Of a stretch of 64,000 nt of DNA, positions 1-64,000 are shown one piece after another; position 1 is the stretch's first letter; each line of letters begins with the position of its first letter. The notes beneath the pieces were generated by a model that saw nothing but the letters and a program-made list of their open reading frames with translations, did no database searches and was not told the DNA's origin. Source of the DNA: Gemmatimonadota bacterium (lineage in GTDB: Bacteria > Gemmatimonadota > Gemmatimonadetes > Gemmatimonadales > Gemmatimonadaceae). The position numbers and the translations under genes were made by a program. The stretch lies in NCBI GenBank assembly GCA_021299375.1, contig JAJTGR010000033.1:1-64000 (forward strand), read 5' to 3'.

Positions 1-27
1 CGGCGGGGTGGCGGCGGGTGACGGCGA

Positions 28-68
28 ACGGCGGGGCGGCTCGAGGGCCGCCCCGCCGTCTTGTTGTT
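28..68 (+). terminator. Rho-independent terminator-like hairpin
   Basis: A perfect 13-base-pair inverted repeat (arms 28-40 and 47-59) with a 6-base loop is followed on the plus strand by a T-rich stretch (CTTGTTGTT). It probably ends a plus-strand transcript entering from the left of the window. Confidence 0.6.
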
Positions 69-366
69 CCTGCCTCCGAGCGCCATCCACCACGCCGGCG
101 GCTGACTCGCCGCCATCGGCTCGCTGCCCGACGCAGCGGCGGCCACCGGCATGCCGCCCTTCGTGGTGCACGCCTCACGGCGTGATGCTCGGGAATCCGT
201 AGCGATGACTCCCGATCGCGCGACCCGAGACCGCGCCGCGCGGCCGATCGACGTGTAGCTTTGACGGATCAATGACCTGATGCGTGTTGTATGCAGGAAG
301 CGGGCGGACCCGTCGCCACGGGGCGTCCGTGCCTGCATCCATCCCCCGTTTCGTCCCGCGTGTGTC
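69..366. other. Intergenic region upstream of the S41 protease gene
   Basis: No reading frame here looks protein-like. The region must carry the promoter of the 367-8101 gene run, but I see no clear promoter motif or strong ribosome binding site. Confidence 0.4.
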
Positions 367-1902
367 ATGGCGTCTTCCCCAATCCGCCGGCTCTGGTTGC
401 TGCCGCTCACCGTGAGTGGGATGGTCGCGGCGTTCGCCGCCGGACGCTGGTCCGAACGCCGCGAGGCCGAGCGGCGCAACGAGTGGGCGGAGGCTCGGCT
501 GCTGTCGTCAGCGGTCGACTCGGTGCGGGTGCATGCGCTCGATTCACTGCCGAGCGCGGAGCTCATCCGTCGTGCGGTCTCGGGCATGCTGCGCGAACTG
601 CACGATCCCTACGCGGCGCTGCTGCGTCCTGATGGCTATGAGCGGTATCGCGGCTCGCTGCTGGGTGAAGGGAAGGGGTTGGGGCTGCAGCTGCGGCGTG
701 GCCCGCACGGGGTGAGCGTGGCGGCGGTGGTGCCGGGCTCACCGGCGGCCTCGTCCGGCATCCGGCCGGGTGACCGCATCCTTGCCGTGGACGGCGTATC
801 GACCGCCAGCGATGGCTGGGGCGCTCAAGCCGACAGCACCGCTGCTGCGCCGGCTCAGCACCTATTGACGGTTTGGCGGGCGCTGCGCGGCGACACGGTG
901 CCCGTGGTGGTGCCCCGTCGCGTCTGGCACGCCCCGGCGGTGGCCGAACAGGGGCTGCTCTCCGATTCCGTGGCGTACGTGCGGCTCGCGACCATGTCGG
1001 CCAGCGCAGCCGACGAACTCGAAGCGGCGGTCGAGGCGCAGGTGGCGCGCGGCGCCCAGTCGTTGCTGCTCGACCTGCGCGGCAATACCGGCGGGCTTTT
1101 CGAGGAAGGGGTGAAGGCCGCGGGGCTGTTCCTGCCTCGCGGCGCGGTGGTGGCATCGCTGGCCGGGCGCGGAGGCGAAGCCCCGCAGCCGCATCGGGTG
1201 CGCCGGTCGCGGTGGCTGACGCTGCCGCTCACGGTGCTCGTCGACGCCAATACGGCCAGCGCGGCCGAGGTGATCGCCGCCGCCCTGCGCGATTACGATC
1301 GGGCGCTGCTCGTGGGCTCGCCGACGTACGGCAAGGGACTCGTGCAGCGGGTGGTCCGGCTCTCGCCCGATCTGTCACTCCGCCTGACGACCGCGCGGTG
1401 GCTGACGCCGAAAGGCGTGGCCCTCGAGCGGCGGCAGGGACGCGGCGATTCGGCGCGCGGCGGGCTCGTGCCCGACGTGGTGCTCGACGAAGCGCGACGC
1501 CGGGATGTCGCGCTGGCGCCGTCGGGGTGGCCGACGCCGACGACGGTGGCCATGGACCAGCTCGCGGATTCGCTGGCCGTGCACGCCGTGCGCGATGGCT
1601 GGACGATGCGCCCGCTGGCGCTGCTGGAAGCGCGCATGCAGGCCGCGATGGCGCAAATGACACCGCGCCCGATGCGCGACCCGGTGGCGCGCGCCGAGTG
1701 GGTGGCGGAAACGATGCGCATGGCGACCGTACGGGTGCTCGAAGTGGAGCAGCACGCGGAGGCGCTGTTGCGCTACCGGGCGCGCCATGACGCGGCGCTG
1801 CGTGCCGGCCTCGATATCCTCGAGCCCGGCACGGCTGTCGTAACTGCCGTGCCCACGGTGCTGCCGCCACTGGTCGAGCGTCGTGCGCTGACGATGCCGT
1901 GA
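367..1902 (+). CDS. S41 family carboxy-terminal processing protease (CtpA/Prc-like)
   Basis: Serine/lysine-dyad protease of family S41, which in other bacteria trims C-termini of exported proteins in the periplasm. The 511-residue product begins with an N-terminal signal-anchor-like hydrophobic segment (residues 5-25). A PDZ domain follows at roughly 95-170 (VPGSPAASSGIRPGDRILAV), then the S41 core. The motif NTASAAE places the nucleophile at Ser298, and PTYGKG places the general base at Lys323. The 25-residue spacing is the one typical of Prc/CtpA. An in-frame ATG at 280 would add 29 basic, proline-rich residues before the hydrophobic segment, so the ATG at 367 is preferred. The stop overlaps the GTG of the next gene, implying coupled translation. 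The substrate is unknown. Confidence 0.9.
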   Translation: MASSPIRRLWLLPLTVSGMVAAFAAGRWSERREAERRNEWAEARLLSSAVDSVRVHALDSLPSAELIRRAVSGMLRELHDPYAALLRPDGYERYRGSLLGEGKGLGLQLRRGPHGVSVAAVVPGSPAASSGIRPGDRILAVDGVSTASDGWGAQADSTAAAPAQHLLTVWRALRGDTVPVVVPRRVWHAPAVAEQGLLSDSVAYVRLATMSASAADELEAAVEAQVARGAQSLLLDLRGNTGGLFEEGVKAAGLFLPRGAVVASLAGRGGEAPQPHRVRRSRWLTLPLTVLVDANTASAAEVIAAALRDYDRALLVGSPTYGKGLVQRVVRLSPDLSLRLTTARWLTPKGVALERRQGRGDSARGGLVPDVVLDEARRRDVALAPSGWPTPTTVAMDQLADSLAVHAVRDGWTMRPLALLEARMQAAMAQMTPRPMRDPVARAEWVAETMRMATVRVLEVEQHAEALLRYRARHDAALRAGLDILEPGTAVVTAVPTVLPPLVERRALTMP

Positions 1903-2468
1903 GGGGATGCCGTGTTCGTGCGGGCACCCGGATCGCCCGCATCGGATTGGTGGGGGTGCTGGCGCCCGCGGTGGTGTCGCAGCCGGTGGCGGCCCAATCG
2001 GCGGCGCAGCCGGCGGCGACCCCCGTGCTCGATGGCTGGATCGCGGCGCGCTACCGGGGGGCCCAGTTGGTTGCGGACTCCACGGTGTCGCCCGCCCCGA
2101 TGGTGCACACCGGCGCCGCCCCGCGCGTCGAAACGGTGCGTGCTGGCCAGCGTTCGGATACGCTGCTGGCGGTCCACGTGGGCAGCCAGCGCGCCGCGCC
2201 CATGCTCGCGGCAGGGAACCGGGTGAGGCTTGCCGGCCCGTCTGGTACGATCAGCCCGGTGGCTGCGCAGGTGCGCAGCCGTCGCCTGTTTCGCGCCCCG
2301 AGAACGCCGGACGCTTCCTCCGCGACCGACTCGACCTGGCTCTACGGCTGGGCATACCTGGTGGTCGTGCCGCATGTCGACGGGCGCCCCACGGAGCGGT
2401 ACCGCGGCTGGACGCTGCTCGCGACCCCCGAGCCGGCGCCCCGGCGCCGGGATGGGGCGCGTCCCTGA
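1899..2468 (+). CDS. Secreted protein of unknown function
   Basis: A 189-residue protein starting at GTG that overlaps the previous stop (GTGA). The N-terminus has a basic stretch, a hydrophobic core and an AQS-type cleavage region (PVAAQS, about residue 33), so it is probably exported to the periplasm. I recognise no domain. The rest alternates short beta-prone segments (TLLAVHVGSQRAA, GWAYLVVVPHVDG) and ends in a basic tail. It sits between an S41 protease and an outer-membrane barrel protein and is probably co-expressed with them. Its role is not known. Confidence 0.7.
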   Translation: MRGCRVRAGTRIARIGLVGVLAPAVVSQPVAAQSAAQPAATPVLDGWIAARYRGAQLVADSTVSPAPMVHTGAAPRVETVRAGQRSDTLLAVHVGSQRAAPMLAAGNRVRLAGPSGTISPVAAQVRSRRLFRAPRTPDASSATDSTWLYGWAYLVVVPHVDGRPTERYRGWTLLATPEPAPRRRDGARP

Positions 2469-2481
2469 CCTGCTGCCACTG

Positions 2482-4689
2482 ATGAGGCGTCTCCCGATCC
2501 TGTTTCGCGTCCACCCCCGCGTCCGCGACGCCGCGCCTCTCCGGCGGCGACGCCGCATGGCCCTGCTGCAGGGCATGGTGGCTGCGGTGGTGGCACTGGG
2601 CTCGACGACCATCGCCGCGCAACCTCCGGCCGCCGGCAACGGGTCCTCGTGGCGCAGCCCGGCCGCCGACTCGCTGGTGGCCCGCGCGATCGCGCGCCGC
2701 GGCCTGCAGCTCGCCGACAGTACGCTGCTCAGCTATCAGGCCGACGCGCACGGGTTCCTGGCCTTCCTCGCGCAACTCGGCGAGGGGGTGATCATTCCGC
2801 CCAAGGTGGTGCAGAGCGAAGAACTCGCGCTGTCCATCGCGTGGTGGCAGCCGGGGCGCAGTGCGCAGCGTCTGGTGGGGCGCCGCGATACCACGCTGCT
2901 CCCCGCCGACGTGAGCTACTATCGCGATCGCTACGGCGTGGTGCTCGACAACCTCCCCGATCGCATCCGCCTTGGCGACGGGCAGGATGTGCGCGATGTG
3001 CCGCATCCCCTGGCCGCCGGCGCCCAGGGGCTGTACGAGTATGCGATGGGGCGGCCGCTGCGCATCAGCATCCCGGGGCGCGAGATCCTCGTGGACGAGG
3101 TGAAGTTCCGTCCGCGCGACGCCACGACACCGGCCGCGGTGGGATCGGTGTACCTCGACCACGAAACGGGCGCGGTGGTGCGCCTGTCCATGACCTTCAC
3201 GCGCGCCGCCATCATCGACAAGCGCATCGAAACGCTGGTGGTGACACTCGAGAATGGCCTCGTGCGCGAGCGCTACTGGCTGCCGCGCCGGCAGGAGGTG
3301 GACGTGGCGCGTGGCAGCACGTGGTTCGATATCCCGGCCCGCGGCATTGTGCGCGGTCGCTGGGAGATCGCCAACTACACGGTGAACGAGCGCATTCCCC
3401 CCGCCACCCAGCTGCTCCCGCGCTGGAGCTCCATGCCGCGCGATTCGCTGCGGGCGCATCCGTTCGAGGGGCGCGTGGTGGATGTGCTGCCGCCCGAAAT
3501 TCAGATCGCCAGCAGCGAGGACGTGGTGCAGGCGCGGGTGCAGGCCGAGCACGCGGTGCGGGCGGCGATGCTGGCGCGGCCCGCCACGGCGTCGGTGACG
3601 GGGCGCGGTATCAGCGACCTGGCGCGCTTCTCCCGCACCGAAGGGCTGGCCCTCGGCATCGGCGGTGCACATCGCAACACACTCGGCGTGATGGTGACTG
3701 GGCGGGTGCGCTACGGCGTGGCCGACGAGCAGTTCAAGGGGCACGTGGCCATCGGCCGGTCGCCAGCGTTCGGCCGCACCCCGACGGTGCAGCTGTTCGC
3801 CGAGCGCGACTATCGCGATCTCGCCTTTGCCGAACGCGCGGGGGTGACCAACTCGGCGGCGGCGGGGCTCTTCGGTAGCGACTTCACCAATCAGGTGGAC
3901 ACGCGGGCGGTGGGGCTGGAGTGGCGACGCACCCCGCGCAGTGCCTACACATGGCGCCTGGCCTACGAATCGGAGCGGCCGCTGGCGGTGGTGGCCACGC
4001 CGCTATCGCGGCGCTTCGCGCCAACGCTCGGGGCGTGGGCCCTCCAGGGGTGGCGCGCCGAGGTGCGTGGAAGCGGAGGGTGGGTCGGGGCCGATGCGAA
4101 CGCGTCGCGGGGGGTGTGGCAGCTGCAGGGCGGGCTGGGGCTGGCGCGCGTCGACGCGTCGACGCCGCCAATCGGGACGGAGTCCATGGACGAGTGGAAT
4201 GGCCGCACTGCGCGTCCCGTCGTGCTGCGCGCGCAGTGGCTGCTGCAGGTCACCAAGCCGCTCGGTGGCGACCGCGCGCTGTTCCTGCAGAGCATGGCCG
4301 GTGCGAGCGGCGGGCGTGACGTGCCGCCGCAGTGGCGCCTCTTTGCCGGGGGGCCGTGGTCGGCGCCCGGCTACGACTATCTCACGTTCGCGGCGCGCGG
4401 GCTCGCGTCGCAGCGGGTGGAGGTGCGGGTGCCGGTGCCGGGGCCATCCATTCCGCTGGGGCGCTTCGGAACGTCGCCGCCGCGGGTGACGCTGGCGCCG
4501 TTCGTGCAGGCGCTTGCCGTGACGTCAGGGCTGCCCCGCCGGCCCACCGCGGCGGGGGTATACCCATCGGCGGGTATGGGCGTGCTCTTCTTCTATGACC
4601 TGCTGCGCGCCGACGTGGCGCGCGGATTCCGTGATGGGCAGTGGCGCTTTTCCATCGACATCGATCGCAGCTTCTGGGGGATGCTCTGA
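2482..4689 (+). CDS. Omp85-like outer-membrane beta-barrel protein
   Basis: A 735-residue exported protein. After a basic N-terminus, a hydrophobic segment ending at TTIAAQP (about residue 45) serves as signal peptide. A start at 2557 would give a shorter signal peptide that is equally plausible. The N-terminal half is mixed alpha/beta and presumably periplasmic. The C-terminal half is made of amphipathic strands, and LFAGGPWSAPGYDY resembles the GG-x-x-S-x-RGY lid-loop motif of BamA/TamA/two-partner-secretion barrels, with Ala-Pro in place of Arg. The protein ends in a strand with aromatic residues (DRSFWGML). It may be a surface protein or a transport pore; the substrate is unknown. Confidence 0.7.
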   Translation: MRRLPILFRVHPRVRDAAPLRRRRRMALLQGMVAAVVALGSTTIAAQPPAAGNGSSWRSPAADSLVARAIARRGLQLADSTLLSYQADAHGFLAFLAQLGEGVIIPPKVVQSEELALSIAWWQPGRSAQRLVGRRDTTLLPADVSYYRDRYGVVLDNLPDRIRLGDGQDVRDVPHPLAAGAQGLYEYAMGRPLRISIPGREILVDEVKFRPRDATTPAAVGSVYLDHETGAVVRLSMTFTRAAIIDKRIETLVVTLENGLVRERYWLPRRQEVDVARGSTWFDIPARGIVRGRWEIANYTVNERIPPATQLLPRWSSMPRDSLRAHPFEGRVVDVLPPEIQIASSEDVVQARVQAEHAVRAAMLARPATASVTGRGISDLARFSRTEGLALGIGGAHRNTLGVMVTGRVRYGVADEQFKGHVAIGRSPAFGRTPTVQLFAERDYRDLAFAERAGVTNSAAAGLFGSDFTNQVDTRAVGLEWRRTPRSAYTWRLAYESERPLAVVATPLSRRFAPTLGAWALQGWRAEVRGSGGWVGADANASRGVWQLQGGLGLARVDASTPPIGTESMDEWNGRTARPVVLRAQWLLQVTKPLGGDRALFLQSMAGASGGRDVPPQWRLFAGGPWSAPGYDYLTFAARGLASQRVEVRVPVPGPSIPLGRFGTSPPRVTLAPFVQALAVTSGLPRRPTAAGVYPSAGMGVLFFYDLLRADVARGFRDGQWRFSIDIDRSFWGML

Positions 4690-5294
4690 ACGACACCGTC
4701 GCCGCGCGCTACGACCAGGCGTACTTCGACAAGTGGTACCGGCACCCGCGTCATCGCGTGAAGTCGCCAGCCGAGCTCGCGCGCCAGGTGGCCTTCGTGC
4801 TGGGTACGGCCGAGTTCGTGCTGGGGCGTGCGGTGCGCACGGTGCTCGACGTGGGGTGTGGCGAGGGACAGTGGCGCGCGGCGCTGCGCACACATCGTCC
4901 GCGCCTCGTGTACGACGGGGTGGACCCGAGCACGTACGCGGTGGCCCGGTACGGCGCCACGCGCGGCATTCGGCTGGGCGGCATCGAGGACCTCGACGCA
5001 CTGCCGCTGCGCGAGGCCTACGACCTGGTGATCTGCTGCGGCATGCTCAACTATCTGGCGCGACCGCAACTGGTGCGCGGGGTGCGCCAGGTGGCGCGGC
5101 GTACAGGGGGCATGGCCTATCTGGAGCTGTTCACGGGCGATGACGCGTTCGAGGGTGACACGGCCTGGCCGACCCCACAGTCGGCGACGTGGTATCGGAC
5201 CGCCATGCGGAAGGCAGGACTCTGGCCCATTGGGATGCAGTGTTACGTGCCGTCGGCCTCGAAGGATCGGGTGTCGGCGCTGGAGCGGTGGTGA
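4641..5294 (+). CDS. Class I SAM-dependent methyltransferase
   Basis: A 217-residue Rossmann-fold methyltransferase. Motif [10 protein letters not shown], is at residues 68-76, an acidic residue ends the second strand (YDGVDPS), and [12 protein letters not shown] is the usual motif IV/post-strand region. The only usual start codon in frame near the beginning is GTG 4641, which overlaps the end of the barrel protein by 49 bases. Conserved protein sequence only becomes convincing after about residue 18 (NDTVAARYD), so a non-standard start around 4686 is possible. The substrate cannot be inferred. It sits in the same run as cysE and cysK. Confidence 0.75.
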
Positions 5295-6145
5295 GCGGAC
5301 CGTTCGACGAGACACGCGCGGCCGCCACTCGCTGGCAGGCGTTGCGGGCGAGGCTCAAGGCGGAGCGCGCGGCGTGTGATGCGCCACGTCCGTTACGGGC
5401 GCTGGCCGAGGAGTTCGCACGGTGCGCCCTGGCGCTGCTCTTTCCGCAGTTCGCGCATCCCTCGCGGCTGGGGCCGGCGGGGGTGGACGAAGAAGCGGTG
5501 CATCTGGAGACGCTGCTGCGGGCCGCGATCACGCCGCTGGTGGCCGACGCCGAGCCGGTGATCGCGGCGTTCCTCGGTCGGATGCCCGACGTGCTCGCCG
5601 CGCTGCTGATCGATGCGGAGGCGATCGTCGCTGCCGATCCCGCTGCCGAGAGCCTCGAGGAAGTGATCGTGGCGTACCCGGGGTTCCTGGCGATTGCCGT
5701 GCACCGCGTGGCTCATGCCCTGTACCGCCTCGAGGTCCCGATCTTTCCCCGGATACTTTCGGAGTGGTCGCACCGCGAGACGGGGATCGACATTCATCCC
5801 GGGGCGCGCATCGGGTCGGGATTCGCCATCGATCATGGCACCGGCGTGGTGATCGGCGAGACGAGCGACATTGGCGATCGGGTGCGCCTCTACCAGGGCG
5901 TGACGCTGGGCGCGATGGCGGTGAAGAAGACGCTGGCGAACAGCAAGCGCCACCCCACCATCGGCAACGACGTGGTGATCTACGCCAACGCCACCATCCT
6001 CGGCGGTAACACGGTGGTGGGTGACGGCTCGATCATCGGCGGCAACGTGTGGCTCACCTCGTCGGTGCCGCCGCGGTCGGTGGTGCAGTTCAGCAGTCGG
6101 GTGGAGCAGCGCGGCGGCGACGACGGCATCGAATTTCACATCTGA
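5291..6145 (+). CDS. cysE: Serine O-acetyltransferase
   Basis: Catalyses transfer of acetyl from acetyl-CoA to L-serine, giving O-acetylserine for cysteine synthesis. The 284-residue protein has an all-helical N-terminal region and a C-terminal left-handed beta-helix of hexapeptide repeats. The stretch [20 protein letters not shown] with the following [14 protein letters not shown] is diagnostic of SATs: the His in DHG and the His in RHPTIG are at the CoA/serine site. The start is the GTG at 5291, which overlaps the methyltransferase stop (GTGA). An upstream ATG would only extend into that gene. The next gene encodes the enzyme using its product. Confidence 0.95.
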
Positions 6146-6158
6146 GGGGGAGTATCGC

Positions 6159-7076
6159 ATGAAGTCGGAGAGCATCCTCGACACCATTGGCCGGACGCCG
6201 CACGTGCGGGTACGGCGCCTGTTCGATCCGGGCGTGGAGGTCTGGATGAAGCTCGAACGGGCCAATCCCGGCGGCAGCATCAAGGACCGGATCGCCCTGG
6301 CGATGATCGAGGACGCCGAGCGGCGGGGCGTGCTCACGGCCGACAGCGTGATCATCGAGCCGACCTCGGGGAACACCGGCATCGGGCTGGCCATGGTGGC
6401 GGCGGTGAAGGGGTACCGGCTCGTGCTGGTGATGCCGGAGTCGATGAGCGTCGAGCGGCGGCGCATCATGGCCGCCTACGGGGCGACGTTCGACCTCACG
6501 CCGCGCGAGAAGGGCATGAAGGGGGCGATCGCCCGGGCGCAGGAACTGGTGGAGCAGACGCCCCACGCGTGGATGCCGTCGCAGTTCGACAACGCGGCCA
6601 ATATCCGGGCGCACGTGGAGACGACGGCGCAGGAGATTCTTGCCGATTTTCCGGAGGGGCTGGACTACCTGATCACCGGTGTGGGAACGGGCGGGCACAT
6701 CACGGCGGTGAGCGAGGTGCTCAAGGCGCAGTGGCCGCAGCTGCGCACGTACGCGGTGGAGCCGGCCAAGTCGCCGGTGATCAGCGGCGGCGCGCCAAGC
6801 CCGCACAGGATCCAGGGCGTCGGGGCGGGATTCATTCCCGCCAACCTGCATGTGGACACGCTCGACGGCGCGATCTCGGTGAGCGAGGAGGACGCGTTCA
6901 CGTATGCGCAGCGCGCCGCGCGTGAGGAAGGGTTGTTCATCGGCATCTCGAGCGGCGCGTCGCTGGCCGCGGTGGCGCAGCAGCGGCCCTCCATGCCCGA
7001 AGGGGCCCGTGTGCTCACCTTCTGTTACGATACCGGGGAACGGTACCTGTCCATCGAGGGGTTGTTTCCAGCATGA
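6159..7076 (+). CDS. cysK: Cysteine synthase A (O-acetylserine sulfhydrylase)
   Basis: A 305-residue PLP enzyme of fold type II that makes L-cysteine from O-acetylserine and sulfide. Lys42 in NPGGSIKDR is the PLP Schiff-base lysine, PTSGNTG (68-74) is the substrate loop, and GVGTGGH (174-180) binds the PLP phosphate. The N-terminal motif reads IGRTPHVRV where IGNTPLV is usual, a mild divergence. The ATG at 6159 follows a GAGGGGGAG ribosome binding site, which decides the start. CysE upstream supplies the substrate. The C-terminus is not the Ile ending that docks into CysE in enteric bacteria, so cysteine synthase complex formation is uncertain. Confidence 0.95.
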
Positions 7077-8101
7077 TTACCCACGCGAGAACGATAGGTC
7101 CGGTACGTCCGCCGGCGCCCGCCCGATCGGGGCGGATGCGTACACGCGCCGCAACTCTGGCGGTGCTGGCACTTGTGGCACGGCCGCCGCTGGCCGCGGC
7201 GCAGGGCGCCACGACGCCTCCGGCCGCGCCGGCCGCAGTGACACGCGATGACCTCGCGAAGGCCTACCTGCGCATGGACCGGACCTATGCGGCGGCCGAC
7301 TCGGTGGGCCGGATCAGTGACGCCACGCGGGCGCTGGTGAACCGTACCTTCGACCGCGCCACGCTCAGCTTTTTCGGCGGTCGCTTCGCGGCGGCGGTGG
7401 CGTCGATCGATACGTCGGTGCAGCAACTGGCTGAAACGAGCGGCATCCCGCTGCCGCCCGCGGTGGCCGCCGTGCCGGTCCTCTCCGCCTTCCCCGGCGA
7501 TGCACGCCGCACCCTCATCGGTCCGAACGGCGCCGTCATTCCCATGCGCGTCGTAGTGCCGCCCACGCTGGCGAAGTCGAAACGGCCGGTGGGCGTGCTG
7601 CTGGCGCTGCACGGCGCCGGTGGTGATGAGAACATGTTCGTCGATGCCTACGGGCAGGGCATTGTCGCGCGTCTGGCGGCGGCGCAGGGGCTCATGCTCG
7701 TGTCGCCGACGACCGCGCCATTCGTGCAGTCGGCCGAGCCGTTCGACTCGCTCGTGGCCATGCTGCGGCGCGAGTACCGTCTCGACACCACGCGCGTGTT
7801 CGTGATGGGGCATTCCATGGGCGCTGGGGCGGCGGCCAGTCTGGCGCGGTTGCGGCCGTCGAAGATTGCCGGCGTGGTGTGCCTGGCCGGCGGTGCGGCG
7901 GTGGCCGTGCCTGGCGCTCCACCGATGCTGTTCATCGGCGCGCAACTCGACCCGATCATTCCGGCCGCGCGCGTGAAGACAGCGGCCGAGGGCACGCCGA
8001 CCGGCACCTACGAGGAGCTGGCCAACGAAGGGCACACGCTGATGGTGCGGCGTGGCGTGCAGCGCGGCATGGCGTGGCTGGCGGCGTTGCCTCGGCGGTG
8101 A
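7073..8101 (+). CDS. Secreted alpha/beta hydrolase (esterase/PHB-depolymerase-like)
   Basis: A 342-residue exported hydrolase. The nucleophile elbow GHSMG puts the active serine at Ser248. Asp293 (GAQLDPIIP) and His321 (NEGHTLMV) complete the triad, and the oxyanion hole is near ALHGAGGDE (178-186). An N-terminal domain of about 90 residues precedes the hydrolase fold. The ATG at 7073 overlaps the cysK stop (ATGA). The best signal peptide, however, begins at the second Met (7136: basic residues, hydrophobic core, LAAAQG cleavage site), so the mature start region is secure and the first codon is not. The substrate is unknown. Confidence 0.85.
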
Positions 8102-8139
8102 GCGGGTCGCGACAGGCAGCATCCCAGCCCCCCGCCTCG

Positions 8140-8400
8140 GTAGACCTTCGCGGGGAATGGGATCGCAATGGGCTCCCGCTCGACGTCGTGGCCAATGCGA
8201 CGGAGGCCAGTCATTCGCGGTGCTCGAGGCGCGTGCGACGCTGGTGCCCTTCGGTTCTGCCGTGCTTCGGGTGGCGAGCCTGCGCGACATCATGTGGAGC
8301 CAGGAGGGTGCGGGGCGCCCGCCGGGTCGTGCGATGCTCCCCAGTCAGCCTGGCGCTTCGGCCGTTCGCGCAGAGGCATTGCCTGCATGGGCGTCTGTCA
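8140..8400 (+). pseudogene. Remnant of a nucleotidyltransferase-like (toxin/antitoxin-type) gene
   Basis: Two plus-strand frames together read like the C-terminal part of a nucleotidyltransferase-fold family seen next to small antitoxin genes. One frame gives LPLDVVANATEAS up to about 8211. A second frame from about 8214 gives FAVLEARATLVPFG and then RVASLRDIMWSQEGAGRP, matching the usual RVASLxDIIRSKExAGRPKDRAxLP pattern. A frameshift near 8210 and the lack of any start mark it as decayed. Recognition is from memory of the family pattern, so this is moderate evidence only. Confidence 0.45.
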
Positions 8401-8460
8401 AACGGCAGGTCGGCGCGCTGAGCGTGGCGCTGGGAACGTGGCCCTTTATTGCTCTGCCAA

Positions 8461-9207
8461 CTACCGTGCCGTGAGCCGCCGCGCGTCATCGATGGCCGGC
8501 ACCAGCGCCAGCACGGCCAGCACCAACGCGATCGGTACACTGAACCCGTACCCGATGTGCTTGAAGCCGAAGGCCCCGGTCAACCCGCCCACCGCAAAGG
8601 CCAGCAGCAGCCCGCCCAGTACACGGATTCGCTCCCGGTCGGCGAGCACCGGCGGCAGCCCCTCGCGCCGTCGGTTCCAGTACACGAGCTTGCCCAGCTC
8701 GATGCCAAGGTCGGTCACGATGCCGGTCATGTGGGTGGTGCGGATGACCCGCTCGGAGAGTTTGGTGACCATCGCGTTCTGCAGCCCCATGAGAAACGAC
8801 AGCAACGCCACGGTGACCGGCAGCAGCAGCGCGCGGGAATGGGCCAGTCGCGCCCCGGTCAGCCCGAACGCGAGAATGAGCAGCGACTCGAGCAGCAGAG
8901 GCAGCGCGTACTCGCTGGTGAGGTCGCGGCGCCGAGCGTAGTTCACCATGATGGCGCACGTCATGGCACCGAGCAGGAACGCCATCACGGCGGCGAACGA
9001 CGTGACCGCCAGGCCGATGTCGCCAAGGACCAGGTGATCGACTGCCGACGACACCGCGCCCGTGACGTGCGAGGTGTACTGCCCCACCGCCAGGAAGCCA
9101 CCGGCGTTGATGGCGCCGGCGACGAACGCGAGCGACCAGCCAAGCTGCCGATCGGCGCGATAGGAGCGCTGGCGGCCGATGAGAAAGCGGGCGTAGGCGA
9201 CGGGCAT
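8461..9207 (-). CDS. YoaK/DUF1275 family membrane protein
   Basis: A 248-residue integral membrane protein with about six hydrophobic segments. It has the DUF1275 hallmarks: GWSLAFVAGAINAGGFLAVGQYTSHVTG near the N-terminus, GLQNAMVTKLSERVIRTTHMTGIVTDLG in the middle, and a final pair of helices. The family's role is not established; transport has been suggested. I start at the ATG at 9207. An ATG at 9255 would overlap the divergently transcribed rmuC gene. The gene is single and faces the upstream block, with the decayed nucleotidyltransferase at its 3' end. Confidence 0.85.
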   Translation of the reverse strand: MPVAYARFLIGRQRSYRADRQLGWSLAFVAGAINAGGFLAVGQYTSHVTGAVSSAVDHLVLGDIGLAVTSFAAVMAFLLGAMTCAIMVNYARRRDLTSEYALPLLLESLLILAFGLTGARLAHSRALLLPVTVALLSFLMGLQNAMVTKLSERVIRTTHMTGIVTDLGIELGKLVYWNRRREGLPPVLADRERIRVLGGLLLAFAVGGLTGAFGFKHIGYGFSVPIALVLAVLALVPAIDDARRLTAR

Positions 9208-9253
9208 GCGGTGTGATGCGCGGTTCGGCGTCGGGCAACGGTAGATTGGTCTC

Positions 9254-10390
9254 ATGATAGCATTCGATGCCCTGCTCTGGCTGGCTGCCGGCGTCCTGCT
9301 TGGCACGCTGGGCACCTGGCTCGTGGTGCGCCGCGTGGCCCGCGCCGATGTGGCCCGCGCGACGAGCGAGGCGGAGACTCGCGCCAAGGCCGGCGAGATG
9401 GCGTTGCGCGAGCAACTGGCGCGCCACGAGGCCGAGGCGACGCTGACGGCCCGCCATGGCAACGTGGCCGAGCTGCTGGCGCCCGTGCGCGACACGCTGG
9501 CGCGCTACGACGAGGCACTGGCGCAACTCGGGCGCGCGCAGGCCATGGTGGCCGGCCAGATCGGTGAACGGCTCGATGCCGTGGTGTCGTCCGGCGAATC
9601 GCTGCGGCGTGAGACGCAGCAGCTCTCGCAGGCGCTCCGCGCCCCCACCGTGCGCGGGCAGTGGGGCGAACTGCAGCTGCGCCGCGTGTGCGAACTGGCC
9701 GGCATGCTGGCCTACTGCGACTTCGAACCGCAGGTCACCGTGCGCACCGAGGAGGGGGTACAGCGCCCCGATCTCATTGTCCGTCTGCCGGGCGACCGGC
9801 GCCTCGTGGTCGACGCCAAGGCGCCACTGGCGGCGTATCTCGAGGCGGCGAGTGCGAGTGACGAGCGCACGCGCGCTGCCCGCCTCGCGGAGCATGCGAC
9901 GCAAGTGCGGGCGCATGTGCAGAAGCTTGCCGCCAAGCGTTACTGGGCCCAGTTCGAGGACGCCCCCGACTTCGTGGTGCTCTTCCTGCCCGGCGAAGCG
10001 TTCTTTGCTGCCGCCCTCGACGCCGACCCGTCGCTGCTGGAGGCGGCGCTCGGCGAGCGCGTCCTGCTGGCGACGCCCACCACGCTCATCGCGCTGCTCA
10101 AGGCCGCGGCCTACGGCTGGCGGCAGGAGCGGGTAGCCGCCGACGCGGCGCAGGTGGCCACGCTGGGGCGCGAGCTGCACGAACGGCTGGCCGTGTTCGA
10201 CGACCAGCTCGTGGAGCTCGGGCGCGGGCTGCAGCGCGCGGTGCTGGCCTACAACCGCGCGCTGGGGAGCCTGGAGTCGCGAGTGCTGGTGAGTGCCCGC
10301 AAGCTCGGGGCGCTGAGCGGCGTGGACACGCCCCTCGCGAGTCCGCCGCCCGTCGAGCTGGTGGTGCGCGGCGAACCCGACACCCCGTGA
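9254..10390 (+). CDS. rmuC: RmuC family DNA recombination/limiting protein
   Basis: A 378-residue protein with an N-terminal membrane anchor (residues 5-25), then an alanine-rich coiled coil (about 30-130) and a PD-(D/E)XK-like nuclease core. [18 protein letters not shown] is the strongly conserved RmuC signature. [10 protein letters not shown] and VVDAKAPL carry the Asp and Asp-x-Lys expected of the restriction-fold active site. In E. coli RmuC limits inversions at short inverted repeats; a nuclease activity is inferred from the fold. The start codon is 46 bases from the divergent YoaK gene. The stop overlaps the next start (GTGA). Confidence 0.9.
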
Positions 10391-11115
10391 CCGGCACCCT
10401 CGTCACCGCCCAGCGCGTGCTGCGGCGTGATCGCCGTGGGTCCTCGTCGCCGGTGGTGGTGGAGACCGAGGCAGGGCCGCGGTTCGTGAAGCTGCACGGT
10501 GCGTCGCAGGGGGTGCTCCCGTTGGTGGCGGAGATCATCGTGGCACAACTGGCCGAGGCGATCGGACTGCGCGTCCCGTCGCGGCAACTGGTACTGCTCC
10601 CGGCCGCGGCGCCCTGTGACGACGTGAGCGATGAACTGCGCGACCTGCTCGACGCGAGCGTCGGGCTCAATCTCGGGTTCGCCGTGCTCGATGGCGCCCG
10701 TGATCTGACGGCGGCCGAGTTCCCGCAGGTGGACCTCGAGACCGCGGCGCGCGTGCTCTGGCTGGATGCGCTGGTGCAAAACCTCGACCGTACGCCGCGC
10801 AACGCCAACCTGATGATGCGGCGCGGCACCGTGTGGTGCATCGACCATGGTGCCTGCCTGCCGTTCCAGCACGACTGGGCCGGCGTCACCGAAACGCACC
10901 CGCAGCGGGCGTACGACACGGCGAGCCACGTGTTCGCGTGGGCCGCGCCCGTACTGCCGGATATCCAGGCGGCGCTGGCGCCGCACGTCACCCGGTCGCT
11001 GCTCCACGCTGCCGTCGCGCCAGTGCCGGATGCGTGGCTCGGCGCCGACCCCGTACGTCGGCGCGCGGCGTACGCAGCATTTCTCTGGAAGCGGCTGCAA
11101 TATCGCAGCCGCTGA
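10387..11115 (+). CDS. HipA-like kinase domain protein
   Basis: A 242-residue protein with a compact HipA-type kinase fold. FVKLHG (33-38) supplies the ATP-binding lysine. [20 protein letters not shown] holds the catalytic-loop Asp134 and Asn139/Asn141, and the IDHG motif at 152-155 gives the metal-binding Asp. It is shorter than the about 440-residue HipA toxins and has no adjacent HipB-type DNA-binding antitoxin, so a classic toxin-antitoxin pair is not supported. GTG 10387 overlaps the rmuC stop, indicating co-transcription. The target is unknown. Confidence 0.8.
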
Positions 11116-11254
11116 CCAGCGTCCCCCCGGCTTGCGGTTGTTTCACGCTGCGGGAGGGGATGCGGCGGTTTGCGGCCAGCTTCACCGATCATCGGGATCT
11201 CACGTCCCGAGTCCCGTGCGACGATGCGGTGGGCGAATCCGCGGCGCCTCGCCT

Positions 11255-11370
11255 TCTTCTCGGTCGCCCATACCCTGTACGCGCAACGGCAACGCGGAGG
11301 CCAACGTGCGGACGCCGCCGTGGGCTTCTTGCGTGGTGCGTGGGTGTCTGCACATGCCTGTCACCCGCGC
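11255..11370. repeat. Intergenic repeat, copy A (core)
   Basis: This core aligns with 12845-12960 in the same orientation. Over about 97 bases starting at the CCTGTACGCGCAACG segment the two copies agree at roughly 85 percent of positions by eye. Weaker similarity extends to about 11212 on the left and 11535 on the right, where both copies share a GTGCGCTGGT element. The block lies just 3' of a minus-strand gene, as does the other copy. No convincing protein is encoded in any frame. Confidence 0.65.
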
Positions 11371-11384
11371 CCCGCGCGGGTGAC
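11360..11384. terminator. Hairpin between convergent genes
   Basis: A perfect 11-base-pair inverted repeat (arms 11360-11370 and 11374-11384, loop CCC) lies between the convergent HipA-like and lipoprotein genes, at the right edge of repeat copy A. It lacks a T run on either strand, so it may be a weak bidirectional terminator or part of the repeat's folding. The second repeat copy keeps only part of this stem. Confidence 0.4.
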
Positions 11385-11599
11385 AAATGCCGCCTGGCGG
11401 TGCCATCACCGCCCCATCCCGTCTCGACGCGCCGAATCACTCGCCCACTGCGTCGCGCCCGCCTGCGTGGTTCGCCCACATCGATCGGACCCCAAACCTC
11501 GCCGCGCACCCCGTGCGCTGGTAAGAAACCCAGCGCCGAACGGCGCAGAAGCGACGCGACGCGCGGTGGTGCGTCGCCCCTGCGTACGTTGGTGTGGCG

Positions 11600-12505
11600 T
11601 TACGAGCCCGGCTGGGCGATCGAGACGCTGCCGACGGTGAGGACGCCAGCGCCGAGGCTCTGCACGCGGATCCTGTTCACCCCGGCGACAAGGTTGGCGA
11701 CGATCGTCGTGGAAGCGGAGCGCGAAAAATCGGCGGCGCCGGAGTTGTTCCACGCTGTGGCCGTCCGCACGGCGCTCAGCGAGGCCGCGGCCATTGCGCC
11801 ATTGACGCTCACCGAGAAGGCCGGCTTCGCGCCTGCGAGCCGAAGCTGGTTGATGCTGATCTCGTAGCGACCGGCGACGTTGGCGGTGACCGGGAAATCG
11901 CCGGCTTCACCGGCTCTGTCGAGCTGCGTGGCGCCGCGGACGGCGGAGTTGAACGAGATGCCGACGACGCTCGCACCACCAAGGTTGGTGACCTGCCAAT
12001 AGCCGGACGCGGCACAGTTCCGCGCCCGCGACACGCTGCCGCCGCATGTCCCCGGTACGACGATGGGCAATTGGACGGTCGCTACCCGATCGGTGCTGTC
12101 AAACGCTCGCACCACGAGTTGCAGGTTACGCCCCAGATCGATGGAGCTCGCGACGCCGCTCCACGTGAAGGTAAAGGGCGCGGCGGTCGAATTGCCGAGG
12201 TAACTCTCGGTCATGCCGAGATAGCCCATGGCCCCGATGGAGTATTCGACGCGTACCACGCTGGCGTTGGTGACGACACGAATGGGGGTTCCCGGTGCAA
12301 CGGTTGATCCGAAGCCCAGCCCACTGATCGCTACCGTGGGCATCGGCGTGGGGGCGGGGGCAGGGGGCTTCGCGGTGGCCGGGGCCTTCGCGGCGGCGGG
12401 GGACAGCGCGGCCGGCGTTGCTGATGAAGGGGCCGTCACGTCGCTCGACGGCGAGCAGGCCGCGAGGCCAAGCGCGAGGACGATGAGTGTGCGACGGGTG
12501 CGCAT
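11600..12505 (-). CDS. Lipoprotein with Ig-like and carbohydrate-binding-like modules
   Basis: A 301-residue predicted lipoprotein. The N-terminus MRTRRTLIVLALGLAAC gives a lipobox with Cys17. A proline/alanine-rich linker (about 18-60) follows. Residues about 60-170 resemble an Ig-like domain (VRVEYSIGA, FTWSGVAS). Residues about 175-300 read like a CBM6/CBM35-type beta sandwich (AGRYEISINQLRL, FSVSVNGA, LVAGVNRIRVQS). I chose the ATG at 12505 because upstream starts lack a signal peptide. The gene is a single unit flanked by two copies of an intergenic repeat. Binding to sugar or cell-wall polymers is inferred only from the fold pattern. Confidence 0.75.
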   Translation of the reverse strand: MRTRRTLIVLALGLAACSPSSDVTAPSSATPAALSPAAAKAPATAKPPAPAPTPMPTVAISGLGFGSTVAPGTPIRVVTNASVVRVEYSIGAMGYLGMTESYLGNSTAAPFTFTWSGVASSIDLGRNLQLVVRAFDSTDRVATVQLPIVVPGTCGGSVSRARNCAASGYWQVTNLGGASVVGISFNSAVRGATQLDRAGEAGDFPVTANVAGRYEISINQLRLAGAKPAFSVSVNGAMAAASLSAVRTATAWNNSGAADFSRSASTTIVANLVAGVNRIRVQSLGAGVLTVGSVSIAQPGS

Positions 12506-12844
12506 GGACAAGCGGGGAGGTGGTGGAGTCGCCCGTGGCGGTGCTCGAAGGATTCGGCACCACCACGGCGACATGCAGACGCTACCTCGCCACATGGCAC
12601 TCGGCAAGCATGCGTTTCTCACCACGGCATCGAACAACGACTGCCTCCACCGTACGAGGCGCATGTCGACAACATCATGATCGGGTTGCCGCGCGCCAGC
12701 CGGCTCGTCGGGGCTCTCGCCGGGGCGCTGCGTGAGGTGCCCGCGGAATACACGCGGACTGGCGAGCCCGACGGACCGTCTCGGGCCTGTACGTACCGCA
12801 CGCCGTGCCGCGACGCGCCGGGTGACGCCGCCGTGCCACGATGT

Positions 12845-12960
12845 CCCCTCGGTCGCTCGTCCCCTGCACGCGCAACGACAACGCGGAGGTCGACGCGCAG
12901 ACGCCGCCGTGGGCTTCTCTCATTGTGCGTGGGTGTCTGCGCATTCCCGTCACTCGCGCG
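12845..12960. repeat. Intergenic repeat, copy B (core)
   Basis: Second copy of the repeat at 11255-11370, same orientation, sharing CGCAACG-CAACGCGGAGG, ACGCCGCCGTGGGCTTCT and GTGCGTGGGTGTCTGC blocks. The wider similarity runs from about 12806 to 13113, ending a few bases 3' of the acidic-protein gene. The rest of the gap 12506-13115 holds the promoter region of the lipoprotein gene, in which I see no clear motif. Confidence 0.65.
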
Positions 12961-13115
12961 GTGCGCGCGATGCCGGCCCTCGCCGCGCTCGGCCGCTCGC
13001 CCGTCTCGACACCCCACAGCACTCCCCGCACGTGCCGCGCCGATGAGCAACCCGCGACAACGTGGAGCGCAGGGCGAATCGCCGCCGAGCCCGGTGCGCT
13101 GGTGAGGAATGCCGA

Positions 13116-13745
13116 CTAGAGCGACCCCAGCAGGTCGTCGATTGCCTTCTTGTCGGCATCCTCCAGCGGCTCGGCGCCGTGGATGATGCGTTGCAGGATG
13201 TCGACCGCCTCGGCGGCGAGGTCGTCGGGGTGCTGGCGGTCCTTCTCGAAGCGCACGATATGACCGAGCAGGATCGTCTCGAACGGCGTCTCGTCGCCGC
13301 CTTCGTCGTCGTCGCCCGCTTCGTCCTCGTCGTCCTCATCCGCGTCGTCATCCTGGGCGCCCACCGAGGCTTCGTAGCTGGGGACGCTGGCCTTCCACGG
13401 TTCGGCGTCGTGCACGTCGGCCTCGAGCAGGGTGCGCGGCACGAGGGCAAAGAGCCGGCACTGCAAGCCCGGCGCTTCTTCGTAGGCAAACAGCCCGAGC
13501 GGCACCGGCTCGTCGAACAGGTGCAGCTCGATCAGGCGCGCGATCGCCTCGGCGGGCATGGCACTGCGGGCGACCATGCGGCCGTCGATGTACGCGGCGA
13601 GCGCCGACGACTCCGGGGCGCGCGGGTCGTCGAGCTGTGCCACCTGAATCGACACCGGCTCGCGCGTGGTGACGAAGACGGCCGGGCGGGCCTCGTCGTC
13701 GGACGAGGGAGCATCGTCGGTGGGATCGAATTCGTCAGCGGACAT
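13116..13745 (-). CDS. Acidic protein of unknown function
   Basis: A 209-residue soluble protein with two strongly acidic segments: the N-terminus (ADEFDPTDDAPSSDDE) and a middle run of Asp/Glu at about residues 130-152. The part between (VSIQVAQLDD to LVPRTLLEADV) looks like a small alpha/beta domain, and the C-terminal 50 residues are helical (HIVRFEKDRQHPDDL). I recognise no family. The ATG at 13745 is preferred over upstream frames that are basic and unlike the rest. It is the first gene upstream of repeat copy B. Confidence 0.7.
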   Translation of the reverse strand: MSADEFDPTDDAPSSDDEARPAVFVTTREPVSIQVAQLDDPRAPESSALAAYIDGRMVARSAMPAEAIARLIELHLFDEPVPLGLFAYEEAPGLQCRLFALVPRTLLEADVHDAEPWKASVPSYEASVGAQDDDADEDDEDEAGDDDEGGDETPFETILLGHIVRFEKDRQHPDDLAAEAVDILQRIIHGAEPLEDADKKAIDDLLGSL

Positions 13746-13886
13746 CGAGGCACGTCGGGAAGAACGGTGGGACGGTTGCTGGCACCCGGAAGCTAGTCGC
13801 TGGCGGCGAACGGCGGCACCACGCACCGCGGTACACGCACGGCGTCACGCGGAACAGCGTGATCGGGTTTGGCGTGACGCGTGTGC

Positions 13887-15686
13887 TCAGATGGCGCCTG
13901 CCACCTCGTTCACATCAGTCTGCTCGAAAACCGTTCCCAGCCATCGCAGGACTGGCCACAGTTCGAGCAGCACGATGCCACTGGCGAGGATCGTGGCCAG
14001 CAACACCGACCAACCGCCCCAATCGTTTGTCAGCCAGAGTGCCAGCGCGGCGGCGCCCACGGGGAACACCAGCGCCACGGCAGCCACGAGCGTGGTGGCG
14101 CCGGTGGTCAGGAGGTTCTGCCCCATGGTCTCGAAGCCGCGGGCCTCCGTGCCCAGACGCACCCACGCCGGAAAGAGCAACGCGGTGCCGTTGTGGATGG
14201 TGAACATCAGCGCGTTGAACGCCGGCACACCAACGGCGACCGCCACGACCATGGGGATGGTGCCGCCACTCTCCACGAGCAGTTGCGGGTCCTGGAGGAC
14301 CATGGCCAGCGGGACCGTCATGAGTGACCACACGGTGATGGAGTGCAGCAGGGTCACCGCGGCGATTTCGGCGGTCACAATGCGCCAGCCGTCGAGTGGC
14401 ATCGTCTTGAGCATGGCGAGGCGTGGCAGGTCGAGGCGCAGGTCGAAGCGCATCCACAGCGGGCCGACAAAGAGCAGCATGGCGCCCCACCCCATCGTGA
14501 CGCCCAGGAATGCGTCGGCCGCATTCTCGGATGCGGACCGGGCCGCGAACGCCAGCACCGAGAGCCCCACGATGAACGCGATGAGCTGGGTACGCCACGC
14601 GCCACCGCGCAGCGCCGCGACGACATTTTTCCACGCGATGGCCACCTCGGGGCGACCCGTGAGCGACAGCGCCGGCACACGCGCCAGCTTGCCCGTGCGT
14701 GACCGCGCCTGCCCCATCTGCGAGGCGCGGAAGCGCTGCAGGCGCTCCGCCCGATGCTGCGTTGCTTCAATGGCCGATTCCTCGAACGCGCGATCGAGGC
14801 GCACGACCCAGACGTAGTGGACGAGCAGGATGAGCGCTGCCCAAAGCGCGGAGGCGCCCCACGCCGCCGAGCCGGCCCCGAACACCGGGGCGAGCAGGGC
14901 CCGCACGGGCCAGAGTGCGGCCGATGGTACCGGCGACTGCAGCGCCGTGGCCACGGCGGTGAGCGTGTCCCGCACGCCGCCGACGCTGGCCTGAACGAGC
15001 GCGGGGAGCGCCGCGAACAGACCGTACCCCACGGCGCCGATGAGTGTCCCGAAAACGGCCAGTGGCAACAGGCTGCGACGCCGTCCGGCGCGGCCATGCT
15101 CGAGGGCGCTGGCGCGCACGATCGACGAGCCCAGGCGATGCAGCGCCAGCGTCGAGAAGAGCATCCAGAGACCAAGCGCCCGCTCCCACGACGCGAGCGA
15201 CGCCGCGTTCCCACGGAAGATGACCGTGAAGATCAGCGTGTTCACCAGAATCGCGACCTGCAGGCGCAGCAGCTTGGCGTGCACAAGGCCGCGCCGGGTG
15301 ATCGGCGCCGGGAACAGGAAGGCGACCTCCGGTGGCGAGAACGCCAACGCGCTACGGTCACTCCCGAACAGCCACCAGCGCGCCGATGATGCCAACAGCA
15401 GGGTGCTGGCAAGCAACAGGGCCACGGGCGACTGCAGAAGCGCGGTGAGCGGTGCGCCGTCGGTGCGCGTGTTGCGGAAGAGCGCCCACCAGATATACAG
15501 CACGCCCAGCAGCACCGCGCTGATGTAGCGCGGGCTGCGCACGCGCGCGGCCTGCGCCCGCAGGCGGTTCACCAGCGTGCGGGAATGGAGGAACAGCAGC
15601 GCCCGGGCCGGCGCCGGGCGGCGCGCGGGTTGCGGCGCGTCGGCGGTCTCGTTGCGCAGCATGGCCGCCTCGGCGTGGCGTGTCAC
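13887..15686 (-). CDS. ABC exporter permease
   Basis: A 599-residue membrane protein with roughly 10-12 hydrophobic segments, of the type annotated as putative ABC exporter permease. After a basic, cytoplasmic N-terminus the first helices are at about 55-75 and 88-105. The segment SPPEVAFLFPAPITRRGLV is characteristic of this family, which works with an ABC-2-like ATPase. A long soluble loop lies around 315-365. The GTG start is 3 bases after the stop of the ATPase gene, so the two are surely one operon. The exported substrate is unknown. Confidence 0.85.
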   Translation of the reverse strand: MTRHAEAAMLRNETADAPQPARRPAPARALLFLHSRTLVNRLRAQAARVRSPRYISAVLLGVLYIWWALFRNTRTDGAPLTALLQSPVALLLASTLLLASSARWWLFGSDRSALAFSPPEVAFLFPAPITRRGLVHAKLLRLQVAILVNTLIFTVIFRGNAASLASWERALGLWMLFSTLALHRLGSSIVRASALEHGRAGRRRSLLPLAVFGTLIGAVGYGLFAALPALVQASVGGVRDTLTAVATALQSPVPSAALWPVRALLAPVFGAGSAAWGASALWAALILLVHYVWVVRLDRAFEESAIEATQHRAERLQRFRASQMGQARSRTGKLARVPALSLTGRPEVAIAWKNVVAALRGGAWRTQLIAFIVGLSVLAFAARSASENAADAFLGVTMGWGAMLLFVGPLWMRFDLRLDLPRLAMLKTMPLDGWRIVTAEIAAVTLLHSITVWSLMTVPLAMVLQDPQLLVESGGTIPMVVAVAVGVPAFNALMFTIHNGTALLFPAWVRLGTEARGFETMGQNLLTTGATTLVAAVALVFPVGAAALALWLTNDWGGWSVLLATILASGIVLLELWPVLRWLGTVFEQTDVNEVAGAI

Positions 15687-15689
15687 CGG

Positions 15690-16430
15690 TCAGGCCGCCG
15701 ACGGCAGTGCGTCGTTGCCCGTGAGCGCGATGAAGATTTCCTCGAGCGTTCGCCCCGCGAGCGCAGGCCGCTCGGCCACGATCTCGGCGATCGTGCCGAA
15801 AGCCGCGACCTCGCCGCGGCGAATGACGAGCAGGCGTGTGCACAGCTCCTCGACGAGGTGCAGCAGGTGCGAGCTGAGGATCACCGCCGTCCCTTCGCGG
15901 GCGCGGGCCGTGATGGTCTCCTTCATGCGGCGGATACCCACCGGGTCGAGGCCGGTGAGCGGTTCGTCGAGCAGCAGGGCCGCGGGCCGATGCAGGAGGC
16001 CGCAGGCAATGGCCAGCTTCTGCTTCATGCCACGCGAGAGCTCGGTGGGAAGCGCGTCGCGCTTGGCGGTGAGTTCGAGCTCCTCCAGCAGGCCGGGAAT
16101 GCGCGGCCCCGCGTCGGGCACACCGTAGAGGCGGGCCACGAACTGCAGGTGCTCGGTGACCGTCAGATAGTCGAAGAGCTGTGGCTCATCGGGAATGAAC
16201 GCCAGCCGCGCCTTGGCGGCGACGGGGTCGCCCTGCAGATCGACACCGGCGATCCGGATGCGCCCCGAGGTGGGCTGCAGGATGCCGGCGAGGGTGCGCA
16301 GTGTCGTGGTCTTGCCGGCCCCGTTGGGGCCGACCAGCCCCAGGACATCGCCAGGCGCGACCGCGAACGAAAGCGACTGCACGGCGACCGTGTCGCCGTA
16401 CAGCTTGGTGAAGCCGTCCACCTCGATCAC
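15690..16430 (-). CDS. ABC transporter ATP-binding protein
   Basis: A 246-residue ABC ATPase: Walker A GPNGAGKTT (34-42), Q-loop region IPDEPQLFDYLTVTEHL, signature LSRGMKQKL (131-139), Walker B ALLLDEP (151-157), and the switch His in ILSSHLLHLVEEL. The sequence is of the DrrA/CcmA/ABC-2 class, which pairs with single-chain permeases. It is translated before the permease gene and overlaps the preceding lipoprotein gene by four bases. Together the three genes probably form an export operon. Confidence 0.93.
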   Translation of the reverse strand: MIEVDGFTKLYGDTVAVQSLSFAVAPGDVLGLVGPNGAGKTTTLRTLAGILQPTSGRIRIAGVDLQGDPVAAKARLAFIPDEPQLFDYLTVTEHLQFVARLYGVPDAGPRIPGLLEELELTAKRDALPTELSRGMKQKLAIACGLLHRPAALLLDEPLTGLDPVGIRRMKETITARAREGTAVILSSHLLHLVEELCTRLLVIRRGEVAAFGTIAEIVAERPALAGRTLEEIFIALTGNDALPSAA

Positions 16431-17368
16431 GGCGTCCCCGGCGGCAGCACGAGCGGGGCGGAGAGCGTGGCTGTCAGCAGGGCGCCACTTGAAAGACAGC
16501 GTTCGGTCACCGTGTTGCGAGCGGCAGCCACCGTGCCCGCCGCGGCACCGCCGGCCGCGCCGATGACGGCCCCGCGGGTGCCACCGCCAAGCACACGGCC
16601 GAGAATGCCGCCGATGATGGCGCCGGTGATGACCTTTCCCTGGTCGCCCCCCTTGGACACCTGCCGCTCGGTGGTGGTGGCGTCGGCCACCTGCACCGAC
16701 CCCTCGGCGGGGACGAACACCCCGTTCAGCTGAACGCCCCGTAGGCGGAAGGCAAACCGCCCGTCAGCGGCCAGCGGCGCCATTTCCACCAGGATCGGGG
16801 TGCCGGGCGGGAGCATGGCGCCGTCGGGGCCACGCACCTCGGCGACGAGCGATACCACGAACCGGTCGCCTGGCCGGTTGGCCAGCGAACAGATCGGGGT
16901 ATTGGTGGGTCCCGACAGCGCGACCCCGGCGGCGATGGCGCGGGCAGGTGCCGAGGGGGCGGGTTCCGGCGCCGGGAGGGTGGGCGCCGACGCCGGCGTC
17001 TCGATGGAAGCCTCCAGTGGCGCCGGCGAGGGGACGGTCGGGGTGGGCGCCGGCGTGCGCGTCGGCGCCCGGCGCGGCGCTGACGCCGAGCGGCTGGCCG
17101 GCCGTGACACGGCCGTCGGCTGGGCCGTCGGCTGGGCCGCCGGCGTCGGAGCGGCCGCGGGTTTCAGTGCCGAGGGCGCCGTGCTGACCGCCGTGTCGCC
17201 GATGGCCACGGACGGGGTGGCCGACGACGCCAAGGTCAGGTCGCGTGCCAGCGCCGAGTCGACCGAGGCCGTCTCCGCCGAGCGGTCGGCACAGCCCAGC
17301 AGCACAGCCGCCCCCAGGGCCCGCACACCAAGGCGATGCAGGCTGCAATCAAGTTGCCTCATGGGCAT
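16427..17368 (-). CDS. Lipoprotein with glycine-zipper segment
   Basis: A 313-residue predicted lipoprotein: basic start, hydrophobic core and VLLGC lipobox (Cys about 26). A long Ala/Pro/Thr-rich region (about 50-145) separates the anchor from a compact C-terminal domain (PICSLANRPGDRFVVSLVAEV and on). Near the end a glycine-zipper hydrophobic stretch (about 250-280; GAIIGGILGRVLGGGTRGA) may insert into or associate with membrane. It resembles C-terminal parts of VirB10/TrbI-type proteins only loosely. First gene of the ABC exporter operon, with which it overlaps. Its role is unknown. Confidence 0.75.
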   Translation of the reverse strand: MPMRQLDCSLHRLGVRALGAAVLLGCADRSAETASVDSALARDLTLASSATPSVAIGDTAVSTAPSALKPAAAPTPAAQPTAQPTAVSRPASRSASAPRRAPTRTPAPTPTVPSPAPLEASIETPASAPTLPAPEPAPSAPARAIAAGVALSGPTNTPICSLANRPGDRFVVSLVAEVRGPDGAMLPPGTPILVEMAPLAADGRFAFRLRGVQLNGVFVPAEGSVQVADATTTERQVSKGGDQGKVITGAIIGGILGRVLGGGTRGAVIGAAGGAAAGTVAAARNTVTERCLSSGALLTATLSAPLVLPPGTP

Positions 17369-17457
17369 GACGATAGTCGGAGTATGGAGTGGCCCGCCAC
17401 CGTTGCAGCGCCGGGACCGGCCTCCTCTCTTTACGCCCGGTCAGGCTTGGCGTTCCC

Positions 17458-18756
17458 ATGCTGCCTGTCAACCACCACGCCCCGTCACGCGTCATGCCGC
17501 TCATGGAAGTCGACTTCACGCCGCCGCCTACGGCGAAGCACGTGTTCGTCGCCAGGCAGCCGATCTTCGACGAGCGGAACCGGCGCGTAGCGTATGAGTT
17601 GCTCTATCGGTCCACGCGGGACGCCACCCAGGCCGGCGGCAACGTGCCGGCGGCGCTCATGTGTGGGGACACGGCGCTGCACGCACTGCTGTCGATCGGC
17701 CTCGACCGGCTTACGGCGGGCACCACAGCCTTCGTGAACGTCACCGAGGAGCACCTGCTCGGGGACCTCTACAAGATCTTCCCACCGCAGGACGTTGTCC
17801 TCGAGCTGCTGGAATCGATCGACGGGACGCCGGCGGTGGTCGACGCCTGCGCGCGCGCCGTCCGCGACGGGTACACGCTCGCGCTGGACGACTACGACGG
17901 GCGCCCGTCGCTCGATCCGCTGCTGGAATACGTGTCGATCGTGAAGCTCGACATGCTGGCCGTGGCCGACGTACGCGACCTCGCGCCCACGGTGACGTCC
18001 CTGCGCGGCCGCGGGCTCAAGGTCCTCGCCGAACGGCTGGAGACGGCGGAGGCGGTGCAGATCGCGCGCGAGCTGGGGTGCACACTCTTTCAGGGCTACG
18101 TGTACAGTCGCCCGGAGACGATCGACGGCCGCGCCGTCGACGTGCAGCAGGCGACGGTGTTCCGCATCATGGCGCTGCTCAACGCGCCTGACACCACGGA
18201 TCGCGCCCTCGAGGAGGCGTTTCGCAGTCATCCCTCGCTGTCGCTGTCGCTGCTGCGCATCGTCAACTCCGCGGCCTTCGGCGGACGTGGTGTGGAGTCG
18301 ATCCCGCACGCGCTGCAGCTGGTGGGACGTGAGGCGCTGTCCCGCTGGATGCTCATCATGCTGATGGCCAGCGTCGGCTCACGCAGTGCGGTCGCCCATG
18401 AAGCGGTCCTGAGCGCACTGGTGCGCGGTCGGTTCTGCGAGACGGTCACGGCACACATCGGCCTCGGCGATCCGGCCGCGCGTTTCCTGCTCGGCCTGCT
18501 GTCGCGCATGGATGCCCTGCTCGGCATGCCAAAGGCCGAGCTGCTCGAGCGGCTCCCGGTGAGTGCCGAGCTGCGGCACGCGCTGGTCGACGGCACGGGG
18601 CCCGATGCGGCGATCCTGGCGCTGGCCGACGACTACGAGCGGGCCGACTGGCACGCGGTGGAAGCGCAGGCCCCCCATCTCGAGCTGTCGGCGCTGTACA
18701 CCGAAGCGGTGACCTGGGCCACCGAGCGCTTGGCGCGGGCCACGTCCACCCGCTGA
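17458..18756 (+). CDS. EAL-like and HDOD domain signalling protein (YuxH type)
   Basis: A 432-residue protein. Residues about 25-225 are an EAL-fold domain beginning FVARQPIFDERNRRVAYELL, where the catalytic EAL Glu context is ELL and metal ligands are largely absent, so c-di-GMP hydrolysis is unlikely. Residues about 230-420 are an HDOD domain (SHPSLSLSLLRIVNSAAFG, VGREALSRWMLIMLM). The same fusion in Vibrio (CdgJ) affects motility. Possible starts are 17458, 17494 and 17503; none has a strong ribosome binding site. It converges on motB and opens the flagellar region. Confidence 0.85.
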   Translation: MLPVNHHAPSRVMPLMEVDFTPPPTAKHVFVARQPIFDERNRRVAYELLYRSTRDATQAGGNVPAALMCGDTALHALLSIGLDRLTAGTTAFVNVTEEHLLGDLYKIFPPQDVVLELLESIDGTPAVVDACARAVRDGYTLALDDYDGRPSLDPLLEYVSIVKLDMLAVADVRDLAPTVTSLRGRGLKVLAERLETAEAVQIARELGCTLFQGYVYSRPETIDGRAVDVQQATVFRIMALLNAPDTTDRALEEAFRSHPSLSLSLLRIVNSAAFGGRGVESIPHALQLVGREALSRWMLIMLMASVGSRSAVAHEAVLSALVRGRFCETVTAHIGLGDPAARFLLGLLSRMDALLGMPKAELLERLPVSAELRHALVDGTGPDAAILALADDYERADWHAVEAQAPHLELSALYTEAVTWATERLARATSTR

Positions 18757-18803
18757 GTCCGCCGCAACGCCGGACGTCGGCGCCTGCCCGATGCCGCCGT
18801 CGG

Positions 18804-19673
18804 TCAGTCGTCGCGTTGGGGCGGCTGGGCGATGTTGCTCACCAAGGAGTCCTGCTTTGCCGCGGCGAGCGCCTCGGCGTTCGGCGCGCTCTCCGGAACG
18901 TTGGTGAACGGCAGCAGGATCGAGATACGCCGATTGGCCGCCGCCAGGGGATCATCGAAGACGCGGGGCTTGGTGTCGGCGTAGCCCCGCACCTCCAGCA
19001 CCCGGCTTCCGTCGACGCCGGTGGACTCGAGCACACGCCGCGCCGCATTGGCGCGGTCGGTCGATAGCTCCCAGTTCGTGTACGCCGCGTCCTTGCCGAA
19101 CTTGGCGCCGTCGGTGTGCCCCTCGAGCACGACCGGGTTGCTGAGCTGCGCGAGCTCGGTCCCCACCAGCTGCAGCGTGAGCATGGTGGCGCTGTTCATG
19201 CGCGACGAGCCGATCGGGAAGTACACGTCCCCCTTGCCCGACTCGACCAGCTCGATGCGCAGGCCTTCCTTGGTGACCTGCACGTCGACGAGGGCGTTGA
19301 GCTTCCTGAGCGAATCGCTCGCCGCCAGTTTTTCGAGGATGATGCGTCGCAGGTTCTCGAACTGTTTCTGCTCAGCGGAGCGCACGATCATGCGCAGCGG
19401 CGTCTTCTGGAGGTTCGACGGCGCGCTGCCGGTGCTGACCGGGCTCGAACCGGCCCCGAACCCCTTCTTGTAGCCGACGGGATTGGCGAAGTAGCCCTCG
19501 ATAGCCTGCTTGGTCTTGTCGTCCATGCCGAGGATCCACATGACCATGAAGAACGCCATCATGGCGGTCACGAAGTCGGCGTACGCCACCTTCCACGAGC
19601 CGCCGTGGTGGCCGCCCCCGCCACCCACCTTCTTCTTGACGATGACGATCTTCTTGCCGCCGCGGGCCGCCAT
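18804..19673 (-). CDS. motB: Flagellar motor stator protein MotB
   Basis: A 289-residue stator subunit. A Lys/Gly-rich N-terminus precedes a single transmembrane helix, YADFVTAMMAFFMVMWILG, with the proton-conducting Asp33. The C-terminal half is an OmpA/MotB peptidoglycan-binding domain (VLEGHTDGAKFG, TDRANAARRVLE, RVLEVRGYAD). It anchors the stator to the cell wall while MotA/MotB ion flow drives rotation. It follows motA by three bases. Confidence 0.95.
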   Translation of the reverse strand: MAARGGKKIVIVKKKVGGGGGHHGGSWKVAYADFVTAMMAFFMVMWILGMDDKTKQAIEGYFANPVGYKKGFGAGSSPVSTGSAPSNLQKTPLRMIVRSAEQKQFENLRRIILEKLAASDSLRKLNALVDVQVTKEGLRIELVESGKGDVYFPIGSSRMNSATMLTLQLVGTELAQLSNPVVLEGHTDGAKFGKDAAYTNWELSTDRANAARRVLESTGVDGSRVLEVRGYADTKPRVFDDPLAAANRRISILLPFTNVPESAPNAEALAAAKQDSLVSNIAQPPQRDD

Positions 19674-19676
19674 GGG

Positions 19677-20534
19677 TTATGCCGCCTTCTTGCGCGTGAG
19701 CTCTTCGAGTTCGGCGAAGCTCGGCCGCTCGTGCGGCTCGATGTTGCGGCGCGAGAACTCCACGGCGGTCATGGGCGCATCCCCACGGGCGAACGACAGC
19801 AGCGCCGTGCGGATGCACAGCATGTAGTCGTGTTCGGCATGCAGGCGCGTCTCCATGGCCTTCGCAATGGGGCCGAATACGCCGTACGCCAGAAGAATGC
19901 CGATGAACGTACCCACGAGGGCGGCCGCCACCTTGTTGCCGATCTCCGACGCGGCGCCGCCGATCGAGCCCATGGTGATGATCACGCCGAGCACCGCCGC
20001 GACGATGCCGAAGCCGGGCATGGCGTCGCCCACCGTCGTGATCGCGTGCGGGGCGAGCATGCCTTCGTGATGGTGCTTCTCGAGGTCGACGTCGAGAATG
20101 TCGGCCAGATTGTGATCTTCCACCGTGCCGGTGAGCAGCACCTTGAGGGTGTCGCAGAGCAGTGACACGGCGTGGTGATTGTTCATGAACGACGGGTACT
20201 TCTGGAAGATGTCGCTGCCTTCCGGGTTCTCGATGTGCGACTCGAGGCCCACAAGGCCGTCCTTGCGGGCCTTCTGGAACACTTCGTAGAGTACCTGCAG
20301 CAGCTCCGCATACGCCTTGGCACCGTACGGATTGGGCTTGAGCAGGCCCAGCAGCTGGCTCATGCAGGCCTTGAGCACGGCCGGTGGGTTCGCCACGACG
20401 AGGGTGCCCACGCCGGCCCCCCCGATGATGATGAACTCGGTCGGCTGCCAGAGCACCGCGACGTTGCCGTGGTGCATTACGTAGCCGCCGATGACCGACC
20501 CGAATACGACGACCAACCCGATGATGACGAACAC
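19677..20534 (-). CDS. motA: Flagellar motor stator protein MotA
   Basis: A 285-residue inner-membrane protein with four transmembrane segments (about 1-25, 30-50, and a pair near 175-230) and a large cytoplasmic loop rich in charged residues that contacts FliG. The sequences IIIGGAGVGTLVVANPP and GDAMPGFGIVAAVLGVIITMGSIGG are typical MotA stretches, the second carrying the conserved proline of the torque-generating region. It is divergent from a histidine-phosphotransfer-like gene, 21 bases away, so the motA promoter must lie inside that gene; I found no good sigma28 match there. Confidence 0.95.
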   Translation of the reverse strand: MFVIIGLVVVFGSVIGGYVMHHGNVAVLWQPTEFIIIGGAGVGTLVVANPPAVLKACMSQLLGLLKPNPYGAKAYAELLQVLYEVFQKARKDGLVGLESHIENPEGSDIFQKYPSFMNNHHAVSLLCDTLKVLLTGTVEDHNLADILDVDLEKHHHEGMLAPHAITTVGDAMPGFGIVAAVLGVIITMGSIGGAASEIGNKVAAALVGTFIGILLAYGVFGPIAKAMETRLHAEHDYMLCIRTALLSFARGDAPMTAVEFSRRNIEPHERPSFAELEELTRKKAA

Positions 20535-20555
20535 GCGACGCGATCCGGAGTGCGA

Positions 20556-21233
20556 GTGGACGAATCAGTGATACAGGGAGGCGCAGGCGGCCACCCGGCC
20601 GCATGGGCGACCGGCTGCGCGCACTGGCTCACCATTCATGACGATCTGCTCCGCGGACTGACACATGCGATCAGCAATCGCCTCGCGACCGTGACCGCCT
20701 CGGCGAGCGTGCTCGAGGCCGGTCTGGTGCCCGATCACCGGGTCATCGAGGGGTTGCAGCGGGATGCCGATCGCCTCGAGGGGCTGTTGCAGGCCCTGCG
20801 GCAGCTGCCGCAGGGCCTGGCTGGGGAGCTCGAACCGCTGCTGCTGGCCGACGCCCTCGCGGGCGCCCGTCGGCTGGTCGAGGAACATCCGGCGCTGCGC
20901 GGCCGGTCGGTGCAGGTGCATCCCGTCGGTGACGTGCTGCCCGTGCGGGCCGAGCCCGCGGCGGTCCTGCATGCCGCGGCGGTCGCGCTGCTGGCGGCGG
21001 CGCGCTGCAGCACCGCCGTCATCGTCGTGACGCTGGAAACGACGGGCGACGTCGTCCGCCTGCAGGCGCGCGGCGATGGTGGCACCGACGACCCGGTGCA
21101 GGAGCTGCTGCACCGGGACGCCGAGGCGATCCGCTGGCTGCTGACGACCAGTGCCGGGCACGCCACCGTCCTGCCGGAGGGGTGCGCCTTCACGCTGCCC
21201 ACGCTGCCGGCCTCGCGTCGCCGCAGCCGCTGA
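20556..21233 (+). CDS. Histidine kinase-like or phosphotransferase-like protein
   Basis: A 225-residue soluble protein (GTG 20556; GTG 20568 is an alternative). Residues about 28-95 form a two-helix dimerisation and phosphoacceptor unit, LLRGLTHAISNRLATVTA, with His37 as probable phosphorylated residue. The C-terminal half has the layout of a GHKL ATPase domain but lacks the N-box Asn and the DxGxG motif, reading EPAAVLHAAAVALLAAARC and LQARGDGG instead. A DHp plus degenerate ATPase of this size recalls the Caulobacter phosphotransferase ChpT. It is divergent from motA and convergent with csrA, so a role in flagellar control is plausible. No partner is shown. Confidence 0.6.
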   Translation: MDESVIQGGAGGHPAAWATGCAHWLTIHDDLLRGLTHAISNRLATVTASASVLEAGLVPDHRVIEGLQRDADRLEGLLQALRQLPQGLAGELEPLLLADALAGARRLVEEHPALRGRSVQVHPVGDVLPVRAEPAAVLHAAAVALLAAARCSTAVIVVTLETTGDVVRLQARGDGGTDDPVQELLHRDAEAIRWLLTTSAGHATVLPEGCAFTLPTLPASRRRSR

Positions 21234-21235
21234 CA

Positions 21236-21550
21236 TCAGGCAGGCGGCGCCGCTCCGGACGCGCTCGACGCGCCCGGGTCGTGCGGAGGTGATGACGGAG
21301 CCTGGAGGCCGGCCGGCGCGGTGGCCTGAGGGGCGCCGAGGGCACTGAGCCACTCCGAGCCGGCGGGCACGGCGGCCGCTCGCTGGTTCTCCTGCGCCAC
21401 CTGCTCGGCGATTTCACCACGCAGGATCTTGACGGTGCTGGGCGCCTCGATGCCGATGCGTACGCCGCCGCGATCGCAGGACACGATCATGATCCTGATG
21501 CCGCCGTCGATGATGATCGAGTCGCCTTCGCGACGTCCGAGAATGAGCAT
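21236..21550 (-). CDS. csrA: Carbon storage regulator CsrA with extended C-terminus
   Basis: RNA-binding regulator that blocks translation at GGA-containing leaders; in many flagellated bacteria it represses flagellin mRNA and is antagonised by FliW. Residues 1-55 match CsrA (MLILGRREGDSIIIDGG, VRIGIEAPSTVKILRGEI) with the RNA-binding Arg44 position kept. The protein is 104 residues against the usual 60-75: the last 45 residues are Ala/Pro/Ser-rich and look disordered. It is the last gene of the flgF-to-flgK unit, six bases after flgK. FliW is encoded at 55330. Confidence 0.93.
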   Translation of the reverse strand: MLILGRREGDSIIIDGGIRIMIVSCDRGGVRIGIEAPSTVKILRGEIAEQVAQENQRAAAVPAGSEWLSALGAPQATAPAGLQAPSSPPHDPGASSASGAAPPA

Positions 21551-21556
21551 GGCGCG

Positions 21557-23005
21557 TCAGATCAAGGAAAGCAGCGACTGCAGCATCTCGTCGGCGGCGG
21601 TGATCAGCTTCGTTGCCGCCTGATACGACTGCTGCACCCGGAGCATGTTCACCAGCTCCTCGTCGGTGCTGACGCCACTGACCGACTGGCGGCGCTTGTC
21701 CGCCTGTTCCACGAGGTTGTCGGCCACCGACGCGTTGTCGGTGGCGGTCGACGTCTGGATACCCAGGCGGGTGACGAGTCCGCGAAAGAACTCGAGGAAC
21801 GACCCCGTCTCCGTCGCGCCATTCGGCGCGGTCCAGGTCACCGTGTTGGTGGCGCTCCGCAATCCCGCCAGGCCCTGCGACACGCTGTTGTCCGTGGGGG
21901 CGTTGGCGTTTCCGGAGGCGGCAATGGCGGATGGATCGGCGGCCACGGTGCTGTGCAGGCCGATCGTGGCGGCGCGTACCGGGTTGGTCGTCGACCCGGG
22001 CGCGAAGAAGTTGCCGGCCGCGGCACCGGGCACGGTGTTGCCGTTGAATACGAACCCGCCGGTGTGCTTAGTGTTCACGGCCTGGACGAGCTGCGACGCC
22101 ATGGCGTCGAGCCGTCCGCGATAGGCCGGAATTTCCGTGTTGAGCACGTCGACCAGCGCCGAGAGCTGCCCCCCGATCGGCGCCAGCCGGTCGGGGGAGT
22201 CCCCGAGGCGCAGGCGGACCGGTACGTCGGTCAGCGGCGTCGTCGGCAGCGGATTCGGCGTCTCCATCTGTATGGAGAGCGGCACGGCCGAATCGCCTCC
22301 CACGAGCGTGGAGTTCCCGATCAGCACCGACACGCTGCCATCGGGCTGGTTGATGACCCGTGTGCCGGCGATCTTCGACAGCTCGTCGAGCTTGAGGTCG
22401 CGCATGTCACGCAGGTCGTTCGCCGTCTTGCCGTCGCTCTCCGAGGCCACCACCTGCACGTTCAGCTCGGCGATCTGCGACGCGAGGGCGTTGATGCGGC
22501 TGACGGTACTGTCCAGTCGCTCGAGGTTGCCGGCGCGCAGCGTCGTGAGCTGGGTGTCGTAGTCGTTGAACAGCTGCGAGAGCTGCCGCCCGCGCTGCTG
22601 CACGACGGCGCGAGCGGCGAGGCTGCTGGGCTGAGCCGACAGGTCGCTCCACGCATTCCAGAACAGGTCGAGGGCGTTGGTCATGCCGGCGTCCGAGGGC
22701 TCGCCGAAGACGGCCTCCACCCGGCCGAGCAGGTCGCGGCGCATGCTCGCATCACCGCTCATCGCATTGGACGAACGGAAGGACTCGTCAAGGAGGACGT
22801 CGCGCTTGCGGATCACCGTCGCGACCTTCACGCCGGTACCCATGACCCCGTTCGGCATGCGGTGGGGCGTGTTCGGAACCAGCACCGCCTCCTGCCGCGA
22901 ATAGCCGGGCGTCTCCGCGTTCGCCACGTTCTGCGAGATCGTCTGGAGCGCCACCTGGTGCGTCAGGAGGGCGGAACGGGCAATGCTGAACAGGCCGGAA
23001 CTCAT
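21557..23005 (-). CDS. flgK: Flagellar hook-associated protein FlgK (HAP1)
   Basis: Junction protein between hook and filament, exported through the flagellar export apparatus. The 482-residue product has the FlgK N-terminal signature IARSALLTHQVALQTISQNVANAETPGYSRQE and the C-terminal helix QQSYQAATKLITAADEMLQSLLSLI, which form the coiled-coil D0 domain. The middle holds a variable surface-exposed part. The ATG at 23005 is used; upstream in-frame sequence overlaps flgN. It follows the gene for its chaperone FlgN by one base. Confidence 0.95.
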   Translation of the reverse strand: MSSGLFSIARSALLTHQVALQTISQNVANAETPGYSRQEAVLVPNTPHRMPNGVMGTGVKVATVIRKRDVLLDESFRSSNAMSGDASMRRDLLGRVEAVFGEPSDAGMTNALDLFWNAWSDLSAQPSSLAARAVVQQRGRQLSQLFNDYDTQLTTLRAGNLERLDSTVSRINALASQIAELNVQVVASESDGKTANDLRDMRDLKLDELSKIAGTRVINQPDGSVSVLIGNSTLVGGDSAVPLSIQMETPNPLPTTPLTDVPVRLRLGDSPDRLAPIGGQLSALVDVLNTEIPAYRGRLDAMASQLVQAVNTKHTGGFVFNGNTVPGAAAGNFFAPGSTTNPVRAATIGLHSTVAADPSAIAASGNANAPTDNSVSQGLAGLRSATNTVTWTAPNGATETGSFLEFFRGLVTRLGIQTSTATDNASVADNLVEQADKRRQSVSGVSTDEELVNMLRVQQSYQAATKLITAADEMLQSLLSLI

Positions 23006-23006
23006 G

Positions 23007-23552
23007 TCACACCGCCCGGTTGAGGAGAATGCCGCGTCCGGCCACGCTCGTCGGGGGAGCCTGGCCCTCCGCGACATAGGTGGACGGCAGGCTCGGGCTG
23101 CCCACCAGCGTGCGCACATGCTGGTCGGTGGCCGTCAGCGCTTCGCGCAGCAGCTTGCGATTCATGCCCACTTCGCGTGTCAGCACGTCGGCGGCCTGCT
23201 GCAGGCGCGACCGGGCCTCACGGACACGGTCGTCGACGAGATCGCCGAGCAGGTCCTCGAGTTCGCGGAGGGTGCAATCCTCGGAGCCGCCGAGCAGCAC
23301 GTTGAGCTGGCGGCGCCGCTGCCGGGCCTGGCCGAGCGTGGCGAGGATGCGATGGGTCGCGAAGGTGCTGTCGTCGACACCCTGGATATCGTCGGCGCCG
23401 ACTGCCTCGCGTTGGCGCCGCATCTGCGCGATGAGGTCGTCGAGCAGCCGTCGCTCGCTGATCAGCGCGTCATGCAGGGCGTTGAGCAGCGCCGCCGATG
23501 GCAACGCGACGCGAGGCGCGGTTTCCTGGTATGGCGTGGTCGTCGGCAACAT
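23007..23552 (-). CDS. flgN: FlgN-like export chaperone
   Basis: A 181-residue, mostly helical protein (LLNALHDALISERRLLDDLIAQMRRQRE, RQLNVLLGG, VGMNRKLLREALTATDQHVRTLV) with the length and helix pattern of FlgN, the cytoplasmic chaperone for FlgK and FlgL. Sequence identity of this family is always low, and the assignment rests on helix pattern and on its place directly before flgK. The ATG at 23552 overlaps the flgJ stop. Confidence 0.8.
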   Translation of the reverse strand: MLPTTTPYQETAPRVALPSAALLNALHDALISERRLLDDLIAQMRRQREAVGADDIQGVDDSTFATHRILATLGQARQRRRQLNVLLGGSEDCTLRELEDLLGDLVDDRVREARSRLQQAADVLTREVGMNRKLLREALTATDQHVRTLVGSPSLPSTYVAEGQAPPTSVAGRGILLNRAV

Positions 23553-23893
23553 CAGCGGGGGGAGGAGTCGGAGTCCAACGGGGCTGCGGCGACCGGGAGC
23601 CGGCCGCGCAACTGGCGATAGAGGGCTTCGGAGAGACCGCCACCCCAATGGCTGGGAGTTTCGGCCGCAAGGTGCTGATCCATGAGGCCCGTGAACATGT
23701 CTTCGCCGGCCCCCCCGGAAACAATGCCTTCCCCCTGCGGAACGGTCTCGCGCATGGCCTTGTAGAGCTGCTGGACGAACACCCCCTCGAGCTGTCTGGC
23801 ACTCTCGCGGAGCGAGCGCTCCTGCGGCGTACGGTCCTGTGCCGCGGGGCGGCTCACGCCTGTCACGGGGCGGGACATGATGGGGTCGCTCAT
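23552..23893 (-). CDS. flgJ: Rod-binding protein FlgJ, single-domain form
   Basis: A 113-residue protein matching only the N-terminal rod-scaffold domain of FlgJ: ARQLEGVFVQQLYKAMRETVP, then a Gly/Glu-rich loop and DMFTGLMDQHLAAE. In enteric bacteria FlgJ is about 313 residues with a C-terminal glucosaminidase that opens the cell wall for the rod; that domain is absent here. In other bacteria with short FlgJ a separate hydrolase does the job. The start ATG overlaps the flgI stop (ATGA). Confidence 0.92.
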   Translation of the reverse strand: MSDPIMSRPVTGVSRPAAQDRTPQERSLRESARQLEGVFVQQLYKAMRETVPQGEGIVSGGAGEDMFTGLMDQHLAAETPSHWGGGLSEALYRQLRGRLPVAAAPLDSDSSPR

Positions 23894-24990
23894 CGAATGA
23901 CGACCTCTGCGGTGATGGCGCCCACTTCCCGCAGGGCGGCGAAGATGGCGGCGATCTCGCTGGCCGGGGTCTGCACGGCATGCAGTGCCGAGGCGATGCG
24001 CTGGACCGGCAGGCCGGCCGGCAGCCGTACGCTGCCCGGAATGGCGGCGGTGTCATCGGGCGCCACGTTGCCGATGGCAAGCGTGATGGCGCCGTGGCTC
24101 ACGGTGGCGGCGCCCACGACGATCTCGCCGCCGGCCACGACGGTGCCATCGCGCCCGTCGATGACGAGGCGGGGACGGGCCTGGGGGGCAATGGCGAGGT
24201 CGCGAATCTTCGCCATGGCGACCGGCTTGGCCACCGAGTCGGCGAGTGTCACCAGCACGGAACCTTCATCTTCCACCGTCGCGGTCTTGTCGCCGAGGGC
24301 GCCGTTGATGGCGGTGGCGATGCGGGTGGCGGTCCCGAGGTCGGGTTCGCGGAGGAAGAGCCGCGACTGGGCGGCCATGGCCGGGCGCGGGAGATCGGCC
24401 TCGAGCACACCGCCGGTGGGAATGCGGGCGGCCGTTTCGAGGGTGGCGCTCAGACGCGTGGTGGCGCCGCCCTGGCTCGTGAGCAGGGAGCCCTGGGCCG
24501 TGCCGAGCGGCGGTCCGTTGGGGTCGGCCACGAGCGGTGTCATGAACAGGGTGCCGCCGCGCAGCGAGCGGGCATCGCCGATGCTGGACACCTGCACTTC
24601 GAAGCGCCCGCCGGGACGCAGGTACGGTGAGACCTCGGCGGTGACCAGCACCGCCGCGACGTTGCGCATGCGGATGAGGTCCGCCGGGACTTCGATGTTG
24701 AAGCGGCGCAGGATGTTGATGACGCTCTGCACCGTGGGGCCGGCCGACTGGCCGCCGATGGCCCGGTCGCCGGTGTTGTCGAGACCGACCGCGAGACCAT
24801 AGCCCACGAGGCGTACGGGCAGCGCGCCTTCGGGGGAGGTCAGGTCGCGGATCTTGATGTCGTTCTGGGCGTGCACGGTGCCGGGCATGAGCACCAGCAG
24901 CGCCGCCGCGGCCATGACGGTACGTACCATCCGTGCGGTGTACGTCGCTGCCACGTGCGTCGCGAGGGTCAGCATGAGGGTGGTGGTCAT
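23890..24990 (-). CDS. flgI: Flagellar P-ring protein FlgI
   Basis: A 366-residue periplasmic protein that forms the bushing in the peptidoglycan layer. A signal peptide ends near TVHAQN, followed by the strongly conserved IRDLTSPEGALPVRLVGYGLAVGL (FlgI begins with I-x-D-x-x-x-x-x-G-x-R-x-N-x-L-x-G-x-G-L in most species). GGTLFMTPLVAD and AAIFAALREVGAITAEVVIR at the end are also typical. The ATG at 24990 overlaps the flgH stop; the second Met (24930) would give a more compact signal peptide. Confidence 0.95.
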   Translation of the reverse strand: MTTTLMLTLATHVAATYTARMVRTVMAAAALLVLMPGTVHAQNDIKIRDLTSPEGALPVRLVGYGLAVGLDNTGDRAIGGQSAGPTVQSVINILRRFNIEVPADLIRMRNVAAVLVTAEVSPYLRPGGRFEVQVSSIGDARSLRGGTLFMTPLVADPNGPPLGTAQGSLLTSQGGATTRLSATLETAARIPTGGVLEADLPRPAMAAQSRLFLREPDLGTATRIATAINGALGDKTATVEDEGSVLVTLADSVAKPVAMAKIRDLAIAPQARPRLVIDGRDGTVVAGGEIVVGAATVSHGAITLAIGNVAPDDTAAIPGSVRLPAGLPVQRIASALHAVQTPASEIAAIFAALREVGAITAEVVIR

Positions 24991-25646
24991 GGCCAGAGCA
25001 CTCCGACGACCTTGCTGATGATGCCCTGCTTGGGTTTGCCCAGCGGGCCCGGCGACGCATAGCCGATCTGCGCGTCGGCGACGCGGCTGGACTCGATGAG
25101 GTTGGTGACGGACACGTCCTGAGCGCGCACCCAGCCGGTGAAGACAATGTCCTGCTTCGCCTGGTCGACGTCGATGTTCTTGGTGCCCTTGACCTGCAGC
25201 AGGCCATTCGGGCCCACGCTGACCACCCGCACACTCATCTCGTTCTGGAAGCGGTTCTCGCGGCGGGCCTGGCCGCGCTGCTGCTGGTTGGCGCGGTTGG
25301 TGATGTCGATGTTCGCGTTCTGCGAGCTCGAGGGGAGCCGCGCGCTCAGCCCGAAGCCGCGTGTGCGGTCGTCCTGGGCGATGTTTTCCTTGACCGCCGT
25401 GGAGATCGTGTAGTCGTCGATCAGCACGGTGATGATGTCGCCGACGGCGAACTGCCGGCGATCGGCCACCCAGGAGGAGCGGGCCGGCGTCGTCGTGGTG
25501 GTGCCAGGTGCGGCGCCCACGGGCGGTGTGGTGTTGGTGGCGCCGGCGGCGGCCGGTGCGCCCTGCGCACGGGCAAGGGCTGGCAGCAGGGCGAGGCTCA
25601 CAACCAGCAGGGCGGAGCGGAAGCGCACACGCATGATGACAGACAT
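24987..25646 (-). CDS. flgH: Flagellar L-ring protein FlgH, non-lipidated form
   Basis: A 219-residue protein of the outer-membrane ring. The core motifs VGDIITVLIDDYTISTAVKEN, FQNEMSVRVVSVGPNGLLQVKGTK and VTNLIESSRVADAQIGY identify FlgH. In E. coli FlgH is a lipoprotein, but here the signal peptide ends ALARAQG and there is no cysteine near the cleavage site or elsewhere in the N-terminal 60 residues, so it should be cut by signal peptidase I. A Thr/Pro/Ala-rich linker (about 30-56) precedes the ring domain. Confidence 0.95.
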   Translation of the reverse strand: MSVIMRVRFRSALLVVSLALLPALARAQGAPAAAGATNTTPPVGAAPGTTTTTPARSSWVADRRQFAVGDIITVLIDDYTISTAVKENIAQDDRTRGFGLSARLPSSSQNANIDITNRANQQQRGQARRENRFQNEMSVRVVSVGPNGLLQVKGTKNIDVDQAKQDIVFTGWVRAQDVSVTNLIESSRVADAQIGYASPGPLGKPKQGIISKVVGVLWP

Positions 25647-25654
25647 CGCGGGTC

Positions 25655-26152
25655 TCAGCGGAGGCGAACGGTGTTGGGCGCGACGGCGATGCCGTCGAGC
25701 CGGCGGGTGCGATCGATACGAACGCCCACGGGGGCGCCGGCGGTCGCGGCATTGGTGGCCACACCGGTGATGACCAGCCGCAGCGGTCCGTCCTGCCAGA
25801 TGGCGGTGACGGGCGCGCCGCTGCTGATGACTGGCGGTGCGGAGACAGCGGGGGCGCGCAGCACTTCACCGGCGGCGAGCGCCCGGCGCGTCACCCAGCC
25901 GGGCAGCGCCGAGGTGGTGTCGGGCGCGCTGTTCCACCGCCACAGGATCACGGTATCGCGGTGCGCGATGTCCTCGGCGCGCAGCGTTTCGCCACGGGCA
26001 AGGGCGCGCGCTGCCACCGTGAGCCTGACGCGCCGCTGGTCGCGACGGAGCGGCGTGGTGCTGTCGGCCGGCTGTTCCTGCGCGCGCAGCATCGCGGCGC
26101 TGCTGACCAGCAGGGCCGTGACGATCGCGACGCGCGTGAACAACGAGGGCAT
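25655..26152 (-). CDS. flgA: P-ring assembly chaperone FlgA
   Basis: A 165-residue secreted SAF-domain protein needed for FlgI ring assembly. Signal peptide ends at LRAQEQ. The segment VAARALARGETLRAEDIAHRD and WVTRRALAAGEVLRAPAV are the two typical SAF repeats, and VGVRIDRTRRLDGIAV is the conserved FlgA end region. It lies between flgG and flgH, as in many flagellar loci. Confidence 0.92.
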   Translation of the reverse strand: MPSLFTRVAIVTALLVSSAAMLRAQEQPADSTTPLRRDQRRVRLTVAARALARGETLRAEDIAHRDTVILWRWNSAPDTTSALPGWVTRRALAAGEVLRAPAVSAPPVISSGAPVTAIWQDGPLRLVITGVATNAATAGAPVGVRIDRTRRLDGIAVAPNTVRLR

Positions 26153-26160
26153 GCGGCGGC

Positions 26161-26949
26161 TCAGCGGGAGATGTTGTTGGCGATCTGGCCCATCTCGTCG
26201 GCCGTCTTGATGGCCTTGGAGTTGATCTCGTAGGCGCGCATGGCGGCGATCATCTCCACCATCTCCTGCACGATTTCGACGTTCGAGCCTTCGAGGCTGC
26301 CCTGCTGCAGGCGCCCCATGCCATCCTCGTTGGCGAAGCCGAGCACCGGCTGGCCGGAGGCGGTGGTGGGCGCGAGCAGGTTCTGGCCAAGGTTGAGCAG
26401 TCCCGAGGGGTTCGCGAAGCGCGCCAGCTCGATGCGTCCCAGCTCCGTGGGCTGGATGTCGTTGCCCCGACGCACACTCACGACGCCGGCCACCGAGATG
26501 GTGATCTCGGAGGCATCGGCGGGGATGCGAATGGGCGGCTGCACGGTGAGGCCGGCGCTGGTCACGAGCACGCCCTGATCGGAGATCTGCAGGCTGCCGT
26601 CGCGCGTGTAGGCGAGCTCGCCCTGGTTGGTCTGCACCTGCAGGAACCCCTCGCCTTCGATGGCGATGTCGAGGTTGCGGCCGGTCTGCTCGATGGGCCC
26701 CTGCTCGTGCAGGCGCTGCACCCCGGCGAGCCGCGTACCGCGGCCCACCTGGATGGCCGGCAGCGTCTCGGCTTCGTTGCCGCCGATGACCTGCGTGCCC
26801 TGCACGGTCTGGTAGAGCAGGTCCTCGAAGTGCGCCCGGCTGCGCTTGAAGCCGGACGTGTTCACGTTGGCGAGATTGTTGGCGATGATTTCGGTGCGCG
26901 TCTGCTGCGCCATCATGCCGCTGGCGGCGGCGCGGAGTGCTGGATCCAT
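26161..26949 (-). CDS. flgG: Flagellar distal rod protein FlgG
   Basis: A 262-residue axial protein. The N-terminus ALRAAASGMMAQQTRTEIIANNLANVNTSGFKR and the C-terminal EMVEMIAAMRAYEINSKAIKTADEM are FlgG hallmarks, and its length is the standard 260-262. It forms the distal rod that crosses the peptidoglycan and outer-membrane rings. Encoded right after flgF and exported by the flagellar apparatus. Confidence 0.96.
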   Translation of the reverse strand: MDPALRAAASGMMAQQTRTEIIANNLANVNTSGFKRSRAHFEDLLYQTVQGTQVIGGNEAETLPAIQVGRGTRLAGVQRLHEQGPIEQTGRNLDIAIEGEGFLQVQTNQGELAYTRDGSLQISDQGVLVTSAGLTVQPPIRIPADASEITISVAGVVSVRRGNDIQPTELGRIELARFANPSGLLNLGQNLLAPTTASGQPVLGFANEDGMGRLQQGSLEGSNVEIVQEMVEMIAAMRAYEINSKAIKTADEMGQIANNISR

Positions 26950-26964
26950 GGGTCGGTCGCTCGG

Positions 26965-27669
26965 TTAGACGGGCTTGGCGAGGTCGGACACGGCAATGCC
27001 GCGGGCCGCGTCGAGGGTGGACAGCGTCTTCTGGGCGGCACCGTAGCGGTGCAGCACGGTGAGCATCTCGGTCATCGCCGCCATCGTGTTGACGTTTGAT
27101 TCCTCGACGAAGCCCTGCTTGATGGTGCGCTCGCCCGCCGGGATGGCCTGGCGCGAGGCGTCGGGCACGAACTGCGTACCACCTTCGTGCTGGAGGTCGG
27201 TGCCAGCGGCCACCCGTTCGAGGCGGAGACGCCCCTGGGCCTTGCCGTTCACCGTCACGAGGCCCGCCGCGTCGATCTCGACGGCGCCGGGGGGCAGCGT
27301 GATGGGGCCGGCCTCGCCGAGGACGGTGTTGCCCTTGTCGTCGACGAGCTGGCGGTCGGCGTTCAGGCGGAAGCTGCCGTTGCGCACGAAGCGCTCGCCG
27401 CCGGGGGTCTGGACGACGAAGAAGCCGTCGCCCTCCACGGCCAGGTCGAGCGGGTTGTGCGTTTCGGTGAGCGTCCCGGCCTTGAGGTCGATCGCCGTCT
27501 CGGTGGCGGCCAACTGGTCATTCATGAGGCGGGCGAACGCCATTTCCGCCTTGAAGCCGCGGGTGGAGGCGTTGGCGAGGTTGTTGGCGAGCACCGCCTG
27601 CTTGCGCTCCAGCATCTGAAGGGCGGCGGCGGCGGCGCTCATTCCATTGGTTTGGACGGGTTCTGGCAT
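26965..27669 (-). CDS. flgF: Flagellar proximal rod protein FlgF
   Basis: A 234-residue rod protein of the FlgF/FlgG family: LQMLERKQAVLANNLANASTRGFKAE at the N-terminus, DLAVEGDGFFVVQTPGGERFVRNGSF in the middle and VLHRYGAAQKTLSTLDAA at the end. It is shorter than FlgG and has the usual FlgF pattern. First gene of the unit flgF-G-A-H-I-J-N-K-csrA, with a sigma54-type promoter 41 bases upstream of the start. Confidence 0.93.
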   Translation of the reverse strand: MPEPVQTNGMSAAAAALQMLERKQAVLANNLANASTRGFKAEMAFARLMNDQLAATETAIDLKAGTLTETHNPLDLAVEGDGFFVVQTPGGERFVRNGSFRLNADRQLVDDKGNTVLGEAGPITLPPGAVEIDAAGLVTVNGKAQGRLRLERVAAGTDLQHEGGTQFVPDASRQAIPAGERTIKQGFVEESNVNTMAAMTEMLTVLHRYGAAQKTLSTLDAARGIAVSDLAKPV

Positions 27670-27709
27670 GTCGTGATCGGAAAAGGGGACACGAACTCAC
27701 CAGAGGGAA

Positions 27710-27726
27710 AAGCAATGCGCGGGCCA
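27710..27726 (-). promoter_or_regulatory. Sigma54 (RpoN) promoter of the flgF unit
   Basis: On the minus strand the 17 bases read TGGCCCGCGCATTGCTT. GG and GC are separated by exactly 10 bases, and only one position differs from the TGGCACG-N4-TTGCW consensus. Transcription would start near 27700, about 31 bases before the flgF ATG. Almost the same element precedes flgB, and close ones precede fliL and fliQ. Confidence 0.8.
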
Positions 27727-27763
27727 GCAGGGCCCGGCCGAGCAGGATTGATCGTATGTTATG

Positions 27764-27780
27764 CTAAGGCAACAGCTTAG
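27764..27780. promoter_or_regulatory. Short dyad upstream of the flgF promoter
   Basis: CTAAG (27764-27768) and CTTAG (27776-27780) form a perfect 5-base dyad with a 7-base spacer, about 65-80 bases upstream of the predicted transcript start. That is a usual place for an activator of sigma54 polymerase. The dyad could equally be chance. Confidence 0.25.
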
Positions 27781-28274
27781 GCGTCATTGAGGCGGTTGGC
27801 AGGGCGCAGGAAGGCGAGGCGGCGGTGCGGAAAATCCTGCCGATTTCCTGCGGCATCGGCGGGGTTTGCCGCTGCGGCTGCGCTGTGAGACAGCCGCACT
27901 GGAGTGCGCGCGCCAAGTCGGTGTGCTTTCTCGTTCCCTCACCCGGCGTCTTGATGACGCGGGACGAGCTGGGCCAGCGATGGAGTTGGCCGCGCAAGCG
28001 GCAGGGCCGGACACGGTTCGATTGCGTGTGTCGCCGATGCACGACCGGCGGCACGAATGGTGCGCCACGCATCATTGGCCAATCGCCGCGGTGTCGGGTC
28101 ATTGCCGTTGCCTGTGCCTCAAGGCGCCGGCGTACTTGGCCGGGATCGCGTGATCAGGAGTTTCGCCACGCTCCGCCTCGTCACGTTCCCTCCGCAGCCT
28201 CGTCGCGTTCTCTCCGCAGACTGCCGCCCGCCGCCCGACATTGCCGCGGCGCGCGGCGTCGGGCCTCGATGGCG
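27781..28274. other. Intergenic region between the fliA and flgF units
   Basis: No protein-like frame. A hairpin with 7-base arms (27874-27880 and 27891-27897) lacks a T run on the minus strand and might still end the upstream unit. I see nothing else. Confidence 0.35.
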
Positions 28275-28679
28275 TTACCGCGATACGCTCGCCGGTCCAC
28301 CAAGCTCCAGCAGCATTGACACCGCGTCCACCGGCAGTCCGGTCTTCCAGGCAATCTCGGTGGGCTCGGCGCCGGCGGCGGCGAGCGCCTGCACGGCGCG
28401 TGGGGTGCGGCCGGCCTTGCCACCCAGCCAAATGGCCGGCGCGGCGGCGGGCGTCGTGCGCACGCGGCTGCGGCGCAGCTGCAGCTCCCGCACCGCCCGG
28501 CGCAGGCCGAACGCCAACGCCACCAGCGCCGCCGCGGCGGCCACGCCAGCGACCGCCAGCAGCCGCTGCTCGCGGCTCACCGCCGGCGACATGATGAACG
28601 CGCCCGTCACCAGACCCAGCGCCGTGACGACGACACCCAGCGCCGTCAGCTGCAGCGCCTCCCGCACCGCCCGGTTCAT
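28275..28679 (-). CDS. Small membrane protein of unknown function, downstream of fliA
   Basis: A 134-residue protein with two transmembrane helices (about 10-30 and 38-60), a basic cytoplasmic stretch (LRRAVRELQLRRSRVR), then a C-terminal helical region (AVQALAAAGAEPTEIAWKTGLPVDAVSMLLEL). That region resembles a small helix-turn-helix of the DUF6115 type found in proteins after fliA/flhG in other flagellar loci. The ATG overlaps the fliA stop (ATGA), so it belongs to the fliQ-to-fliA unit. Its function is unknown. Confidence 0.75.
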   Translation of the reverse strand: MNRAVREALQLTALGVVVTALGLVTGAFIMSPAVSREQRLLAVAGVAAAAALVALAFGLRRAVRELQLRRSRVRTTPAAAPAIWLGGKAGRTPRAVQALAAAGAEPTEIAWKTGLPVDAVSMLLELGGPASVSR

Positions 28680-29431
28680 GCGACCTGATCCCGCAGCGGC
28701 TTGAGTTCGACGCGCAGCTTGCTGAGGGCCTTGCTGCGGATCTGTGAGACACGCGACTCGGTCAGCTCGAGCACCTTGGCGATCTCGTGCAGCTTGAGCT
28801 CCTCGAAGAAGTACAGGGACAGCACCACCCGCTCCTGCTCCTTGAGCCGCAGCAGCGCATCCTTGAGGTGCGCGACTTCCTGCTCGTGGGTCAGGCTGTC
28901 CTCGACGCCGTACTCGTCGCGAGCGGGGAGCAGCTCGGCGGGGACGGGCGCGGACTGTTCGCGCTCACCCGGGGAGCGGTCGAGCGGCATGTGATGCGCG
29001 CCTTCCAGGTCGGCCTGCCAGCGCCAGAGCGTGTCGAGGTCGACGCCGAGCTGCTGCGCGAGCTCCCGGTCATTGGGGGCGCACCCGTGCGCACGCTGGT
29101 AGGCCTCGCGCGCGGCGGCGATCTCCCGGGTCTTGCGGCGAATCGAACGCGGGACGTGATCCTGCTTGCGCAGCTCGTCGAGAATGGCGCCGCGGATGCG
29201 GGGCGCCGCAAACGTGCTGAACGCGAGTCCGCGCGTGGCGTCGAAGCCCTCGAGGGCGCTCATCAGGCCCATCGTGCCGGCACTCACGAGTTCGTCGACG
29301 TCCGCCCGCACGGCGAGGGTACGGGATACTTGCCGCACCACGTGATGCACGAGGCCGAGATGCTCCTCGAGCAGGCGGTCACGGGCCGTCTGATTGCCTG
29401 CCTGGTACGACTGCCAAAGCCGTGCATGCAT
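28676..29431 (-). CDS. fliA: Flagellar sigma factor FliA (sigma28)
   Basis: A sigma70-family factor without region 1, 251 residues from ATG 29431. Region 2 is ADVDELVSAGTMGLMSALEG with FSTFAAPRIRGAILDELR, region 3 is RSIRRKTREIAAAREAYQR, and region 4 is SLYFFEELKLHEIAKVLELTESRVSQIRSKAL. It should drive late flagellar genes. The ATG follows a CTCAGGAT sequence about 10 bases upstream, which decides for this start. An in-frame TTG at 29470 would overlap the flhG stop and add 13 residues. The anti-sigma factor FlgM is not seen in the window. Confidence 0.93.
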   Translation of the reverse strand: MHARLWQSYQAGNQTARDRLLEEHLGLVHHVVRQVSRTLAVRADVDELVSAGTMGLMSALEGFDATRGLAFSTFAAPRIRGAILDELRKQDHVPRSIRRKTREIAAAREAYQRAHGCAPNDRELAQQLGVDLDTLWRWQADLEGAHHMPLDRSPGEREQSAPVPAELLPARDEYGVEDSLTHEQEVAHLKDALLRLKEQERVVLSLYFFEELKLHEIAKVLELTESRVSQIRSKALSKLRVELKPLRDQVA

Positions 29432-29466
29432 GGCGGCGGATCCTGAGGGAGTTGCGAGAGACACGA

Positions 29467-30366
29467 TCAAGCACCGGAGCGGGAGTGTGGTCGAACGGCC
29501 AGCAGACGCATCACCACATCGTGAGCGGCGATCGCGGCTGGCGAACCGGCAGCGGCATCGGGGAATGGCATCCCCCGACGGAGCGCCGCATCGAGGGTGG
29601 GGTCGGCCGGAATGGCGCCGGCCAGGCGCAGTGAGAGTCCAAGGAACTGACGGGCACCGGCATCGATGGCGTCGAAGCAGCGAGCGGCATCCCTTCCGTC
29701 ATGGCGATTGACGAGTACGTCCACCGGAAGGGCACCATGCCGGGTGTGTACGGCCTTGCAGAGGGCGTAGGTCGCGGCCAGCCCCACCGGGTCGCTCCCG
29801 GCGGACACGGCGACGAGGCGCTCGTGGGCGTGCGGGGTGACCGCGGCCGACACCGGATCGATCCGGGCGCCACAATCCACCACCACGAGGTCCGCCGTGT
29901 CGGCGAGGACGCTCAGTCGCCGCATGCAGGCCCGGCGCTCGGCGGCCGTGAGGGCGGTTGCCGTGCCGGCCGCCATGTCGCCACCGAGGCGTGGCGCGCC
30001 GCCGGCGACCAGCGTCAGCGTGGCACTCACCGGGGTGGCCACGTCCTCGGGCGTCGTCCGGCCGCCGCGCAGGTCGCTCCATGCGGCCTGCGGCGACACG
30101 CCCAGCATCAGCGCCAGCGGTCCCACGAAATCGTCGGCGTCGATCAGCAACACGCGCACCCCTTCGCCGGCGGCGGCCATGGCAAGCATCGCCGAGACGA
30201 GCGTCGAGCCGGACCCGCCGCGGCCACTGGCCACGAGGAGGGTGGGCACGCCCCCGGCCTCGCCGGTCCGCGCCTCTGTCCCGCGGGGGGCGCGCGCGAG
30301 ACGCATGGCGTCGGCCTGCGACACGGCGGCCACGCCCCGCGGCGTCGTCAGCAGCGAGTGCGACAT
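29467..30366 (-). CDS. flhG: FlhG/MinD-like ATPase with degenerate P-loop
   Basis: A 299-residue MinD/ParA-fold protein that in other bacteria sets flagellar number and, with FlhF, polar placement. The fold is clear: VRVLLIDADDFVGPLALMLG (switch I/DxD), DLVVVDCGARIDP (Walker B), and the C-terminal helices. The P-loop reads SGRGGSGST (47-55) where SGKGGVGK(S/T) is normal, so both the signature lysine and the Walker lysine are replaced (Arg49, Ser54). ATP hydrolysis, and perhaps binding, may be lost. Start ATG overlaps the flhF stop (ATGA). Confidence 0.88.
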   Translation of the reverse strand: MSHSLLTTPRGVAAVSQADAMRLARAPRGTEARTGEAGGVPTLLVASGRGGSGSTLVSAMLAMAAAGEGVRVLLIDADDFVGPLALMLGVSPQAAWSDLRGGRTTPEDVATPVSATLTLVAGGAPRLGGDMAAGTATALTAAERRACMRRLSVLADTADLVVVDCGARIDPVSAAVTPHAHERLVAVSAGSDPVGLAATYALCKAVHTRHGALPVDVLVNRHDGRDAARCFDAIDAGARQFLGLSLRLAGAIPADPTLDAALRRGMPFPDAAAGSPAAIAAHDVVMRLLAVRPHSRSGA

Positions 30367-31223
30367 CAGGCGGGCAACCAGTCCGGCTCGGCGTCGGCAG
30401 CCAGCCCCCACGAACGGAGCAGGCGCGGGACACCGGGCTTGAGATCGGCCGGCACATCCTGGCCGTCGGTAATCCAGCGCGCCGGCAGGTCCAGGGACAG
30501 CGCCAGGTCGGTGACGCCGGTTTCGCGCGGCACCTCGTCGAGCTTGGACAGCAGCAGGTGGGTGGCGCCGCAATGCGCCCGCGTGGCGCGATAGGCGCGG
30601 CCAATGTCGATCGCGAGATCGGCGCGCAGCGACGCCGGCAGCACGAGGTGCACTTCGTCGGGGGCGATGGCGTCGAGCAGCGAGCGCCAGCGCTCGGTGA
30701 GCTCCGCACTGGCCGGACTGCGCCCGGGGGTATCGACGATGAGCACGTCGCACGTCTCGGTCAGGCGCTTCATGGCGGCATCGACTTCGCGCGCATCGTA
30801 CACGACTTCGAACGGAATGGCGGCGAGGTCGGCGTAGGTCGCGAGCTGCTCCATGCCGCCCACGCGGTACGTGTCGATGGTGAGCAGCCCGCCGCGCGCG
30901 GCGCCGAACGTTCCGCGGCGCACCGCGAGCTTGGCAGCCGTGGTGGTCTTGCCAGCCCCGGTGGGGCCCACCAGGGCGATGCAGTATGGGCGGTCACCCG
31001 CCACGCGAATCGGTGACGGCAACGGCGCCGGCTCGAGCCGCGCCCGCACACGATCGATCGCCGTGCTCGGCGCGGCCAGTACCTCCACCATGGGTACGCC
31101 GCCGTCGCGGATGGTGCGCGTGTGCAGGATCATGACGTCGTCGCCGAGCGTGCGGCGGGCACGGTCGGCCACGCGTGTGAGGTCGGCGCCGCGGAACCGT
31201 TCGGCCGGTGTGTGACTAGCCAT
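30366..31223 (-). CDS. flhF: Flagellar SRP-family GTPase FlhF
   Basis: A 285-residue SRP-type GTPase that localises the first flagellar parts at the pole. G1 is GPTGAGKTT (86-94), then LLTIDTYRVGGMEQL and VLIVDTPGRSP (G3), and LLLSKLDEV (G4-like). The N-terminal B domain is short (about 75 residues), which makes this FlhF smaller than the common 360-450-residue forms. Its start overlaps the flhA end by 8 bases, and its stop overlaps flhG. Confidence 0.93.
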   Translation of the reverse strand: MASHTPAERFRGADLTRVADRARRTLGDDVMILHTRTIRDGGVPMVEVLAAPSTAIDRVRARLEPAPLPSPIRVAGDRPYCIALVGPTGAGKTTTAAKLAVRRGTFGAARGGLLTIDTYRVGGMEQLATYADLAAIPFEVVYDAREVDAAMKRLTETCDVLIVDTPGRSPASAELTERWRSLLDAIAPDEVHLVLPASLRADLAIDIGRAYRATRAHCGATHLLLSKLDEVPRETGVTDLALSLDLPARWITDGQDVPADLKPGVPRLLRSWGLAADAEPDWLPA

Positions 31224-33309
31224 GAGGCATCTCCCAGGTGGCGACGCTGCTCAGCGTGATCTGGGCGGGGAGTTCGGCGAGCGACACCACCGGCAGGCTG
31301 GGCAGCACGGGTTCGATGAGGCGCCGCACCCCCACGCGCAGGGAGGGCGGCGTGATGAGCGGCAACGGCCGGCCATCCACCGCGTAGGTGGTGGCCAGGT
31401 GGTTGAGGTCGCGCAGCATGCCAGCCAGCGACTCAGGGGTGAGCAGCGGCGAGTTGGCCTGCGCGGCGCGCGGCGAGAAGAGCCCGAGCAGTGCCGACTC
31501 CAGTCGGCTGCCGATCGTGATGCCGCGCACGGTACCCGTCTGGTCGGCGAACAGACGCGCGATGACGTTGGTGAGCGCCCGCCGCACGCCCTCGGTGAGC
31601 ACCTCGGGATCCTTGGTCGTCTCGGCGCCGTCGCCCAGCGCCTCGAGAATGGTGACCAGATCGCGAATGGGCACCCGCTCGCGCAGCAGCCGCTGCAGCA
31701 CACGATGCAGCACACTGAGCGACACCTTGCCGGGGATGATCTCCTCGACGAGCGCGGGATGTGACTTCTTGAGCGTCTCGACCATCTCCTGCACTTCCTG
31801 CCGGCCGAGCAGTTCGGCGGCGCTGCCCTTGAGGGTTTCGAGCAGGTGCGTGGCGACCACGGTGGTCGGCTCGACCACCACGTAGCCGAGCGCCTCGGCC
31901 TCACTGCGGCGGGCGGCCGCGACCCACTTGGCGGGCATGCCGAAGCTGGGGTCGACGGTTTCCATGCCGTCGATCTCGGCGACGACGCTGCCGGTGTTGA
32001 GCGCCATCAGGAAGCGTGGCAGGACCTCGGCCCGCGCAACCTCGGAGCCGCGCAGCTTGATCACGTATTCGTTGGCCGGCAGCCGGATGTCGTCGCGGAT
32101 ACGGATGGACGGCACGAGGATGCCCAGTTCGAGAGCCGCCTGCTTGCGCAGCAGCGAGATGCGCTCGAGCAGGTCGCCGCCCTGGCTCTCGTCCACCAGC
32201 GGGATGAGGGCATAGCCCACTTCGAGCTCGATCGGGTCGATCTGCAGGAGGTCCTGCAGCGGATCGGGCGCGACCGGTGCGTCTGTGATGTCGCCCGCGC
32301 CGGGCGTGGTGACCAGCGACAGCTCCAGACGGCGGGCGGCGGCCTTCTCGGAGACCTTGGCCAGTCCGGCGGCGGTGGCCGCGATGGCGAGGAACGGAAA
32401 GGTGGGCAGCGCGGGAATGAAGGCGAACATCGTCATGACGCCGGCCACCATCCACATCACCCGTGGCTGGGTGCCGAGCTGGTTGCTGAGCACCGTGCCC
32501 ATCTTGTCGGTGCCGGTGGCCGCGGTGACCATGAGGCCGGCGGCGGTGCTGATGATCAGCGCCGGCACCTGTGAGACGAGCCCGTCGCCGACGGTGAGGA
32601 TCGTGTAGGTGCTGGCTGCCTTGCCGATGGGCATGCCGCGCTGCACGACGCCGATGAAGATGCCGCCAATGATGTTGACGATCACGACGAGGATGCCGAG
32701 GATGGCATCCCCCTTCACGTACTTGGACGCACCGTCCATGGCGCCGTAGAAGTCGGCGGTCCGTGCGATCTCGTCGCGGCGGACACGGGCGTCCTTTTCG
32801 TCGATCAGGCCGGCCGAGAGGTCGGCGTCGATGGCCATCTGCTTGCCGGGCATCGCATCGAGGGTGAAGCGGGCGGCAACTTCTGCAATGCGCCCGGCAC
32901 CCTTGGTAATGACGATGAAATTGATGCCGATCAGGATCAGAAAGATGACGATACCGACGGCATAGTTGCCGCCGATCACGAACTGACCGAACGCCTCGAT
33001 GACCTTGCCGGCGTGGGCCTCGGTGAGGATCAGGCGCGTGGACGAGACGTTGAGGCCGATGCGGAAGAGCGTCAGCAGCAACAGCAGCGAGGGGAAGCTG
33101 CTGAAGTCGAGCGGATTGGTGGTGTAGAGGGAGACGAGCAGCACCACCAGCGACATGCCGATACTGGCCGCGAGGCACAGGTCGAGCAGCACCGGGGGCA
33201 GCGGTACGACGATGAGCGCAATCGTGAGGACGACCGCGGCCGCGAGGGCAAGTTCGGCCACCTTGGGCTTGCTCGAGGTGCCCGGCATGGGCAAAGCGGC
33301 GCTGGTCAT
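31216..33309 (-). CDS. flhA: Flagellar export apparatus protein FlhA
   Basis: A 697-residue core component of the flagellar type III export gate. The N-terminal third has eight membrane segments, with the conserved TTNPLDFSSFPSLLLLLTLFRIGLNVSSTRLIL block and the FHIPEP-type loop DAMPGKQMAIDADLSAGLI. The C-terminal half (about 330-697) is the cytoplasmic ring domain (SIRIRDDIRLPANEYVI). The ATG at 33309 has a GAGGAGG ribosome binding site five bases upstream, which decides the start. Confidence 0.97.
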   Translation of the reverse strand: MTSAALPMPGTSSKPKVAELALAAAVVLTIALIVVPLPPVLLDLCLAASIGMSLVVLLVSLYTTNPLDFSSFPSLLLLLTLFRIGLNVSSTRLILTEAHAGKVIEAFGQFVIGGNYAVGIVIFLILIGINFIVITKGAGRIAEVAARFTLDAMPGKQMAIDADLSAGLIDEKDARVRRDEIARTADFYGAMDGASKYVKGDAILGILVVIVNIIGGIFIGVVQRGMPIGKAASTYTILTVGDGLVSQVPALIISTAAGLMVTAATGTDKMGTVLSNQLGTQPRVMWMVAGVMTMFAFIPALPTFPFLAIAATAAGLAKVSEKAAARRLELSLVTTPGAGDITDAPVAPDPLQDLLQIDPIELEVGYALIPLVDESQGGDLLERISLLRKQAALELGILVPSIRIRDDIRLPANEYVIKLRGSEVARAEVLPRFLMALNTGSVVAEIDGMETVDPSFGMPAKWVAAARRSEAEALGYVVVEPTTVVATHLLETLKGSAAELLGRQEVQEMVETLKKSHPALVEEIIPGKVSLSVLHRVLQRLLRERVPIRDLVTILEALGDGAETTKDPEVLTEGVRRALTNVIARLFADQTGTVRGITIGSRLESALLGLFSPRAAQANSPLLTPESLAGMLRDLNHLATTYAVDGRPLPLITPPSLRVGVRRLIEPVLPSLPVVSLAELPAQITLSSVATWEMPHG

Positions 33310-33319
33310 GCGGGCCTCC

Positions 33320-34417
33320 TCATGCAGCTGCCGTGCCACGCCACTTGGCGCCGTACTTCTCGCGCTGGCGCATCACGAACGCGAGCACTTCGGCGACCGC
33401 CAGGTACATCTCGACCGGGATCATGGTGCCGACCTTGGCCACCTTGATGAGGGCGCGGGCGAGCGGCTTGTTCTCGATGACCGGCACCCCGTGCTGAAAG
33501 GCCAGCTCCTTGATGCGCTGGGCGATCTTGCGTTCGCCAAGCGCGACGACATACGGCGCCGGTGCGATGTTGGGGTCGTACTTGATGGCGATGGCGATGT
33601 GGGTTGGGTTCACGAGCACCACGTCGGCCTTTGGCACCTCGGCGAACATCGCGCGCCGGATGCGCTCGCGCGCGATCTGGCGGCGGCGTCCCTTCACTTC
33701 GGCGTTGCCTTCCTGCGCCTTCCCCTCTTCCTTCACTTCCTGCTTGGTCATCTTCAGGTCGTCGTTCGTCTTCCAGCGTGACCAGCCGTAGTCGGCCACC
33801 GCGAGGACGAGAAACAGCAGGCCGGCGTTCTTGATGAGCGTCAAGCCGTAGCGGTCCACGATCGCCAGCAACGCCATCGGCGAGGAGTCCAGCGCAAGCG
33901 CCTGCACGTCGGGCCAGGCATCCTGCAGGGTGGCGTACACGGCCCAGCTGACGATGCCGATCTTGGTGAAGGCCTTGAACAGCTCGATGAACGACTGCTT
34001 GCCCAGAATGCGCCCGACATTGTTCATCGGGTTGAGGCGCGAGAACTTGGGCTCGAGCGTCTTGGTGGTGAGGAGTCCGCCCGTCTGTGCCGTCTGGATG
34101 CCGATCGCGATCACGGCCATCGCACCGGTCATGCCGATCATGGCGACGATGGTGCGGAAGCCGAGCACCTGCAGCCAGGCGATCATGCCGATGCCGTGGT
34201 GCTCACGGTCGCCGGCGGTGGCGAGCGTCCCGGCCATGGTGTCGACGAGAAAGCGCCAGAGCGGCGGTCCGGCAAACGCGAACACGAGCAGGAAGCCGAG
34301 TAGGAACGCGGCCGTGCTGAACTCGGCGCTCTTGGCGATCTGGCCCTTTTCGCGCGCTTCCTCGAGGCGTTTGCCTGTGGGTTCTTCGGTCTTTTCGCCG
34401 GAGCCGCTGTCAGCCAT
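33320..34417 (-). CDS. flhB: Flagellar export switch protein FlhB
   Basis: A 365-residue protein with four transmembrane segments and a cytoplasmic domain that switches export from rod/hook to filament substrates. The N-terminus SGEKTEEPTGKRLEEAREKGQ is typical, and the self-cleavage motif NPTH is at residues 270-273, very close to its place in Salmonella FlhB. The switch is normally triggered by the C-terminal domain of FliK, which is encoded at 42520. Confidence 0.97.
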   Translation of the reverse strand: MADSGSGEKTEEPTGKRLEEAREKGQIAKSAEFSTAAFLLGFLLVFAFAGPPLWRFLVDTMAGTLATAGDREHHGIGMIAWLQVLGFRTIVAMIGMTGAMAVIAIGIQTAQTGGLLTTKTLEPKFSRLNPMNNVGRILGKQSFIELFKAFTKIGIVSWAVYATLQDAWPDVQALALDSSPMALLAIVDRYGLTLIKNAGLLFLVLAVADYGWSRWKTNDDLKMTKQEVKEEGKAQEGNAEVKGRRRQIARERIRRAMFAEVPKADVVLVNPTHIAIAIKYDPNIAPAPYVVALGERKIAQRIKELAFQHGVPVIENKPLARALIKVAKVGTMIPVEMYLAVAEVLAFVMRQREKYGAKWRGTAAA

Positions 34418-34428
34418 GGCCGGTCAGG

Positions 34429-35238
34429 TCAGCGCCTCCCCGCCGGCTCGGGGGCCACCTGCACCGCCCGGGCAAAAGTGTCGACTGTCCTGCCGTACGC
34501 CGCCGTCCACGTGCCAAGGCCGTTGGCGATGAGGCCAAGCGAGCTGGCGAAGGTGAGCAGCCCGATCCCGATCTGGAGCGGAAAGGCGATGCTGATGATC
34601 TGCAGCTGTGGAGCCGCCCGCCCGAGGATGGCGAGCGCGGTGTTGGCCAGCAGGATCGCGGCGATAACGGGCGCCGCGAATTGCAGGCCGGTGGCGAAAA
34701 TCGAGGACGCGGCCTTCACGAGGGCGAGGAAGCCCTGGTCGAGGGCCACCGGTGCGCCGAGCGGCAGGGCGACGAAGCTCATCGCCACGGCCTTGAGCAT
34801 GAGGACATGGCCGCCGGCGACGAGCAGCAGCGTGAGCGCGAACAGCTGCATGAACGAGCCAAGGATCGCGCCCTGCGTGTTGTTGACGGGATCGAAGATC
34901 GCGGCGCCCGACAGGCCGATGGTGTTGGTTGCGAGTTCGCCAGCGAATTCAGCGCCGGCGATGACCAGCGCCGCGGCGAGGCCGAGCGCGAAGCCGATGG
35001 CCGTTTCGGCGAGGAAGGTGGCGGGCGTAATGACCAGCGTGGCGCGGTCGGCGGTCTGGAGCGCGCTGGGGAGCAGCAACACGGCGAACACCACGAGCAC
35101 GGCGGTGCGCAGCTTCATGGGCACCGACTTGGCGGACCACGCCGGCGCGACCAGCAGCAGCCCCCCCACCCGCAGTGCCGTCAGCACGAAGGCCGCGGCG
35201 ACGCCCGGTGCAGCGAAATCGGGGAGCCCGAAGAGCAT
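34429..35238 (-). CDS. fliR: Flagellar export gate protein FliR
   Basis: A 269-residue membrane protein with six hydrophobic segments. It carries FliR motifs such as VFLTALRVGGLLLVAPAWSAKSVPMKLR-like N-terminal sequence, LGLAAALVIAGAEFAGELATNTIGLSGA and LFALTLLLVAGGHVLMLKAV. Together with FliP and FliQ it builds the export channel. Four bases separate its start from the fliQ stop. Confidence 0.95.
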   Translation of the reverse strand: MLFGLPDFAAPGVAAAFVLTALRVGGLLLVAPAWSAKSVPMKLRTAVLVVFAVLLLPSALQTADRATLVITPATFLAETAIGFALGLAAALVIAGAEFAGELATNTIGLSGAAIFDPVNNTQGAILGSFMQLFALTLLLVAGGHVLMLKAVAMSFVALPLGAPVALDQGFLALVKAASSIFATGLQFAAPVIAAILLANTALAILGRAAPQLQIISIAFPLQIGIGLLTFASSLGLIANGLGTWTAAYGRTVDTFARAVQVAPEPAGRR

Positions 35239-35242
35239 TGGC

Positions 35243-35512
35243 TCAGGCCACCATGGCGGGAATGCCGCGGATGATCTGGGTCGTGAACTTGATCAGGATC
35301 TGGAGCAGCCAGGGCAGACCGACGATGAAGGCGCCGCCGACCAGCACGAGCTTGGGCACGAAGGTGAGCGTCTGCTCCTGGATCTGCGTGACCGACTGGA
35401 TGATCGACACGACCAGCCCGACGCCCAGCGCGATGAGCAGCAGCGGCGCGGCGACCATGAGGGCGGTCAGGATCGCGTCACGGGAGAGGTCGATGACGAG
35501 CTGGTAGGACAC
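35243..35512 (-). CDS. fliQ: Flagellar export gate protein FliQ
   Basis: An 89-residue protein with two transmembrane helices, matching the standard FliQ length: DAILTALMVAAPLLLIALGVGLVVSIIQSVTQIQEQTL is the diagnostic segment. The GTG at 35512 is chosen because upstream in-frame sequence is basic, proline-rich and not FliQ-like, and because this leaves the sigma54 promoter outside the gene. First gene of the unit fliQ-R-flhB-A-F-G-fliA-unknown. Confidence 0.95.
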   Translation of the reverse strand: MSYQLVIDLSRDAILTALMVAAPLLLIALGVGLVVSIIQSVTQIQEQTLTFVPKLVLVGGAFIVGLPWLLQILIKFTTQIIRGIPAMVA

Positions 35513-35564
35513 GGTGGGCGGCGGTTGACGAGATCCGGTGTGGACGGCTGACACCGGTGCGGTA

Positions 35565-35581
35565 AAGCAGGGATGGTGCCA
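35565..35581 (-). promoter_or_regulatory. Sigma54 (RpoN) promoter of the fliQ unit
   Basis: The minus strand reads TGGCACCATCCCTGCTT, with GG and GC 10 bases apart and two differences from consensus. Transcription would begin near 35555, about 43 bases before the fliQ GTG. A perfect TTGAC-A-GTCAA dyad (35616-35626) lies about 35-45 bases upstream of the element. Confidence 0.7.
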
Positions 35582-35900
35582 TGGCGCGTCGTTCCGGTGT
35601 TGGATCGGTAACGCGTTGACAGTCAATCGCTTGGGCGACGGGTGGCCGGTCCCGGGTGGTGGGGGGTCGGCAGTGAAGCGGCAGCTCTTGCCGAGTCGCG
35701 CACGCCACGTGGATCACACAGCGTGAGGGGCGGCAGGATTTGCGCGGGGGGGGGACGGCTGTCGGTCGCGGCTGCCGCAGGAGCTGGCGGGGCTGCGCCC
35801 CGACGACGGGTCCGGGGTGATCGGGGTGTGGACGCGCGACCGGTCACGGCAGGCGGGGGCTTGCCACGCGCCATGCGGGCGCGCGGCGACCGGCGACCGG
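35582..35900. other. Intergenic region between fliOP and the fliQ promoter
   Basis: No protein-like frame. It has a run of nine G (35746-35754) and a small GC hairpin (arms 35788-35793 and 35797-35802) that could act as a weak terminator after fliOP. It also holds the TTGACAGTCAA dyad named with the fliQ promoter. Confidence 0.4.
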
Positions 35901-37784
35901 CTACTTGAAGCTCTGGACCAGGCTCGTGATGGTGAGGCTCCAGCCGTCCACGAGCACGAACAGCAGCAATTTGAAGGGCAACGAGATCATGGCCGGCGGC
36001 AGCATCATCATGCCCATGCTCATGAGCACCGACGCCACAACGGCGTCGATGATGATGAACGGCAGGTAGATCGCAAAGCCGATCTGAAAGGCCGTGCGCA
36101 GTTCGCTGGCCACGAATGCCGACATGAGCACGTGCAGCGGTACGTCGTCGACGGTGGCGGGGCGCGGCATGCGGCTCATCTCGACGAACGCCTTGAGGTC
36201 CGCCTCGCGCGTCTGCCTGAGCATGAACGTGCGCATGGGTTGCACGCCGGTCTTCATCATCTCGACCTGCGTGATCTTGCCGTCGAGCCACGGCGTGATG
36301 GCGGTGCGATTGACTTCGCTGAGCGTGGGGCCCATGACGAAGCCGGTGAGCAGCAGCGCCATGCCGGCGAGCAACTGGCCCGGGGGCGCACTTTGCGTAC
36401 CCATGGCCTGCTTGAGAAAGTGCAGCACGATCAGGATGCGGGTGAAGCCCGTCATCATGAGCAGCAGCGTGGGGAGCAGGGTGAGCAGCCCCATCATGAC
36501 CACAATGCCCACGGTGCCGTTCAGGCGCAGCCCTTCGCCCTCGCCGTTGCCGCCCAGCTTCACGTCCATCTGCGGCATCATGCGCATGATGGCGTCGTCG
36601 GCGGCAATCGGGGCCGCCGCCGCGGCCTGGGCGTTCTGGTTCGCGCGCGCCATCGAATCGAGCTGCATGCGATTCGTCTCGCGCCGGGTGGCGGTGCCCT
36701 GCGTGTTCAGCTGGGCGCCGTTGCCGGGACGCGGTGCGGGGGCCTGCGTGGCGGTGCCGGGTGTTGCGGGACGCGCCGTGCGCATGGCCGATGCGTTGGG
36801 GGCTCCGGCAGCGGGCACCGGGCGCTGCGGTGCGGCCGGCGGAACGGGCGCGACCGGCGGCGACAGCACGGGCGATGCCGGGGGCTGGACCGCCGGCGCT
36901 GCGGGCGGCTGCACGACCGGCGGTGCACCGACGGCGGGGCCTGTCCCGGTTCCCGTGCCCTGCGCATGCAGCGACGGGCTGCCGATCAGCAGCATGGCGC
37001 CGGCCAGCACCGCCAGCCGGGTGGCCCCACTCAACGACACGCCAAGCAGGCTCCGGAAGTCACGATCGGCACCGTGGGGCGCCACCGGGCCGGCGCTGCG
37101 TCGGGCCCTGGCGAGGGGGCCATAGGTCACCGCGGCCCCGCGGCTCGTCGTCAGCGGGGCCGTCAGGAACGACGGCACTTCGGCCGCTTCGGTGAGCGAG
37201 AGCGGGGGGATCGCCGTCACCGTCTGGGACGGCATCGGTGCCGGCGCCAGCGGGGTCGTCGCTGGTGCGGCCAGCGTCACCGGGGCATCCGTCACCGGGG
37301 CATCCGTCACCGGGGCATCCGTCACCGGGGCTTCCGTCACCGGGGCGACGGCGTCTGCCGTCGATGCCAGCGGTGGCGAGGCCGGTCTGACCGTACCGAG
37401 CGAGCGGCTGAGCAAGCCACCGAAGGTGGTCCCGAACGCCATCGGCGAGAGCGGAGCGAACGCGGCTGCCGCCTCGCTGCTGGACGGCACGGGCAGCGGC
37501 ACGTGACTGGTGGCGATCACACGCTGGCGGTCGGCCTCGTCGAGCTCGAAGAGCGGCCGCACGCCCCCATCGCCAACCGACACGGCCATGACCTTGTCGC
37601 CGACGCGCACAACCGCCAGGCCGGTCTTGGGGCCCAGCGGCACCCGCTGCACGACCTCCACGGCCACGCGGGTGCGCGGTCGCAGCGGACCGGCTCCCCA
37701 GCGCTTGAGGGCCCACAGGCACACGGCACCGAGCCCCAGCACGAAGGCCAGGGCCGCCACGACACTCAGCCCAGCGGTCACCAT
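35901..37784 (-). CDS. fliP: Fused FliO-FliP flagellar export protein
   Basis: One open frame of 627 residues joins two export proteins. Residues 1-90 match FliO: one transmembrane helix, then VEVVQRVPLGPKTGLAVVRVGDKVMAVSVGDGG. A Pro/Ala/Thr-rich linker with four VTxAP repeats follows. Residues about 249-277 look like a signal peptide (VSLSGATRLAVLAGAMLLI to SPSLHAQG), then another Pro-rich stretch. Residues about 400-627 are a full FliP (GLLTLLPTLLLMMTGFTRI, MRTFMLRQTREADLKAFVEM, PFKLLLFVLVDGW). A GTG at 37040 (Val249) could start a separate FliP, so one or two products are possible. Last gene of the fliL unit. Confidence 0.9.
   Translation of the reverse strand: MVTAGLSVVAALAFVLGLGAVCLWALKRWGAGPLRPRTRVAVEVVQRVPLGPKTGLAVVRVGDKVMAVSVGDGGVRPLFELDEADRQRVIATSHVPLPVPSSSEAAAAFAPLSPMAFGTTFGGLLSRSLGTVRPASPPLASTADAVAPVTEAPVTDAPVTDAPVTDAPVTLAAPATTPLAPAPMPSQTVTAIPPLSLTEAAEVPSFLTAPLTTSRGAAVTYGPLARARRSAGPVAPHGADRDFRSLLGVSLSGATRLAVLAGAMLLIGSPSLHAQGTGTGTGPAVGAPPVVQPPAAPAVQPPASPVLSPPVAPVPPAAPQRPVPAAGAPNASAMRTARPATPGTATQAPAPRPGNGAQLNTQGTATRRETNRMQLDSMARANQNAQAAAAAPIAADDAIMRMMPQMDVKLGGNGEGEGLRLNGTVGIVVMMGLLTLLPTLLLMMTGFTRILIVLHFLKQAMGTQSAPPGQLLAGMALLLTGFVMGPTLSEVNRTAITPWLDGKITQVEMMKTGVQPMRTFMLRQTREADLKAFVEMSRMPRPATVDDVPLHVLMSAFVASELRTAFQIGFAIYLPFIIIDAVVASVLMSMGMMMLPPAMISLPFKLLLFVLVDGWSLTITSLVQSFK
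37275..37346 (-). repeat. In-frame 15-base tandem repeat in fliOP
   Basis: About four to five copies of a 15-base unit (plus strand GGGGCATCCGTCACC) encode repeated APVTD/E pentapeptides in the FliO-FliP linker (residues 147-170). Copy number could vary by slippage without breaking the frame. Confidence 0.85.
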
Positions 37785-37838
37785 GATGCGGGCGTCCGGC
37801 TCAGGTGGTGGGGGGAACGATATCGCTCATCGCGGCCG

Positions 37839-38282
37839 TCATGCGGCGTGCGCGGCGCCAACCGCAGCGGGGTTGGCCAGCACACGCGTGATGCGCACAC
37901 CGAAGTGCTCGCCGAGCACCACGACCTCGCCCTCCGCGAAGCGGCGGTCGCCGACGTAAATGTCGATCGGTTCGCCGGCGAGGCGGTCGAGCTGGATGAC
38001 CGAGCCGCGACCGAGACGCAGGATTTCCTGCACCGTCATGCTCGTGCGCCCGAGTTCGATGGACACCGGGAGCGTGAGATCGAGCAGCATGCCGATCGGC
38101 ACCTCGGTGTTGCCGAGCATGGTCTGCTCGAAGTCGGTGAACTGCGGGGCGCGCACCGTCGGGCTGGCCGCGACGGTGGCCGCCGCGCCGGCCCCATCGT
38201 CCATCAGCGACGAGAGCGGCTGTCCAGCCTTCTTGGCGGCCTGGGCACTGTTGACCAGGGCATCGATTTCTTCGGGAGTCAT
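37839..38282 (-). CDS. fliN: Flagellar motor switch protein FliN
   Basis: A 147-residue C-ring protein. The C-terminal 80 residues form the SpoA fold: LLDLTLPVSIELGRTSMTVQEILRLGRGSVIQLDRLAGEPIDI with EGEVVVLGEHFGVRITRVL. The N-terminal 55 residues are acidic and Ala-rich, longer than in a minimal FliN. The ATG overlaps the fliM stop. Confidence 0.96.
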   Translation of the reverse strand: MTPEEIDALVNSAQAAKKAGQPLSSLMDDGAGAAATVAASPTVRAPQFTDFEQTMLGNTEVPIGMLLDLTLPVSIELGRTSMTVQEILRLGRGSVIQLDRLAGEPIDIYVGDRRFAEGEVVVLGEHFGVRITRVLANPAAVGAAHAA

Positions 38283-39298
38283 GCGGAGGTCCGGGAATCG
38301 GAAACGGAGACAGGGACGGTGGCGGCGAGGGAAGGCACGGCATCGACGACGCGCACAGCCAGGTTGCCGTTCACGCGTCCGGGGTGGCCGATGAAACGTT
38401 CCTGGGTGCCGGCGCGCAGGATCACGCGGGCGTCGCGGGGAATGCCGGTGGGGATGATGCTCCCCTCGGAGAGATGGGCGAGCTCCCGCATCGACAGCTG
38501 AAAGTCGGGGAGGCGCGCGGTGAGCGGCACTCGCGTCGCGCGCAGGGCTGCCTCGCTGCGCTGCCGGGTGACTTCGCGCTCCTGTTCGTTCGTCGCCAGG
38601 AGGGCCAGCCGCTGCTGGCCGCTCGAGGTGAAGAACTTGTCGAGCACCGAAAAGGGCAGGCAGAGCAGCACCAGGCTGCTCACGTTGCCACTGCTGAACT
38701 CGACGTTGGCGACCAGCACCGGGTCTTCGCGGTTGACGACCTGCAGGATTTCGGGCGACGACTCGAAGCCCGTGACCTGCAGGTCCATGGGCACGTGGTC
38801 CTGCCAGATCTCCTGCAGCAGCGAGGTCAGCTTGTCGGCGACGCCGCGCACCGCCATGCGCTCGATGGGCGTGAGGGCGCGGGTGAGCGCGCTGCCGTTT
38901 CCCTCGCCCCCGAAGAGGCGGTCGATGAGGTAGGTACTGAACTCGGGGCCGACATCGATGACGCCTCGCTGGCCGGTGCCGACGATGTCGAAGATGAAGG
39001 AGGAGCAGGGCATTGGCAGCGAGAGCGTGAACTCGCCGAACGAGAACTGCTCGACGCTCTGCAGGCGCACCTCGATCTGGCCGCGCACCCGCGAGATGAG
39101 CCACGCCTCGAGCGCCTTCACGAGGCGTTCGTACATGGCTTCCAGCGTGCGCAGGCGCTCCTTCGAGACGCGATGCGGGCGACGGAAATCGTAGACCTGC
39201 ACGTCGAGCGCCGCCGCGGCGGCTGCCGGTGCGCCACCAGGACTGCCGCCGCCAAGGAGGCGGTCGATGTCGGTCTGGGAAAGTGTTTCGGAGGCCAT
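38279..39298 (-). CDS. fliM: Flagellar motor switch protein FliM
   Basis: A 339-residue C-ring protein. The N-terminal motif LSQTDIDRLLGG is the CheY-binding peptide, so chemotactic control is expected although no che genes lie in the window. The middle domain starts at FRRPHRVSKERLRTLEAMYERL and the C-terminal SpoA domain (VPLTARLPDFQLSMRELAHL) pairs with FliN. Confidence 0.96.
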   Translation of the reverse strand: MASETLSQTDIDRLLGGGSPGGAPAAAAAALDVQVYDFRRPHRVSKERLRTLEAMYERLVKALEAWLISRVRGQIEVRLQSVEQFSFGEFTLSLPMPCSSFIFDIVGTGQRGVIDVGPEFSTYLIDRLFGGEGNGSALTRALTPIERMAVRGVADKLTSLLQEIWQDHVPMDLQVTGFESSPEILQVVNREDPVLVANVEFSSGNVSSLVLLCLPFSVLDKFFTSSGQQRLALLATNEQEREVTRQRSEAALRATRVPLTARLPDFQLSMRELAHLSEGSIIPTGIPRDARVILRAGTQERFIGHPGRVNGNLAVRVVDAVPSLAATVPVSVSDSRTSA

Positions 39299-39317
39299 CG
39301 GGGAATGCGGCGGGCCG

Positions 39318-39905
39318 TTACTGGACGACGAACTGCGGGAAGTACAGGCTCTTCACCGACTTCTTGCCGAAGCGGGACGCGATGGCCTTCGCGAGTTCGC
39401 CCTTGAAGACGTCACGTTGGGCAATGTCGGTGAGCTCCTCGGTGGACTTGGTGCTGAGCGTGGTGAGGATGATGTCCCGCAGCTCGGCGTCCCGGCTCTT
39501 GAACTCGTCGGCGGCTGTCGCGTTGCCGACTTCCAGGGCCACCGACAGCAGCAGGAAGCGACTGCCACCACTCCCGGCCGGGTTCAGCACGAGGTTTTCG
39601 AGGAGATGGACGGGAGCGGCTTCGGCCGCTGCCTCGGCAGCCCCTTCGTCGGTCTTCTTCTTGCCGCCTTCCTCTTCGGCGTCGTGATCGACGCTCTCAT
39701 CTGCGGCGTTTTCGTGATCCTGGGCCGCGGCGACCATCGCCGAGGCATTCTTGCCCATCTTTTTCGCGACCATCGGGCCGACGAACGCGGCGCCCGTCCC
39801 GCCACCGACGGCGAGTCCAACCGCCACCATGCCGATGAGCATGGGGAGCTTGGGCTTGGAGGTTGCGGCTGGGGTACTGGCTGCCTGCGGTTGTTCGGAG
39901 GCCAT
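39318..39905 (-). CDS. fliL: Flagellar basal body-associated protein FliL
   Basis: A 195-residue single-span membrane protein. A short cytoplasmic end, the helix PMLIGMVAVGLAVGGGTGAAF (21-41), and a charged linker (about 60-90) lead to the periplasmic FliL domain (LENLVLNPAGSGGSRFLLLSVALEVG to LYFPQFVVQ), which surrounds the stator. First gene of fliL-M-N-OP, preceded by a sigma54 promoter. Confidence 0.94.
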   Translation of the reverse strand: MASEQPQAASTPAATSKPKLPMLIGMVAVGLAVGGGTGAAFVGPMVAKKMGKNASAMVAAAQDHENAADESVDHDAEEEGGKKKTDEGAAEAAAEAAPVHLLENLVLNPAGSGGSRFLLLSVALEVGNATAADEFKSRDAELRDIILTTLSTKSTEELTDIAQRDVFKGELAKAIASRFGKKSVKSLYFPQFVVQ

Positions 39906-39945
39906 AGGAAAGAGCGGACGAGGGTGGATTCGACAGGGTCGGGAA

Positions 39946-39962
39946 AAGCACTCCCCGTGCCA
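39946..39962 (-). promoter_or_regulatory. Sigma54 (RpoN) promoter of the fliL unit
   Basis: The minus strand reads TGGCACGGGGAGTGCTT, with GG and GC 10 bases apart and one difference from consensus. Transcription would start near 39936, about 31 bases before the fliL ATG. Confidence 0.8.
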
Positions 39963-40110
39963 CCGCCGTCACGCGGTCGCCGCCGCGAGTCAACCTGCTG
40001 TCATTGTTGAGGTTACCGCATTCGAGCAGGATCGCTCGGGGGGTCGGGGTCCGGCCTGTCGACCGGCAAAAGCGGGTCGGCGTCGGGGGTGGCGGCAAGA
40101 GTTGCCGGGC

Positions 40111-40156
40111 CAAAAACGACGCGACCGCCGCCACCGGTTCCGGTGGCGGCGGTCGC
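40111..40156 (-). terminator. Terminator of the flgB-to-flgE unit
   Basis: Just after the flgE stop, a perfect 17-base-pair inverted repeat (arms 40121-40137 and 40140-40156) is followed on the minus strand by GTCG and a run of five T. This is the strongest intrinsic terminator in the window and separates the flgE unit from the fliL promoter. Confidence 0.85.
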
Positions 40157-40172
40157 ACCCGATTACCCGGGG

Positions 40173-41693
40173 TTACCGCTTGATCGTCATCAGCTCCTGC
40201 AGCATGTCGTCGGAGGTGCTCACGACCTTGCCGTTTGCCTGGAAGGCGCGCTGAGCCACGATCATGTTCGTGAACTCCTGGGCCAGGTCGACGTTCGACA
40301 TCTCGAGCGCGCCGCTGGTGAGCTGCGACTGCGATCCCTCGAGCGCAAAGCCAAGCACCCCGCTGCCGGAGTTCGCCGACTCCTGGTACATGTTGTCGCC
40401 GATGCGGAGCAGACCGCTCGGGTTGTTGAAGTCGGCGAGCACGATGCGCGCCAGCGGGCTCGTGGTGCCGTTCGTGAAGAAGCCCGTGATGAGGCCGAAC
40501 CGGTCGATGGAGAAGTTCTGCAGCGTGCCGGCGGTGAAGCCGTTCTGGTCGCGCAGCACCGCCGTGGACGAGGTCGAGGCAAACTGGGTGAGACCGTTCA
40601 CACCGCCACCGAGCTTGAGCTCGATGCGCACCGCGTTGGCACCCGGCACCCCGAAGTTCAGCCCGGCCACGACATCCGTGGTGAGGAGCCCGGCCTGGTC
40701 GAAGGTGAACGTGCCGGAGTTCTCCCCCGCCGGCAGCGTCCCGGTGGGACTCATGAAGTATCCCACCTTGATGACCGAGTTCGGCGGCATGTTCGTCGTG
40801 AACGTCACCTCGCCCGACGTGGCGTTGAAGGTGTAGTCGCCCGGCGAGTTGTACTCCACGCCCGTGGCGCTGTACACCCGCACATTGGCGGCCTTGATCT
40901 CGTAGCCCGCCGGCGGCGTGGGCAGCGAGACCGGCGCCGGAGGGGAGCTGCTGCTGGTCTCGACCTCGAAGGTCTGTGCTGAGGCGATCGGATCGATGCG
41001 CCAATCCCAGGTGTTCGGGCCCGTCTTCCAGCTCTGGAGCTTGATGTCGTGGCGAGTGCCTTGCGAGTCGAAGACGCCGATCTGCGTTTCGGTCCACGCC
41101 TTTTGGTTGATGGGGAGCGCGCGGTCGAGCGGATCGTTGAAATTCCCCTGGAAGACGGGCGCCGAGGCGTTGAGGTTGCCGGCGAGCGCGGCCTCGGTCG
41201 TCGGCCTGGCAGACACCTTCTGGCCGAAGGGCAGCTTGATGTCGCGGATGCCGTCCTGCACCTGTCCGTTGTCGTACATGCGGCCCTGCACGATGAACCC
41301 GTTGGCCGGCGACACGAGCTGGCCGAGCGCGTCCACCTGGAAGTTGCCGGCGCGGGTGTAGAAGCTCTGGTTGCCCTTGCGGACGACGAAGAAGGAGTCG
41401 CCCTGGATTGCCAGGTCGGTGTTGAGCCCCGTCGTCTCGAGATTGCCCTGGTTGACGATCTGGTCGATGGAGCCGATCTGCATGCCGAGGCCGATCTGGA
41501 TCGGGTTGATGCCGCCCTGATCACCGGGCGGGCGGCTGGCGCCCTGCAGGAGCTGGGCGAAGCCTTCCTTGAAGGTCACACGGCCAGCCTTGAAGGCCAC
41601 CGTGTTCACGTTGGCGATGTTGTTGCCGATGATGTCCATGCGCACCTGGTTGTTGCGCAGGCCGGAGACGCCGGCGAAGAGAGAACGGAGCAT
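40173..41693 (-). CDS. flgE: Flagellar hook protein FlgE
   Basis: A 506-residue hook subunit. N-terminal GVSGLRNNQVRMDIIGNNIANVNTVAFKAGRVTF and C-terminal LAQEFTNMIVAQRAFQANGKVVSTSDDMLQELM form the core D0 domain. A large central part (about 140-430) gives the outer hook domains and makes it longer than the 400-residue enteric form. Last gene of its unit, followed by a strong terminator. Confidence 0.96.
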   Translation of the reverse strand: MLRSLFAGVSGLRNNQVRMDIIGNNIANVNTVAFKAGRVTFKEGFAQLLQGASRPPGDQGGINPIQIGLGMQIGSIDQIVNQGNLETTGLNTDLAIQGDSFFVVRKGNQSFYTRAGNFQVDALGQLVSPANGFIVQGRMYDNGQVQDGIRDIKLPFGQKVSARPTTEAALAGNLNASAPVFQGNFNDPLDRALPINQKAWTETQIGVFDSQGTRHDIKLQSWKTGPNTWDWRIDPIASAQTFEVETSSSSPPAPVSLPTPPAGYEIKAANVRVYSATGVEYNSPGDYTFNATSGEVTFTTNMPPNSVIKVGYFMSPTGTLPAGENSGTFTFDQAGLLTTDVVAGLNFGVPGANAVRIELKLGGGVNGLTQFASTSSTAVLRDQNGFTAGTLQNFSIDRFGLITGFFTNGTTSPLARIVLADFNNPSGLLRIGDNMYQESANSGSGVLGFALEGSQSQLTSGALEMSNVDLAQEFTNMIVAQRAFQANGKVVSTSDDMLQELMTIKR

Positions 41694-41722
41694 GTTGGTG
41701 GATCCTCGGGGTCAGGTCGCGG

Positions 41723-42520
41723 TCAGGCGCGGATCTGGGTGAGTTGCGACATCGGGACGCTGATGCTGTCGCCGATCAGCAGGATGGGATTGCCGTCTTG
41801 GTACCGCATGCCGGTGATCCGTCCGGCGGTGTATGTCGTGGCCGCGACATACGGATTGCCATCCTTGGCAACCTCGAACTTGAACGTGTACTTCCCGGGC
41901 TTGAGCGGTGGGTCCCACTTATAGTCACCCACGTCGAATGCCTGCTGGCCCTGCTTCACCGGGCCGACGAGGGCCTGGCCGACGGTGGCTCCGGTGCTGT
42001 CGATCATGGTGATGCGCCCCGTGCCCGTGAGGCTCCCGGTGTTGACCATGATGGTGCCGGTGCCATCGCGATCGACGAAGGCGTTGTTGCCGGCCGTCAC
42101 GCCGATCTTGCCGACCGTGGCCATGGCCATCTGTCCTTCGATGAGCGTGGCGAGTTCATCGGCGCGCTGGTTCTGCGTCTCCTGCAGCGACTCGATGGCG
42201 TCGGTCATCTGGGCGGCCGCCGCCTTCTGCTCATCGATCGACTTGTTCATCGTGATGAGCTGCTCGACGGTGGAGAACTGGGCGAGCTGCGCTGCCATGT
42301 CCTTGCCGTCCATCGGGTTGAGCGGGTCCTGATTCTTGAGCTGGGCGACGAGCATCTTGAGGAACTCGTCGCGGCCCATGGCCGACGGATTGGTGGGTAG
42401 CGTGCGCGGCGCGGAGGGTTCGGCCGCTCCCTTGGGTGGCTCGGTGGCCGCGACCGACGGTGTCGTGGTCGTGGTGTCGAACCGGGCGTTGCCGAACGCG
42501 TTGCGAACGGAGGTGACCAT
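41723..42520 (-). CDS. flgD: Hook cap protein FlgD
   Basis: A 265-residue hook-assembly scaffold. The conserved FLKMLVAQLKNQDPLNPMDGKDMAAQLAQFSTVEQL segment is FlgD-specific, followed by Ig-like and Tudor-like C-terminal parts (PLKPGKYTFKFEVAKDGNPY). The ATG overlaps the fliK stop (ATGA), which fixes the start. Confidence 0.95.
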   Translation of the reverse strand: MVTSVRNAFGNARFDTTTTTPSVAATEPPKGAAEPSAPRTLPTNPSAMGRDEFLKMLVAQLKNQDPLNPMDGKDMAAQLAQFSTVEQLITMNKSIDEQKAAAAQMTDAIESLQETQNQRADELATLIEGQMAMATVGKIGVTAGNNAFVDRDGTGTIMVNTGSLTGTGRITMIDSTGATVGQALVGPVKQGQQAFDVGDYKWDPPLKPGKYTFKFEVAKDGNPYVAATTYTAGRITGMRYQDGNPILLIGDSISVPMSQLTQIRA

Positions 42521-44559
42521 CACTCGACTCCGAAGGTGGAGGTAACGCGGCGCTGGTGCTCCTGCCGCTCGTTGCGGTCCTGCTGCTGCTGCTGCTGGCG
42601 TTCGTCGCGAGCTCGGGCGGCTTGCTCGCGCCGTGACTCGTCCTGCTGCCACTCGCGGGCCGGCGCGCGTTCGCGCTGACTGTTGCCGGCGGCACCATCC
42701 TGGGTGCCCGAAGGCGGCGCACCACCGATCTTCAGCGCTTCGCGCTCGCCTGCCGCCACGCGTCCGATCTCCACGGTGTCCTGCGGCTTGCTGGCGCCGA
42801 CGCGCAGACGCTCGCTCTCGAGTCCGTGACGGCCGAGGGCGTCCTGCAGGTCGGCCGAGCGCATGCGGATGCGCTCGGCGGTCGCGGCGTCGGTCGTGAT
42901 CTGGGTGGTCACGGTGTTGCCGCGCACATCAACCGTGATGGTTTCCTGGGTACCGTTTGCGTTGTCGACGTTGAGCGTCATGCGGGAGAGCGGGCCGGCC
43001 GGCGCATCCGCCCGCATCTGCTGGATGTCGGCCACGCGCTCCGCCTGTACGCTGCCGGCGGGCGCACTGGCCGTGGCAACGCGCTCGGGGCTGGTGGTGG
43101 TGACGCCCGCGGTCCCGGTCAGGGCGCCAAAGGCGGGTGCCGTGGTGTCGTGCTGGTCGTGCCCACGCTGACGGCCGCCCTGGAGCGACGTGCCCCGCGC
43201 ATCGCGGTCGCCGCGGCCGAAGGCCTCTCCGTTGCCGTTCCCGGTATCGTTGGCGAGGCGTGTGGCCTGCTGCGGTGCCGTGTAGGCGGCCAGCCCGTTG
43301 GCGGTCGCGGTACCACCCTGCGTTGCGATACGCGCCGCGCCGGACGGTTCGGCCACACGGGCCACGCCCGCCACGCCGGCGACGCTGGCCACCTGCGCCA
43401 TGCCCGCGGCCGATGCGGTCGGTTCGGGGCGTGGAATCTGCCGGTCCACCTTGAGCGTCGCCGCAGCGGCGGGATCGACCGGTGCACCGTGTCCCGCCAG
43501 TTCGAGATGCCCGGGATCCTTCAGGCCGAGCGTGCGCAGCCCTTCCTCGCGCGCGATCCGCTGGAGGCGCGCAAAGCCCTGGGCGTTGTCCCACGACCCA
43601 TCGATCAACACATCGACCGCCTCGCCCCGGGTGTGCGCCGAATCGCGCGTCCAGGTCACGACTGGGCCACGGCGGCTCCGCCCCTGCTCGTAGAGCCAGT
43701 CCTGGCGCTCCTGCGAGCGGACCGTCTCCACGAGCGTTACGTCGTGGCCGTACTCGCGTTTCATACGGTCGATGACGCGTGCGACCTTGCCACGCAGTTC
43801 AGGGGCCACCGCGTCGAGATCGCGGACCGGGGTGGTGACATCCCCGCTGCGGGTCTCCGCGGTGGCGAGCGCCAGGGGGGTCGTGTTCCGTTCCAGCTGG
43901 CGCGCGGCCAACCGCGCACCGGCCGGTGACCCGGCCTGCGCCAGGATCGCGTCGAGCGCGGCGCGCACTTCGGCCCCGCGGGCGTCACCGATCGCCAACA
44001 GCTGTTCGATGGATGCGCCACGCTGCGAGGCGATATGCGCCAGCGCCTGGAGTGCCGCCCGGTCGTCGTGCGGCGCCGCTGGCGCCACTGCCGCCTGTGC
44101 CGGCGTACGCTCCGTGGAGGTCTCGCGCGCTCGGGCGTAGGCCAGGAGGTCGACCACGTCACCGGCAGGCCGGTCGTCCGTCGGACCGTCTACGTGGTCG
44201 GGTGACGCGCCGTCCACCGGCTGCGCGCTGGCGGTTAGGGCGCTCTGTGCGTTGGTACCGTCGGCCGAAGGCGTCGCGGCACCTGTCATGGGCGCTGCGT
44301 CCTGCAGCAGCCGATCGACGAGCGAGGCCGCCTCCTCGGGGAGTTGCTGCACCAGGTCCGTGCGCACCTGTTGCCCCATGGCGGCGAGGAGCGCCAGCAG
44401 GGCGGCGAACTCCGGGCGGGACGCGTCGGGCTTGCGATCCTTGTCCCGAATCGATTCGGCGTCGGTGTCCACCGTCTCCCGGCGGGCCGCCGGCGCCGCC
44501 TTCGGGGCCGGCCGTGGCGCGGCCCTGGTGACGGCGTTCATGACATGCGCGGTGCTCAC
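42520..44559 (-). CDS. fliK: Hook-length control protein FliK with an embedded M15-type peptidase domain
   Basis: A 679-residue single frame. The N-terminal 250 residues are Ala/Gln-rich, as in FliK rulers. Residues about 252-356 read as an M15 LAS-type (VanY/CwlK/Ply500-like) peptidoglycan peptidase: VTLVETVRSQERQDWLYEQG, then SAHTRGEAVDV and KDPGHLEL. His309, Asp316 and His351 fit the zinc ligands and Asp348 the catalytic acid; spacings (H-x6-D and D-x2-H) equal those of Ply500. Residues about 522-590 match the FliK C-terminal domain that switches FlhB (LSRMTLNVDNANGTQETITV, LQDALGRHGLESERLRVG). The tail is Gln/Arg-rich. Position before flgD supports the FliK identity. The double role is inferred. 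Confidence 0.9.
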   Translation of the reverse strand: MSTAHVMNAVTRAAPRPAPKAAPAARRETVDTDAESIRDKDRKPDASRPEFAALLALLAAMGQQVRTDLVQQLPEEAASLVDRLLQDAAPMTGAATPSADGTNAQSALTASAQPVDGASPDHVDGPTDDRPAGDVVDLLAYARARETSTERTPAQAAVAPAAPHDDRAALQALAHIASQRGASIEQLLAIGDARGAEVRAALDAILAQAGSPAGARLAARQLERNTTPLALATAETRSGDVTTPVRDLDAVAPELRGKVARVIDRMKREYGHDVTLVETVRSQERQDWLYEQGRSRRGPVVTWTRDSAHTRGEAVDVLIDGSWDNAQGFARLQRIAREEGLRTLGLKDPGHLELAGHGAPVDPAAAATLKVDRQIPRPEPTASAAGMAQVASVAGVAGVARVAEPSGAARIATQGGTATANGLAAYTAPQQATRLANDTGNGNGEAFGRGDRDARGTSLQGGRQRGHDQHDTTAPAFGALTGTAGVTTTSPERVATASAPAGSVQAERVADIQQMRADAPAGPLSRMTLNVDNANGTQETITVDVRGNTVTTQITTDAATAERIRMRSADLQDALGRHGLESERLRVGASKPQDTVEIGRVAAGEREALKIGGAPPSGTQDGAAGNSQRERAPAREWQQDESRREQAARARDERQQQQQQDRNERQEHQRRVTSTFGVE

Positions 44560-45299
44560 GGCGTCTTGCTCCCCGCCGAGAGCACGGCGCCTCTGGTGAT
44601 GGCCGCCGCGCGGTTGGCGGGGAACGCCGACAGGATCGCCGCTGCCTGCTTGTCACTCATCATGGCGAGGATGGCGCGCACGTCGCCGTCGGTCATCTGG
44701 TCGAGCACCTTGGCGGCATCCTTGGCCGGCATGGCCGCGAAGATCTTCGCGAGGCGCTGCTCGGGGAGCACCGTCTGCAGCGCCGCATCCCGCGCTTCCT
44801 TCACGGTGGCCGCCGCGGCCGCCGTGCTACCCTTGGTCGGCGCGGGGGCCGCGTCCGGTTTGGTGGCCGGCGTCCCGCCTGCCGCACTCGACGTCGCCGC
44901 CATGCTGGCTACCGCGCTCGGGGGCGCCGCCTTCGTGGCGGCCGGACCCGGCGCCGCCTTGGGCTCGGGTTTCGGCGCCGCCTTCGTCCCGTGTTCCGCC
45001 GCCGGCGCCGTGTGCGCATCGGCAAGTCCCTTGCGCGCGGTCTCGAGCGCCCGCAGGCTGTCGGCGGGCGTCATCGGCAAGGCGGGTTCGTGGCCCGCGG
45101 CGTCGTGTGCCGTGGCGCTGCTGTCGTGGGCGGTGGAGTCACCGTGCGCGGTCGAATCTGCCGCGTGCGTGGCGAGGCTATCGGCAATTCGCGCAGAGTC
45201 GACGGCGAACTTTGCCGAGGCGCGCATGTACGCGTACCCCGATCCGCCGCCGAGACCGGCGAGCAGACCAATGGCGATGGGGATGATCAATGCTTTCAT
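44556..45299 (-). CDS. MotE-like flagellar protein with MgtE N-terminal-type domain
   Basis: A 247-residue protein with an N-terminal membrane helix (MKALIIPIAIGLLAGLGGG), a long Ala/Pro/His-rich middle (about 45-165), and a helical C-terminal domain (LPEQRLAKIFAAMPAKDAAKVLDQMTDGDVRAILAMM). The C-terminal domain resembles the MgtE intracellular domain of MotE/YlxF proteins found between fliJ and fliK. In other bacteria MotE acts as a MotC chaperone, but no motC is seen here, so the role is uncertain. It overlaps both neighbours by four bases. Confidence 0.8.
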   Translation of the reverse strand: MKALIIPIAIGLLAGLGGGSGYAYMRASAKFAVDSARIADSLATHAADSTAHGDSTAHDSSATAHDAAGHEPALPMTPADSLRALETARKGLADAHTAPAAEHGTKAAPKPEPKAAPGPAATKAAPPSAVASMAATSSAAGGTPATKPDAAPAPTKGSTAAAAATVKEARDAALQTVLPEQRLAKIFAAMPAKDAAKVLDQMTDGDVRAILAMMSDKQAAAILSAFPANRAAAITRGAVLSAGSKTP

Positions 45300-45802
45300 C
45301 GAGGCGATCCGTCACGGTGAGAGTCGCGGCCGGCGGGTTCGCCGTCGCGTGCGTCCTTCGTGTCCTGCGTGCGTGTGTACTTCGCGAGTGCCACTTCATC
45401 CATCTGCACCCGATCCTTCTGGGCCTCGTCGGTACGCCAGGCATGGGCATGGCGCTCCTTGAGGCGATCGAGCACTCGGCGGTCGCGGGCGGCGCTGTCG
45501 AGCAGGGCCCGGGCCTCCTGCACACCGGCGTCGGCGTGCTTCACCACGTCGCTGGCGACCACCAACCGTTCGTCGAGAGAAGCGAGAACCGTGCCAAGCT
45601 GGTGCAGGTGCCCCACGCGCGGCGCGCGCTGCGTGGCGGTGTGCAGCTGCGTGTGGGATTCGTCGCGCACGGCAGCGAGCGCGTCGCGCGCCCGCGCCGC
45701 CGTCTCGGCGCGTTCGCGCGCGGCGGCGAGTTCCCTCGCCTTCACCTGCTCATGCTGGGCACGCAGTTCGAGAATGCGCTGCAGCCGGAAGTTGAATGCC
45801 AT
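45296..45802 (-). CDS. fliJ: Flagellar export protein FliJ
   Basis: A 168-residue coiled-coil protein (FRLQRILELRAQHEQVKARELAAARERAET at the start, a long heptad helix hairpin after it), typical of FliJ, the stalk of the FliI ATPase ring. Its ATG directly follows the fliI stop. The C-terminal 35 residues are charged and probably disordered. Confidence 0.9.
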   Translation of the reverse strand: MAFNFRLQRILELRAQHEQVKARELAAARERAETAARARDALAAVRDESHTQLHTATQRAPRVGHLHQLGTVLASLDERLVVASDVVKHADAGVQEARALLDSAARDRRVLDRLKERHAHAWRTDEAQKDRVQMDEVALAKYTRTQDTKDARDGEPAGRDSHRDGSPR

Positions 45803-47176
45803 TTACCGTCTCTGGACCGACGCCTCGATCGATTCGGCGATCTGCGTCAGCGCTGCGTACGTATCACCGTAGAGTGTGGTCTCGTCGGGACGCTGCTGGA
45901 GGAACTCGAGCACCTGATGCCGATAGCTGATCGCGGCATCCACATAGGGGTCACTGCCCCGCTGGTAGGCGCCGACCATGATGAGATCTTCCTTCTCGCG
46001 ATACGCGGCTTCGAGCCGCAGCATGGCGCGGCCGGCACGTCGTTGGCCCTCGTTGGTGATGAGGTCTCTGACGCGGCTCTTGGAGTCGAGCACGTCGATC
46101 GCCGGGAAGTGGTTTTGGGCCGCCAGGCGGCGCGTGAGCACGATGTGCCCGTCGAGAATCGAGCGCGTGGCGTCGGCCACCGGCTCGTTGAAGTCGTCGC
46201 CGTCGACGAGGACGGTGTAAACGCCGGTGATGCCGCCGCGTTCGCCGTTGCCGGCGCGTTCGAGCAGCCGCGGCAGGTTGGCGAACACCGATGGCGGATA
46301 CCCCTTGGTCGTGGGCGGCTCGCCGGTGGCGAGGCCGATCTCACGCCAGGCCATCGCCACGCGCGTCACGGAGTCCACCATGAGCAGCACCTGCTTCCCC
46401 TGATCGCGGAAGTACTCGGCGATGGCCGTCGCCACCAAGGCGCCGCGGGCACGCACGAGGGCGGCCTGGTCCCCGGTGGCCACGATCACGACCGAGCGCG
46501 CCAGTCCCTCCGGGCCCAGCGAATGCTCGAGGAATTCCCGCACTTCGCGACCACGCTCGCCGAGCAGCGCGATCACGTTGACATCAGCCTGCGCGTGCCG
46601 GGCGATCATGCCCAGCATGGTGGACTTGCCCACGCCGGAGCCGGCGAAGATGCCGACGCGCTGACCACGGCCGATGGTGAGCAGGCCGTCGATGGCGCGG
46701 ACGCCTGTCTCCAGCGGCCGGTCGATGGTCTCGCGGACGAGCGGATTGGGCGGCTCGGCGGAGAGCGACACCCGTTCGATGGTGTCGATCTTGCCCTTGC
46801 CATCGATGGGATGCCCGAGGCCATTCAGCACGCGCCCGAGCAGGCCGGGGCCCACGTCCACGCCGAACGTGCGGCCGAGTGGCTGCACACTGGCGCCGGC
46901 ATGAAGGCCATCCAGTTCCCCGAGCGGCATGAGCAGCACGCTGCGCTCGTTGAATCCCACCACTTCCGCGAGCACCGAACGTTCGCGTGCGTGGTTGGTG
47001 ATGCGGCAGAGTGACCCGAGCCCCACCTCGATCCCGGTGGCCTCGACGACAAGCCCCACCACCCGCGTCACGCGTCCGTAGGAGCCGAAACGCTCGGTGC
47101 GGGCCAGGCGATCGGTGAGGCAGTCGATGACCGTGGCGCCGGTACCGGGCGCTGCCGGGACGGTCGGCATGCTCAT
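45803..47176 (-). CDS. fliI: Flagellum-specific ATPase FliI
   Basis: A 457-residue export ATPase. The Walker A motif GSGVGKST is at 179-186, the Walker B region is KQVLLMVDSVTRVAMAWREIG, and ATGEPPTTKGYPPSVFANLPRLLERAGNG is the conserved FliI/SctN segment. It unfolds and delivers export substrates with FliH and FliJ. Its ATG overlaps the fliH stop by four bases. Confidence 0.97.
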   Translation of the reverse strand: MSMPTVPAAPGTGATVIDCLTDRLARTERFGSYGRVTRVVGLVVEATGIEVGLGSLCRITNHARERSVLAEVVGFNERSVLLMPLGELDGLHAGASVQPLGRTFGVDVGPGLLGRVLNGLGHPIDGKGKIDTIERVSLSAEPPNPLVRETIDRPLETGVRAIDGLLTIGRGQRVGIFAGSGVGKSTMLGMIARHAQADVNVIALLGERGREVREFLEHSLGPEGLARSVVIVATGDQAALVRARGALVATAIAEYFRDQGKQVLLMVDSVTRVAMAWREIGLATGEPPTTKGYPPSVFANLPRLLERAGNGERGGITGVYTVLVDGDDFNEPVADATRSILDGHIVLTRRLAAQNHFPAIDVLDSKSRVRDLITNEGQRRAGRAMLRLEAAYREKEDLIMVGAYQRGSDPYVDAAISYRHQVLEFLQQRPDETTLYGDTYAALTQIAESIEASVQRR

Positions 47177-47841
47177 GCCTGTACGCCGGCGAGGGCGCGG
47201 TACGCGCGTTCGAGGGCGGTGTCGACACGGCCGTCGATGATGCGTTCCCGACCCTCGGTCAGGCAGCCGCCGCGCTGGATGGTCGTGTCGGCAATCCAGC
47301 GCAATGTGCGCCAGCTGCCCCCATCCTGCTGCAGCGCCGAGCGGCAGGCCGCGAGGTCATCGGGGTGCAGGCGGATGGTGACTTCCTGGTCCACGGGGTA
47401 CTGCTCGACGAGCGAGGCCACGAGGTCCGCCACGAACGACGGGTCGGCCTGGATCTCGCGCTGCAAGACATGCCGGGCCACGATGATCGCCATCGCGGCG
47501 ATGTTCTCCTCGGCGTTGGCCAGCCAGCGCGACTCGTGCAGCTGTACCGACTGCGTGGCGCTCGCGAGCGCCGTCAGGGCGCGCGCGAGCGTTTCGTCGA
47601 GGGTGGCCTGGGCCGCGCGTTCCGCATCGGCGCGGCCACGCGCATAGGCCTCCGCCTCGATGCGGGCGCATTCCGCTTCGAGCCGTGCGTCGTAGGCCGC
47701 GGCGATGTCGTCGACCGACACCGCCGGTGCCTCGTCGGCGGCGGGCGCCGGGTCCGGCACCTCGCCGTCAAACACGTCCGTTGTGAACTCGTCCAGCGAC
47801 CAGGGAGCGGCGTGCATGCGGCCCGCGTCAGACGATGACAT
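47173..47841 (-). CDS. fliH: Flagellar assembly protein FliH
   Basis: A 222-residue regulator of FliI. The acidic, Ala-rich N-terminus, a coiled-coil-like helix (AAAYDARLEAECARIEAEAYARGRADAERAAQ) with few glycine repeats, and the C-terminal domain (ARHVLQREIQADPSFVADLVASLV, VTIRLHPDDLAACR, GGCLTEGRERIIDGRVDTALER) identify it. ATG 47841 overlaps the fliG end by 14 bases; ATG 47817 is an alternative without overlap. Confidence 0.92.
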   Translation of the reverse strand: MSSSDAGRMHAAPWSLDEFTTDVFDGEVPDPAPAADEAPAVSVDDIAAAYDARLEAECARIEAEAYARGRADAERAAQATLDETLARALTALASATQSVQLHESRWLANAEENIAAMAIIVARHVLQREIQADPSFVADLVASLVEQYPVDQEVTIRLHPDDLAACRSALQQDGGSWRTLRWIADTTIQRGGCLTEGRERIIDGRVDTALERAYRALAGVQA

Positions 47842-48871
47842 CGTCGGACCCGGCGCTCAGCACGATCTCGCCGGTCTCCTCGAGTGCCCGCACCTTCGAG
47901 ACGATGTCCGTCTGGGCGGCCTCGACGTCGCGCATCTTGACCGGACCAAGGTACTCGATCTCCTCCTTGAGCCCCGCCACGGCGCGTTGCGACATCGTGC
48001 CCATGATCTTCTGCTTGAGCTCGGGGCTGGCCGCCTTGAGTGCCAGCGCGAGCTGCTTGACGTCCACCTCGCGCAGCAGGCGCTGCAGCGACTTGTCGTC
48101 GAGCGAGGACAGATCCTCGAAGACGAACATGAGGTTCTTGATCTGGTCGCTGAGGTGCGGGTCCTTCTCGCACACCAGGTCGAGCACTTCTTTCTCGAGT
48201 GCGGTATTCACGAGGTTGAGCACGGCGGCGACGGCCGCCGGGCCGCCGACGCTCGACATGCCCTGCGCGAACGCGAGATTCGCCTCGTTGCCGATGGCGC
48301 GCTCGACGAGCGCGATCATCTCGGGGGAGACCTTCTCCATCTTGGCAATGCGGAACATGACCTCACCGCCGAGCGCCGGATCGAACTCGCGCAGGATGGC
48401 GGCCACCTGGGCCGGGTCGAGGTGAGCCATGATGAGCGCGATGGTCTGCGGGTGCTCGTTGCGCAGCGTGCTGCCCAGCTGCTGGGGATCGGCGCGGCGC
48501 AGCCGCCCGAAGCGGTCGCTGTCCGCCAGCTGACCCTGAATACGCTTGAGGATGTGGTGGGCCTTGTCCGGGCCGAACGCCTTCTCCAGCACGTCCTTGG
48601 CGAACTCCACGCCGCCGGCGCTGAGCGAATCGACGCCGAGCGTGAGCTCGAGCCATTCGGTGAGCACGGCGTCGATGGTCGGCTGCGGGACGCGATCGAG
48701 CTGCGCCATCTCGAGGGCCACGACCTCGGCCTCGTCGGGGTGCAGCGAGCCCGTGAGCTTGGCGGCGGCTTCCGCCCCGATCGCCATGCACAGGATGGCG
48801 ACCTTCTGGCGGCCGGAGAGCCGTTCCGGGGCGTACTTGTCGGAGCTGTTCGTGCGCGCGAGTGCGATCAT
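47828..48871 (-). CDS. fliG: Flagellar motor switch protein FliG
   Basis: A 347-residue rotor protein. Typical features are LSGRQKVAILCMAIGAEAAAKL at the N-terminus, the EHPQTIALIMAHLDPAQVAAILREF motif in the middle, and the torque helix region MFVFEDLSSLDDKSLQRLLREVDVKQLALALKAA with the charged residues that face MotA. It lies 15 bases downstream of fliF, its ring partner. Confidence 0.97.
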   Translation of the reverse strand: MIALARTNSSDKYAPERLSGRQKVAILCMAIGAEAAAKLTGSLHPDEAEVVALEMAQLDRVPQPTIDAVLTEWLELTLGVDSLSAGGVEFAKDVLEKAFGPDKAHHILKRIQGQLADSDRFGRLRRADPQQLGSTLRNEHPQTIALIMAHLDPAQVAAILREFDPALGGEVMFRIAKMEKVSPEMIALVERAIGNEANLAFAQGMSSVGGPAAVAAVLNLVNTALEKEVLDLVCEKDPHLSDQIKNLMFVFEDLSSLDDKSLQRLLREVDVKQLALALKAASPELKQKIMGTMSQRAVAGLKEEIEYLGPVKMRDVEAAQTDIVSKVRALEETGEIVLSAGSDDVIV

Positions 48872-48886
48872 GGGAGATGCGGGGGA

Positions 48887-50566
48887 TTACTGTCGGAGCC
48901 AGGTGCGGACGACCCGCAGGGCGGCTTCGGGACGCTGCTCGACGGTCGCGATGGCCTGCTCGCGCTCGGGCGTAGTCGGAAGGGGCGGGAGGCGAACGGC
49001 AGGACGCTGCTCTTCGAGTTCCTCCTGCTCCTCGTACGCGTCCTCCGCCAGCGCCTGCATGTCCTCCATGGCCTGCTGCATCTGTGTGCTGGCCGGGAGT
49101 TCGGCATACGGCGGTGAGCCGGGCAACGCCTCCGGAGTGGCTGGCACGTCGACCACCACGGGCTTCTTCGGGCGGAGCATCAGCACGGCCGTCAGGGCCA
49201 CGATGAGCAGCACCCCGAGCGCCGCGAGCGCCACGACAGGCTTGGGGTTCGTCTGGATCTTGTCGAGGATGAACTGCGCCCTGCCCACGAAGTCCTTGGG
49301 GATGGCGGTGGCATCGCCCGTGTCCACGCGTGGGGCCGGCATGTCGAAGGGCGCGCTCACCACGGAGATCATGTCACCCCGGGCGGAGTCGACGCCGAGC
49401 GCGTTGCGCACCAGCGCCTCGATGCGGGCCAGTTCTTCCGGCGTGCGTGCCGTGATGATCGGCTGGGGCACGACCGCTGCGGCGGGCGCGGCGGTGGCGC
49501 TGTCGGTCGCCGCACTGTCGGTGGCGGCAGGGGCCGCCGGCAACGCCGGCATGGTGACCTTGTCGGCCACCAGCACGGCGACGGTCAGTTTCTTGAGGTT
49601 GCCGATGGCGCCGCTGAAGGTCTCGACGCTCTTCGTGTTCTCGTAGGTGTTGGCGGTGGTGCTGTAGCCGGCGCCCTGCTGCGGCGTGCTGGGGGTCACC
49701 TCGGCCTTCTGCTCGACACTCAGCGCCTGTTTGTCGGGGTCCACGGCCTGCACCGTGCGCTCGACCTTGTCGAAGTTGATCGAGGCCGCCACCTGCACCC
49801 GGGCATTGCCGCTGCCGACCAGGCTCGAGAGCAGCTTATCGGCCTTCTGCTCCAGGTAGGTCTCGACTTCGCGCTGCACGGCGAGCTGCCGGCTGGAGAG
49901 ACCCGCCACCGAGGTCTCGTCTTCCACGGTCAGTGCCTGACCGCGCTCGTCCACGATGGTGACGTGCTCCGGCTCGAGGCCACCGACGCTGCTGGCCACG
50001 AGGCTGGTAATGCCCTCCACGGTAGCCCGGCGCGGCGTGTCGCCGCCTTCCATCGTCAGCGTGACCGAGGCCTTCGACGGCCGCTCGTTCGCCTTGAACA
50101 GCTGGTCGTCTTCGAGCGCGAGGTGCACCTTCACCGCCTTCACGTTCTTCATCTCGCCGATGGTGCGCTCGAGCTCGCCCTCGAGGGCGCGCCGGTAGTT
50201 CACCTTCTGGGTGAAGTCGGTCATGCCCCAGGTGGGCTTGTCGAACAGCTCGAGGCCGGGGCGACCGGCGTTGGGGATCTCGCCGGCGGCAAGGTCGACG
50301 CGGGCCTTGGCGAGGTCTTCGCTCGGGACCGTGATCGTCGTGCCGTTCGCCGCGAGTTCGTAGGCGATGCCGGCCTCGGTGAGCTTGTCCGTCATCGTCT
50401 TGACGTTCTCCACCGGGATGTCGGTGTAGAGCGGCACCATGGTGGGCTTGGTCGCCCACTGTGACACGCCGAACACCAGGCCGGTCACGATCACGCCAAC
50501 GGCGATGATGGCGACCTGGCGGCCACCGCCGAAGCGGGCCAGCAGCGATTCGAGAGCAGCGTTCAT
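48887..50566 (-). CDS. fliF: Flagellar MS-ring protein FliF
   Basis: A 559-residue inner-membrane ring protein: N-terminal helix (AIIAVGVIVTGLVFGVSQW), ring-building motifs (YTDIPVENVKTMTDKLTEAGI, GLELFDKPTWGMTDFTQKVNYRRALEGELERTI), a second helix near 433-453 (VVALAALGVLLIVALTAVLML), and a C-terminal FliG-binding tail. A Thr/Ala-rich loop near 340-365 is unusual but not disruptive. Confidence 0.97.
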   Translation of the reverse strand: MNAALESLLARFGGGRQVAIIAVGVIVTGLVFGVSQWATKPTMVPLYTDIPVENVKTMTDKLTEAGIAYELAANGTTITVPSEDLAKARVDLAAGEIPNAGRPGLELFDKPTWGMTDFTQKVNYRRALEGELERTIGEMKNVKAVKVHLALEDDQLFKANERPSKASVTLTMEGGDTPRRATVEGITSLVASSVGGLEPEHVTIVDERGQALTVEDETSVAGLSSRQLAVQREVETYLEQKADKLLSSLVGSGNARVQVAASINFDKVERTVQAVDPDKQALSVEQKAEVTPSTPQQGAGYSTTANTYENTKSVETFSGAIGNLKKLTVAVLVADKVTMPALPAAPAATDSAATDSATAAPAAAVVPQPIITARTPEELARIEALVRNALGVDSARGDMISVVSAPFDMPAPRVDTGDATAIPKDFVGRAQFILDKIQTNPKPVVALAALGVLLIVALTAVLMLRPKKPVVVDVPATPEALPGSPPYAELPASTQMQQAMEDMQALAEDAYEEQEELEEQRPAVRLPPLPTTPEREQAIATVEQRPEAALRVVRTWLRQ

Positions 50567-50578
50567 CGGGGCGCCGGA

Positions 50579-50893
50579 TCAGGTCTGCATGCTGATCACG
50601 CTGCGGTAGGCCTCGATGACCTTGTTCCGCAGCTCGATGAGCAGGTCGAGGGCAATGCCGGCTTCCTCGCTCGCGGCCATCACCTGGTGCAGCTCGACGT
50701 TTTCCCCGTTGGCAAACCGCTTGACGAGGTCGCCCGCATGATCGCGGGTGTCCGAGACCTCGTTGATCGCGCGGGTGAGCGTCTTGCCGAAGGAGTTGTC
50801 GCTCGGGCCCGTGATGGGCACCGGCGTCGTCAGGGCGCGATCCTGGCCGAATTCGGGGAGAGACCGCGTGAGGAGGTCGAGCCGTGTCTGCAT
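50579..50893 (-). CDS. fliE: Flagellar hook-basal body protein FliE
   Basis: A 104-residue rod/MS-ring adaptor. The C-terminal two-thirds match FliE (SFGKTLTRAINEVSDTRDHAGDLVKRFANGENVELHQVM, then EEAGIALDLLIELRNKVIEAYRSVISMQ). ATG 50893 gives the standard length. It sits just upstream of fliF, its docking partner. Confidence 0.94.
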   Translation of the reverse strand: MQTRLDLLTRSLPEFGQDRALTTPVPITGPSDNSFGKTLTRAINEVSDTRDHAGDLVKRFANGENVELHQVMAASEEAGIALDLLIELRNKVIEAYRSVISMQT

Positions 50894-50934
50894 GAGGAGG
50901 GTCGGGTCGGAAGCGGGAACCGTGAGGCGGCGAA

Positions 50935-51309
50935 TCAGGCGCGCACGTCGAGGCGCACACCGCGCGCGACCGGCGGCGGCGGATTGGTGACAGCCTTGAT
51001 GCGGCTGTAGGTGAGCGGGCCGAGGGCGGCGGTCTTGGCGAAGAAGTTCCGCTCCTCGCTCGTCAGCACGCTCCAAAGCGTCGGGTCGGTGCCCGGCGGC
51101 GCCTCGGCCGGCACCACGCCCTGGGCGGTGCTCTGCCCCGCGATGGGGGCCTGCGGCTTGAGCGCCGCCTGGCTCGCGCGCGCCTGCGGCGTGGCCAGCG
51201 CCGCGCGATCGAGGCCCTGATGGCCCGTGTTCTGTGCGCGGGCCGGCTCGGTGCGCGTGGCGCCGAGGTTCGGAAGCAGCGGCGAATTGTTGACGGGGGC
51301 GATGCTCAT
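50935..51309 (-). CDS. Flagellar-locus protein of unknown function (between flgC and fliE)
   Basis: A 124-residue protein that is not part of the standard flagellar set. The first 75 residues are Ala/Pro/Gln-rich and probably disordered. The second half holds a compact stretch, GTDPTLWSVLTSEERNFFAKTAALGPLTYSR, that looks conserved and helical. It has no signal peptide or membrane helix. Being inside the flgB-to-flgE unit it is almost surely expressed with rod proteins, and could be an export chaperone, a rod adaptor or an exported part. I do not recognise it. Confidence 0.7.
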   Translation of the reverse strand: MSIAPVNNSPLLPNLGATRTEPARAQNTGHQGLDRAALATPQARASQAALKPQAPIAGQSTAQGVVPAEAPPGTDPTLWSVLTSEERNFFAKTAALGPLTYSRIKAVTNPPPPVARGVRLDVRA

Positions 51310-51434
51310 GGGACTGGTCGGTTGCAGCGGGAGAAGAAGTGGCGGCGGGCGGGAGTCGATGTGAGGTCAGAAAGGAGGAGGAAGAGGCGACCTCACACCG
51401 ACTCCCGGACCCGCCGCGAACGACGTCGGGGGCG

Positions 51435-52052
51435 TCAGATGTCGAGCGCGGCGCGGAGCATCGACTTGGTGGTCTGGAAGACCGAGGCGTTGGCTTCGTA
51501 CATGCGCTTGGCATCCATGAGCTTTACGAGCTCCTGCGCGGTGTCGACGTCGGGATAGCGCACGTAGCCGTTGGCGTCGGCATCGGGGTGCCCGGGTTCG
51601 TACTGCAGGCGACCTTCCCCCTGATCTTCGGCGATGCCTGCCACGCGCACGCCGTACTCGCTGCCGATCGGTCCGTTCACGCCACCGGTCATCGGCAGCA
51701 CGGGGACCACAATGGGCTTCGGACCGTCTTCCATGACCGGTGGCTGGCCAGGGGGAGCACCGAACACCCCGTTGGCAGCCGACCCGAGCGACTGAGCCGA
51801 GGGGTTGCCGGGATTGAAGAGGGCGTTCTGCGCCGTGGCGGCTTCGAGCACGACGTCGCGCCGCTTGTACGGGGCGCCGTCGGGGCCTCGGGTCACGTCG
51901 GCGTTGGCCAGATTCTGCGCGATCGTTTCCATGCGCTGGCGCTGCGCGGACAGGCCGCTGGCGGCGATACCCATGGACTTGAACATCGGGCGCACGACCT
52001 GCTGCCCCGGGATCGGGAGCAGTGGCGGGACGCGAACGGGATTGACGGGCAT
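51435..52052 (-). CDS. flgC: Flagellar proximal rod protein FlgC, enlarged
   Basis: A 205-residue rod protein. N-terminal MGIAASGLSAQRQRMETIAQNLANADVTRGPDGAPYKRR and C-terminal YPDVDTAQELVKLMDAKRMYEANASVFQTTKSMLRAALDI identify FlgC. It is longer than the usual 130-140 residues, through a 22-residue N-terminal extension (the alternative ATG at 51986 would remove it) and an insertion of about 45 residues rich in Pro and Gly around 90-135. ATG 52052 overlaps the flgB stop. Confidence 0.92.
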   Translation of the reverse strand: MPVNPVRVPPLLPIPGQQVVRPMFKSMGIAASGLSAQRQRMETIAQNLANADVTRGPDGAPYKRRDVVLEAATAQNALFNPGNPSAQSLGSAANGVFGAPPGQPPVMEDGPKPIVVPVLPMTGGVNGPIGSEYGVRVAGIAEDQGEGRLQYEPGHPDADANGYVRYPDVDTAQELVKLMDAKRMYEANASVFQTTKSMLRAALDI

Positions 52053-52354
52053 CAGCTCGCCCCTCCGCCCTTGATGGCGTTCCGCAGGCTGGCGTAGGTC
52101 TTTTCGAGGAGGCGCGAGGTGGCGAGGAAGCGCAACTGCTCGTCGGCGAGGGCCACCATCTCGTCTTCCACATTCACCGGGTTGATGCCGGCCTGGGTGT
52201 TCCCGCGGGACGCCTCGAGGGCAAACCCGTCGCTGTTCTGCAGGGTTGCCTTGGAGACGCGATCGGCGATGCTGCGCGAGCGCTCCACGCTCCGGTCGAG
52301 TGACGACTTGAGCTGCGGGGCCGATGTGACGCGATCGAAGAGTCCAAAGAGCAT
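52052..52354 (-). CDS. flgB: Flagellar proximal rod protein FlgB
   Basis: A 100-residue rod protein, somewhat shorter than common 130-residue forms. It has NTQAGINPVNVEDEMVALADEQLRFLATSRLLEKTYASLRNAI, the FlgB C-terminal helix. The N-terminal helix is less typical. The ATG at 52354 is first in the longest flagellar unit (flgB to flgE), 44 bases from a sigma54 promoter. Confidence 0.92.
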   Translation of the reverse strand: MLFGLFDRVTSAPQLKSSLDRSVERSRSIADRVSKATLQNSDGFALEASRGNTQAGINPVNVEDEMVALADEQLRFLATSRLLEKTYASLRNAIKGGGAS

Positions 52355-52398
52355 CTGGCGGTCCGGAGTGAATGGACGAGGAATTCCGGTGTTGCTCA

Positions 52399-52415
52399 AA
52401 GCAATGGGTGGGCCA
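52399..52415 (-). promoter_or_regulatory. Sigma54 (RpoN) promoter of the flgB unit
   Basis: The minus strand reads TGGCCCACCCATTGCTT, with GG and GC 10 bases apart and two differences from consensus. It is nearly identical to the flgF promoter. Transcription would start near 52389, about 35 bases before the flgB ATG. Confidence 0.8.
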
Positions 52416-52536
52416 GCGTGGGGTGGTTTCGGGATTCGTGCTGCCGGTTGCTGGCTAAAGTGTTCTTCTGTAATGATTTGGGCGGCTAGCTGCGGGTTGG
52501 GCGCAGCGGCGAGGCGCCGCTCACGGACACGACAAG

Positions 52537-52569
52537 AACCGACCGGCGGGAAATTCCTGCCGGTCGGTT
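52537..52569 (-). terminator. Hairpin after the sigma54 activator gene
   Basis: A perfect 11-base-pair inverted repeat (arms 52537-52547 and 52559-52569) lies 67 bases past the stop of the regulator gene, with TCTTGTCG following on the minus strand. It probably separates that gene from the flgB unit. Confidence 0.6.
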
Positions 52570-52635
52570 GGTGATCCAAGTTGCCGAGTTGAGGCCGGGC
52601 GCCGGGGCGGCGGGGAATGCCGGAGGGCGCGCGGG

Positions 52636-54126
52636 TTACTCGTCGTCGCTGTCCTTGCCGGGGCCGTTCAGCTTGTTGCGCAGGGTGCGCACGCTGATGC
52701 CGAGGAGTTCGGCTGCCTTCGTGCGGTTATTGTCGGCCGCCTGCAGCGCATGCTGAATGAGGACCCGTTCGGCTTCGGCGACATTGAGGGTGCTGAGGGC
52801 GATCGACCCGGCACGAGGCGAGGCCGACGAGGCGGCGGCATCGGTCGCTGCGCTGGCCCTGGGGGCCGCGGCGGCGGCGCTGACGGCGAAGATGGGGACC
52901 GCGCCCGGGGTGGCGAACGCGCGGGGGCGCATGTTGGGGGCGCCCAGCGAGTGGGCCAAGCCGAACCGGGTCCCTTCGAGGCAGTGCGGCTGGATGATGG
53001 GGTCGGGGGTCAGGATGACCGCCCGTTCGATCACGTGCTGCAGTTCGCGGACGTTGCCGGGCCACGGGTACTGCTGCAGGGCGTCCAAGGCATCCGCCGA
53101 CAGCCCCTCGATCTTCTTCCCCAGTTCGGCGGCCACCCGCATGGCGAAGCGGAGCGCCAGCACCGGGATGTCGTCCGGCCGATCGCGCAGGGGCGGGATG
53201 AGGACCGGGATGGTGGATAGCCTATAGTAGAGATCCTGCCGGAATGTCCCGTGGTCGGCCTCCATGGCCAGCTCGCGGTTGGTGGTGGCGATGATTCGGA
53301 CATCCACCTTGATGGGTGTCGTTCCACCCACGCGCTCGAACTCCTGCTCCTGCAGCACTCTGAGCAGCTTGGCCTGCAGATCGAGCCGCATCTCGGAGAT
53401 TTCGTCGAGCAGCAGGGTGCCGCGGTTGGCGCGTTCGAACGCGCCCTCGACCCGCTTGATGGCGCCGGTGAACGCTCCCTTTTCGTGGCCGAACAGCGCC
53501 GACTCCACCAGCCCCTCGGGGAGGGCGGCGCAGTTCAGCTTGATGAAGGGCTTGTCGCGCCGCTCGCTCTGGTCGTGGATGGCCCGGGCGAAGAGCTCCT
53601 TGCCGGTGCCCGATTCGCCCTGGAGCAGCACGGTGGCCCGGGTGGGTGCGGCCATGGACACGGTCTGCAGGATACGGCGGATCGCCGGCGAGTCCCCGAT
53701 GATCTGCCGTTCGTTGCGAAACTGCATGACCTCCTTCCGGAGGGCTTCGTTCTCGCGGCGCAGTCGCACGTACTCCAGCGCCTGATCGACCGCCAGCTCG
53801 AGCTGCTGGGGACGCACCGGTTTGGTGATGTAGTCGATCGCGCCGGCCTTGATGCTGGCGACGGCATGCTCGATGCTCGCGTGCCCGGTGAGCATGATGA
53901 GCGGGATGTCGTAGCCCTCTCGGGTGAGCAGCTGGATGAACTCCAGCCCGGTCAGCCCCGGCATCCGGTAATCGGAGATGATCAGGTCGACGGCGCCTCG
54001 CTCGAGCAACAGCAGGGCTTCGGGAACGCTTCGGGCACCGACGGGCGTATGCCCCGCCTGCGCGAGGGTATCCTCGAGGATCAGGCCGACCGCAGGCTCG
54101 TCGTCGACGTACAGGATGGTGGCCAT
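52636..54126 (-). CDS. Sigma54-dependent response regulator (FlrC/NtrC type)
   Basis: A 496-residue transcription activator. Receiver domain residues 1-115 with acceptor Asp52 (IISDYRMPG) and the Thr/Lys pair (MLTGHAS, ITKPVRP). The AAA+ domain has Walker A GESGTGKE (170-177) and GAFTGA (217-222), which contacts sigma54. A C-terminal Fis-type helix-turn-helix is near 470-490 (NRTKAAELLGISVRTLRNKL), after a Pro/Ala-rich linker. ATG 54126 is used; upstream residues are basic and unlike a receiver. Beside flgB and flgL and with sigma54 promoters on the flagellar units, it is the likely class II flagellar activator. No cognate kinase lies next to it. Confidence 0.93.
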   Translation of the reverse strand: MATILYVDDEPAVGLILEDTLAQAGHTPVGARSVPEALLLLERGAVDLIISDYRMPGLTGLEFIQLLTREGYDIPLIMLTGHASIEHAVASIKAGAIDYITKPVRPQQLELAVDQALEYVRLRRENEALRKEVMQFRNERQIIGDSPAIRRILQTVSMAAPTRATVLLQGESGTGKELFARAIHDQSERRDKPFIKLNCAALPEGLVESALFGHEKGAFTGAIKRVEGAFERANRGTLLLDEISEMRLDLQAKLLRVLQEQEFERVGGTTPIKVDVRIIATTNRELAMEADHGTFRQDLYYRLSTIPVLIPPLRDRPDDIPVLALRFAMRVAAELGKKIEGLSADALDALQQYPWPGNVRELQHVIERAVILTPDPIIQPHCLEGTRFGLAHSLGAPNMRPRAFATPGAVPIFAVSAAAAAPRASAATDAAASSASPRAGSIALSTLNVAEAERVLIQHALQAADNNRTKAAELLGISVRTLRNKLNGPGKDSDDE

Positions 54127-54316
54127 CGAGAGGCGGCGAGGGGACGAAAAGGACCGACGGCGCTCCTGCGGTGTGTGGTCCGTGCCCGCAGGGTGACGCT
54201 CGCGCCGATGGTGCGTCCTTCTCTCTGCAAGGAGCGGTCGCACCCGGCAAAATTAGCCGCCTCGTCCAGAAAATGCGACCGACGGGCCATCCGTCGCCGC
54301 CACGGGACCCCGGCGC

Positions 54317-54343
54317 TCAAGACGGCGGGTGCGATTCCGATAC
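54317..54343 (+). promoter_or_regulatory. Sigma28 (FliA) promoter of flgL
   Basis: TCAA, a 15-base spacer, then TCCGATAC, compared with TAAA-N15-GCCGATAA. Spacing is exact and six of the eight -10 positions fit. The start would be about 60-65 bases before the flgL ATG. No sigma54 element was found here. Confidence 0.55.
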
Positions 54344-54415
54344 TTCCACTCAGCCTGACGGGCTCCGACGTCTCCTCGACGGGGGGGACGCCCGGACCGA
54401 CCCACCCTTGGTCAC

Positions 54416-55324
54416 ATGCGCGTCTCCAATACGATCATCACCCGTACCAGTCAGCGTCGCCTGCAGGAGGGTCTGCAGGGGATCGACCGGGCGCGGGACG
54501 ACATCGCGACCGGTATTCGCCTGCGCAAGATGTCCGACGACGCCACGAGCGGCGGGCAGGTGGTCCGCATCGGCAGTTCGATGCGGGCGATCACGCAGTT
54601 CCGGCGCAACGCCAACCTTGGCATCAATCGCGCGCAGGCCGAAGAGTCCGTGCTCAATCAGGTGTCCCTCACCTTGACGCGCGGCATCGAACTCGGAATG
54701 ATGGCCGCGAATGGCACGGCCGACGCGCAGACCCGCCTCAACATCAAGGCGGAGGTCGATCAGATGCTCAACCAGACCGCGCGACTCGGCAATACCCGTT
54801 TCGGCGACGAGTATCTGTTCGGTGGCACACGTGCCGGTGAGGCCCCCTTCGCCGAACCCGTCCCCCCGACCGGAAGCTTCTCCAGGTTGACGCTGGCAGG
54901 CAATCCGGTGAACCCCAGTGGCGGCATCTCGCTGGAAATCGGCGACAACAAGTTCGTCACGCCGAATCACAACGGCACCGAGGTGTTCCTCGACACCGAT
55001 GCGTTGGAGGCGCTGCGGACCCTGTCAAACGCGCTCGGCGCCAACGATCCGGCGGCCATTGCAGCGGCGAGGGGGCGACTGACCATCGCCCATTCGAAGG
55101 TGCAGGCGCTCGTCGGTACGCAGGGCGCCCGGGTGAACGAAATGGAGAGCGCCATCGTGAGCCTCGATTCGGCGGAGCTCGACCTCAAGGCCTTCCGTTC
55201 CGACCTGCGTGACACCGAGATCGACAAGGCGATGGTCGAGCTTGTCGGGAAGCAGACACTCTATCAGGCAGCCATGAGCGCCACGTCGCGCATCCTTGGG
55301 CTGAGCCTGGCCAACTACCTCTGA
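54416..55324 (+). CDS. flgL: Flagellar hook-filament junction protein FlgL (HAP3)
   Basis: A 302-residue protein of the flagellin family. N-terminal MRVSNTIITRTSQRRLQEGLQGIDRARDDIATGIRLRKMSDD and C-terminal LVGKQTLYQAAMSATSRILGLSLANYL form the D0/D1 coiled coils. FlgL was chosen over flagellin because of its length, the short D1 helices (LRAITQFRRNANLGINRAQAEESVLNQV) and the location before fliW. It joins FlgK to the filament. On the opposite strand to the other flagellar genes. Confidence 0.93.
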   Translation: MRVSNTIITRTSQRRLQEGLQGIDRARDDIATGIRLRKMSDDATSGGQVVRIGSSMRAITQFRRNANLGINRAQAEESVLNQVSLTLTRGIELGMMAANGTADAQTRLNIKAEVDQMLNQTARLGNTRFGDEYLFGGTRAGEAPFAEPVPPTGSFSRLTLAGNPVNPSGGISLEIGDNKFVTPNHNGTEVFLDTDALEALRTLSNALGANDPAAIAAARGRLTIAHSKVQALVGTQGARVNEMESAIVSLDSAELDLKAFRSDLRDTEIDKAMVELVGKQTLYQAAMSATSRILGLSLANYL

Positions 55325-55329
55325 CAACC

Positions 55330-55812
55330 GTGAACTCCATCGCCATGGATGCCGTGTCCGCTCACGCCGTGCCGGACGACGTCGCAATCGATGTGCAGTT
55401 TCCCATGCCTCTCTGGGGCATCCCGCACGCGCGCACCTACGCGCTCCGCCCGGCCTCGCGCGAGGGCGTGTGGTGGCTGCAGTCGCACGAGGAGCCGGTC
55501 ACGACGTTCGTGCTCGCCGATCCATTCGTGGTGGAGCCGTCGTATGCCATCGATCTCGGGGAAAAGGAGAAAGCCTCCCTTCGTGCGACGTCTGCCGATG
55601 ACGTGATCGCACTGGTCATTCTCACCCTGCCCGCTGGGCCAGTCCAGCCGGTGACCGGCAACTTCCGCGCACCCGTCGTGATCAACCTGCGCGCGGGCCT
55701 CGGGCTGCAGGTGGTCAACCGCGACGAGTCGCAGCACCTCACGCGTCCGGTGTCGCTGGGTGCCTACCCCCTGCGCCATGACGGCATGGCCGCCCCCGCC
55801 ACCGACGGCTGA
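55330..55812 (+). CDS. fliW: Flagellar assembly factor FliW
   Basis: A 160-residue FliW: VQFPMPLWGIPHARTYALRP, WWLQSHEEPVTTFVLADPFVVEPSYAIDL and NFRAPVVINLRAGLGLQVV are its signature regions. FliW binds flagellin and sequesters CsrA, coupling filament assembly to flagellin translation. GTG 55330 is 5 bases after the flgL stop; ATG 55345 is an alternative start. csrA is encoded at 21236. Confidence 0.92.
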   Translation: MNSIAMDAVSAHAVPDDVAIDVQFPMPLWGIPHARTYALRPASREGVWWLQSHEEPVTTFVLADPFVVEPSYAIDLGEKEKASLRATSADDVIALVILTLPAGPVQPVTGNFRAPVVINLRAGLGLQVVNRDESQHLTRPVSLGAYPLRHDGMAAPATDG

Positions 55813-55870
55813 ACGGTCCGCGGTACGCGATGGGGCCCGCCTTGATGAAGACACCGGGCTCGCCCAGCGA

Positions 55871-55888
55871 CCCGACGAAATCGTCGGG
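55871..55888. terminator. Short hairpin after fliW
   Basis: A 7-base-pair inverted repeat (CCCGACG, loop AAAT, CGTCGGG) lies 58 bases after the fliW stop. It lacks a T run, so termination is uncertain. The rest of the gap 55813-56167 contains no protein-like frame, only the promoter candidate at 56070. Confidence 0.35.
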
Positions 55889-56069
55889 GACGACGTGCAC
55901 ACGGCGGCGGGAGGGGGGGTGAGGTCGGCCTGCTCATCGGGCTCGTAGGCGTACCCGTGTCGTCTCTCCGGCAGCGAGCACGGAAGAAGCTGCCGCACCT
56001 GGACTGAATGACCGTCGCCCACCAGCCGGTGGTGTATGCCAACGCATTGCTCTGAAAGAGTTTGCGTGT

Positions 56070-56086
56070 TGGCACACGGCATGCAT
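56070..56086 (+). promoter_or_regulatory. Candidate sigma54 promoter of the glycosylation genes
   Basis: The plus strand reads TGGCACACGGCATGCAT, with GG and GC 10 bases apart and two differences from consensus. It lies 82 bases before the ATG of the next gene, farther than in the flagellar units, so support is moderate. Confidence 0.45.
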
Positions 56087-56167
56087 CCACACGTGATGTC
56101 CCGTTCGGTCTTCGGCAGTGTGCCCCGGTGGCCGAGCATTGTCCTTCCGCTTTCGTCCCCACTCGCC

Positions 56168-57217
56168 ATGACTGCCTCCTACGTCTTCGATATCGATCCG
56201 TTCGCCGATCCCTTCGAAGACCCGGTTGTGTCACCGGCTGCGGCGCCAGACGCGGTGGGTGCCGAGGCCCCGCTCCCCGCCGCCGTGCGCCCCGCCGCTG
56301 CGCGGCCCGCGACCGACGAGTTGCCCGCACCGGCACTCCACGCCGACCCGGCGATTCCTGCGGCGCCGCTGTCGGGAGGCGGCGAGGTCGTGGCGCTCGC
56401 CGATGCGCTCGTGGCGGCCGGGTACCGACAGAGTGCGATGGCGCTGTTGCAGGCCGACGGTACGCCGGAGGCACAGACGTGCGCCGCGGCGTGGCAGCGC
56501 GTGGCGGCGGCAGACACACGCCTCGCGGAGCGCGTGGCGCGATCGGGTCTGCCCATGCTGCCGTCGGTGCAGGTCGCCGAGGACGGCACCCCCCGATTTG
56601 TCATCGTGGGCACCACCGAGCGCTTGGTCAGCGCCTGTCATGAGGAGCATGGTCCGACCGGTGTCCTGCCGGAACTGCGCCAGTTCCTGGACGAGGCACT
56701 CAGCAGTGGCGACGTCTTCGTCGATGCCGCGCCCGGGCTAGGCTTCGCGGCGCTGGGGGCTGCGACGTGGATCACGCCGGTCGATGTGGTGGCGGCGACG
56801 GACGATGCCGCCCTGCGCGACGATCTCCGACAGAGCGCGTGTGCTACGGGGTGTGCGACGCGAATCCATTTCGCCGATGTGGCGGAATGGGCGCCGGCCG
56901 CCATCGCGCGGCTGGCTGACCACGGGCTTGTGATGTTGCACGCCGGTGAGGCCGCGCACGTGGCCCCGCTGCTCAGTGTGGGTCAGGCCCTGCTGCGGGG
57001 GGATCGTATCGGGGTGGTCGCGTGGCGATGCGGGACACCGACACGCCCGGCCGAGGGCACCGAGGTTGCCGCCGCCGTGCTTGGTGTGCTGGGCTTCCGG
57101 CATTTCGCCCTCGCACAGCGCGATGGCATTGCCGAGTTGGTTCCCACCGACGCCGTGGCGACCAACGAATACGTGTTCTCCGTGGCGCCGGCCTTCATCG
57201 CGCGCAGCGATCGCTGA
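56168..57217 (+). CDS. Degenerate methyltransferase-like protein
   Basis: A 349-residue protein. An acidic start and an Ala/Pro-rich linker (to about 75) precede a segment that recalls an FkbM-type Rossmann fold: GDVFVDAAPGLGFAALGAAT resembles motif I, but the glycine-rich loop and the acidic SAM ligand are poorly kept, and VMLHAGEAAHVAPLL replaces the usual catalytic region. Possibly an inactive partner of the FkbM enzyme at 59897. The ATG at 56168 is preferred; earlier in-frame codons overlap the promoter candidate. The stop overlaps the next start (TGATG). Confidence 0.65.
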   Translation: MTASYVFDIDPFADPFEDPVVSPAAAPDAVGAEAPLPAAVRPAAARPATDELPAPALHADPAIPAAPLSGGGEVVALADALVAAGYRQSAMALLQADGTPEAQTCAAAWQRVAAADTRLAERVARSGLPMLPSVQVAEDGTPRFVIVGTTERLVSACHEEHGPTGVLPELRQFLDEALSSGDVFVDAAPGLGFAALGAATWITPVDVVAATDDAALRDDLRQSACATGCATRIHFADVAEWAPAAIARLADHGLVMLHAGEAAHVAPLLSVGQALLRGDRIGVVAWRCGTPTRPAEGTEVAAAVLGVLGFRHFALAQRDGIAELVPTDAVATNEYVFSVAPAFIARSDR

Positions 57218-59841
57218 TGCGGGTCGTGCTCGCGGTGCACACGGCGGAGCTTCGCGTGGCCGCATGCGCGGCGGCGGGAGCGCTGCGTGCCGAGGGGATC
57301 GCGGAGGTGTTGGTCGTGGACCTCTCGTCGCCTGTACACGGCAGCACCCCGCAGGCTGATGCCGACGGCGTGCTGCACCTGCCCGCGGATCCGACCCTTC
57401 CCATGGTGGCGTCGACGGCACTTGCCCAGTCGGCCCGCCTGGCCGAGTGGTTGGGCACGTGTGCACCCGACGTGACCGTGCTTGCGGCTGATGCAGGGCT
57501 GGCCCATTTCCCGGTGATGCAACGCGCCCAGGGGCTGGTGCCGGCTACGTCATGCATCGGCTGCCTGCTCACGCAATCGGCAGAACTCGAGACCGTGGGG
57601 ACGGACCGCTGGCTGACCGAGCCTGCCCTGCTCGAGCGAGCCGCCACCACCGGGGCCGCGATCAGCGCCGCCGACCTGCTGCTGTGTGCGCCGGGGGTGA
57701 CGACGGTCGCGCTCGAGCAGCGCGGCTGGACGCCGCCGGCGGGCACCCGCCGTGAGGTGGTGCTCGATGCGGCAACGCTGGCGGACGCCGTGCGCGCACT
57801 GTCGCGCGATGTCCCCGCGGCCGCGGCGCCGATCACGCTGCCCCGGATCAGTGTGTGCGTGACCCACCATGAGCGTCCGGCGCTGCTGCGCCAGGCGCTC
57901 GCCAGCATTGCCGCCCAGGACTACCCGAACACCGAGGTGCTCATCGTCGACGACGGGAGCACGTCGGCCGAGACGCGCGCCGCCCTCCACGCGATGGAAC
58001 CATGGATGGAGAAGCGCGGGTGGCACTTGCTGCGTGAGCCCAATCGCTATCTCGGGGGCGCGCGCAATGCGGCCTGGACGCGCGCCACGGGCGAGTACGT
58101 CCTCTTTCTCGACGACGACGACTGTCTGCGGCCGGGCGCGCTGCGTCTGCTGGCCGAAGCGGCCGAGCGCACCGGTGCCGACGTGACCTCGTGCTTCCTC
58201 GACTACTTCGAGGGCACCGACGCCCCAGGTCCCACGACCCCGGTGCATCACCGGTGGGTTGTGCCCGGCCCGTGTGGTGCGAGTGCGATGCTCCAGAACG
58301 ATTTCGGGGCCGCGGCGGCGCTCGTGCGGCGATCGCTGCTCGAGGCGACCGGCGGATACACCGAGGACCGCGGGGTCGGCTTCGAGGATTGGGAATTCTG
58401 GCTCCGGGCGTATGCGCGCGGGGCCCGCTTCACGGTCGTGCCGCGGGCGTTGCTCTGGATTCGCTGGAACATCGGCGGCATGCAGCAGACCACCGCGCGC
58501 CGCCAGGCCACCAATCACGCGCGCGCCCTGCGCCCCGTCGCGGAGACCATGCCGGCGGTCTGGCGTGACCTTCCGGCGCTCGCCGTGGGGCTCCACCGCA
58601 AGACTCAGTGGCTGTCGCATCGCGTGGTGCAACTGGAGCGCGCGCTCGCCGACGCGCAGCGCGCTCCCCGATCGGGCGCGGTGCCGGCGGGCACGCCGTC
58701 GCTGCCGGCCCGAGTCGCGCGCGGGACCTCGGGGCCGATGCGCTGCCAGGTGTGGCATACCGAGGGGCTTGGCCTCTCCGGCATCCTGTCGTGGATGTGG
58801 CGCTTGCGTACGCAGTTCGGTCCCGCCACCGATGTCGACGTGCGCCTCGTGGATCTCGCCATGCGCCCGTACGGCTTCCAGCAGGCAGGCCCGGATCCCT
58901 CCACGCTGTACGACGAACGCATCACGTCTTCCGCGGCGTTCCTCGAGTTCCTGCAGCGCACGGCCGACGACGTCCACGTCATCAATCATGCGTTCGACGT
59001 CGTCTCGGCGCTCGTCGAGCAGTTGGGGGTGGAGGTCGTGCGCACCTTCCGGCTGATCGGGGTGTGCCACACCGATCAGGACTACTACTACGACAATCTG
59101 CTGCGCCTGGCGCCGGTGCTGCGCGCGATTGTGTGCGTGAGCGAGACCTGTGCCCGCGAACTCGCGGCGCGCGCTCCGGCGCACGCGGCCAAGCTGGTCG
59201 TGCTGCCCGCCTGGGCGGTGACGCTGCCGGCCGAGCCTGTCCCACCGCGTCGGGCGGGTGCTCCCCTGCGCCTGCTCTACACCGGGCGCATCGTGCAATA
59301 CCAGAAGCGCGTGCTCGACCTCGTGCGGCTCGCGATCGAACTGCGCCGTGCGCGCGTGGATGCCACCATCACGATCGTTGGCGATGGTCCGGATCTTCCC
59401 GCGCTGCAGGAGGCGCTGACCAGGGTGCGCGGGCATGCGGTGCCGGTTCGGGTCGAGCCCGTCCGCGCGCCGTGGGACATGGAGCCGCTGCTGCGTGCCC
59501 ATGATGCCCTGGTGCAGGTGAGCGAGTTCGAGGGGGCGAGCGTGAGCCTCATGGAGGCGCTCGCGCATGGCCTGCTGCCCGTCGTGACGACCACCCGCAG
59601 TGGGCACGACCTGCTCGTGCCCGGGGAGAACGCCGTCACGGCTCCGGTGGGCGACATGCGTCGGCTGGCCGAGGCGCTCCGCGACGTCACCCGCACGCCT
59701 GCCGGCCTCGCGTCACTGCAGCGCGCTGCCCGCGCCACGGCCGAGCGCTATCTCGGAGACTTGGCGTATCCCGAGCGCTTTGCCGGACTGGTGAGCCAGG
59801 TGGCCCACGAACCCGTCACCGGGCTTGCCCGCGTGGCGTGA
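57217..59841 (+). CDS. Bifunctional glycosyltransferase (GT2 plus GT4)
   Basis: An 874-residue protein with at least three parts. Residues 1-205 look like a small Rossmann domain, perhaps a partial GT-B half. Residues about 210-415 are a family 2 (GT-A) glycosyltransferase: ISVCVTHHERPALLRQALAS, VLIVDDGST and LFLDDDD (metal-binding DDD at 299-302), with FEDWEFWLRAYARG. Residues about 505-865 are a family 4 (GT-B) glycosyltransferase: LLYTGRIVQYQKRVLDLVR, ITIVGDGPDLPALQEAL, and FEGASVSLMEALAHGLLPVV with the EX7E-type motif. It could add two successive sugars. Donors and acceptor are unknown; proximity to flgL-fliW hints at flagellin or cell-surface glycan. Confidence 0.85.
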   Translation: MRVVLAVHTAELRVAACAAAGALRAEGIAEVLVVDLSSPVHGSTPQADADGVLHLPADPTLPMVASTALAQSARLAEWLGTCAPDVTVLAADAGLAHFPVMQRAQGLVPATSCIGCLLTQSAELETVGTDRWLTEPALLERAATTGAAISAADLLLCAPGVTTVALEQRGWTPPAGTRREVVLDAATLADAVRALSRDVPAAAAPITLPRISVCVTHHERPALLRQALASIAAQDYPNTEVLIVDDGSTSAETRAALHAMEPWMEKRGWHLLREPNRYLGGARNAAWTRATGEYVLFLDDDDCLRPGALRLLAEAAERTGADVTSCFLDYFEGTDAPGPTTPVHHRWVVPGPCGASAMLQNDFGAAAALVRRSLLEATGGYTEDRGVGFEDWEFWLRAYARGARFTVVPRALLWIRWNIGGMQQTTARRQATNHARALRPVAETMPAVWRDLPALAVGLHRKTQWLSHRVVQLERALADAQRAPRSGAVPAGTPSLPARVARGTSGPMRCQVWHTEGLGLSGILSWMWRLRTQFGPATDVDVRLVDLAMRPYGFQQAGPDPSTLYDERITSSAAFLEFLQRTADDVHVINHAFDVVSALVEQLGVEVVRTFRLIGVCHTDQDYYYDNLLRLAPVLRAIVCVSETCARELAARAPAHAAKLVVLPAWAVTLPAEPVPPRRAGAPLRLLYTGRIVQYQKRVLDLVRLAIELRRARVDATITIVGDGPDLPALQEALTRVRGHAVPVRVEPVRAPWDMEPLLRAHDALVQVSEFEGASVSLMEALAHGLLPVVTTTRSGHDLLVPGENAVTAPVGDMRRLAEALRDVTRTPAGLASLQRAARATAERYLGDLAYPERFAGLVSQVAHEPVTGLARVA

Positions 59842-59849
59842 CGACAAGG

Positions 59850-59881
59850 CGTTGCCGGGGGCGCATGGCCACCCGGCAACG
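59850..59881. terminator. Hairpin between convergent genes
   Basis: A 10-base-pair inverted repeat, arms 59850-59859 and 59872-59881, lies between the stops of the GT2-GT4 and FkbM genes, which face each other. The outer bases GACA and TGTC extend the pairing. It is a likely bidirectional terminator. Confidence 0.6.
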
Positions 59882-59896
59882 TGTCGCGGCACGCCA

Positions 59897-60652
59897 TCAG
59901 ACGGCAGCCGCCACGTGGGTCCACCGGTCGGTGTGCGGCTCCTCGTCGAAGGTCAGCACGGTGACGCACATTTCCTCAGTGACCACCCGTTGGCAATGCT
60001 CGAACAGCGCCGCCGCCGCACCGGTCTGCGATCCGCCGTAGGCGGTCTCGTGGAACTCTCCCTCGAGGTAGTCGAGGTGCAGGCGGGCGAACTCGGTGGA
60101 GGCCGGCAGGTGGTACTCGCCGCCCTCGCAATCGATCTTCATCAGGTGCACCCGGCGATCGGGGACGTATCGCCGGATGAGCGTATCGAACGTGATGGTA
60201 TCCACGGCCCGCTCATCGAGGGCGCGCTGCAGCCGATCGAACGCGCGGCGATCGTCCACCAGGGTGGAGGAGGCACCTGAGCAGGCCCCCGCCAGATGCA
60301 GCGTGGTGCCAAGGTCATCGCTGTGGAGCGCCTTGTTCAGCACGGTGACGTTGGTGATCGCGTTCGCCACGAGGTTGCGTTCGAGCTGTGTACACAGTTC
60401 CCGGATGGGTTCGACGGCAATGACGTGAGACTGCGGATTGCGCTTGCCCAGGATCATCGACACGAGACCATTGTTGGCCCCGATGTCGAGGAACACGGCG
60501 CCCTCGACGCCGTGAAAGCGCGACAGGCGATACTCGTCGCGCTCGATGATTTCGATGATGCAGCCCCTCGCGGAGGGGTCGTGTGCGTGATGCCAGAAGG
60601 TGAACGGTTCACCGGCATAATCGAACCGGCCAGCCTGCAGCCCTGCGAACAT
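59897..60652 (-). CDS. FkbM family methyltransferase
   Basis: A 251-residue SAM-dependent O-methyltransferase of the FkbM family. FLDIGANNGLVSMIL is motif I, AVEPIRELCTQLERNL binds the ribose, and LMKIDCEGGEYHLP is the FkbM-specific catalytic and metal region. Such enzymes methylate sugars in lipopolysaccharide, capsule or glycosylated flagellin. The ATG at 60652 starts the recognisable fold; upstream in-frame residues are basic and disordered. Between two large glycosyltransferases, it probably decorates the same glycan. Confidence 0.88.
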   Translation of the reverse strand: MFAGLQAGRFDYAGEPFTFWHHAHDPSARGCIIEIIERDEYRLSRFHGVEGAVFLDIGANNGLVSMILGKRNPQSHVIAVEPIRELCTQLERNLVANAITNVTVLNKALHSDDLGTTLHLAGACSGASSTLVDDRRAFDRLQRALDERAVDTITFDTLIRRYVPDRRVHLMKIDCEGGEYHLPASTEFARLHLDYLEGEFHETAYGGSQTGAAAALFEHCQRVVTEEMCVTVLTFDEEPHTDRWTHVAAAV

Positions 60653-60750
60653 GGGGGAGCTCCGAACATGGTGGCGGCGTGAACGGCCGCCGGTTGATCG
60701 ACATGCGCGCCTGACCAGCGCGGGGGCTGGCCGGGCGGCGCTGCCACGCG

Positions 60751-63700
60751 TTACCCGGCGCGGCGTCGGGCGGAAATGGGGTGTGCATTCGCGCGGGCGG
60801 GCTGGCCCGCCGTCGCGATCCGATCCAGGTACCGGGTCATCTCGCCTGCGAGCGGGCCGAGTTCGTCGGTCGTGAGCCGTCGGCGCATCTCGGCCAGCGC
60901 GTCCAGCGGGCATCGTCCGAGCGCGCTGGGATCGGCCTGCAGCACGGTCGCGACCTCACGCACCACGGCCGGCGCGGTGGCCGAGCCCGCGATCGTGCGA
61001 CAGAGGGCCTGCACGATCTGCTGACGCCGGCGCGAGGTGATCGCCCACGAGGTCATGTGCCCCAGCAGCGCCAGATTCGGTCCGACCCCCTGAAAGAGGA
61101 ACGCGCGGGGATCGCACAGCACCGTCGCCACCGTCGACGCGGCCCGCACGACCCCGTCCTCGTTCTCGAGATTCGCGAAGGGGGTGAGCGCGCTGAAATC
61201 GTGGCGTGCCAGGAGGTCGTGCACCGCGCGTGCGCTGTCCCACATGCTGGCCATGGGGAACGTGCTGGTGTCCTGACCCGGATGAATACGGGTGCGTCCG
61301 ACGCGGGCGTCGACGAACTGCAACGGTGTGCGCAGGCTCAGGCGCAACCAGAGATCGAAGTCCTGGGACCAGCGATACCGCGTGTCCCACCCGCCCATCT
61401 CCTGCACCAGCGCGCGGTCGATGCAGATGGTGATCCCGTTGACGTAGTTGGCGCGCAGCAGCGTCAGCGTCTGCTCGGCCGGGGCGGGGATGGCCGACAG
61501 CTGGCGCCGCTCCGGCATGGGCTCGAGGCGACCCTCGGCCTCGTGCAGCAGCGAGAAGTTCGCATGGAAGACGCGGGCATGCGGCCAGATGCCCTGCGCG
61601 TCGGCGAAGATCGACAGCGCGTCCGGCTCGAACAGGTCGTCGCTGGACAGCCAGCAGATGCGATCCCCGCGCGCGTGCGCAAGCGCGGTATTGAGCGCGG
61701 CGCCCGTGCCCCCGTTCGGCTGCGTGAAGCCGCGGATGCGGCGGTCGCGCGCCATCCACTCGGCAATCACATCACGGGTGCCGTCGGTCGAGCCATCATC
61801 CACCACCACGACCTCGAAGTCCTCCCACGTCTGGTTGAGCAGGCTCTGCAGGGTTTCCGGCAGATAGTGCGCCTGCTGGTAGCTGGGAACGAGGACCGAG
61901 AAACGCACCGGGCCGCGGGTCCGGGTCGGGAACCGACGCCGCCCGGGGGCATCAGGCAGCACCGCGGTCACTCGCGCGACGTAGCGGTCGAGGAGGGAGC
62001 CATGATGGCCGACGGTCGCATGCGTGACGCGTTCGTTGTAGCGTTGGCTCTGCCCGGCGCCGCCGAACCAGTGGATCCCGATCGCGCCGGACGGCAGCGA
62101 CTTCGGATCTCCCGGCGCGTGCAGCTGGGCGATCTGGCGCCAGTCGAACGCGTAGACCACGTCCATGTCGATGTTGAACGGACGGTCGGATGGGTGCAGG
62201 GTGGCAAGCGCCTCGAAGGTGGGGAAACACCGCTGCAGCAGATGCGACCCGAGTGACTGATACACCGTGGGATCGAACGTCCGCGGGGCCTCGGCGACGA
62301 GCTGCTCGTAGCATGCGGCACCCGGTGCCCCGAACAGGAAGCCGATGAACTGATGGCCGTAGTGCGCGCAGAGCCCGACGCGTGCATCCGCCTGTGCGGG
62401 GTCGTTGAAGGACGCGAAGCGCACGGGACGGTGGTAGGCAATGTCGGCGTCGCTGTACAGGCCACCCTCGGTCGCGAGGACGTGCCAGCGGAAGAAGTCG
62501 GCCTTGAACGTCTCCGCAGCGCCGGCGAGCGCCGGCCAGCGATCGAAGTCCACCTCCACGATGTCCACGTCGGCCAGCGCGTAGAGGTCACGTGCATAGT
62601 CGCGACCACGGAAGGTGCTGCCTTCGTATGCCTCGAGCGTCGTCCACTCGGCCGACCGCTGGTGGAGCGTGCGCGGGACGTGCACCCGCACTTCCCAGTC
62701 GGGATTGGCTCGACGGAACGAGGCAACCGTGAGATAGCGCAGGAACGAGGTCCGCTCACCGCCCCAGTAGAAGTGGGCGATGCGCGGAATGGCCTGCAGA
62801 TGCCACGGGCGGGTGAACCCGAGTCGGGTGCGCAACGCCTGCGGCCCGCGCGCTTCGAAGAGCGTGTGGAGCTCCGCCCACGTGGTGTCATCGGGAAAGA
62901 GGTCGCCCGCGCGGGCCAGCACCGCGGCCACGTCGCCGCCGTCGTGCAGGGCCGTGTCGAGCGCGCGATACATGGCAACGCGGGAGGAACGCTGGTACTG
63001 CGGACTCCGCGAGGCGCCGTCTGGTTCGTCCTGCGGATTGGCACCGGTCACGAGCCACTCCGCCAGCACCTCGGCCTCTGCCGTATTCGCCAGGCCGACG
63101 GCTCGCGCCTGCTCACGCGCCACGCGGTGGGCACGTGGCGCGATCATGAACGGCGCGCTGCGGTCGATCGTCCGGAGGGCGGTGTCGATGTCCTGGGGTG
63201 ACAGGTAGCGACGAGCGAGTTCCACGGCCGCCTCGGCAAACTGCGCGCGCCATGCTGCGCGCTCCGTGCCCTGAAGCCACGCGCGCAGCCGCTCCAGCAG
63301 CACCGTCGACGGCCCCACGCCCCGGTGTATTGGGGCGGTTGTGTCCACCGCGATCGTGAGCGCCGACTTCGCGGCGGCCAGCAGGCGCTTCGGATCCTGC
63401 ACGACGGCTGGCGCGAGCAGTGCCTCGAAGGGGCGCTGCTCGAGGAAGGTGTCGAGGATGAGCCCGGCCTCCACGCGGGGGCCCGCCGTCACCATCGGCA
63501 ACGAGGGCTCCGCAGCGGGAGTCGCGTGCGCGGCCGCCACCACACGCAACGTCGGCCCGCTGGCGGCGAGCTCGAGGGCCAGAGCGAACTCGGGCACCCA
63601 GCGCCAGCTGGTCCAATCCGAGGTGGTCGAGGTGACGGCCGCGGAAGCGAGGCAGAGCGGGGCCGTCACCGACCACCGGCCTGCGCACGCCGCGAGCACG

Positions 63701-63996
63701 GGCGTCTCGAGCAGGGTGCCGGCCGCTGACGACGGCATGGCCCGCGCGGCGATGCCCTCGGCCTGCTCTCCCGATCCGATCAGGAGGGCTTCCGCGGGGT
63801 ACGCCGCGACGGCGCGCTGGAAGGCGCGGAGTGCGGTCGGCTCGAGTGTTGTGCCGTGGGTGGGCACCACCAGCCACGCCGTGCGGGCGGCGGCGGCGGC
63901 GGCCACCAGCGCCGCGCTGCGCGTGGTGTGCGTCCCGGCATCGACCACCCCGTCCGGCATGGCCGGCACGGCGGCGTTCGGCATCGCCTCGTCCAC
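60751..63996 (-). CDS. Large multidomain glycosyltransferase (GT32-like plus GT2), perhaps cut by the window edge
   Basis: At least 1081 residues from GTG 63996; the frame is still open at the window end, and ATG 63984 is another start. Residues 1-400 contain an unassigned alpha/beta and helical region. Residues about 403-645 are a GT32/capsular-type transferase: IPRIAHFYWGGERTSFL, FKADFFRWHVLATEGGLYSDADI with DxD at 516-518, and GIHWFGGAG. Residues about 699-930 are a GT2 domain: FSVLVPSYQQAHYLPETLQS, VVVDDGSTDGT (DDG at 733-735) and LSSDD, and RWSQDFDLWLRLS as the base-containing motif. A final 100 residues are helical. It may build two links of a surface or flagellin glycan. Confidence 0.82.
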   Translation of the reverse strand: MDEAMPNAAVPAMPDGVVDAGTHTTRSAALVAAAAAARTAWLVVPTHGTTLEPTALRAFQRAVAAYPAEALLIGSGEQAEGIAARAMPSSAAGTLLETPVLAACAGRWSVTAPLCLASAAVTSTTSDWTSWRWVPEFALALELAASGPTLRVVAAAHATPAAEPSLPMVTAGPRVEAGLILDTFLEQRPFEALLAPAVVQDPKRLLAAAKSALTIAVDTTAPIHRGVGPSTVLLERLRAWLQGTERAAWRAQFAEAAVELARRYLSPQDIDTALRTIDRSAPFMIAPRAHRVAREQARAVGLANTAEAEVLAEWLVTGANPQDEPDGASRSPQYQRSSRVAMYRALDTALHDGGDVAAVLARAGDLFPDDTTWAELHTLFEARGPQALRTRLGFTRPWHLQAIPRIAHFYWGGERTSFLRYLTVASFRRANPDWEVRVHVPRTLHQRSAEWTTLEAYEGSTFRGRDYARDLYALADVDIVEVDFDRWPALAGAAETFKADFFRWHVLATEGGLYSDADIAYHRPVRFASFNDPAQADARVGLCAHYGHQFIGFLFGAPGAACYEQLVAEAPRTFDPTVYQSLGSHLLQRCFPTFEALATLHPSDRPFNIDMDVVYAFDWRQIAQLHAPGDPKSLPSGAIGIHWFGGAGQSQRYNERVTHATVGHHGSLLDRYVARVTAVLPDAPGRRRFPTRTRGPVRFSVLVPSYQQAHYLPETLQSLLNQTWEDFEVVVVDDGSTDGTRDVIAEWMARDRRIRGFTQPNGGTGAALNTALAHARGDRICWLSSDDLFEPDALSIFADAQGIWPHARVFHANFSLLHEAEGRLEPMPERRQLSAIPAPAEQTLTLLRANYVNGITICIDRALVQEMGGWDTRYRWSQDFDLWLRLSLRTPLQFVDARVGRTRIHPGQDTSTFPMASMWDSARAVHDLLARHDFSALTPFANLENEDGVVRAASTVATVLCDPRAFLFQGVGPNLALLGHMTSWAITSRRRQQIVQALCRTIAGSATAPAVVREVATVLQADPSALGRCPLDALAEMRRRLTTDELGPLAGEMTRYLDRIATAGQPARANAHPISARRRAG

Positions 63997-64000
63997 CCGC

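Follow-up and report, generated by a model that had tools for sequence, protein, structure and literature searches.

The flagellar proteins closest to the one described here are Salmonella FliK, in which we know of no enzyme domain, and the wall enzymes that serve the rod. In bacteria other than the Gemmatimonadota, a phylum of soil and water, the rod gets through the wall with the help of a glucosaminidase carried by FlgJ or of flagellar lytic transglycosylases. The mesh of the wall is too narrow for the rod and is opened by FlgJ or by separate lytic enzymes, and FlgJ is a precedent for joining a wall enzyme to a flagellar protein that is exported (PMC8517470). In Salmonella, secretion of FliK goes on for as long as rod and hook are being built, and beta-lactamase fused to FliK was found to be active in the periplasm, mostly before the outer membrane is penetrated (PMC13344023). 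A further precedent comes from ChiX, a zinc L-Ala-D-Glu endopeptidase whose Asp120, in the motif D-x2-H123, is required for activity and for secretion (PMC5778951).

In this study, we show that a flagellar gene of a Gemmatimonadota bacterium, located in a window of 64,000 nucleotides (the whole stretch of DNA analysed), encodes a bona fide FliK, the ruler and secretion-switch protein, with an M15/LAS zinc endopeptidase domain built into it. A literature search, with most subscription journals outside its coverage, returned no paper on a peptidase in FliK, and we found no published description of an M15-bearing FliK.

The fliK gene and the architecture of its product

The fliK gene (42520..44559; all features given here lie on the reverse strand of the window) starts with GTG and encodes 679 amino acids. 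The gene order is fliI-fliJ-motE-like-fliK-flgD-flgE. The MotE-like (MgtE_N) gene (44556..45299) overlaps the fliK start in GTGA, and the start of the hook cap gene flgD (41723..42520) overlaps the fliK stop in TGATG. Pfam confirmed the identities of the neighbours fliI, fliJ, MgtE_N/MotE-like, flgD, flgE and flhA. Elsewhere in the window, FliO-like and FliP sequences appear by inspection to share a single frame of 627 aa (35901-37784), perhaps a fusion.

The C-terminal region (aa 503-590, 42790..43053) was identified as the T3S4 or FlhB-switch domain of FliK by Pfam Flg_hook (PF02120; E 1.2e-4, weaker than the curated cut-off), by a profile from 31 relatives and by fold. Among the top PDB matches of the full-length model are ChiX as well as 2rrl, the C-terminal domain of FliK, and 5cuk, the switch domain of PscP; a profile of the hook alignment gave chance matches only against PDB sequences, and it was the fold search that retrieved these structures. 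The genome has one hook-domain match, and this is the only FliK found in it, encoded in the hook-basal body operon and adjoining flgD/flgE. Export, hook-length control and switching of FlhB are its presumed roles.

From N- to C-terminus, the full-length model comprises helices, a confident M15 domain (246-357), a disordered linker, the fold at 503-590 and a C-terminal helix (aa 637-674, 42538..42651). The helical region preceding the M15 domain (aa 166-225, 43885..44064) is also seen in the consensus, and disordered linkers flank the M15 domain on both sides. The first-pass annotation had read this gene as a fliK carrying a peptidase domain between its N-terminal region and its switch domain, in one uninterrupted frame. 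The model bears out this order, the Flg_hook match, the 2rrl and 5cuk folds and synteny secure the FliK identity, and the frame is open throughout, with the same fusion recurring in 85 genomes of the phylum, far more often than chance would allow.

Within the linker that follows the M15 domain lies a (VAx)n triplet repeat (aa 390-404, 43348..43392), found at a median of 34 residues downstream of the domain. It occurs in 49 of the 52 aligned FliKs, whereas shuffling of the linkers would yield 0.1; as the sequences are related, these counts are not independent. Its presence goes with that of an intact M15 domain: it is absent from all 11 FliKs without the M15 domain, from the decayed FliK of one genome (G040, among the 52) and from 66 phage proteins.

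Fold, active site and selection of the M15 domain

The compact M15/LAS domain extends over aa 250-357 (43489..43812). All motifs on which the first-pass annotation had based its assignment, RSQERQDWLYEQG, SAHTRGEAVDV and KDPGHLEL, occur in the protein, and its four proposed active-site residues are in place: the zinc ligands H309 and D316 (HTRGEAVD, 43612..43635), and the catalytic acid D348 with the zinc ligand H351 (DPGH, 43507..43518). Among the 52 aligned FliKs, H309 is kept in 50 and D316, D348 and H351 in 51 each; G312, A314 and, in the RSxxRQ motif, R281 (43717..43719) are invariant. The exceptions are an H309Q replacement in one genome (G172) and the loss of all four residues in G040. 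The latter is a natural case of loss: its FliK (L064, contig C46) has 573 aa, a decayed M15 domain and no (VAx)n repeat, and the flagellar genes are retained. The survey of relatives that had been proposed found domain and residues conserved, apart from these two genomes and the M15-less groups f2 and f11, described below.

Membership in the M15 family had been expected to show in Pfam. This holds for 17 of 29 relatives, which match VanY, but not for the window protein, which on its own gave no M15 match. Against PHROGs, however, the window FliK matches endolysin families with E 5e-13 to 2e-12, within aa 246-394, and searching with a domain profile brings up Ply500 (2vo9; 1.4e-11) and LysB4 (2.8e-11). 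AlphaFold2 predicts the isolated domain with a pLDDT of 91.9, in a LAS fold that has the residues of the predicted zinc site rather than one missing them. The model superimposes on Ply500 with Z 13.0 (2.3 A, 106 residues), followed by LysB4 and LysECD7 (both Z 12.8) and ChiX (12.2), all of them entries titled endolysins or L-Ala-D-Glu endopeptidases, whereas VanXY, VanY and hedgehog domains rank lower (Z 9 to 10). The family match, the predicted LAS fold and the conserved His/Asp/His ligands with the catalytic acid place the domain in M15/LAS. We regard it as a predicted peptidoglycan endopeptidase and presume by similarity that the bond cut is L-Ala-D-Glu.

The FliK domains differ in some respects from those of phages. 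A WGG-type loop was found in 0 of 51 FliKs as against 49 of 69 phage or prophage M15 proteins; as the loop is not universal in the phage members either, this bears on specificity and not on family membership. D316 and H351 are separated by 34-35 residues in FliKs, and mostly by 39-58 in the M15 proteins of phages and prophages used for comparison. Because of this short spacing and the missing WGG-type motif, the cleft may differ from that of the phage members. In an M15 tree, built on few columns, the FliK domains stand apart from nearly all phage ones.

Strong purifying selection acts on the M15 domain, beyond that on the switch domain. In close pairs within the genus, the median amino acid identity is highest for the M15 domain (0.78), followed by the switch domain (0.67) and the remaining parts of the protein (0.40 and 0.35), and dN/dS amounts to 0.125, 0.29, and 0.49 and 0.47, respectively. 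With the highest identity and the lowest dN/dS, the M15 domain is therefore the most constrained part of FliK.

Distribution of M15-bearing FliKs and of flagellar wall enzymes

Taking FlhA-positive genomes as flagellated (108 of 395 genomes of the phylum) and requiring an E below 1e-20, an M15-FliK is found in 85 of the 108 FlhA-positive and in none of the 287 FlhA-negative genomes. Some 50 of these 85 were examined in full; nearly all have the hook domain in the same frame, and the exceptions end at a contig edge. Family f1 carries the M15-FliK in 71 of 74 genomes, the three others being G040 with its decayed domain, G170, whose FliK is cut off at the end of a contig, and G352, in which no FliK was found. 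Families f4, f5, f6 and f7 carry it as well. FliKs without the M15 domain were found in eight genomes of f2, a flagellated family of the same order as the carriers, and in three genomes of f11, a sister class. A fold like that of phage lysins has clearly been taken into a core flagellar protein here, in most flagellated families of a phylum.

A DNA pattern of the motif region, which covers M15 domains with the VTWT motif, was scanned over 84,980 species and returned 82 stretches. Those with a hook domain or with an M15 match above 120 bits all come from Gemmatimonadota, are unlabelled or belong to a probably mislabelled bin; the others are small stand-alone endolysin-type M15 proteins. Two apparent fusions from outside the phylum were rejected as probably mislabelled bins. 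In one, labelled Planctomycetota (L146), FlgD, FlgE and FliI are 61-64% identical to those of the window, and the M15 domain contains an in-frame stop; the other, labelled Kuenenia, Planctomycetota (L158), has Gemmatimonadota-like flagellar genes. Weak matches within the phylum (L052-L063, L065, L066) were likewise discarded as fusions, as they are stand-alone M15 proteins or chance frames with no hook domain. The phylum yielded no free, non-FliK copy with this type of motif. In viral contigs, the same pattern gave 66 sequences with an M15 match (L223-L288) and none with a hook domain. These viral proteins have the motif GRxxxGxxVTWT...SxHxxGxAxD, in which VTWT, a W variant, stands in place of the VTNA of Ply500 and LysB4.

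Concerning FlgJ, the window encodes a protein of 113 aa (23552..23893) in which Pfam detects a rod-binding domain (Rod-binding, 3e-15) and no other, and no wall hydrolase is fused to it. Every FlgJ examined from M15-FliK genomes likewise consists of the rod-binding domain only, and so do the FlgJs of f2. In f11, with its M15-less FliK, an SLT lytic transglycosylase domain is fused to FlgJ in 6 of 6 FlgJs. In these proteins (L094, L096, L100-L102, L109), SLT occupies the place of GH73 in Salmonella FlgJ. SLT genes outside the flagellar cluster were present in every M15-FliK and f2 genome searched, and no replacement wall enzyme was seen among the genes listed for the f2 flagellar cluster (gene starts and matches to window genes). 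Since f2 is flagellated with neither fusion, other wall enzymes can serve. Together with the site loss in G040, this indicates that the M15 domain is not indispensable in every lineage.

Proposed function, alternatives and comparison with known systems

We think it probable that M15-FliK carries a peptidoglycan endopeptidase out through the export channel of the flagellum while the rod is being assembled, and so opens the wall for the rod. Starting early in rod assembly, FliK would enter the type III channel of the flagellum in unfolded form. Copies reaching the periplasm while the rod is short would fold and bind zinc, and the folded domain would then cut peptidoglycan stem peptides at the tip of the rod and so clear its way through the wall. 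Later copies would exit via the hook, and their C-terminal domain would flip the export switch. Early FliK copies are proposed as the wall cutter of the rod because of the periplasmic activity of the FliK fusion, the narrow mesh of the wall and the precedent of ChiX. More tentatively, and with somewhat less than even confidence, we suggest that the flagellum of Gemmatimonadota has in FliK a wall-opening enzyme of its own, which would clear the path through the peptidoglycan and measure the length of rod and hook, so that wall penetration and the export switch would be coupled, the M15 domain and the (VAx)n repeat forming one module.

Other roles of the domain have to be considered. It might be folded and zinc-bound yet catalytically idle, as in Sonic hedgehog, which has the same fold, and act as a wall-binding anchor, a ruler spacer or an export brake. 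Hedgehog domains are indeed among the fold matches, the WGG loop is missing, ligands are altered in two genomes, and a slowly unfolding domain could slow FliK, whose slow export has been linked to switching. We nevertheless judge an idle module unlikely, as R281, the catalytic acid and the ligands are all conserved from family to family, the endopeptidases are the closest folds (Z 12-13 against 9 to 10 for hedgehog) and purifying selection on the domain is stronger than on the switch domain. If the enzyme is active, it could also work outside the cell: exported FliK exits through the growing hook, and once released it might digest foreign or shed peptidoglycan, in an antibacterial or nutritional role unrelated to rod passage. 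That phage endolysins are the closest folds and sequences would suit such a role. FliK is made in few copies, though, the domain is confined to flagellated genomes in a phylum with no free copy of the motif type found, and f11 puts its wall enzyme on FlgJ instead; an extracellular function thus appears decidedly improbable.

Proteins are an even more doubtful substrate. FliK might trim itself or a partner such as the rod cap, the hook cap or FlhB, and the Ala-Val repeat, which directly follows the domain and is missing from FliKs that lack it, speaks for this; against it, the nearest relatives that have been characterised cleave peptidoglycan at L-Ala-D-Glu bonds, and there is no sign of self-cleavage, which leaves this very unlikely. 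As most of the genomes are metagenome assemblies, an unrelated M15 gene might also have been joined to fliK by an error of prediction or assembly. An artefact or frameshift fusion was rejected, with next to no probability left to it, since one open frame runs across the domain in each of 85 genomes, some of them single-contig assemblies, and selection acts against amino acid change.

If wall opening by M15-FliK is correct, FliK would have a periplasmic role during rod growth, and the timing of wall opening relative to secretion would become genetically accessible in a culturable bacterium.

Compared with known systems, the window protein shares with Salmonella FliK, a hook-length ruler of the T3S4 type, the C-terminal switch fold (2rrl), synteny, single copy and disordered linkers, and differs from it by its enzyme domain. 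With Ply500, LysB4, LysECD7 and EndoT5-type enzymes (MEROPS M15C, LAS), it has in common the fold, the H-x6-D and H ligands, the acid of D-x2-H and the motif SxHxxGxAxD; these are stand-alone lysins, whereas the FliK domain is built into a flagellar protein and, lacking the WGG loop, is shorter than the phage endolysins. ChiX of Serratia marcescens is likewise a zinc endopeptidase of the LAS type that has been taken into service for bacterial secretion, but it is a separate, non-flagellar protein for chitinase release. Dual-domain FlgJ (GH73), FlgJ-SLT, SltF and LTaseBb (BB0259) are likewise dedicated to wall opening for the flagellum, in the case of FlgJ through fusion to a rod protein that is itself exported. 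The dedicated enzymes known so far are linked to FlgJ, the rod cap, and cleave glycan strands, whereas here a predicted cutter of peptide bonds resides in the ruler FliK, which would, if true, represent a second, independent solution.
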